A stretch of DNA of 27,071 bases from Alistipes sp. (lineage in GTDB: Bacteria > Bacteroidota > Bacteroidia > Bacteroidales > Rikenellaceae), in NCBI GenBank assembly GCA_017391665.1, contig JAFOXS010000269.1, positions 1 through 27,071 on the forward strand, given 5' to 3'. The notes under the pieces are model-generated. The model had not been told where the DNA came from. It saw only the letters and a list, made by a program, of their open reading frames with translations, and made no database searches. A program made the position numbers and the translations under genes. Positions 1 to 27,071 of this stretch are shown here, piece by piece (position 1 is the first letter of the stretch; each line of letters starts with the position of its first letter).

Positions 1-360
1 CGTCTCCGTAACAAACGTATTCATGCCGCCAATACCCGAACCGATGTATGTGCCAAGGCGCTCGGGGTCGATGTTCTCGCCACTCTTCAGGCCGCTGTCC
101 TGCATAGCCTGATATGCCGCTGCCAATGCAAACTGGCAGTAGAGGTCGTTGCGGCGCACATCATTGCGCTCCAGACCATGCTCCTCGGGAGCGAAATTCT
201 TCACCTGTCCGGCAACGCTGATAGGGAGCTCGTAATCCTCAAAGCCTTTGATCAGGTCGATGCCGCACTTGCCCTGTGAGAGGCTCTGCCAAAAGTCGTT
301 GATATTGTTTCCTACCGGTGAGATTACTCCTAGACCGGTGATAACTACTCTCTGTTCCAT
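1..360 (-). CDS. fabF: 3-oxoacyl-ACP synthase II, N-terminal part (cut by window edge)
   Basis: This is the first 120 codons of a beta-ketoacyl-ACP synthase II, which condenses malonyl-ACP with acyl-ACP during fatty acid elongation in the cytosol. The protein begins MEQRVVITGLGVISPVGNN, the typical KAS II opening, and later has a GTYIGSGIGGM stretch that matches the strand and glycine-rich turn before the thiolase core. The catalytic Cys-His-His residues lie beyond the window edge and cannot be checked. The ATG at 358-360 follows the fabH stop by 18 bases, so the two are probably one transcript with fabH upstream. The family call is secure; whether the gene is intact is unknown. Confidence 0.93.
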   Translation of the reverse strand, partial: MEQRVVITGLGVISPVGNNINDFWQSLSQGKCGIDLIKGFEDYELPISVAGQVKNFAPEEHGLERNDVRRNDLYCQFALAAAYQAMQDSGLKSGENIDPERLGTYIGSGIGGMNTFVTET

Positions 361-378
361 CTATATCTGTTTTCTTTT

Positions 379-1332
379 TTATTTTGTCCACTCAATAATA
401 CATGCGCCCGTAGTGAATCCTGCACCAAAAGCACTCATCAAAATCTTGTCGCCCTTCTGCAATTTGCCGCTGCGAGCCAGCTCGTCCAGAAGCAGGGGGA
501 TGCTGGCCGAAGAGGTGTTACCGCAACGCTCCACATTGGTGGGGAAGTGATCAAGATCGAGCTTAAGCCAGTTGGCAATAGCCTCGATGATGCGCATGTT
601 GGCCTGATGTAGCATATAATACTTAATATCCGAGGGTTTGAGTCCTGCCTTGTCGAGCAATACCTTAATATCGCGCGATGATGACAAAACGGCAGTCTTG
701 AATACCTCTTTGCCATTCATATACATTGGTGCCGAGTACTCCTCCTTGGTAATGTAGGGTGTGGGCTCGAGACGTCGTACATAGTGCAGACAATCCAGCT
801 TGCTCTGTGTCGTAAGGCGTGAGCCGATCAGGCCATCTCCACCACTTACAACAACCGCGCCTGCGCCATCACCAAATAGTACGCACAGTGCACGATCCTC
901 CCAATCAACCATGCGGGTAGGCTCCTCGGCTGCCAGCACCAGGATGTTGCGAGCCTTGCCACTGCGGATGCGGTCGTCGGCCATATCGAGTGCATAGATA
1001 AATCCCGAGCAAGCACCATTGATATCTACACATGCACATTTTGCTCCGATGGCACCCTGCACGATGCAGCTGAGCGCTGGGGTTATGTATTCGTTTACAA
1101 CGTTTGAACAAATGATATAATCGATGTCCGCAGGAGTCAATCCGGCGTCCTCAATAGCTTTCAGCGAGGCTTCGGTTGCCAGATCCTCCAATCGCTCCGA
1201 TGAGATCAGGCGTCGCTCGGTAATTCCCGTACGTGTGCGTATCCACTCGTCACTCGTGTCGAGGAATCCTTCGAGCATAGCGTTTGTTACAACCTTGGCA
1301 GGATGAGCCCTGCCTGTTCCGATAATTTTCAT
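379..1332 (-). CDS. fabH: 3-oxoacyl-ACP synthase III
   Basis: FabH starts type II fatty acid synthesis by condensing an acyl-CoA primer with malonyl-ACP. The 317-residue protein has normal family length and the complete triad: Cys108 in INGACSGF, His242 in LHQAN and Asn272 in CGNTSSAS. The phosphate-contacting arginine region is present near the N-terminus (WIRTRTGI, residues 30-37), as is the GDGAGAVV motif (154-161). The start is ATG at 1330-1332. It overlaps by ATGA the end of a short upstream reading frame that I do not consider a gene. A Bacteroidetes-type -7 box lies about 75 bases upstream, and fabF follows closely. Identity is firm; primer preference (straight or branched) cannot be read from the sequence. 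Confidence 0.96.
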   Translation of the reverse strand: MKIIGTGRAHPAKVVTNAMLEGFLDTSDEWIRTRTGITERRLISSERLEDLATEASLKAIEDAGLTPADIDYIICSNVVNEYITPALSCIVQGAIGAKCACVDINGACSGFIYALDMADDRIRSGKARNILVLAAEEPTRMVDWEDRALCVLFGDGAGAVVVSGGDGLIGSRLTTQSKLDCLHYVRRLEPTPYITKEEYSAPMYMNGKEVFKTAVLSSSRDIKVLLDKAGLKPSDIKYYMLHQANMRIIEAIANWLKLDLDHFPTNVERCGNTSSASIPLLLDELARSGKLQKGDKILMSAFGAGFTTGACIIEWTK

Positions 1333-1365
1333 TTAGTAGTTTGATTTTCGTAAATCCTAATTTTC

Positions 1366-1409
1366 TTTGCACCAATCGATCTGATGCCCTTCTCGGCATC
1401 GGGTGCAAA
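1366..1409. promoter_or_regulatory. Nested inverted repeat over the fabH promoter
   Basis: TTTGCACC (1366-1373) is matched by GGTGCAAA (1402-1409), and inside this pair GATGCC (1383-1388) is matched by GGCATC (1395-1400). The outer right arm overlaps the predicted fabH -7 box. The element could be an operator for a dimeric repressor, or a stem-loop at the very 5' end of the fabH mRNA. No function is known to me. Confidence 0.4.
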
Positions 1410-1413
1410 ATTA
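1406..1413 (-). promoter_or_regulatory. Predicted -7 box for fabH-fabF
   Basis: The minus strand reads TAATTTTG, an exact match to the Bacteroidetes -7 consensus TAnnTTTG. This predicts a transcript start near 1400 and an untranslated leader of roughly 65-70 bases before fabH. I see no convincing TTTG at the -33 distance. Confidence 0.5.
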
Positions 1414-1517
1414 TCTAAAACCATCTGCAAACCACTATATGTGCGGTCGAAAGTACCTTTTTGTGACGAAAAACACTTTTTTAGGGGTAAAGTTGATGTT
1501 TTTTGCCGCAAAATTCC

Positions 1518-1525
1518 GATATTTG
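1518..1525 (+). promoter_or_regulatory. Predicted -7 box for the LytTR gene
   Basis: GATATTTG matches the Bacteroidetes -7 consensus TAnnTTTG at all but one fixed position. It lies 23 bases before the ATG at 1549, a usual spacing in this phylum. T-runs at 1458-1462, 1477-1482 and 1499-1504 upstream repeat about every 19-22 bases. Confidence 0.4.
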
Positions 1526-1548
1526 CACAAATTATTTAATGGAAATTC

Positions 1549-2472
1549 ATGACCAAATTATATAAAGATAGGGAATTGCCGAAGTTTCTTTTGGATAGAC
1601 GCTACCTCCTGGGATCGGTAGTTTTTATCCTTACATTCTCGGTTTTGTTCCTGGCAATCTATACTCCATTCTCCGATACTTCGTGGATTGGTCTCAGAAA
1701 TGTCGAGAATTTGGGTGCATCTATTGCATTTTATGTAGTGGCTCTGGCTATACTTTTTATCAGTAAACTGATAATGTATGCGTCGCAGTCGCGAATCAAT
1801 TTTACACTCTGGAAATATATTTTGTGGGTGATGGCCGAGGTTGTCATAATCTCGATTTTCTATACTCACTTTACATTCGTCTTCATTCCTCCTGTCGAGG
1901 AGTCGGTTATAAATATCGTATTTAAGGCTTTTGGATGTATCCTTCTGATCATGGCCATACCTTATACTATATTGACACTCTATGCGGCATACCGCACCAA
2001 GACCGAGGAGTTGCAGATGTTGCAGTATGAGATGTCGCTCAATGCAGAGCCTTCTATAGTGTATCCGTCGCTCATTAATCTCTATGATTATAACGGCGCA
2101 CTGAAGCTTACGATCAACGCCGATTCGCTCTACTACATGGAGTCGCAGGATAATTACATCAAGATTTTCTACGAGAATAATGGTAAACTGCTCTCATATA
2201 TGTTGCGCAGTCGTACCAAGACCATCGAAGAGAATCTGGCCGACACAAGCATGGTGCGATGCCATCGCTCGTATATGGTCAATGTAATGAAGATTAACCA
2301 TATTCGCAAGGGTGGTAAGGCTCGTTACATTGTTCTGTCGAATGACGATATCAAGCCGATCCCCGTGTCGAAGAGTTACTTCAAGACGCTCATTGCCAAG
2401 ATTGATAAATACAATGCCTCGGCACTTGCCAACGCTTCAAATGTGGATGTTGAGCCTGAGGGTGTAGAGTAA
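1549..2472 (+). CDS. Membrane-anchored LytTR-family DNA-binding regulator
   Basis: This is a 307-residue protein with four predicted transmembrane helices (about 20-38, 54-74, 88-107 and 124-147) and a C-terminal LytTR domain (about 183-285). The domain carries the signature LYYMESQDNYIKIFY followed by VRCHRSYMVNV. LytTR domains bind short direct repeats in promoters. Unlike AgrA/LytR response regulators it has no receiver domain, so any signal should come through the membrane helices, not phosphorylation. Such proteins are common in Bacteroidetes but their ligands are mostly unknown. It stands alone, divergent from fabH and convergent with pyrD. The start is ATG at 1549 behind a plausible promoter. 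The DNA-binding call is secure; target and signal are unknown. Confidence 0.88.
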   Translation: MTKLYKDRELPKFLLDRRYLLGSVVFILTFSVLFLAIYTPFSDTSWIGLRNVENLGASIAFYVVALAILFISKLIMYASQSRINFTLWKYILWVMAEVVIISIFYTHFTFVFIPPVEESVINIVFKAFGCILLIMAIPYTILTLYAAYRTKTEELQMLQYEMSLNAEPSIVYPSLINLYDYNGALKLTINADSLYYMESQDNYIKIFYENNGKLLSYMLRSRTKTIEENLADTSMVRCHRSYMVNVMKINHIRKGGKARYIVLSNDDIKPIPVSKSYFKTLIAKIDKYNASALANASNVDVEPEGVE

Positions 2473-2494
2473 TTATTGATTATAGTCTAAAAAT

Positions 2495-2529
2495 AAAAGA
2501 GAGTTTTCCTTCTTCGGAAACTCTCTTTT
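2495..2529. terminator. Bidirectional terminator between the LytTR gene and pyrD
   Basis: AAAAGAGAGTTTTCC (2495-2509) pairs with GGAAACTCTCTTTT (2516-2529), with a single bulged T and a six-base loop. A-rich and T-rich ends flank the stem on each strand. It lies between two convergent stop codons and can end both the LytTR transcript and the pyrimidine operon. Confidence 0.85.
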
Positions 2530-2550
2530 GTTATGTGTAGGAGTGTAGAA

Positions 2551-3477
2551 TTACTCTACAATGCCGATAATATCACTCAGGCGCTCGATGCCCAGACGCT
2601 CCATCTCTAAGGGCAGATCCTCGATGATGCGCTTGCATGCGTAGGGATCCTTCAGATTGGCGGCACCCACCTGCACGGCTGTAGCACCAGCCATCATCAT
2701 CTCTATTACGTCCGAAGCGCTCTCCACACCACCACAACCCATCACGGGAATAGAGCAGGCGTGTGACACTTGATAAACCATGCGTACGGCCACGGGGAAG
2801 ATTGCAGGACCTGAAAAACCACCCATCTTATTGGCGATGACGGGGCGACGACGCTTGGTGTCGATACGCATGCCGAGCAGTGTATTGATCAGACAGATAC
2901 CATCTGCGCCAGCCTCCTCGCACGCCTTTGCAATGGCGACGATGTCCGTTACGTTGGGGCTGAGTTTGATGAATACAGGCTTCGTGGTCACAGCCTTCAC
3001 GGCACGTGTCACCTCGGCTGCCATTTCGGGCTGCGTACCGAAACTCATACCACCATTATGCACGTTGGGGCACGATACGTTCACCTCGATAATTGCCACC
3101 TGATCCTCCTTGTCAACCTTGGCGCAGCACTCGGCGTACTCGTCAATAGAGAAACCGCTGATGTTGGCTACGATAGGCTTGTGGAAAATCTTGCGCAACT
3201 CGGGCAGCTCCCTTGCTACAACTGCATCCACGCCAGGGTTCTGCAGACCAACCGAATTGATCAAACCTGAACGGCACTCGGCGATACGTGGCGTGGGGTT
3301 GCCGAAACGAGCCTCGCGTGTAGTACCCTTTATGGAGATTGAGCCGAGGACGTTAATGTCGTAAAACTCATTGTGCTCGCGGCCAAAACCGAACGTACCA
3401 CTCGCAGGGATGACGGGGTTGTCAAGCTTGACGCCGCACAACTCCACCGACAAATCATATTTCTTATCCATACTCAT
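2551..3477 (-). CDS. pyrD: Dihydroorotate dehydrogenase type 1B, catalytic subunit
   Basis: PyrD oxidises dihydroorotate to orotate with FMN, the fourth step of pyrimidine synthesis. The 308-residue protein has the class 1 catalytic cysteine, Cys136 in NVSCPN, an FMN-barrel start at NPVIPASGTFGFG, the LINSVGLQNPG segment, and the phosphate-binding GCGGVESASDV near the C-terminus. Cysteine in place of serine at the active site and the adjacent pyrK place it in the NAD-linked 1B group (PyrD2K2). It is the last gene of the operon, 4 bases after pyrK, and is followed by a strong terminator. ATG at 3475-3477 is taken as the start; a second ATG two codons in is possible. Confidence 0.96.
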   Translation of the reverse strand: MSMDKKYDLSVELCGVKLDNPVIPASGTFGFGREHNEFYDINVLGSISIKGTTREARFGNPTPRIAECRSGLINSVGLQNPGVDAVVARELPELRKIFHKPIVANISGFSIDEYAECCAKVDKEDQVAIIEVNVSCPNVHNGGMSFGTQPEMAAEVTRAVKAVTTKPVFIKLSPNVTDIVAIAKACEEAGADGICLINTLLGMRIDTKRRRPVIANKMGGFSGPAIFPVAVRMVYQVSHACSIPVMGCGGVESASDVIEMMMAGATAVQVGAANLKDPYACKRIIEDLPLEMERLGIERLSDIIGIVE

Positions 3478-3481
3478 CTCC

Positions 3482-4222
3482 TTACCAAATTATCTCTTCA
3501 CGTTTCATTACGGGGCCCTCCTTACAGATGCGTTTGTTGCCCGTCAAGGTCTTGCAGCTGCAACCCATGCAAGCACCAAAACCGCAACCCATACGCTCCT
3601 CGAACGAGAGTTCGCCCTTTACATCGGTGCAGTCACACAGCGCCTTAAGCATAGGCAACGGGCCGCACGAGTAGAAGTAGTCGAAGTCGATACCATTCTC
3701 GCGGATGGCATCCGTTACGAAGCCCTTGGTGCCCAGCGAGCCGTCAGCCGTAGATACATATACATCTACGCCCAGCGCACGGAACTCCTCGGCATAGAAT
3801 ACCTCCTTTGAGGTGTTGAAGCCAAGCACTACGCTCACCTTGCGACCACGTGCTATGAGCTCCTTTGCCAAGCGGTAGAGTGGGGGAACACCTACGCCAC
3901 CGCCCACAAGCAGAGGCTTCTGGCACTCCACATCGGCATCGAAACCATTGCCAAGACCTGTGAGCACATCCAACTGCTCGCCTGCCTGCATGTGGCTCAT
4001 CTGCTCGGTGCCACGACCTACAACCTTATAGATGATGGTGATAGTCTCCTCGTCCCAGTCGTTGATTGAGATGGGGCGACGCAGATACAAGCCCTCCAGC
4101 TCAATGTTTACGAACTGTCCCGGGCGAGTGATCCACTGCGTATCACCAGCAAGCACCATCCGCCACACGTCAGAGGTTAGCGGATGGTTTTGCTTGATTG
4201 TGTATATTCCTTTTTTGTACAT
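3482..4222 (-). CDS. pyrK: Dihydroorotate dehydrogenase electron-transfer subunit
   Basis: PyrK passes electrons from the PyrD flavin through a [2Fe-2S] cluster and FAD to NAD. In the 246-residue form starting at ATG 4220-4222, the FAD motif RRPIS is at 48-52, the nucleotide-binding LLVGGGVGVPPL at 104-115, and cluster cysteines Cys213, Cys218, Cys221 and Cys233 fit the C-x4-C-x2-C-x11-C pattern of the family. I prefer this start to an in-frame ATG at 4247-4249. It begins 1 base after the carB stop, and the resulting N-terminus (MYKKGIYTI) matches family length. The gene lies between carB and pyrD, its obligate partner. Confidence 0.95.
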   Translation of the reverse strand: MYKKGIYTIKQNHPLTSDVWRMVLAGDTQWITRPGQFVNIELEGLYLRRPISINDWDEETITIIYKVVGRGTEQMSHMQAGEQLDVLTGLGNGFDADVECQKPLLVGGGVGVPPLYRLAKELIARGRKVSVVLGFNTSKEVFYAEEFRALGVDVYVSTADGSLGTKGFVTDAIRENGIDFDYFYSCGPLPMLKALCDCTDVKGELSFEERMGCGFGACMGCSCKTLTGNKRICKEGPVMKREEIIW

Positions 4223-4223
4223 T

Positions 4224-7200
4224 TTACTTGCCGTCGATGGTTGAAACACCCAATGTGATCTCCTCCAATACGTTAAGCAGTACGCTCACGGTCTCGAGCG
4301 AAGTGAACAGCGTAACGTTGTTCTCGGCTGCTGCGCGACGAATCTCATAACCGTCACGACGTGTGCTGTGCTGGTTTACGTCGATAGTGTTGATAACGTA
4401 TGTAACGTGACCCTTGCGCAACTCGTCGTAAATCTCGGTTGAGCCCTCGCTGATCTTGAGCAGGTGGCGTGTACGGATGCCATTGTTGCGCAGGAACTCG
4501 CAGGTTCCGCCCGTAGCCTCGATGTTGAAGCCGAGGTCGTAGAAACGGCGGATGAAGGGCAGAGCACGCTCCTTGTCAGCGTCGGCAATCGTTACGAAGA
4601 TCGTACCGTAGTTAGCTACGGCTACGCCCGACGACTGCAATGACTTATAGAGTGCGCGGTTAAGGCTTACATCGTAACCGATAGCCTCACCTGTTGACTT
4701 CATCTCGGGAGAGAGGTATGAGTCTACACCGCGAATCTTTGCGAATGAGAATGCGGGTGACTTAACGAACCAGCGGGTGCTCTCCTTGCCGTAGATCTCC
4801 GTAATACCCTGCTCGCGGAGTGAGTGACCGAGGATAACCATTGTGGCGATCTTTGCCATAGGCACACCAGTTGACTTCGAGAGGAACGGAACGGTACGTG
4901 ATGAACGGGGATTAACCTCGATAACGTATACCTTCTCCTGCTCGTCCACGATAAACTGGATATTGAACAGACCGATGATGCCGATAGCCAAGCCCAACTG
5001 ACGGGTGTACTCGATGATGGTATCCTTCACCTGCTGGCTTACGCTGAAGGTGGGATATACGCTGATTGAGTCACCAGAGTGGATACCTGTACGCTCAACG
5101 TGCTCCATAATACCGGGGATGTATACATCCTTGCCGTCGCAGATAGCATCTACCTCCAACTCCTTACCCTGGATATACTTGTCAACCAATACGGGCGACT
5201 TCTCGTTGATCTCTACAGCCGAACGCAGGTAGTGGCGAAGAGTCTCCTCGTTGGCTACGATCTGCATGGCACGACCACCAAGCACGAAGCTGGGACGAAC
5301 CAGTACGGGGTAGCCGATGTCGTTGGCAGCCTCAACACCCGACTCGATGTCGGTAACGGCCTTTGCCTTGGGCTGGGGAATACCAACCTCGTTCATGATG
5401 CGCTCGAAGCACTTGCGGTCCTCGGCGTTGTTGATAGCCTCGATGCCTGTGCCGATGATCTTCACACCCAGGTCAGCCAAAGGCTCTGCCAGGTTGATGG
5501 CGGTCTGACCACCGAGTGATACGACAATACCCTCGGGCTGCTCCAGCTCAACAACATTCATCACATCCTCAACGGTCAGAGGCTCGAAGTAGAGCTTATC
5601 GCTGATGGTGTAGTCCGTAGATACGGTCTCGGGGTTATTGTTGATGATGATAGCCTCATAGCCAGCCTCCTTGATTGTCCAGATAGCGTGTACGGTCGAG
5701 TAGTCGAACTCCACACCCTGGCCGATACGGATAGGACCCGAACCGAGTACAAGGATCTTCTTGCGGTCGCTGCGTACTGACTCGTTCTCTGCCTCATAAG
5801 TAGAGTAGAAGTAGGGAACATATGTGTCAATCTCGCCAGCGCAAGAGTCTATAATCTTATATACGGGGAATACACCCTCGGCCTTGCGCAACTGATACAT
5901 CTCAGCCTCCGACATGCCCCACAACTGACCGATGAACTTGTCGCTGAAACCCATACGCTTCGCCTCCTTCAGGGTAGCGATGCAGCCCTTGTTTGCAGAG
6001 ACAACCTTCTCCATCTCGACGATGTTCTTCAACTTCTCGAGGAACAACATATCGATCTTGGTGTGGTTGTAGATAATCAGAAGATCAACACCCTTGCGGA
6101 TAAGCTGAGCGATGGCGTAGATGCGATCGTCGGTACCCTTGCGGATGTAGTCCAGCATCTGTGCTGAGCTCCAGTCGTCGAATTTCTTGTTGTGGATATG
6201 GCAAACGCCAGTCTCCAGCGAACGGATAGCTTTCAGGATACCCTCCTCGATGGTGCGGCCGATGCTCATCACCTCGCCCGTAGCCTTCATCTGCGTGCCG
6301 AGCTCATTCGATGCGTCGCTAAACTTATCGAAGGGGAAGCGGGCAACCTTCAGTACCACGTAGTCCAACGCAGGCTCAAAGCATGCGGGACGATCAGAGA
6401 TCATAATCTCATCAAGAGTCAAGCCTACGGCGATCTTGGCTGTTACGCGAGCGATGGGGAAACCGCTGGCCTTCGACGCCAGAGCCGATGAACGCGATAC
6501 GCGGGGGTTAACTTCGATGATGTAATATTTGAATGAGAGGGGATCGAGTGCAAACTGAACGTTGCAACCACCCTCAATCTTAAGCTCACGGATAATCTTC
6601 AGAGCGCTGCCACGCAGTAGCTGATACTCCTTGTCTGTGAGGGTCTGAGCGGGTGCGATAACCATAGAGTCACCGGTGTGGATACCTACGGGGTCGATGT
6701 TCTCCATGCTACAGATGGCAATCGCGGTGTCGTTCTTGTCACGCATCACCTCGAACTCGATCTCCTTGTAGCCCTTGATACTCTTCTCTACGAGTACCTG
6801 GTGTACGGGCGAGAGAACCAGTGCGTTACGCATAATCTCACGCAACTCCTCCTCATTGTCGGCAAAACCACCACCAGTACCACCCAATGTAAATGCAGGG
6901 CGAAGCACTACGGGGTAACCGATCTCCTCGGCAGCCTTCACACCATCCTCCATAGAGTTCACAACAACTGAAGGAAGCACGGGCTCACCGATACGGATAC
7001 ACAGATCCTTGAAGAGCTCGCGGTCCTCAGCCTCCTCGATACTCTTGAACGATGTGCCCAGAATCTCAACGTGGCACTCATCCAGAATGCCCTTCTTTGC
7101 AAGCTGTACGGCAAGGTTCAAACCTGTCTGACCACCCAGGCCGGGAACGATGGCATCGGGACGCTCGTAGCGTACGATCTTTGCCACATACTCCAGCGTC

Positions 7201-7406
7201 AAAGGCTCCATGTAAACCTTATCGGCGATGTTGGTGTCGGTCATGATAGTTGCGGGGTTAGAGTTCACGAGAATAACCTCGTAACCCTCCTCCTTAAGTG
7301 CCAAGCACGCCTGTGTACCTGCATAGTCAAACTCTGCGGCCTGACCGATGACAATCGGACCTGAACCGATCACCATCACTTTCTTTATATCTGTTCTTCT
7401 AGGCAT
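4224..7406 (-). CDS. carB: Carbamoyl phosphate synthetase, large subunit
   Basis: CarB makes carbamoyl phosphate from bicarbonate, ammonia and two ATP. At 1060 residues it is close to the 1073 of E. coli CarB and keeps the duplicated layout: a first ATP-grasp half (about 1-400) with PGLGGQTGLNLA and RPAFTLGGTGGG, an oligomerisation segment, a second half with KILVLGSGPIRIGQGVEFDY and SLGGQTAINLA, and a C-terminal MGS-like allosteric domain (about 935-1060). Nothing looks degraded in either synthetase half. It overlaps carA by 8 bases (ATGCCTAG) and is followed after 1 base by pyrK, so all three are translationally packed. Since the partner CarA has lost its catalytic cysteine, this subunit probably receives ammonia directly. 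Confidence 0.97.
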   Translation of the reverse strand: MPRRTDIKKVMVIGSGPIVIGQAAEFDYAGTQACLALKEEGYEVILVNSNPATIMTDTNIADKVYMEPLTLEYVAKIVRYERPDAIVPGLGGQTGLNLAVQLAKKGILDECHVEILGTSFKSIEEAEDRELFKDLCIRIGEPVLPSVVVNSMEDGVKAAEEIGYPVVLRPAFTLGGTGGGFADNEEELREIMRNALVLSPVHQVLVEKSIKGYKEIEFEVMRDKNDTAIAICSMENIDPVGIHTGDSMVIAPAQTLTDKEYQLLRGSALKIIRELKIEGGCNVQFALDPLSFKYYIIEVNPRVSRSSALASKASGFPIARVTAKIAVGLTLDEIMISDRPACFEPALDYVVLKVARFPFDKFSDASNELGTQMKATGEVMSIGRTIEEGILKAIRSLETGVCHIHNKKFDDWSSAQMLDYIRKGTDDRIYAIAQLIRKGVDLLIIYNHTKIDMLFLEKLKNIVEMEKVVSANKGCIATLKEAKRMGFSDKFIGQLWGMSEAEMYQLRKAEGVFPVYKIIDSCAGEIDTYVPYFYSTYEAENESVRSDRKKILVLGSGPIRIGQGVEFDYSTVHAIWTIKEAGYEAIIINNNPETVSTDYTISDKLYFEPLTVEDVMNVVELEQPEGIVVSLGGQTAINLAEPLADLGVKIIGTGIEAINNAEDRKCFERIMNEVGIPQPKAKAVTDIESGVEAANDIGYPVLVRPSFVLGGRAMQIVANEETLRHYLRSAVEINEKSPVLVDKYIQGKELEVDAICDGKDVYIPGIMEHVERTGIHSGDSISVYPTFSVSQQVKDTIIEYTRQLGLAIGIIGLFNIQFIVDEQEKVYVIEVNPRSSRTVPFLSKSTGVPMAKIATMVILGHSLREQGITEIYGKESTRWFVKSPAFSFAKIRGVDSYLSPEMKSTGEAIGYDVSLNRALYKSLQSSGVAVANYGTIFVTIADADKERALPFIRRFYDLGFNIEATGGTCEFLRNNGIRTRHLLKISEGSTEIYDELRKGHVTYVINTIDVNQHSTRRDGYEIRRAAAENNVTLFTSLETVSVLLNVLEEITLGVSTIDGK

Positions 7407-8487
7407 TTTGTTTCTCCTCCATCAGTTTAATGAATTTATCGAAAAGGTATGCGCAATCCTGCGGACCCGGAGCACTCTCGGGGTGGAACTGCAAAGCATA
7501 CATCTTATCCTCTGCGCACTCAATACCCTCGATCGTTGAGTCAAATACGTTCTCGTGAGTTGCAACGAGCGATGTGCCCTCCAACGACTCGGGAACGATA
7601 GCGTACTCATGGTTCTGTGAGCCCATGTCGATGCGACCTGTTGCAAGTGTGCGAACAGCCGACGAGCCGTGATGACCACACTTCATCTTGTAAACCTTTG
7701 CGCCGTATGCAAGAGCGATGAGCTGCATACCGAGCGAGATGCCGAACATAGGAATCTTACCCTTTGCCTCGCGAATCAAATTAATCACCTCGTGCAACTC
7801 CTCGGGTGAGCCGGGGCCATTTGAGATGAACAGACCATCGGGGTTGAAGGCCATGATCTCCTCCAATGAGGTGTTGTATGGTACAACGGTTACGTTGCAG
7901 CCACGGCTTGTGAACGAGCGGATGATGTTGTGCTTGATACCGCAATCTACGGCTACGATGTCGTACTTGTGGTTGGGTGTACGTGAGAACCATGCCTTGC
8001 GGCTGCTCACCTTAGCCACCAGGTTGGTGGGCTGGGGTGTGTTCTTGATCAGCTCCAGAGCAGCCTCTGTCGTTGTGTCGATGTTAACGATAGCTGCGCG
8101 CTGTGCGCCCTCGTCGCGGATGATGCGAACAATCATGCATGTGTCAACACCTGCAATGCAAGGAATGCCAGCCTCCTCCAGTGTCTCCGAGAAGGTCTTG
8201 GTGTAGCGGAAGTTTGAGGGGTTCTCGTTGCACTCACGCACTACCATACCGCCAATCTGCGGAGTCTTCGACTCGAAGTCCTCGTCAGTGATGCCGTAGT
8301 TACCAATCAAAGGGTAGGCCATCACTACAATCTGATTGCTGCATGATGGATCGGAGAGAATCTCCTGATAACCCACCACAGAAGTGTTGAAAACGATGTC
8401 GTAGGCACGCTCCACGTTGGCGCCATAGCCATAGCCGAGGAACTCGCGACCGTTCTCAAGAACTAACTTTTTAGTAAATGGTTTCAT
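7399..8487 (-). CDS. carA: Carbamoyl phosphate synthetase small subunit with Cys-to-Ser glutaminase site
   Basis: CarA normally hydrolyses glutamine and channels ammonia to CarB. This 362-residue copy has both domains: the N-terminal CPSase domain (to about 150, with DPSCSNQ and AYPLIGNYG) and a class I glutamine amidotransferase domain (about 174-360, with DCGIKHNIIR and SNGPGSPEE). The nucleophile elbow reads FGISLGMQ, not the usual FGICLGHQ: Ser251 (codon TCG, 7735-7737) replaces the catalytic cysteine and Met254 the following histidine. The glutamine-site motif reads QNHEYAI, with glutamate at a normally invariant glycine, and the usual GNHPV segment reads SSAVR. His335 and Glu337 of the triad remain. 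Mammalian CPS1 has the same Cys-to-Ser change and uses ammonia, so loss of glutaminase activity is a fair inference. It lies 24 bases after pyrC and overlaps carB by 8 bases. Confidence 0.95.
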   Translation of the reverse strand: MKPFTKKLVLENGREFLGYGYGANVERAYDIVFNTSVVGYQEILSDPSCSNQIVVMAYPLIGNYGITDEDFESKTPQIGGMVVRECNENPSNFRYTKTFSETLEEAGIPCIAGVDTCMIVRIIRDEGAQRAAIVNIDTTTEAALELIKNTPQPTNLVAKVSSRKAWFSRTPNHKYDIVAVDCGIKHNIIRSFTSRGCNVTVVPYNTSLEEIMAFNPDGLFISNGPGSPEELHEVINLIREAKGKIPMFGISLGMQLIALAYGAKVYKMKCGHHGSSAVRTLATGRIDMGSQNHEYAIVPESLEGTSLVATHENVFDSTIEGIECAEDKMYALQFHPESAPGPQDCAYLFDKFIKLMEEKQNA

Positions 8488-8511
8488 TGAATAGTGATTT
8501 ATTATTTTTGT

Positions 8512-9783
8512 TTATCTCTTTTCGTACGCAATTTTGCCGTCCACAAGTGTCAGACAGCACTCGCCCTGCAACTCCCAGCCCTCGAACGGAGTGCTGCGGC
8601 CCATAGTAAGGAATGTTGAGGGATCGACCATGTAACTCTTCTCAAGATCAAATACCGCAATGTCGGCGGCCTCACCCTCCTGAAGTGCTCCGCCCAGGCC
8701 AAAGATGCGGCGCGGTGCCTCGGCCAATACCTCGATAGCCTTCTCAAGAGAGATGATGCCCTGCTTGACGAGCTTTGTGTATATTACGGCAAATGATGTT
8801 TCCAAACCTACAACGCCCATTGCGCTGAGCTCCAGTCCGCGTGACTTCTCATCGGCGGTGTGGGGTGCATGATCTGTTGCTACCACGTCGATAGTACCAT
8901 CCTGCAAGCCAGCAACAAGAGCATCGCGATCCTCGGCCGAACGAATCGGGGGATTCATCTTGAAACGACCATTCTCCTGCAGATCCATATCGCACATGGT
9001 AAGGTAGTGGGGACCTGTCTCGCAGGTGATCTTCACGCCACGTTTTTTCGCCTCACGAATCAGCGCTACGCTCTCCTTTGTTGAGATGTGGCATACGTGA
9101 TAACGGCAACCGGTCTTTGCTGCAAGCTCAATGTCGCGCTCAATCTGTGCCCACTCGCTCTCGGAGCAGATGCCGCGATGACCATGCTTGTGGGCATACT
9201 CGCCATCGTGGATATAGCCCTTGCGCAGAAGCTCGTTCACCTCGCAGTGTGCTGCAATGATTCCGTCGCACTTTGCTGCCTCATACATAGCTGCCTGCAT
9301 AACCTCGCCACTCTGCACGCCAGAGCCATCATCCGAGAAGCCTGCAACGTAGGGCTTGAGCGATGGGAAATCTACCAACTCGTCGCCACGACGTTTGCGA
9401 GTGATTGTGGCGTAGGGCAGAACCTTAACTACGGCGTCACGCTTGATGATATCTATCTGCTGCTGCAGATTCTCCATTGTGTCGGGTGCGGGCTCAAGGT
9501 TGGGCATTGAGCATACGCAAGTAAAACCTCCGTGTGCTGCGGCTGCCGTACCTGTAGCGATGGTCTCCTTGCGAGAGAAGCCAGGCTCACGCAGGTGAAC
9601 ATGCAGATCGACAAGACCCACGGTGATGATCTTATGCGAGCAATCAAAAACCTTATCTTCTTTAGAAGGAACAATCTCGGGTGCAATGCGCTCAATCACA
9701 CTGCCGCAAACGGCCACATCGGCCTTTGTCTGCTTGCCATCGCGCACGATTGTGCCACCCTTGAGAATGATTCTTGTATCCAT
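8512..9783 (-). CDS. pyrC: Dihydroorotase
   Basis: PyrC interconverts carbamoyl-aspartate and dihydroorotate, the third pyrimidine step. It is an amidohydrolase-fold zinc enzyme. The metal ligands are visible as LVDLHVHLREPG near the N-terminus, then FSDDGSGV, AAHCE, HVCHIST and VATDHAPHT towards the C-terminus. The FSDDG segment marks the class with aspartate where class II enzymes have carboxylated lysine. The usual PG before the first metal motif is VG here. Three in-frame ATGs compete: 9819, 9792 and 9783. I chose 9783 because MDTRIILKGGTIV matches family N-termini and the first ATG would place the leader hairpin inside the coding region. It is the first enzyme gene of the operon and sits directly behind a probable attenuator. 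Confidence 0.93.
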   Translation of the reverse strand: MDTRIILKGGTIVRDGKQTKADVAVCGSVIERIAPEIVPSKEDKVFDCSHKIITVGLVDLHVHLREPGFSRKETIATGTAAAAHGGFTCVCSMPNLEPAPDTMENLQQQIDIIKRDAVVKVLPYATITRKRRGDELVDFPSLKPYVAGFSDDGSGVQSGEVMQAAMYEAAKCDGIIAAHCEVNELLRKGYIHDGEYAHKHGHRGICSESEWAQIERDIELAAKTGCRYHVCHISTKESVALIREAKKRGVKITCETGPHYLTMCDMDLQENGRFKMNPPIRSAEDRDALVAGLQDGTIDVVATDHAPHTADEKSRGLELSAMGVVGLETSFAVIYTKLVKQGIISLEKAIEVLAEAPRRIFGLGGALQEGEAADIAVFDLEKSYMVDPSTFLTMGRSTPFEGWELQGECCLTLVDGKIAYEKR

Positions 9784-9792
9784 ATCTATCAT

Positions 9793-9816
9793 AAAAAAGG
9801 CGACCAAACAGTCGCC
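9793..9816 (-). terminator. Probable attenuator directly before pyrC
   Basis: On the minus strand, GGCGAC and GTCGCC form a perfect 6-bp GC-rich stem (9799-9816) with a six-base loop, followed at once by six T residues (9793-9798). This is a textbook intrinsic terminator, but it precedes the pyrC start instead of following a gene. It begins 6 bases after the stop codon of the leader ORF at 9823-9948, close enough for a ribosome at that stop to block the hairpin. Confidence 0.75.
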
Positions 9817-9822
9817 CATATA

Positions 9823-9948
9823 TTAACAATTAAAAACAGTATTAACGTCGTTCTGAGAATCAGTAACGAAGAAAGAAAAACAACAATCCGATTGCTTGAC
9901 AACGCTTGACAACGCACATGACGGAGATATGTTTCTACCCTTATTCAT
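9823..9948 (-). CDS. Putative 41-residue leader peptide of the pyrimidine operon
   Basis: ATG at 9946-9948 opens a 41-codon frame, beginning MNKGRNISPSCALSS and ending VFNC, closed by TAA at 9823-9825. It has no resemblance to a functional protein. It begins about 13 bases downstream of the predicted transcript start. Its RNA contains two U-rich tracts, around 9864-9886 and 9820-9840, and its stop is 6 bases before the attenuator hairpin. E. coli pyrBI has a 44-codon leader with the same job: coupled translation keeps the terminator open when low UTP slows RNA polymerase. Function here is inferred from position alone; no coding conservation can be tested. Confidence 0.5.
   Translation of the reverse strand: MNKGRNISPSCALSSVVKQSDCCFSFFVTDSQNDVNTVFNC
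9894..9913. repeat. Tandem 10-bp direct repeat in the pyrC leader
   Basis: GCTTGACAAC occurs twice back to back (9894-9903 and 9904-9913). The period is not a multiple of three, so it is unlikely to be a protein repeat. It lies inside the leader ORF, about 55-75 bases downstream of the -7 box. Confidence 0.6.
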
Positions 9949-9968
9949 TACATCCCATTTATTTCGTG

Positions 9969-9976
9969 CAAAGATA
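9969..9976 (-). promoter_or_regulatory. Predicted -7 box for the pyrC-carAB-pyrKD operon
   Basis: The minus strand reads TATCTTTG, an exact TAnnTTTG match, predicting a start near 9962 and a leader of about 170-180 bases before pyrC. I see no clear -33 TTTG. The 9823-10049 gap holds this promoter, the leader ORF and a hairpin at the end of the TonB receptor gene. Confidence 0.55.
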
Positions 9977-10017
9977 AGCAAAATATTTCAATCAGCATGC
10001 GTCTGAGGCTATTTTTT

Positions 10018-10036
10018 CGCTATATTTTTTATAGCG
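10018..10036 (-). terminator. Hairpin after the TonB receptor gene, possible terminator
   Basis: CGCTATA (10018-10024) and TATAGCG (10030-10036) form a perfect 7-bp stem with a five-base loop, 13 bases after the stop of the receptor gene. On the transcribed strand it is followed by A residues rather than U, so it is not a classical intrinsic terminator. Confidence 0.4.
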
Positions 10037-10049
10037 TTTCAGCGTGCTG

Positions 10050-13000
10050 TTAGAATACGATGCGTGCTCCAATCTGCATGTGCCAGCGTGAGAGCAGATC
10101 GCTGGGCGAAATTTCGGCTCCCGTGAAACGATATACGGCCTGTCCATCCTCTGCGGCCGAGATAGTTACGGGCTGCAGACGCACGTTTGAAACGTTGTAA
10201 TATGCTCCCCAATGGCGGCAAAGCAGGTTGCCCAGGTTCATTACGTCGAGCGAAAGCTCTACCTTGCGGCCGCTCGCTGCTCCGAAGTAGAAGCCGTGTG
10301 CCAGATGCAGGTCGAGGCGATGCTCCATGGGAGTCTGCATGGCGTTGCGCTCGGCAAATGAGCCGCGATGTGTACTGAGATATGCATTATCCTCGATATA
10401 GTTGTTCCACTTTTCACGAGATGTGTCATCGGCAAAGAGCATATTCTGCATCTCCGACTCGGTGGGAATATACATCAGTGTTGAGCCGAACGTTCCGTCG
10501 CCATTGAAATCCACCGCCTCGCCAAAGCAGTAGGAGTAGCGCTGTCCCGATGTAGCCTGATATACCAGCGAAGCGCTAAGGTCGAATAGCGGCGAGTAAC
10601 GCTTGTTGTAATTTACGGCGAGCGAAACCTTGTGAGGAACGTCGTATGCTGAGAATGTCAGCTCGGGGTTGTTCAGGTCGAGGGCATAGGTGCGATTCCA
10701 GTTGCTCGACGATGAGGTCGAGGGGACGTCGCACACAGCGTAAGAGTGTCCGAAGATGTAGGATGCCATAACCGACAGACCCCACTCAAAGCTCTTTGAT
10801 ACGCTGCCCGAGAGCGAGTATGAGTAGCCGCGAGATGTATTGTCGAGATAATATACGGCCGAATAGTCGGTCGTAGCCGTGCGATATGCGGGTAGAGCCG
10901 ATGCTTCCGCACCCTTGACGGTGTATATCTTCTCGCCCGTGGGCTCGATGGCCAAATTCTTAAATACGGCATTGTGCAGAGTCTTTGTGTAGAGTGCCTC
11001 GGCACGCAAAGTCCAGCCGTTGTTGGATGTGTATGAAACCGCGGCACTTGCCTTCAGGTTCTGAGGATAGCGGAAGTGGCGGTTCATGGCGTTGAGCATG
11101 AATTGAGTGTTGGATTGCGAAGTGGGCGAGGGCTTCACCGAGAAGTTAGCTGCCGGCTTTACAATCTGGCCGCCATCGCTTGTGGCCGTCAGGCGCAGAC
11201 CCTTCTGCTCGACACCAGTATTGGAGTAGTTGTTGACAATCCATACGAATGGAATCTGACCTGTGAATACTCCTACACCTCCATCGATCGTGAGCTGGCC
11301 ATGATCGTAGTTGCGCATCCACGTAACGCCGATGCGTGGCGAGATGAGCAGTTGTGCACGGGGAACATCGCCGATGCGTATGTTGTGCTCGTGGGCGATT
11401 GCTCCGTTGTTGAACTCCTCGTTTGCTGTGGGGGAGTTAAAGATAAGTGGCAGGGTGGCACGCACACCATAAGTAAGGTGCAGGCCTCGGCCCAGAGCCC
11501 AACGATCCTGCGCATAAAGATTTAACTCGGCGGCACGGAACTTCGGCCCCCAGGTCGTTGACCCCGTTACGTTGGGATCTGTGTAGTTATATTCGTAGAG
11601 CGATGCGAGATCATTCTCAAAGTCGGCTACCGAGTTGTAGGTATATGTACCATAAGAGTTGGCCAGATAACGGTTGTGGATGTCGTAGAACTCATGGTGC
11701 ATGCCGAGAGTTATGGAGTGTGAACCACGCTCCATGATAAGATCGTCGGTTAGGGTTACTACATTTTGAGTCAGGTCGTTAATGCCAGCGTAGCGGTTGT
11801 TTCCAATGTTGATGGCTACACCTCCCGTAGTACCGGCATGGCGGATGATAACACTCGGCAGATCGCCCCCTACATCGGGCTTGCGGCCATCGCCCACGCG
11901 TGAGTAACCTATGCGCAGCGAGTTGTGTGTATGATCCGACAGACGTGACTCCAAAGCCAGAGCCAGATAGTGTGCCGTACTGTAGTTGGCATATCCCGAA
12001 CCGTTGAATGTAAACGAAGAGAGTGAATTACCATACTCTTCGGCTCGAGCATCAAGATATGAATAGCTCGCCGAAAGACGGTTGCGAGAGTTTATATGCC
12101 AATCCAGAGTGGCAAGCAATGAGCCTGAGCGCTGTGCAACATTGCGGCGTTCCGTGCCACCACCATCGTAGCCAGTAAGGGCCTTGTAACGATCGGAGAT
12201 ACGCTGCAGCTCCGCACCATCGAGGAGCGCACCATTGTAGCCAAGATAATATGACGATGGAGATGCCTCGTGATTAAACTCTCCACTGAGGAAGAAGAAT
12301 AGCTTGTTTTTGATGATTGCTCCACCCAGCGTAGCACCATAGATCTGTGTCGATTGATTCTCCAGCTTCTTGCGCTCGGCTACGTTGCGACCTGCCGTTG
12401 TGCCGTAGAAATTGTGATCGTTGTAGTATGTGTAGGCGCTGCCCTTGAATTCGTTGGTGCCCGATTTTGTGATGGCGTTGATTGCACCACCGCCAAAACC
12501 GCTCATTCTTACGTCGTACGATGCAACGACAACCTCCAGCTGCTCGATAGCATCCAGGGCTATGGGGTTGGCATTCGAGAGGCCTCCATTTGTGCCTGAT
12601 GACGACAGGCCATACATATCGTTGTTGGCCATGCCGTTGATCATGAATTGGTTATAGCGGTTGGCTACGCCACCGTATGACATTCCGCCACTCTTCGTTG
12701 CAACGGCTTGCGGCATAAGACGTACCACATCGTATAGTGAGCGCGATACAGATGGCATCTGCGATATGAGACTTTCGTCGAATTTGCTGGTCATCTGGCT
12801 CGACTGCACCTGTTCGGCGGTGACTACTACGGCATCCAGCGTGGTTGATTGTCGGAGCACGACATCTTCCGTGTGCATATCTCCTACGCGGAGCGTTATG
12901 CCTTCGCGGCGCACTCTTTCACAACCGACATAACTCACCTCCAGAATATATCCGTCCGATGGGCGAATGCCATGCAGTGAGTAGCGACCTTGCACGTCAG

Positions 13001-13172
13001 CCACGACAGCATACTCGCTGCCCGTTGTGGGGTGCGACAATATGACGGTTGCGCCGACTAACTTTTCCTGGGATTGATTGGTGACAACACCGCTCAGCGA
13101 AGCGGTGGTAATTTGCGCGAAGGCGCTATATATACATAGTAATGCCGTAATCAGGCATATAAGTCTCTTCAT
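10050..13172 (-). CDS. TonB-dependent outer membrane receptor, Oar-like
   Basis: This is a 1040-residue outer membrane receptor. A signal peptide (1-19, cleavage after AFA) is followed by a carboxypeptidase-regulatory-like domain (about 23-107), a possible TonB box at LDAVVVTAEQ (112-121), a plug domain (about 125-245), and a large beta-barrel ending MQIGARIVF with the terminal Phe used for outer membrane assembly. These receptors take up or release substrates with energy from TonB. The plug contains NPIALDAIEQLEVVVASYD and GAINAITKSGTNEFKG, the style of Oar/Cna-B-like receptors. No SusD-like lipoprotein is next to it, so it is not a SusCD glycan pair. It is a single-gene unit, divergent from yqaA. 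The substrate cannot be predicted. Confidence 0.92.
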   Translation of the reverse strand: MKRLICLITALLCIYSAFAQITTASLSGVVTNQSQEKLVGATVILSHPTTGSEYAVVADVQGRYSLHGIRPSDGYILEVSYVGCERVRREGITLRVGDMHTEDVVLRQSTTLDAVVVTAEQVQSSQMTSKFDESLISQMPSVSRSLYDVVRLMPQAVATKSGGMSYGGVANRYNQFMINGMANNDMYGLSSSGTNGGLSNANPIALDAIEQLEVVVASYDVRMSGFGGGAINAITKSGTNEFKGSAYTYYNDHNFYGTTAGRNVAERKKLENQSTQIYGATLGGAIIKNKLFFFLSGEFNHEASPSSYYLGYNGALLDGAELQRISDRYKALTGYDGGGTERRNVAQRSGSLLATLDWHINSRNRLSASYSYLDARAEEYGNSLSSFTFNGSGYANYSTAHYLALALESRLSDHTHNSLRIGYSRVGDGRKPDVGGDLPSVIIRHAGTTGGVAINIGNNRYAGINDLTQNVVTLTDDLIMERGSHSITLGMHHEFYDIHNRYLANSYGTYTYNSVADFENDLASLYEYNYTDPNVTGSTTWGPKFRAAELNLYAQDRWALGRGLHLTYGVRATLPLIFNSPTANEEFNNGAIAHEHNIRIGDVPRAQLLISPRIGVTWMRNYDHGQLTIDGGVGVFTGQIPFVWIVNNYSNTGVEQKGLRLTATSDGGQIVKPAANFSVKPSPTSQSNTQFMLNAMNRHFRYPQNLKASAAVSYTSNNGWTLRAEALYTKTLHNAVFKNLAIEPTGEKIYTVKGAEASALPAYRTATTDYSAVYYLDNTSRGYSYSLSGSVSKSFEWGLSVMASYIFGHSYAVCDVPSTSSSSNWNRTYALDLNNPELTFSAYDVPHKVSLAVNYNKRYSPLFDLSASLVYQATSGQRYSYCFGEAVDFNGDGTFGSTLMYIPTESEMQNMLFADDTSREKWNNYIEDNAYLSTHRGSFAERNAMQTPMEHRLDLHLAHGFYFGAASGRKVELSLDVMNLGNLLCRHWGAYYNVSNVRLQPVTISAAEDGQAVYRFTGAEISPSDLLSRWHMQIGARIVF

Positions 13173-13254
13173 TACAGTTTGTTTTGGGGCACCTATCTAC
13201 GGTGCAAGTTCAACACACGTTACCTTTGTCCACGCAGGCAAAGGCTATCAGATG

Positions 13255-13262
13255 CAAATATA
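13255..13262 (-). promoter_or_regulatory. Predicted -7 box for the TonB receptor gene
   Basis: The minus strand reads TATATTTG, an exact TAnnTTTG match, giving an untranslated leader of about 75 bases. It lies back to back with the yqaA box, 12 bases away, so the two polymerases would share upstream DNA. Confidence 0.5.
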
Positions 13263-13274
13263 TAAAAAATTTAT

Positions 13275-13282
13275 TATTTTTG
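13275..13282 (+). promoter_or_regulatory. Predicted -7 box for yqaA
   Basis: TATTTTTG matches TAnnTTTG exactly and predicts a start near 13289, about 12 bases before the chosen ATG at 13301. This also argues against longer in-frame starts further upstream. Confidence 0.5.
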
Positions 13283-13300
13283 CATATTCTTGTAAACATT

Positions 13301-13762
13301 ATGGATGCTATAGCACAATTTTTTATCGATTGGGGATATATCGGTCTCTTTCTTTCGGCTCTGCTGGCCGGCAGTATTCTGCCCTTCAGTTCGGAGCTGG
13401 TACTCACCGTATTGGTGCAGATGGGAGCCGATCCGATGCTCTGTCTGATGTCGGCATCGATAGGCAATACGATAGGCGGATTGATATGCTATTGGCTTGG
13501 TTATCTGGGTAATATGGAGTGGATTGAGCGTTGGCTCAAGATCGATCACCAGAAGATGCAACGTGTCGAAGGCAAGGTACGCAAATATGGCGCATGGATG
13601 GGTGTATTCGGCGTTTTGCCCTGGGTTGGCGATGTGATTATCGTATTGCTTGGCCTGCTGCGATGCAATATATATGTCACCACTATTACAATGTTTGCCG
13701 GCAAGTTTGGCCGCTATCTGCTCATGTTGCTTGCCCTGCAGGGCGTAAATTCTCTATTTTAA
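13301..13762 (+). CDS. YqaA-family (short DedA-like) inner membrane protein
   Basis: This is a 153-residue multi-pass membrane protein of the short YqaA branch of the DedA/SNARE-associated (VTT) superfamily, whose larger members act in lipid scrambling or transport across the inner membrane. Visible are the re-entrant start GLFLSALLAGSILPFSSE, the glycine-rich GNTIGGLICYWLGYLG, a charged cytosolic stretch (WIERWLKIDHQKMQR), and the conserved GVLPWVGDVIIVLLGLLR segment. The frame extends 39 codons upstream of this ATG, but the added stretch is not membrane-like, runs through the promoter, and has no family counterpart. The specific substrate is unknown. It is divergent from the TonB receptor gene, and the next gene on its strand starts about 100 bases later. 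Confidence 0.88.
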   Translation: MDAIAQFFIDWGYIGLFLSALLAGSILPFSSELVLTVLVQMGADPMLCLMSASIGNTIGGLICYWLGYLGNMEWIERWLKIDHQKMQRVEGKVRKYGAWMGVFGVLPWVGDVIIVLLGLLRCNIYVTTITMFAGKFGRYLLMLLALQGVNSLF

Positions 13763-13865
13763 TATATAAGGTATTCTCGGTTTTTCTCATTTTTTACTGA
13801 TGGAGAGCCTGGTTTGGTGCAGAGTTTGAATATTCTGCCGATGATTAACAGGCAATCTTCTAATT

Positions 13866-14438
13866 ATGAGAAAAATTCTACTTCTATTGCTGGCTGTGAC
13901 AGCATTTATCGCCAAGAGCGATGCCCAGGTCGTTGGTATTAAGACCAATCTCGTACAGTGGGCAACCGTATCACCCAATCTGGGTGTGGAGATAGGCTTG
14001 GGTAAGCAGACAACCCTCGATATCTCGGCAGGATTCAATCCCTTCAAATTCTCTCACGACCGTCAGTGGCGCCACTGGATGGTGCAGCCCGAATTCCGCT
14101 GGTGGACATGCGAACGATTCAATGGTCACTTCCTCGGAGCGCATCTGCTGGGTGGAGGTTTTAATGTGGGCAATCTCTCGTTCTTTCCCTTTAGTATGTG
14201 GGATGGACTGGAGAATAACCGCTACAAAGGCCATGCCCTGGGTGCTGGTCTTACCTACGGTTACGCATGGATGCTGGGCAAGCATTGGAATCTCGAAGCG
14301 CAGGTTGGCGTAGGCTATGCCCATGCGTGGTACGACCAGTATAATGGCGAGGGGTATAATACCCTGGTGCGTTCGGATGCGAATAAAAACTATTGGGGCT
14401 TGACAAAGCTCGCCATCTCATTTGCCTATCTATTCTAA
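13866..14438 (+). CDS. DUF3575 outer membrane protein
   Basis: This 190-residue secreted protein has a signal peptide (1-20, SDA then Gln) and a short beta-rich body with aromatic-rich strands, such as HWMVQPEFRWWTCERF and a C-terminal LAISFAYLF that looks like a barrel end. It matches the DUF3575 pattern: VGIKTNLVQWATVSPNLGVEIGLG near the start and GAGLTYGYAWMLGKHWNLEA later. DUF3575 genes are recurrent in Bacteroidetes fimbria-type loci, usually beside a DUF3868 protein as here. The next gene follows after 12 bases. No clear promoter is visible in the 103-base gap upstream. The exact role is not established; a small outer membrane barrel helping surface assembly is an inference. Confidence 0.82.
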   Translation: MRKILLLLLAVTAFIAKSDAQVVGIKTNLVQWATVSPNLGVEIGLGKQTTLDISAGFNPFKFSHDRQWRHWMVQPEFRWWTCERFNGHFLGAHLLGGGFNVGNLSFFPFSMWDGLENNRYKGHALGAGLTYGYAWMLGKHWNLEAQVGVGYAHAWYDQYNGEGYNTLVRSDANKNYWGLTKLAISFAYLF

Positions 14439-14450
14439 AATCGTAAACTT

Positions 14451-15926
14451 ATGAAGCAGATTTACAAATATCTTTTTGCCGCAGGCTTTGCATGTTGTGC
14501 GGCCACAGGCGCTGTGGCGCAGAGCGTCGTAACGACTAATGGTGTGATGGTGAGCGATATTGCCATCGTGCCGCATGACGATCGCGTGAATGTGGATATG
14601 TTGTTCGATATGAGCGATTTGCGTGTGCGGTCCAACTACTCGTTGCAGATCACACCAATACTTACCAATGGCCGTGAGATGGTGCAGTTGCCACCCGTTG
14701 TGATTGATGGCCGCCGTCGCTCGATAGTGCATAAGCGCCAGGATAGCGATCTATATGAGAGTATAAAGACTTATGTGCGTCGTCATAATAACAAGGATCA
14801 GGTGATGGAGTACGATGCCGACATCCCCATGGAGCAGTGGATGATGGATTCGGAACTGATACTGAAGGAGGAGTGGTGCAGTTGCCACGATATCCCTTTG
14901 AGTGAGGAGTTGGTGGCAGTAGCAACGGTTTCGGAGCCTGCCGCAGTACCATCGACGCCCAGTGAGGAGCAGACACTGCCGCAACCGCAACAAAGCGAGA
15001 ATCTATCACCCCGCATGGCTTATGTTATGCCTGCGGCAAGTAGCGAACAGAGTGTGATGGGCGGCATGGATATCTATTTTGCCGTGAATAAGAGCGATGT
15101 AAATGCTTCGTTTATGGATAACGGCGAGGAGATGAAGACGGTGGCAGAGACTCTTTCGCAAGGTGGTGTAAGCAAGATTCATCTTATGGGTTATGCTTCG
15201 CCCGAAGGACCCTATGAGTTTAATAAAAAGCTGGCTGCGCGACGTGCCGAGGCGGTGAAGAATTATCTTGCGAGTCACAATTTGAGTAAGGATATTACGG
15301 TGATCAGCGATTCGTCGCCAGCTAACTGGGACGAGGTGAAACGTATGTTGGGTGAGACTTTTATCGAGAATTGGCGTGGAATAGTAGCCATCATTGATGA
15401 TCCTGCGATTGCGCCAGCCGACAAGAACGGTGCTATACGTAAGAAGTATCCCGTTGAGTACGATTTCATGCTTACGACATGGTATCCCAAGTTGCGCGTT
15501 ACGGAGATTAGTGTTGAGTGTGCACCCAAGCGTCACACCGTTGAGCAGGCGAAGACCCTGATTGAGAGTGCCCCGTCAGAGCTCTCGCTCGAAGATATCT
15601 ATATGGTGGCACTGACTTATGATAAGGGTAGTAAGGAGTGGAATGAGATTATACTCTTTGCCGTGGAGCGTTTTCCGCTCTCGCCCGAGGCTCGTGTGAA
15701 TGCTGCCAACGTAGCGATGGCAAATGGTGATTATGATCTTGCAGCGGAGTATCTGCAGGGTGTGCCGGCAAATATGCCACAGGCAATCAATTCGCGCGGA
15801 ATCCTGGCTATGTCGCAAGGTAATTACGGCGAGGCGATGACGCTATTCCAGCAGGCCGAGCAGGATGGCGTAAGTGAGGCGTCGTACAATATAAGTTTGC
15901 TTAAAGAGTTGATTCAGGCACAGTAG
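14451..15926 (+). CDS. DUF3868 protein with OmpA-like and TPR regions
   Basis: This is a 491-residue envelope protein. A signal peptide (1-23, cleavage AVA then Gln) precedes a DUF3868-like domain (about 24-145), a Pro/Glu/Gln-rich linker (about 160-190), an OmpA-like peptidoglycan-binding domain (about 203-355, with HLMGYASPEGP at 244-254 and the NKKLAARRAEAVKNYL helix), and a C-terminal TPR-like part (about 365-490) with a PEARVNAANVAMANGDYDLA repeat. This order is found next to Mfa/FimA-type fimbria genes in Bacteroidetes, where it is thought to anchor surface structures. It is in one operon with the DUF3575 gene and ends at a strong terminator shared with the convergent lipoprotein gene. 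No pilin lies beside it here. Confidence 0.82.
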   Translation: MKQIYKYLFAAGFACCAATGAVAQSVVTTNGVMVSDIAIVPHDDRVNVDMLFDMSDLRVRSNYSLQITPILTNGREMVQLPPVVIDGRRRSIVHKRQDSDLYESIKTYVRRHNNKDQVMEYDADIPMEQWMMDSELILKEEWCSCHDIPLSEELVAVATVSEPAAVPSTPSEEQTLPQPQQSENLSPRMAYVMPAASSEQSVMGGMDIYFAVNKSDVNASFMDNGEEMKTVAETLSQGGVSKIHLMGYASPEGPYEFNKKLAARRAEAVKNYLASHNLSKDITVISDSSPANWDEVKRMLGETFIENWRGIVAIIDDPAIAPADKNGAIRKKYPVEYDFMLTTWYPKLRVTEISVECAPKRHTVEQAKTLIESAPSELSLEDIYMVALTYDKGSKEWNEIILFAVERFPLSPEARVNAANVAMANGDYDLAAEYLQGVPANMPQAINSRGILAMSQGNYGEAMTLFQQAEQDGVSEASYNISLLKELIQAQ

Positions 15927-15941
15927 CGTGCGAAAAAAGAG

Positions 15942-15972
15942 ACGAGGTCGATTAACCAGTAATCGACCTCGT
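15942..15972. terminator. Bidirectional terminator between convergent genes
   Basis: ACGAGGTCGATT (15942-15953) and AATCGACCTCGT (15961-15972) form a perfect 12-bp stem with a seven-base loop. TTTATTTT follows on the plus strand and TCTTTTTT on the minus strand, so it can stop transcription from both sides. Confidence 0.9.
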
Positions 15973-15992
15973 TTTATTTTGGTGTTTTGGAG

Positions 15993-17468
15993 TTACTCCC
16001 TTACGCAACGTACCTGCATTGCATTTGCTCGGTGCATCTGCTTTGTGGGCTCGTAGCGATTGTTTGTTGCTCGTGTAGTGTTCAGATCAAAGAACATCGA
16101 TGTTGCATCTGCTGCGCCAGCACCTGCAGTCCAATAGTAACCTGTCCAGGGCATGGGGATATTCTCCAGACCATAGTTGTTGATGTTGGTCAGGATACCT
16201 GTTTCAAAACTGCGACGACCTGCACCCGGCATAAAGATCTTGGTGCCGGTAGTGGCATCCACAAGGTGCCAGCCATACATGTTGTTGACATCAGCCGAAG
16301 GTGCTGCATCCTCCTCCTCTGCAATGTCGAATGCAGTGAAGACTGCGCCATCGGGTATGCGCCAGCCACGAGGGCAGGGATCGTTTATTGTCTTTGTTGT
16401 AGCACTCCACAGTGTGTTGTCGTGAGAGTTGTAGAGCCAGTCGTAGTCGTTCTCTTCCGAGCCCTTGACAAATGACATGGGGTGCTCAACCGTATACTCA
16501 TATGTGCCTACGCCTTCGGTCTGGCCATCGACGTATTGAATGCGGATGTTTGATCCGTTGCCAGAGTAAATCATCTGGTCAGCATTTGATGTGAAGCGAT
16601 AATCGACGGGGCGAACGAACGGATCCTTGCGACCCCACTGATAATACAGACCATATGATTTGTATATATCTTTCATCTTTACAGATCCATCGCTGTTGTG
16701 GTATGCACCAAGGTTGCGATCCATGAATACGCCAGCCGATGTGGTGATGGCATTTGTCGTGGGATCAGATCCCGTGAGCCACAGGTGCCAGCTCCAGATG
16801 ATTTTGCCACTCTCGTCGTACGCAGCAACTACGGCATTGCCGTCAGGAATGATAGCGGCACTCTGCTTGTCGTCGTCTTTGCTATGGCCTACGTAGAAGG
16901 TGAACGTATTGCTCTGCTTGTCAAACGAGTAGAAGTTAATCAAATTGGTTTCGCTCTGCCACAGAATATCCACATGGTCAGGATAGATGCGCTCGTCTGA
17001 CTCGCCCTTGTGCGTTACGTCGATGTTGTAACGGGTGTTGGGCTGTGTGATGACATATGAGTTTGAATAAACATCGCTAAGGTCAATCTCCTGATTGAGT
17101 AGTGAGAGGTATGACGAGGCGTGTACCGCCGTGCTGGCCGCAGTGTAGCCAGTCAGCGAGAGAGTACCATTTTCAACAACTTTATTGCTATCGGAAGTGT
17201 ACTCCGACGGAGCTTTGATAGTGATGGTCCATGCCTTGAGGTCAACATCCTTAACCTCCCATCCCTTCGGAGTTGAACTAACCACTACGCTGGTGATGTT
17301 GCGAGCCTTGAAGGGTATGACGATGGTCTGGCCAAACTCGGTGACGATCTGGCCGGGGAGCTCAAACTCAAAGTCGTACACCTCGTTTGTTGTGCATGAT
17401 GAAAACGCTGAGGTGCAGAGCACTACGCCAATTATAAATGATAATATGCCTCGAAAAAGAGTCTTCAT
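15993..17468 (-). CDS. FISUMP-domain lipoprotein, fimbrillin-locus type
   Basis: This is a 491-residue secreted lipoprotein. The signal peptide ends in a lipobox, AFSSC, with Cys25 as lipid anchor. The N-terminal part (about 26-160) is beta-rich and resembles BACON or fimbrillin-associated regions. The C-terminal part carries hallmarks of the FISUMP (Fibrobacter major paralogous) domain: GKIIWSWHLWLTG (221-233), FMDRNLGAYHN (248-258), GLYYQWGRKDPF (273-284), DPCPRGWRIPDG (363-374) and the closing ANAMQVRCVRE. Such domains occur on cell-surface proteins in Bacteroidetes, often at tips or as accessory subunits of fimbriae. It is a single-gene unit, convergent with the DUF3575/DUF3868 pair. The binding partner is unknown. 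Confidence 0.82.
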   Translation of the reverse strand: MKTLFRGILSFIIGVVLCTSAFSSCTTNEVYDFEFELPGQIVTEFGQTIVIPFKARNITSVVVSSTPKGWEVKDVDLKAWTITIKAPSEYTSDSNKVVENGTLSLTGYTAASTAVHASSYLSLLNQEIDLSDVYSNSYVITQPNTRYNIDVTHKGESDERIYPDHVDILWQSETNLINFYSFDKQSNTFTFYVGHSKDDDKQSAAIIPDGNAVVAAYDESGKIIWSWHLWLTGSDPTTNAITTSAGVFMDRNLGAYHNSDGSVKMKDIYKSYGLYYQWGRKDPFVRPVDYRFTSNADQMIYSGNGSNIRIQYVDGQTEGVGTYEYTVEHPMSFVKGSEENDYDWLYNSHDNTLWSATTKTINDPCPRGWRIPDGAVFTAFDIAEEEDAAPSADVNNMYGWHLVDATTGTKIFMPGAGRRSFETGILTNINNYGLENIPMPWTGYYWTAGAGAADATSMFFDLNTTRATNNRYEPTKQMHRANAMQVRCVRE

Positions 17469-17505
17469 ATATTGATGTTTTCTAAAAGACGGTTAAAAAT
17501 ATCTG

Positions 17506-17513
17506 CAAATATA
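17506..17513 (-). promoter_or_regulatory. Predicted -7 box for the FISUMP lipoprotein gene
   Basis: The minus strand reads TATATTTG, an exact TAnnTTTG match, about 38 bases before the ATG at 17466-17468. A TTG lies about 21 bases further upstream and could serve as a weak -33 element. Confidence 0.55.
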
Positions 17514-17645
17514 CCAAAAACCTGCGATATAGAGCAACGATTATTCAATTATTTCACGCGCGCGCATTAAATCGCACTATCTTGTAAACGCTTTCGCCTC
17601 TTTTTTTATTGCGCTTTGTTGATGAAAAGTCGCCCTTAAACAAAA

Positions 17646-17678
17646 AAAACCTATCGCACCGCTCGGTGGATAGGTTTT
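17646..17678 (-). terminator. Terminator of the floA operon
   Basis: AAAACCTATC (17646-17655) pairs with GATAGGTTTT (17669-17678), and inside it CACC (17657-17660) pairs with GGTG (17665-17668) around a four-base loop, with one bulged G. It is followed on the minus strand by further T residues and lies 20 bases after the floA stop. Confidence 0.88.
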
Positions 17679-17698
17679 TATCGGGTGTCGAAAAACGA

Positions 17699-18673
17699 CT
17701 ACTTCTTCTCAATCTTTGAGATGGTGTCGCGCATCTGCGTGTCGGCCATAATGTTCTTCATCTTGTAGTAGTCCATAATACCCAGATTACCGTTGCGGAA
17801 CGCCTCGGCCATAGCCAGCGGCACCTCGGCCTCAGCAAGGATAACCTTTGCGCGCGCCTCCTGAGCCTTAGCCAGGTTCTCCTGCTCCAGCGCAACAGCC
17901 ATAGCACGACGCTCCTCGGCCTTGGCCTGTGCAATGTTCTTGTCGGCATCGGCCTGATCCATCTGCAGCTGTGCGCCGATGTTCTTACCTACGTCAATAT
18001 CAGCAATATCAATCGAAAGAATCTCAAATGCAGTACCTGCATCCAAGCCCTTCTCCAACACTACGCGTGAGATAGAATCAGGGTTCTCCAGCACCACCTT
18101 GTGTGACACAGCCGAACCGATTGACGACACGATACCCTCGCCGACACGAGCCAGCACAGTCTCCTCGCCGGCACCGCCCACCAGCTGTTTGATGTTGGCA
18201 CGAACAGTTACACGAGCCTTGGCGATAAGCTGGATACCATCCTTGGCAACGGCAGCTACGGGAGGAGTGTTGATAACTTTCGGATTTACAGACATCTGCA
18301 CAGCCTCAAACACGTCACGGCCAGCCAGGTCGATAGCTGTAGCCATCTGGAAGTTGAGATTGATATTTGCCTTCTGTGCCGACACCAAAGCATGCACAAC
18401 GTTGGTTACGTTACCACCAGCCAGATAGTGAGCCTCCAACTCGTTGGGGTCGAGCTGCAAACCTGCCTTCGTACCCTCGATCATTGACGATACGATAACT
18501 GCGGGCGGCACTCTGCGCCAACGCATAAGGAAAAGCTGCAGAAGGTTGATCTTTACGCCCGAAACCAGAGCCGAGAACCACAGGCCTACGGGAATAAAGT
18601 AGAATATAATCCAAATAGCAATGAAGGACAACAGACCCACGATGGCCGCAAATCCAATCTGAAATTCATCCAT
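17699..18673 (-). CDS. floA: Flotillin-like membrane scaffold protein FloA
   Basis: FloA forms membrane microdomains and affects fluidity and protein assembly at the inner membrane. The 324-residue protein has the usual length. A hydrophobic hairpin (about 9-40) anchors it, followed by a PHB/SPFH-type domain (about 45-225, with [19 protein letters not shown] and [16 protein letters not shown]), then an Ala/Glu-rich coiled-coil tail (about 235-295, [17 protein letters not shown]) typical of flotillins, ending in DTISKIEKK. It is the last gene of a five-gene minus-strand operon behind nfeD, its regular partner, and is followed by a strong terminator. The 67-base gap to nfeD contains a small hairpin. 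Confidence 0.96.
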
Positions 18674-18724
18674 AGTGATATAGTTTTAAGGTTTTATTCT
18701 ATTTTGGTAATTAAGTAAATATGC

Positions 18725-18740
18725 GATTCGGTGACGAATC
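18725..18740 (-). promoter_or_regulatory. Intergenic hairpin between nfeD and floA
   Basis: GATTCG (18725-18730) and CGAATC (18735-18740) form a perfect 6-bp stem with a four-base loop immediately after the nfeD stop codon. It is not followed by a T run. It might protect the nfeD 3' end or adjust the ratio of nfeD to floA messages. Confidence 0.35.
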
Positions 18741-19199
18741 CTAAATGCCTTTTACGATGATGGTGAAGTTCTCAAAACCTATGACTGTCACCTCCGTACG
18801 CTGGTCGATGTATGCCTCGGCCGATTTAGCCTCATACTCCTTGCCACCAATCAGCACCTTACCCATAGGCGAAAGGCGCGAAATGGTTACGCCACAGTCG
18901 CCGATTTTCACCTCCTCGGCAGGAGTCTGCATGCTCTGTCCCTCAACCTTATTTTTCAGGGCAAAGCGCTGCCACGTCTTGGCGCGAAGCGAGATGATTG
19001 TTGCAATAAGCGATAGCAGGAGAATGATACCAAGCGTGATAAATCCACCCACCATGCCAATGCGCACAAAGGCGAAATATGTTGCTGCTGCATAACTTGC
19101 CAGCGAAAGGATTACACCCAGTGCTGCACCGGGAAGGAACACCAGCTCGGCAACAAGGAAAAACAATCCCAACAAAACAAGGGAAATAACCATGCCCAT
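18741..19199 (-). CDS. NfeD-family membrane protein
   Basis: This 152-residue protein has three hydrophobic segments (about 4-24, 26-46 and 50-71) and a C-terminal OB-fold domain (about 98-150, with KIGDCGVTISRLSPMGKVLIGG and the closing VTVIGFENFTIIVKGI). This is the short NfeD form lacking the ClpP-like protease domain. NfeD proteins accompany flotillins in many bacteria and are thought to modulate their oligomers through the OB fold. It lies 18 bases after the SPOR-like gene and 67 bases before floA. The family and pairing are secure; the biochemical role is not settled even in well-studied species. Confidence 0.93.
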   Translation of the reverse strand: MGMVISLVLLGLFFLVAELVFLPGAALGVILSLASYAAATYFAFVRIGMVGGFITLGIILLLSLIATIISLRAKTWQRFALKNKVEGQSMQTPAEEVKIGDCGVTISRLSPMGKVLIGGKEYEAKSAEAYIDQRTEVTVIGFENFTIIVKGI

Positions 19200-19217
19200 A
19201 TTATTTCGTTTTAATTA

Positions 19218-20756
19218 TTACTCTTCTTCTTCGGCCTCGGGACGAATCTCTTCTACGTTAACGTTCAGTGAGTTGTCCGACTTTGTGATTGCCTGGGCTA
19301 CACGCTCGGCCATGGCTCGGCTGGCAAACATGCCCACAGCAAAACTATCCTCCGCCAGACGCGAGAGCTGGCAATCGATGGCCATTGTCTCAATTATCGA
19401 ACGAACATCATCGCTCAATGCGCCGCCGCTGATCATCAGTCGGAACGATACACCTTCACCAACCTCCGAGAGGTTGGTCTTAAAGCCGTCGCACCACTCT
19501 ACAATCTGCGGATTGCGGAATCCCTTCTTCTTCATGATCTCGACAGCCTTCTCGGCCTCGGCACGTGAACGGAATCCACCTCCATAGTAGCTGAATCGGC
19601 CATCTTCCAAAGTCTCAACACACAGGGGCGAAGCGTTGCGGAAGATCGATACCTGCTGCTTGTACTTATATGTTCCGAGCAGGATGCGGTATATTGTACC
19701 ATATTCATAAACTACACACTCGGGTATAGGGTTGGCAGTAGTGTAGGGGCTGCGCTGCGTAAATTCGATGGCTGCATAGTCAACAAACGAACGACGCTCA
19801 ATGTCGAGTGCGGGTATGCGATAGTCGATCTGGCGCACGGCACGCGATGCGTTTGACAGCGAGTCGATGGATGAGCGCAGATTGAGCAGCTTTGCCACAT
19901 AGGTCTCGTAGTTCAACACGATGTGCTTCTGCAGACGGTAGTCGGCCAGAGTCTCCGATGCGCAGTGGTCAATCGACGAGAGTTTCTCCTCACGAGCCTC
20001 TATCATCAGGGTTTCGCTTAGGTCGAGTATGTCGTCGCGCTCCTCTTTTTCGAAGAAGTAGGAGTAGACATAGCTCTTCTGGTCGTAAATCTCGGTCCAC
20101 ATCTCAGCCAGCTGACGCTCCAGGTCGGCGTTTTCGTCCATTACTTTCGCCATCTGACCATATATCTCCTCGGCTTCAGCCTCGGTACGAGCCAGGACAT
20201 ACTTGTCGTGCATCTGCTTTATTTTTTCGTGGTTGCTGACGTATGTCTGTGCGTGCTTGTAGGCCGTAGCCTCTTTAGCATTGGCTGCCATGAGAGCCGT
20301 GTAGTCATCGGGATCGATACTCTTGCGGAAATAGGCATTGGTAAATATTGAGCCTGATGTCTTCTCCGTAGCTCCGCCTATATTGCCCATTGACGCAAGC
20401 AGGTGCTCCTGCTCAATGGCGTTGATGCGATCCACAAGTTTGATCATCTGCGAACGCATGGCATAGACGGCATTCTCCGTGTCAGAGAGTATTACCGATA
20501 GCGAATCAGTACGCATCTGCGCAAGCGAATCGCGCTCCTCGGCATTTCGGCTCATCGCTGATCTTATGTCGCGTATGGCACTCATCAGCGAGTCGCTCTT
20601 CTGACGCATACGTGCATCGCTACGCAACAGGTCGAGGTACTCCGTATTGTGTTCAAGTTCAGGTATTCGCACCGTCACATCCTGCTGTGCCCATGCTGTT
20701 GAGAGGCTCAAGGCAGAAAGTAGGGCGGTCACGATAAGTTTATGTCGTAAAATCAT
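19218..20756 (-). CDS. Secreted coiled-coil protein with two SPOR-like repeats
   Basis: I do not recognise a named gene. The 512-residue protein has a signal peptide (1-23, AWA then Gln), a long helical, Glu/Arg-rich middle (about 45-350) that is probably coiled coil, two SPOR-like repeats at the C-terminus (about 354-423, starting YRILLGTYKYKQQ, and about 437-504, starting SFRLMISGGALSDD), and an acidic tail. SPOR domains bind denuded peptidoglycan glycans at division sites, so a periplasmic wall-associated role is plausible. The start at ATG 20754-20756 overlaps the trkH stop as ATGA, indicating translational coupling; a TTG three codons upstream is less likely. NfeD and floA follow on the same transcript. 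Confidence 0.75.
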   Translation of the reverse strand: MILRHKLIVTALLSALSLSTAWAQQDVTVRIPELEHNTEYLDLLRSDARMRQKSDSLMSAIRDIRSAMSRNAEERDSLAQMRTDSLSVILSDTENAVYAMRSQMIKLVDRINAIEQEHLLASMGNIGGATEKTSGSIFTNAYFRKSIDPDDYTALMAANAKEATAYKHAQTYVSNHEKIKQMHDKYVLARTEAEAEEIYGQMAKVMDENADLERQLAEMWTEIYDQKSYVYSYFFEKEERDDILDLSETLMIEAREEKLSSIDHCASETLADYRLQKHIVLNYETYVAKLLNLRSSIDSLSNASRAVRQIDYRIPALDIERRSFVDYAAIEFTQRSPYTTANPIPECVVYEYGTIYRILLGTYKYKQQVSIFRNASPLCVETLEDGRFSYYGGGFRSRAEAEKAVEIMKKKGFRNPQIVEWCDGFKTNLSEVGEGVSFRLMISGGALSDDVRSIIETMAIDCQLSRLAEDSFAVGMFASRAMAERVAQAITKSDNSLNVNVEEIRPEAEEEE

Positions 20757-22201
20757 CTCCACCAACGAATAAAGAAAAGTTGTATCAATCCAAATATCTC
20801 AAGACGGCCGAAAAGCATCAGCGCCGTCAGGTTAAATTTCATCACCGCGGGCATGAACGAATAGTTATCCATCGTACCCACCTCACCAAAGCCGGGACCT
20901 ACGTTGCTCACACAGGCAATCGACGACGAGAAACCCGTCATAATGTCGGCGCCGAGCATAGTGTTGATAAAAGCACCAGCCAGAATAAGCAGCATATATG
21001 CAACGATATAGACCATCACACCGTTCAACATCTCCTTGTCCTGCGGGATGCCGTCCACCTTGGTGCGGATGATGGCATTGGGGTGCTGTTGTGAACGCAG
21101 ACGGTTGCGCAACATCTTGATTGCCAGCCAAAGACGATCCATCTTAAGACCTCCAGATGTAGAGCCTGCACAGGCACATACGATCGAGCAGAAGATCAGG
21201 ATCAGAATGGCAAATGAAGTCCATGTATTGCAGTCGGCGGTGGCAAATCCCGTTGTAGTAATAAGCGAAACGGTGTGGAACAGTGCGCTGCGCAGTGAGC
21301 TCCACAGCGACGGATATACATCTGCAGCCCATATGCTGATGCCGATCAGAAGCGACGATACGGCAATCACCGAGAAGTAGGTGCGAGTGATTTCGGAGCG
21401 GAAAATATTGTTTTTCTTGCGTGTTAGCGTAGCGAAGATCAGACCGAAATGGATACCTGCAATAGCCATTATGACAACGAGAACCATCTCAATGAGAGGA
21501 GAGTTAAACCATCCGATGCTGAGGTTTTTGGTGCTGAAACCGCACGTTCCGCAGGCCGACATGGCGTGGCACAGTGAGTCGAACCAGTTCATGCCGCACA
21601 TCTTCAGAATGAGAGTCGACACAATGGTAAGGCCGATATACACCGAGAGGATAATGCGTACAACGGTAGGGGTGCGGTAGAGGTTGAAATTATCCTTTGC
21701 CAGCGACGAGAGCTCGAAGTGCGAAAGCATCATCTTGCTCTTGCCGATCGATGGCAGAATCACAAGGGCGAACATCACGACTCCGATACCTCCGATCCAA
21801 CTCGTTGACATACGCCAGAATAGCAGGCCGCGAGGTAGTGCTTCGATGTCGTTGAGAATTGAGGCTCCCGTGGTGGTAAAGCCCGATACACTCTCGAACC
21901 ATGCGTTGATGGGGGTGAACTCGCCGCCCCACATTAGGTAGGGGAACATACCCACGATACTGGCCACAACCCATGCACCGACGACGATACAGTAGGCCTC
22001 TTTCTGCGATATGCGATCCGTGCGTGGTACGAAAATCAGCGGGAAGCAACCCATCAGCAGGGTAAGCAGCGAGGACATAACCAGAGGTGTATATGCCGAA
22101 TCGACACCGCTCAGGTACGATATACCGGCCGACGCCAGCATAAATGCCGCCAGAACCAGCAGCACCATGCCTATATACCTTATGACCACACTATATCGCA
22201 T
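20753..22201 (-). CDS. trkH: Potassium uptake protein, TrkH family
   Basis: TrkH is the ion-conducting subunit of Trk/Ktr potassium uptake in the inner membrane. The 482-residue protein shows the four pore loops of the family, each with its central glycine: TTTGAS (109-114), SACGTCGFST (215-224), TTTGFAT (315-321) and SNVGPGFG (432-439), plus the AGSTSGGLK segment (345-353) thought to gate the pore. Its regulatory partner TrkA, an NAD-binding KTN protein, is not in the window. Instead a membrane sensor-like protein precedes it after 15 bases and a SPOR-like coiled-coil protein follows with an ATGA overlap. Conduction is secure by family; how it is gated here is open. Confidence 0.95.
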   Translation of the reverse strand: MRYSVVIRYIGMVLLVLAAFMLASAGISYLSGVDSAYTPLVMSSLLTLLMGCFPLIFVPRTDRISQKEAYCIVVGAWVVASIVGMFPYLMWGGEFTPINAWFESVSGFTTTGASILNDIEALPRGLLFWRMSTSWIGGIGVVMFALVILPSIGKSKMMLSHFELSSLAKDNFNLYRTPTVVRIILSVYIGLTIVSTLILKMCGMNWFDSLCHAMSACGTCGFSTKNLSIGWFNSPLIEMVLVVIMAIAGIHFGLIFATLTRKKNNIFRSEITRTYFSVIAVSSLLIGISIWAADVYPSLWSSLRSALFHTVSLITTTGFATADCNTWTSFAILILIFCSIVCACAGSTSGGLKMDRLWLAIKMLRNRLRSQQHPNAIIRTKVDGIPQDKEMLNGVMVYIVAYMLLILAGAFINTMLGADIMTGFSSSIACVSNVGPGFGEVGTMDNYSFMPAVMKFNLTALMLFGRLEIFGLIQLFFIRWWR

Positions 22202-22216
22202 CTCTTGACAGCGGGA

Positions 22217-23020
22217 TTATTTGGGAGAAATCTTTGTGTTTGTTGTGACCGATTCTATCTTGTCGCGCAACTCGGCCAACTCGTCGCGGCACTCTGCCTT
22301 GATACTGAATGGCAGTCGGTAGCGCATCCAGTCGCCAAGATTCTTGTTCATCTCCACAATGGGGTTGAGGGCGTAGATGCGGATGAAGTAGTAGAACATC
22401 AGCAGGATGACAATCATCACTACCAACGAGATAAACACCGGAGTTACTGCTCGATAGGCGTTACGACTGAGGCGCTCGGCTCGCGGTGAGAGAGAGCTTT
22501 GCGCATATGTCAGCACCTGCAGAATCTGACCACTTGCCACGTTGTAAGCAGGAAGATACTCCGTATTGTACCACTCGCTGCCGTTGAATGCGGGCGCGAG
22601 TGCGAAAAACTCTTCGGCCATATAGCTTTGCTCCACACGATGACTTGAGCGCAACTCCTCAACGAGTGAGGCCAGTCGCTGTGCATACATATCGAGTGAA
22701 TCGAAGAATGGTGCCGCTGCAGATGATGTCTCCTGACGTGCGTCGGCTATCTTGGCGATGAATGCCTCGCTGCGCACACGGCACGAGTCGGCATAGGTCG
22801 TATCGCGCAGTACGGCGTAGTGTATAACGGCGCGATCGTTGGCGCGTATGGCATCCAGCATATTCTCCGACAGAGTGATACTCTTTCGGTTGCTGCTCAA
22901 GATGGAGTCTATATCCTGGCTCATGTGGTTAAGCTCAAAAAGCGAAACCAAACCCGAGAAAAACAGAAGCACGACAATGCTCAGAAAACCTATGGTTACT
23001 CTTTTGCGAATACCGGTCAT
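22217..23020 (-). CDS. 4HB/HAMP sensor-like membrane protein without output domain
   Basis: This 267-residue protein has the front half of a chemoreceptor or histidine kinase: a transmembrane helix (about 9-29), a helical periplasmic domain (about 30-190) of the four-helix-bundle MCP type, a second transmembrane helix (about 192-214), and a HAMP-like segment (about 214-262, with YALNPIVEMNKNLGDW and ELAELRDKIES). It then stops, with no kinase, methyl-accepting, cyclase or DNA-binding domain, and only 15 bases remain before trkH, so no output domain has been lost to a frameshift nearby. It is first in the operon behind its own promoter. It could pass a signal to TrkH or to a separate kinase. 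This is inference. Confidence 0.78.
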   Translation of the reverse strand: MTGIRKRVTIGFLSIVVLLFFSGLVSLFELNHMSQDIDSILSSNRKSITLSENMLDAIRANDRAVIHYAVLRDTTYADSCRVRSEAFIAKIADARQETSSAAAPFFDSLDMYAQRLASLVEELRSSHRVEQSYMAEEFFALAPAFNGSEWYNTEYLPAYNVASGQILQVLTYAQSSLSPRAERLSRNAYRAVTPVFISLVVMIVILLMFYYFIRIYALNPIVEMNKNLGDWMRYRLPFSIKAECRDELAELRDKIESVTTNTKISPK

Positions 23021-23045
23021 AACAAAATAGTTAATGCTAATTATG

Positions 23046-23053
23046 CAAATATA
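23046..23053 (-). promoter_or_regulatory. Predicted -7 box for the sensor-trkH-SPOR-nfeD-floA operon
   Basis: The minus strand reads TATATTTG, an exact TAnnTTTG match, about 26 bases before the first ATG of the operon. A small hairpin, TTTTCC-TAC-GGAAAA (23079-23093), lies between it and the mtaB stop and may help separate the two units, although it lacks a U run. Confidence 0.55.
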
Positions 23054-23099
23054 GCAATATTTTTTTATCAGAGCGATTTTTTCCTACGGAAAACATGTT

Positions 23100-24395
23100 T
23101 TACTCCAAAATCTCGGCCATCACGTCGTGATCATCGCCAATGGCGGTGAGTTTTACACGGCATATGCGGTTGATCACATCGCGGCGGTAGGGCGCCTTGA
23201 CGCGGATGTAGTTGCCCGTGTATCCATACATCATGCCGCCTCGCATAGTGCTCTCGAACAATACCTCAGCTTCACTGCCGACAGCCTTTGAGCAGAAGTC
23301 GTAATGCAACTCGTCGCACAACTCCTCCAGACGAGCAACACGTTGTGTTGAGATGTACGATGGCACCTTGTCGGGCATATCGACAGCCGGCGTACCGGGA
23401 CGCTCCGAGAAGGGAAAGATATGCAGGAATGCCGGACGAAGGCGTGAAAGCAGATCATACGTCTCTTGAAAATATTGCTCCGTTTCACCAGGGAAGCCCG
23501 TGATTACATCGATGCCAATAAAAGCGTCGGGCATAAGCGAACGGATCTTTTCGATGCGGTCGGCAAAGCGTGATGATGTGTAGCGGCGACGCATCAGTCC
23601 GAGGATGTGATCCGAGCCGCTCTGGAGCGGAATATGGAAGTGATGCTGGAATTTAGGTGACGCGGCGCAAAACTCTATTATTTCGTCAGTTATGAGGTTG
23701 GGCTCTATTGACGAAATACGATAGCGCTCGATGCCCTCCACCTGGTTCAACGCACGCAGCAGGTCGATGAATTTCTCTCCCGTTGTGCGACCGAAATCGC
23801 CTGTGTTGATACCCGTAATTACTATCTCTTTCAGTCCTGTTGCAGCCACCTTTTGGGCCTCGGCTACGATGTCGGCAATAGGGATGTTGCGGCTTGAACC
23901 GCGGGCATAGTGGATTGTGCAGTAGGCGCACTTATAGTCGCAACCATCCTGAACCTTTAGGAATGAGCGTGAACGGTCGCCCGAGGAGAAGGCTGAAAAG
24001 AAGCGTGTAATCTCCTCGCAGTCGCAGCTATAGACTTCAGCCTGACCACGCTGGCCAAGTTCAACAACTCGTTTATATAAATCTCCTTTATCGTTGTTGC
24101 CCAATACTATATCTACACCGTCGATTGCGGCTATCTCATATGGCTTGAGCTGTGCGTAGCATCCCGTTACGGCGATTATAGCCTGCGGGTTGCGACGATG
24201 CAGCTTGCGTATTATGTTACGACATTTCTTGTCGGCATGCTCCGTTACGGAGCAGCTGTTGATGACACATATATCGGCCTGGTCGTTTACTCCCACGCGC
24301 TCGAATCCGCCCTCCTCGAATTGGCGGGCGATGGTGGAACTCTCCGAGAAATTGAGCTTACAACCCAGTGTGTGAAAACTAACTCGACGCTTCAT
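23100..24395 (-). CDS. mtaB: tRNA t6A37 methylthiotransferase
   Basis: MtaB adds a methylthio group to t6A at position 37 of ANN-decoding tRNAs, giving ms2t6A. It is a radical SAM enzyme with two [4Fe-4S] clusters. The 431-residue protein has the N-terminal UPF0004 cysteines Cys12 (TLGCKLN), Cys48 (NSCSV) and Cys79 (TGCYAQ), the radical SAM triad Cys152, Cys156 and Cys159 (CDYKCAYC), and a C-terminal TRAM-like domain from about 370. The opening MKRRVSFHTLGCKLNFSES separates it from MiaB and RimO, and fits the MtaB (YqeV) branch. It is a single-gene unit divergent from the metal permease gene, with a weak promoter match upstream. Confidence 0.95.
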   Translation of the reverse strand: MKRRVSFHTLGCKLNFSESSTIARQFEEGGFERVGVNDQADICVINSCSVTEHADKKCRNIIRKLHRRNPQAIIAVTGCYAQLKPYEIAAIDGVDIVLGNNDKGDLYKRVVELGQRGQAEVYSCDCEEITRFFSAFSSGDRSRSFLKVQDGCDYKCAYCTIHYARGSSRNIPIADIVAEAQKVAATGLKEIVITGINTGDFGRTTGEKFIDLLRALNQVEGIERYRISSIEPNLITDEIIEFCAASPKFQHHFHIPLQSGSDHILGLMRRRYTSSRFADRIEKIRSLMPDAFIGIDVITGFPGETEQYFQETYDLLSRLRPAFLHIFPFSERPGTPAVDMPDKVPSYISTQRVARLEELCDELHYDFCSKAVGSEAEVLFESTMRGGMMYGYTGNYIRVKAPYRRDVINRICRVKLTAIGDDHDVMAEILE

Positions 24396-24425
24396 AAATC
24401 GTAAAAAATGATCTTTTTTGTAGTG

Positions 24426-24433
24426 CGAAGTTA
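24426..24433 (-). promoter_or_regulatory. Possible -7 box for mtaB
   Basis: The minus strand reads TAACTTCG, one mismatch from TAnnTTTG, about 31 bases before the mtaB ATG. It is a weak match but the only candidate in the intergenic gap. Confidence 0.35.
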
Positions 24434-24448
24434 CGAAAACTTGTCGGA

Positions 24449-24477
24449 ATCGGAAAAAAGTTTTGACGCAATCCGAT
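24449..24477. promoter_or_regulatory. Inverted repeat around the -33 element of the metal permease promoter
   Basis: ATCGGA (24449-24454) and TCCGAT (24472-24477) are perfect inverted copies 17 bases apart and flank the -33 TTTG (24462-24465) of the plus-strand promoter. The position suits a repressor operator, for example for a metal-responsive regulator. No regulator is identified in the window. Confidence 0.35.
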
Positions 24478-24493
24478 AATTAAAGTAAATTTG
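24462..24493 (+). promoter_or_regulatory. Promoter of the permease-lptF-fmt operon
   Basis: TTTG (24462-24465), a 20-base spacer, then TAAATTTG (24486-24493) match both elements of the Bacteroidetes promoter. Transcription should begin near 24500, which rules out a GTG start at 24493 for the permease and supports the ATG at 24514. Confidence 0.75.
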
Positions 24494-24513
24494 TGCGCGT
24501 TTTATTGTGCAAG

Positions 24514-25335
24514 ATGGATTTTTTTATTGACATATTTGAGTACCGTTACCTGATGAATGCACTGCTGGCAGCCATTTTTGCCGGCATATTGTGCGGCATT
24601 GTGGGAACATATGTCGTGGCGCGACGTATGGTTTTTCTCTGTGGCGGTATTACGCATGCATCGTTTGGCGGTCTGGGCATAGCTCTTTGGGCTGGAGTGA
24701 ATCCCATTGGCGGTGCTATGGTGTTTGCCATTCTGTCGGCTATGGGTATCGAGTGGGCGAGTGACCGCGGTAAGATACGCGAAGATTCGGCTATAGGCAT
24801 TATGTGGGGCGTAGGTATGGCTGTCGGAGCGTTGTTTATGAGCCTTACGCCCGGTTATACGTCGGGCGATCTGGCAAGTTATATGTTCGGAAGTATCGTG
24901 ACCGTCACCTCGGCAGATGTCGTTATGCTCGGTCTGTTTACGCTTCTGTGCGTTGTGGGATGTGCCCTCTGGTGGCGTCAGGTGATGTATCTGGCCTTCG
25001 ATCGCGATTTTGCGGCAAGTCAGGGCATAGCCACCCGCCTGAGTTCGTATGTGTTGATGGCGATCGTTGCCATAACCATCGTACTGGCTATCCGTATCAT
25101 GGGTATTGTGCTGCTGCTCTCGCTCTTTACCATGCCCGTCGTTGCTGCCAACACGCTGACCAAATCATATGCTAAAATAACGCTGTGGGCATCGCTTATT
25201 GCCACCTTTGGCACGGTTATGGGCCTTATGGTGAGCTATTATTGGGAGATTCCTCCTGCGGCATGCATAATATTTATCCTTTCATTGGTGCTTATTGTTG
25301 TAAAACTGCTATCTTTGCGAAGCAAAAAAGTATAG
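24514..25335 (+). CDS. ABC-3 family metal permease (zinc/manganese type)
   Basis: This 273-residue inner membrane permease belongs to the ABC-3 family (ZnuB, MntB, TroC), which moves zinc, manganese or iron with an ATPase and a binding lipoprotein. It has about eight hydrophobic segments. The family motif near the N-terminus, VVARRMVFLCGGITHASFGGLG, and the late LLLSLFTMPVVAANTLTKS stretch are clear. Neither the ATPase (ZnuC-like) nor the binding protein (ZnuA-like) is in this window, so the metal cannot be assigned. The stop codon is followed immediately by the ATG of the LptF-family gene, with no spacer, so the two are cotranscribed. Confidence 0.9.
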   Translation: MDFFIDIFEYRYLMNALLAAIFAGILCGIVGTYVVARRMVFLCGGITHASFGGLGIALWAGVNPIGGAMVFAILSAMGIEWASDRGKIREDSAIGIMWGVGMAVGALFMSLTPGYTSGDLASYMFGSIVTVTSADVVMLGLFTLLCVVGCALWWRQVMYLAFDRDFAASQGIATRLSSYVLMAIVAITIVLAIRIMGIVLLLSLFTMPVVAANTLTKSYAKITLWASLIATFGTVMGLMVSYYWEIPPAACIIFILSLVLIVVKLLSLRSKKV

Positions 25336-26889
25336 ATGCGACTGAAAACGATACATAAGTTAGTCCTCAAATCATATCTCGGACCGCTCATCATGACCTT
25401 CTTCATCATTACGTTTGTATTGATGATGAACTTCCTGTGGCGTTATATCGACGAGCTTACGGGTAAGGGTCTGGGCTTTGGCGTGATTATAGAGTTGCTG
25501 GTATATGCAACCATCAACCTTATCCCGCTGGGTCTTCCGCTTGCTATGTTGCTTGCGGGTATTATGACGATGGGAAATCTGGGCGAAAACTTTGAGTTGC
25601 AGGCGATGAAGTCGGCTGGAGTGTCGCTCATGCGCATATTGAAGCCGCTGATCTGGGTTACATTCTTTATGGCAATAGCCAGCTTCTTCCTGATAAATAA
25701 CCTTGTGCCGTATGCCAACAAGAAGATGACCTCGATCCTTATCGATATCCGCCGACAAAAGCAGGTGCTGGAGCTCAAGGATGGACTCTTCTTCAATGGT
25801 ATTGACGATATGAGTATCCGCGTAGCGCATCAGGATCCCGTGACGGGCGAGCTGGACGATGTTCTGATCTATGACAACCGTTCGACGGCCGGAAATATGA
25901 CTACGACCGTAGCCGAGCGTGGATTTATACGTCTGTCGGACGATAAGCGCTATCTGCTTGTTACGCTGTACAATGGCGACAACTATCAGCATACGCGTAA
26001 TAATCAGTGGTACACCAATAATACGCAGCGTCACGATAGCTTCGATGTGCAGGATATGTCGATTCCCATGGAGGGTTTTGACTTCCAGCGTACCGACAAC
26101 AACGAGATGCTCAATGGCTCGCAGACCAAGAACATCATAGAGTTGCAGGCGGCCATCGACTCGCTGGAGGTGGTGGTGGACAACTCTACATCACAATCAT
26201 ATGGCCCTCTGCTGCGCGATAATCTCTTTAATAAGGATATACAGGTTACGCAGTTGCCCGACTCGTTGCGCAAGGACAAGACGGGATATGTGGATATAGC
26301 GTTGATGGATACAATTACCAATCTGCCTCTGCGTGATAGAAACATGGTGTGGGCTCGAGCACGTGCTGCGGCGCAGGAGTCGCGAAATGCATTCTCGTTT
26401 GATGAGTCGATGACTAAGGATGCGCTGACACAGCTATACAAGAGCAAGAACGATTGGCATCGTAAGCTCTCGCTCCCCATATCGGTTATTATCTTCTTCC
26501 TGATTGGAGCCCCGCTTGGAGCCATCATCCGCAAGGGTGGTCTGGGAACGCCTATCGTGATCTCGGTCTTCTTCTTTGTGGTCTATTATATCATCATGCT
26601 TACGGGCGAGAAGGCTTCGGTCGAGGGGCAGTGGAGTGCCGTGATGGGTATGTGGATATCCTCCATAGTGCTCTCACCCATAGCCATCTATCTGCTCATC
26701 AAGGCGACGAACGACTCGTCGCTGCTCGATACCGATTGGTATTGGATTAAGTACCAGCAATTCAAGGCAAAGATTGAACCCGTTGTAGGCCCCGTGCGCC
26801 GATTCATAGCGCAGTCGGCTGCGTGGCGCGTGGTGCAGTCGGCTGTAAACAAAGTGCGTGAACGCAGATTAAAGAAAAAAACAGTGTAA
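25336..26889 (+). CDS. LptF/LptG-family lipopolysaccharide export permease
   Basis: LptF/LptG permeases work with LptB to extract lipopolysaccharide from the inner membrane and push it along the Lpt bridge. The 517-residue protein has three N-terminal membrane helices (about 14-36, 50-75 and 100-124), a large periplasmic beta-jellyroll region (about 125-375), and three C-terminal helices (about 380-400, 404-423 and 435-456), the family layout. It keeps the opening LVLKSYLGPLIMTFFIITFV and the conserved LSLPISVIIFFLIGAPLGA before the fourth helix. The basic C-terminal extension (459-517) is longer than in E. coli LptF or LptG. I cannot tell which of the two it represents. It overlaps the fmt start by one base (TAATG). 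Confidence 0.92.
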   Translation: MRLKTIHKLVLKSYLGPLIMTFFIITFVLMMNFLWRYIDELTGKGLGFGVIIELLVYATINLIPLGLPLAMLLAGIMTMGNLGENFELQAMKSAGVSLMRILKPLIWVTFFMAIASFFLINNLVPYANKKMTSILIDIRRQKQVLELKDGLFFNGIDDMSIRVAHQDPVTGELDDVLIYDNRSTAGNMTTTVAERGFIRLSDDKRYLLVTLYNGDNYQHTRNNQWYTNNTQRHDSFDVQDMSIPMEGFDFQRTDNNEMLNGSQTKNIIELQAAIDSLEVVVDNSTSQSYGPLLRDNLFNKDIQVTQLPDSLRKDKTGYVDIALMDTITNLPLRDRNMVWARARAAAQESRNAFSFDESMTKDALTQLYKSKNDWHRKLSLPISVIIFFLIGAPLGAIIRKGGLGTPIVISVFFFVVYYIIMLTGEKASVEGQWSAVMGMWISSIVLSPIAIYLLIKATNDSSLLDTDWYWIKYQQFKAKIEPVVGPVRRFIAQSAAWRVVQSAVNKVRERRLKKKTV

Positions 26890-27071
26890 TGACAGGAAAA
26901 GATTTAAGAATAGTATTTATGGGTACTCCCGAGTTCGCCGTGGCGTCGTTGCGTCGCCTGGTGGATGAGGGGTATAACATTGTGGCTGTGGTTACTACGC
27001 CCGATAAACCTGCAGGTCGCGGTCAAAAGTTACACGAGAGCGACGTGAAGGTGGCAGCCAAGGAGCTGGGC
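26889..27071 (+). CDS. fmt: Methionyl-tRNA formyltransferase, N-terminal part (cut by window edge)
   Basis: This is the first 61 codons of Fmt, which formylates initiator Met-tRNA using 10-formyl-tetrahydrofolate. The protein starts MTGKDLRIVFMGTPEFAVAS, with the diagnostic FMGTPEFA motif, and continues to VVTTPDKPAGRGQKL, another family signature. The catalytic Asn-His-Asp residues and the SLLP loop lie beyond the edge. The ATG at 26889-26891 overlaps the TAA of the upstream gene by one base, so the two are translationally coupled. Confidence 0.95.
   Translation, partial: MTGKDLRIVFMGTPEFAVASLRRLVDEGYNIVAVVTTPDKPAGRGQKLHESDVKVAAKELG

What the first reader, a model, noticed from the sequence alone, without database searches (positions are those of the whole stretch)
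7735..7737. CarA has serine at the catalytic cysteine of its glutaminase site
The nucleophile elbow reads FGISLGMQ where class I amidotransferases have GICLGHQ. Codon TCG (7735-7737) cannot come from TGC or TGT by a single-base error. Three further signature positions differ: His to Met after the elbow, Gly to Glu in the QNHGF-type glutamine-binding motif (here QNHEYAI), and the GNHPV segment (here SSAVR). The catalytic His335 and Glu337 remain. Mammalian CPS1 has the same Cys-to-Ser change and is ammonia-dependent, and a serine nucleophile in the E. coli enzyme abolishes glutamine use while leaving ammonia-driven synthesis. The inference is that this organism makes carbamoyl phosphate for pyrimidines from free ammonia, which is plentiful in the gut, and that CarA has become a structural subunit. 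CarB looks fully intact.
Basis: partly seen in the sequence, partly recalled or inferred. Interest (0 to 1): 0.75.

Follow-up and report, generated by a model that had tools for sequence, protein, structure and literature searches.

The report
Gut bacterium's nucleotide enzymes lost glutaminase
An uncultured gut bacterium has lost the glutamine-splitting site of its pyrimidine-starting enzyme, and its relatives repeatedly lost the same kind of site in up to four nucleotide-making enzymes, which suggests they build nucleotides from free ammonia.

Summary
CarA (window 7399-8487, minus strand) reads FGISLGMQ, with Ser251 (TCG, 7735-7737) where the glutaminase cysteine belongs. It is no error: 19 clade sequences tabulated, the window's included, have Ser (16) or Ala (3), and the nearest Cys-bearing relative listed is only 71% identical.

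It is not isolated. In this Alistipes-like genus 42 of 57 CarAs read lack the cysteine, against 0 of 65 read elsewhere in the order. The CarA and CarB trees need at least 7 and 5 changes of state, and one Cys-less clade is rejected on CarB (AU p 9e-6). The gene stays under purifying selection. CarB keeps catalytic and gate residues and changed in parallel within residues 201-400.

In the window's own MAG three more nucleotide amidotransferases have lost glutaminase features: PyrG (Cys to Gly, His to Asn), GuaA (most of the amidotransferase domain gone) and PurF (only a Cys-less paralogue found). PurL and HisH keep theirs. Short GuaA is one tight clade found in three lineages, so it probably spread horizontally.

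Best reading: CarA is now a structural subunit, and free ammonia feeds nucleotide synthesis. Loss of the sites is shown by sequence; ammonia use is inferred and untested.

The parts
7399..8487 (-). carA, carbamoyl-phosphate synthase small subunit, 362 aa, glutaminase cysteine absent
   Evidence: ORF; TIGR01368 422.8 bits, cut-off 307; PF00988 and PF00117
7735..7737 (-). codon TCG of Ser251, the position of E. coli Cys269
7723..7746 (-). nucleophile elbow FGISLGMQ (residues 248-255)
7651..7680 (-). CGHHGSSAVR (residues 270-279), replacing the FGHRG..NHPV-type segment; E. coli tunnel residue Gly293 is Ser275 here
   Evidence: role of Gly293 from PMC4655335 (passage)
7597..7617 (-). QNHEYAI (residues 291-297), glutamine-binding segment
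7477..7491 (-). QFHPE (residues 333-337), catalytic His335 and Glu337 still present
8089..8466 (-). N-terminal CPSase small-chain domain, the more strongly conserved half in this clade
   Evidence: PF00988 residues 8-133; dN/dS 0.066 over residues 1-150
7426..7953 (-). class I amidotransferase domain, recognised by its model, active site lost
   Evidence: PF00117; dN/dS 0.126 over residues 176-362
4224..7406 (-). carB, large subunit, 1060 aa, overlaps carA by 8 bases
   Evidence: NF003671 1499.9 bits; aligned to E. coli CarB over residues 1-1037
6654..6713 (-). CarB Cys232 to Ala251 (two ammonia-gate residues of E. coli); the third gate residue is Ala313 at 6468-6470
   Evidence: gate residues of CPS1 from PMC4655335 (passage), their E. 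coli numbers recalled
6609..6635 (-). CarB residues 258-266: Asp258 and Gly266, where all 55 Cys-bearing rows have Asn and Asp
6459..6461 (-). CarB Phe316, Tyr in 55 of 55 Cys-bearing rows
8512..9819 (-). pyrC, dihydroorotase, upstream neighbour
   Evidence: TIGR00857 399.4 bits, cut-off 279
3482..4249 (-). pyrK, dihydroorotate dehydrogenase electron-transfer subunit
   Evidence: NF000799 258.6 bits, below its cut-off of 314; PF10418 over cut-off
2551..3477 (-). pyrD, dihydroorotate dehydrogenase
   Evidence: NF005574 435.7 bits, cut-off 269

Best explanation
CarA here is a small subunit without glutaminase activity. It stays in the CarAB complex as a structural, possibly gating, partner, and CarB makes carbamoyl phosphate for pyrimidines from free ammonia, bicarbonate and two ATP, as animal CPS I does for urea. 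This is one part of a shift seen in several Alistipes-like (Rikenellaceae) lineages, in which glutamine-splitting sites of up to four nucleotide enzymes (CarA, PyrG, GuaA, PurF) were lost while those of PurL and HisH were kept. A plausible setting is an ammonia-rich hindgut. Shown by sequence: loss of the catalytic residues or domains, their recurrence in separate lineages, continued purifying selection, intact CarB catalytic sites, parallel change in CarB, and one tight clade of short GuaA in separate lineages. Inferred: the direction of change (loss), that free ammonia is the donor, that CarA is structural, and that ambient or self-made ammonia drives it.
For: CarA: in 19 window-clade sequences the position is Ser in 16 and Ala in 3, and the catalytic His is Tyr in 4. 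In the genus 42 of 57 CarAs lack Cys. In the rest of the order 65 of 65 CarAs read keep it.

Separate origins: at least 7 changes on the CarA tree built without active-site columns (87 rows) and at least 5 on the CarB tree (53 rows chosen of 105); one Cys-less clade is rejected (dlnL 309, AU p 8.7e-6). The PurL tree puts the short-GuaA genomes in three supported places.

Function kept: dN/dS in the window clade is 0.066 in the N-domain and 0.126 in the amidotransferase domain. The dN ratio between the domains is 2.15, against 1.23 in Cys-bearing relatives. CarB R129, R169, E215 and C232 are kept in 105 of 105 rows and A251 in 100 of 105.

CarB coupling: N258, D266 and Y316 are invariant in 55 of 55 Cys-bearing rows and changed in 7, 7 and 6 of 8 Cys-less groups. 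The excess of change sits in residues 201-400 (64 against 24 group-changes; elsewhere 139 against 127).

Same genome: PyrG has Gly for Cys and QYNPE for QYHPE, GuaA is 435 aa without most of the domain, and the only PurF-like gene found is Cys-less. HisH keeps GICVGMQ in 8 of 8 window-clade genomes read and PurL keeps GICNGFQ.

Association: all 23 short-GuaA genomes with a CarA read are Cys-less, and 22 of the 23 lack PyrG or have a broken PyrG site.
Against: Nothing biochemical is shown. E. coli CPS needs very high ammonia, called likely physiologically irrelevant in PMC6245113 (passage), so an adaptation or a high internal ammonia level must be assumed. Glutamine synthetase is present in 18 of 18 genomes, and PurL and HisH still look glutamine-dependent, so glutamine is neither absent nor given up.

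The CarB signal is weaker than it looks. E. coli CarB, a glutamine enzyme, itself has Asp258 and Phe at the 316 position, so these residues are no mark of ammonia use. The 201-400 division was drawn after seeing the sites, 6 Cys-less groups were set against 5 Cys-bearing ones, and with 5 independent pairs no single site can reach p 0.05.

In one subclade (15 genomes, Asp or Gly in CarA) PyrG (14 of 14 found) and GuaA (13 of 13 found) look normal, as does PurF in the two read. G050 carries a Cys-less CarA, a second CarA with GICLGNQ, and normal PyrG, GuaA and PurF. G039 has a short GuaA but an intact PyrG elbow. A protein labelled Tidjanibacter (P0066) keeps Cys. The genomes are mostly unnamed MAGs, and the window's own is 80% complete.
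Confidence: 0.8

Rival explanations
1. Ser251 acts as a serine nucleophile, so CarA is still a glutaminase.
For: His335 and Glu337 remain in the window protein.
Against: The position is Ala in 3 of 19 clade sequences and the catalytic His is Tyr in 4 of 19. Related lineages have Asp, Gly or Asn, in several with the His replaced as well. PMC4655335 explains the inability of human CPS1 to use glutamine by Ser at this place, while noting that other factors may add to it (passage).
Confidence: 0.04
2. A dedicated but unrecognised glutaminase in the same cell supplies ammonia to CarAB and the other enzymes, so glutamine is still the ultimate donor.
For: Glutamine synthetase is present in 18 of 18 genomes. 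NAD synthetase has two-subunit forms with a separate glutaminase (PMC3376133, abstract and passages).
Against: The PF00117 search found only CarA, PyrG, GuaA and HisH in the window's MAG, G014 and G015, and CarA, GuaA and HisH in G001. Glutaminases of other folds were not searched.
Confidence: 0.08
3. CarAB is decaying and the organism lives on salvaged pyrimidines.
For: In 11 of 23 short-GuaA genomes no PyrG was found, so some nucleotide steps are being lost.
Against: dN/dS is about 0.07-0.13. All CarA frames extracted from genomes are 353 aa or longer except one copy cut by a contig end. CarB catalytic residues are invariant, and pyrC-carA-carB-pyrK-pyrD lie next to each other in the window.
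Confidence: 0.05
4. The losses are resistance to glutamine-mimicking antimetabolites that attack the catalytic cysteine, with ammonia use as a by-product.
For: Several cysteine-type glutaminase sites are lost together.
Against: PurL keeps its cysteine in 16 of 16 loci from 15 genomes and HisH keeps it; that PurL is a prime target of such compounds is recalled. GuaA lost most of a domain, and PurF in G034, G020 and G039 keeps Cys but lost the Arg of the glutamine site (role recalled), which such resistance would not need.
Confidence: 0.05
5. Assembly artefact, or a second functional CarA missing from the incomplete MAG.
For: The MAG is 80% complete; G050 has two CarAs.
Against: The same state occurs in many assemblies, and three clade members 92-96% complete have a single CarA.
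Confidence: 0.03

Closest known systems
Carbamoyl phosphate synthetase I (animal CPS1, ammonia-dependent)
   Same: Ser in place of the nucleophile cysteine; amidotransferase-like domain kept as an inactive part; the tunnel residue equal to E. coli Gly293 is altered in both (Gln in CPS1, Ser here).
   Different: Here it is a bacterial two-subunit enzyme among pyrimidine genes. CPS1 is one chain, needs N-acetylglutamate and serves urea (PMC4655335 and PMC6022934, passages).
Bacterial CPS II (E. coli CarAB)
   Same: Both subunits, domain order, and CarB catalytic and gate residues.
   Different: No catalytic cysteine. [quoted passage not shown]
E. coli CarA with FGISLGHQ in PDB (1c30, 1c3o)
   Same: Best PDB sequence match; same Ser at the same place.
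   Different: That is a laboratory mutant (recalled); this is natural and shared by a clade.
NAD synthetase, ammonia-dependent and glutamine-dependent forms
   Same: One family with forms with and without glutaminase, and horizontal transfer (PMC3376133, abstract and passages).
   Different: There the ammonia form is judged ancestral; here ammonia use would be derived from glutamine-dependent ancestors, repeatedly and in several enzymes.
GMP synthase (GuaA); archaeal two-subunit form (recalled)
   Same: The ATP-pyrophosphatase part passes TIGR00884.
   Different: Most of the amidotransferase domain is missing, and no separate subunit was found by PF00117 in the window's MAG.

Membership tests
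Glutamine-hydrolysing CPS small subunit (TIGR01368, CPS II) | CPSase small-chain domain followed by a class I amidotransferase domain | tested here: met
Glutamine-hydrolysing CPS small subunit (TIGR01368, CPS II) | catalytic Cys-His-Glu triad | tested here: not met
   Cys is Ser251; His335 and Glu337 present
Glutamine-hydrolysing CPS small subunit (TIGR01368, CPS II) | glutamine-dependent activity | not testable with these tools
   needs enzyme assay
Bacterial CarAB complex | partner CarB with both ATP-grasp domains and conserved catalytic and gate residues | tested here: met
CPS I (ammonia-dependent) | nucleophile cysteine replaced | tested here: met
CPS I (ammonia-dependent) | glutaminase-side ammonia tunnel blocked at the Gly293 position | tested here: inconclusive
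   Ser here; in 19 clade sequences Gly 11, Ser 7, Cys 1
CPS I (ammonia-dependent) | single fused chain | tested here: not met
   separate carA and carB
CPS I (ammonia-dependent) | N-acetylglutamate as essential activator | not testable with these tools
   needs enzyme assay
Glutamine-hydrolysing GMP synthase | class I amidotransferase domain with Cys-His-Glu | tested here: not met
   PF00117 matched only at 1-76 of 190, elbow motif not aligned
Glutamine-hydrolysing CTP synthase (PyrG) | catalytic Cys and His of the amidotransferase domain | tested here: not met
   FFGVGLGMQ and QYNPEY in the window's MAG
Glutamine-dependent PurF | N-terminal catalytic Cys with Arg and Asn-Gly of the glutamine site (roles recalled) | tested here: not met
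   the only PurF-like gene found begins MSGFFGCVS and lacks the Arg and the Asn-Gly; it scores 191.5 on TIGR01134, below the cut-off of 350

The most novel reading that the evidence does not exclude
Several Rikenellaceae lineages have independently moved nucleotide synthesis from glutamine to free ammonia. CarA lost its glutaminase at least five times with parallel remodelling of CarB near the ammonia gate; native GuaA was replaced by a horizontally spread GuaA without most of its glutaminase domain, or cut down to the bare synthase a second time; and PyrG and PurF lost their glutaminase residues or, for PyrG in some lineages, disappeared. This would be a bacterial counterpart of CPS I used for pyrimidines, inside an ammonia-fed nucleotide economy.
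Probability: 0.6. Interest if true: 0.9.

Novelty: new variant of a known kind. Interest (0 to 1): 0.82.

Why it matters
PMC6245113 extends glutamine as the physiological donor to all bacterial carbamoyl phosphate synthetases (passage). Natural, repeated conversions to a glutaminase-free form offer replicate experiments on how an ammonia-channelling enzyme learns to take ammonia from outside, the question asked of animal CPS1. The parallel CarB changes name residues to test. The coupled losses in four enzymes suggest that a whole branch of metabolism can change its nitrogen donor in ammonia-rich guts. It also warns annotators: where such proteins bear a source name, most are called glutamine-hydrolysing.

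Tried and rejected
Sequencing or strain error: rejected, since relatives share the state.

A single origin of Cys-less CarAB: rejected by the CarB tree (AU p 8.7e-6), which agrees with the PurL tree. For GuaA the opposite holds: the short form is one tight clade across three lineages. The change counts cannot tell gain from loss; loss is my inference.

Lack of glutamine synthetase as the cause: rejected, 18 of 18 genomes have it.

GlmS replaced by NagB running in reverse: only suggestive. The 9 of 15 genomes without a GlmS hit all have NagB-family genes, and the two without NagB have GlmS, but 4 of the 6 GlmS-bearing genomes have NagB too.

A second CarA in G054 suspected (L159) proved to be TrpG with Cys.

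CarB parallel sites: one planned Cys-bearing control group came out empty, so 6 Cys-less groups were set against 5. The region totals used a reference that included the control groups, and the 201-400 division came after seeing the sites. Over 5 independent pairs sites 258, 266, 316 and 524 went with Cys loss in 4.2, 4.5, 2.9 and 4.3 on average and never against it; no site can reach p 0.05. At 258 and 316 E. coli has the residue of the Cys-less window protein.

Rows: the CarA tree used 87 of 259 sequences aligned; the CarB tree 53 of 105 (55 wanted, L074 and L085 not in the alignment). P0023 looks like a mixture of two lineages and may be chimeric; it was left in, as was L111 (very long branch); the partial copy L112 was left out. 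dS near 1 makes dN/dS rough, and pairs with dS over 1.5 in either domain were dropped. In one search two columns labelled G241 and G243 were off by one residue and are not used.

Not counted: four genomes (G018, G031, G037, G043) of 61 gave no CarA. In the order sample 67 of 129 genomes matched; one is the window's own and one a fragment (G109) that I did not fetch, leaving 65 read. The 62 without a match were not examined further. In the class sample a few other GuaA frames are under 500 aa (G281, G304, G212, G316, G194, G322), perhaps cut by contig ends; not examined.

Full report
WHAT IS THERE. The 362-aa ORF at 7399-8487 (-) is CarA. It lies in the order pyrC-carA-carB-pyrK-pyrD on the minus strand. 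The elbow reads FGISLGMQ, with Ser251 coded by TCG at 7735-7737. His335 and Glu337 are still there. In E. coli numbering the changes are C269S, H272M, F288C, G293S, G313E and F314Y. The G313 change is not informative, because Cys-bearing relatives have Ser or Asn there. The best PDB match is the E. coli small subunit of 1c30, which carries the same Ser.

NOT AN ERROR. The window belongs to MAG G000 (1.97 Mb, 356 contigs, 80% complete), in which one CarA was found. The nearest named records are Alistipes sp. MAGs from yak colon and caecum, roe deer rectum and cattle caecum, at 87-98% identity. In 19 CarAs of this clade, the window's included, the position is Ser in 16 and Ala in 3; the catalytic His is Tyr in 4, and the glutamine-binding Gln273 is Glu in 8. 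Two database proteins in the clade have Gly and Glu. The nearest listed Cys-bearing protein is P0028 at 71%.

HOW WIDE. In 61 genomes sampled from the genus, 57 gave a CarA. Fifteen have Cys and 42 do not: Ser or Ala in the ten window-clade genomes; Asp or Gly in a 15-genome subclade, whose 13 Asp members all have Gln for His353; Gly in G050; Gly in a six-genome group nested among Cys-bearing Alistipes; and Ser, Asn or Gly in a further ten. Four MAGs labelled Tidjanibacter (L060-L062, L072) have Gly, while one protein so labelled (P0066) has Cys; one uncultured Rikenellaceae record (L055) has Ser. As a control, CarA was read in 65 genomes of other families of the order (about 59 families): 65 of 65 keep Cys.

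SEPARATE ORIGINS. On a CarA tree of 87 rows built without the active-site columns the fewest Cys changes are 7. On a CarB tree of 53 rows they are 5, and forcing the Cys-less rows into one clade costs 309 log units (AU p 8.7e-6). Cys-bearing rows are sisters of several Cys-less groups (L097, L053, L071 with L107, and G045/G054 and kin). The PurL tree, an independent marker for 15 genomes, gives the same separate lineages. That these are losses, not gains, is inferred.

STILL SELECTED. In the window clade dN/dS is 0.066 in the N-terminal domain and 0.126 in the amidotransferase domain. The dN ratio of the two is 2.15, against 1.23 in Cys-bearing relatives, 1.57 in the Asp subclade and 1.91 in the G039 group. 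The amidotransferase half is thus relaxed relative to the other half, but not free. CarB keeps R129, R169, E215 and C232 in 105 of 105 rows and A251 in 100 of 105; Ala314 is kept in the window protein.

CARB CHANGED TOO. Asn258, Asp266 and Tyr316 are invariant in 55 of 55 Cys-bearing rows and changed in 7, 7 and 6 of 8 Cys-less groups; Ser524 (51 of 55) is changed in all 8. Over 713 testable sites the excess of change in Cys-less groups is confined to residues 201-400: 64 group-changes against 24, while the rest of the protein has 139 against 127. Three cautions: 6 Cys-less groups were set against 5 Cys-bearing ones, the division was drawn after seeing the sites, and E. coli CarB, a glutamine enzyme, has Asp258 and Phe at position 316 like the window protein. 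On five independent pairs sites 258, 266, 316 and 524 went with Cys loss in 4.2, 4.5, 2.9 and 4.3 on average and never against it, too few pairs for p 0.05. The stretch holds the gate residues C232, A251 and A314. PMC4655335 (passages) says that in human CPS1 the way from the old glutaminase site is blocked before this gate and that ammonia could enter by another path. Whether the CarB changes do something similar cannot be told without a structure.

THE REST OF THE PATTERN. In the window's MAG, PyrG has Gly for the catalytic Cys and Asn for the catalytic His. GuaA is 435 aa with most of its amidotransferase domain gone but passes TIGR00884. The only PurF-like gene found is a paralogue beginning MSGFFGCVS, without Cys1, Arg or Asn-Gly of the glutamine site; it scores below the PurF cut-off, so its reaction is itself an inference. 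G014, G015 and G001 show the same. HisH keeps its Cys in 8 of 8 window-clade genomes read and PurL in 16 of 16 loci from 15 genomes. In the other short-GuaA lineages PurF lost the Arg of the glutamine site (G034, G020, G039) or both Cys and Arg (G057, G030, G006). Of 23 genomes with short GuaA (one in fragments) and a CarA read, all 23 lack the CarA cysteine. For PyrG in the same 23: in 11 no gene was found, 7 window-clade genomes have lost Cys or His or both, 4 have Asn or Gly for Cys, and 1 (G039) looks normal. Of 26 genomes with full GuaA, 25 have PyrG with Cys and in 1 none was found. The remaining 8 of 57 gave no GuaA or only a fragment. Full-length GuaAs keep their cysteine in 27 of 27 genus loci read.

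SHORT GUAA MOVES. The 21 short GuaAs in the tree form one tight clade, far from the 8 native full-length ones, although their genomes sit in three places on the PurL tree, which holds 10 of them. In a class-wide sample the 435-type (85% identity or more) was seen only in G000 and in G165, of another family, where it lies next to a full-length copy (143 of 149 genomes matched). In the family sample (86 of 91 matched) ten genomes have the 435-type, one more has it in two fragments, and one (G384) has a 338-aa relative as well as a full copy. Six of genus g235 have a different GuaA of about 340 aa with no amidotransferase domain at all, and a seventh (G415) may. GuaA has therefore probably lost the domain at least twice. 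CarA of those other genera was not read.

MECHANISM. Shown by sequence: loss of the residues or domains that split glutamine. Known: such enzymes can use ammonia directly, at very high concentration for E. coli CPS (PMC6245113, passage). Inferred: the cell supplies enough ammonia, and CarA is kept because CarB needs its partner. Glutamine itself can be made, since glutamine synthetase is in 18 of 18 genomes.

WHAT IS KNOWN. Ammonia-dependent CPS is known as CPS I of animals (PMC4655335, PMC6022934; passages). For bacteria PMC6245113 states glutamine as the donor. I searched for bacterial cases, for combined loss in these enzymes, and for Alistipes or Rikenellaceae. In the listings shown (20 of 26, 20 of 49, the rest in full) I saw no report of such a case. 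This covers open-licence PMC papers only.

VERDICT. Enzyme assays are the missing step.

Noticed in passing
genomes G005, G008, G020, G024, G027, G030, G031, G034, G037, G047, G049, G057, G058 (also G001, G044): No CTP synthase (PF06418) found in 15 of 61 genus genomes, 8 of them over 90% complete; how they obtain CTP is unexplained.
   Followed up: partly
L471 (G165:C66:22000-31000): A genome of another family in the order has a short GuaA (87% identical to the window MAG's) right after a full-length GuaA, a possible donor lineage.
   Followed up: partly
L472-L477 (genus g235): GuaA of about 340 aa starting just before the ATP-pyrophosphatase motif, amidotransferase domain wholly absent; a second kind of loss. 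Whether a separate subunit exists was not tested.
   Followed up: partly
L111 (G050:C9:227378-229018): A genome with a Cys-less CarA also has a second, Cys-bearing CarA at 37-39% identity.
   Followed up: partly
G000, G014, G015, G001, G020, G034, G057, G041, G056: No GlmS found, NagB-family genes present; glucosamine-6-phosphate may also be made from ammonia.
   Followed up: partly
L167 (G014 PyrG): The match to PyrG is split near residue 40 by a frame change, perhaps an assembly error.
   Followed up: no
window 10050-13172 (-): 1040-aa outer-membrane beta-barrel protein with carboxypeptidase-regulatory and plug domains, no NCBIfam match.
   Followed up: no
window 13866-15926 (+): DUF3575 protein followed by an OmpA-like protein, opposite to the pyr genes.
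   Followed up: no
P0013, P0020, P0025 (CarA); P0159, P0166, P0173, P0182, P0210, P0219, P0225, P0232 (GuaA): Of the Cys-less CarA and short GuaA entries that bear a source name, 2 of 3 CarAs and 8 of 8 GuaAs are called glutamine-hydrolysing.
   Followed up: no
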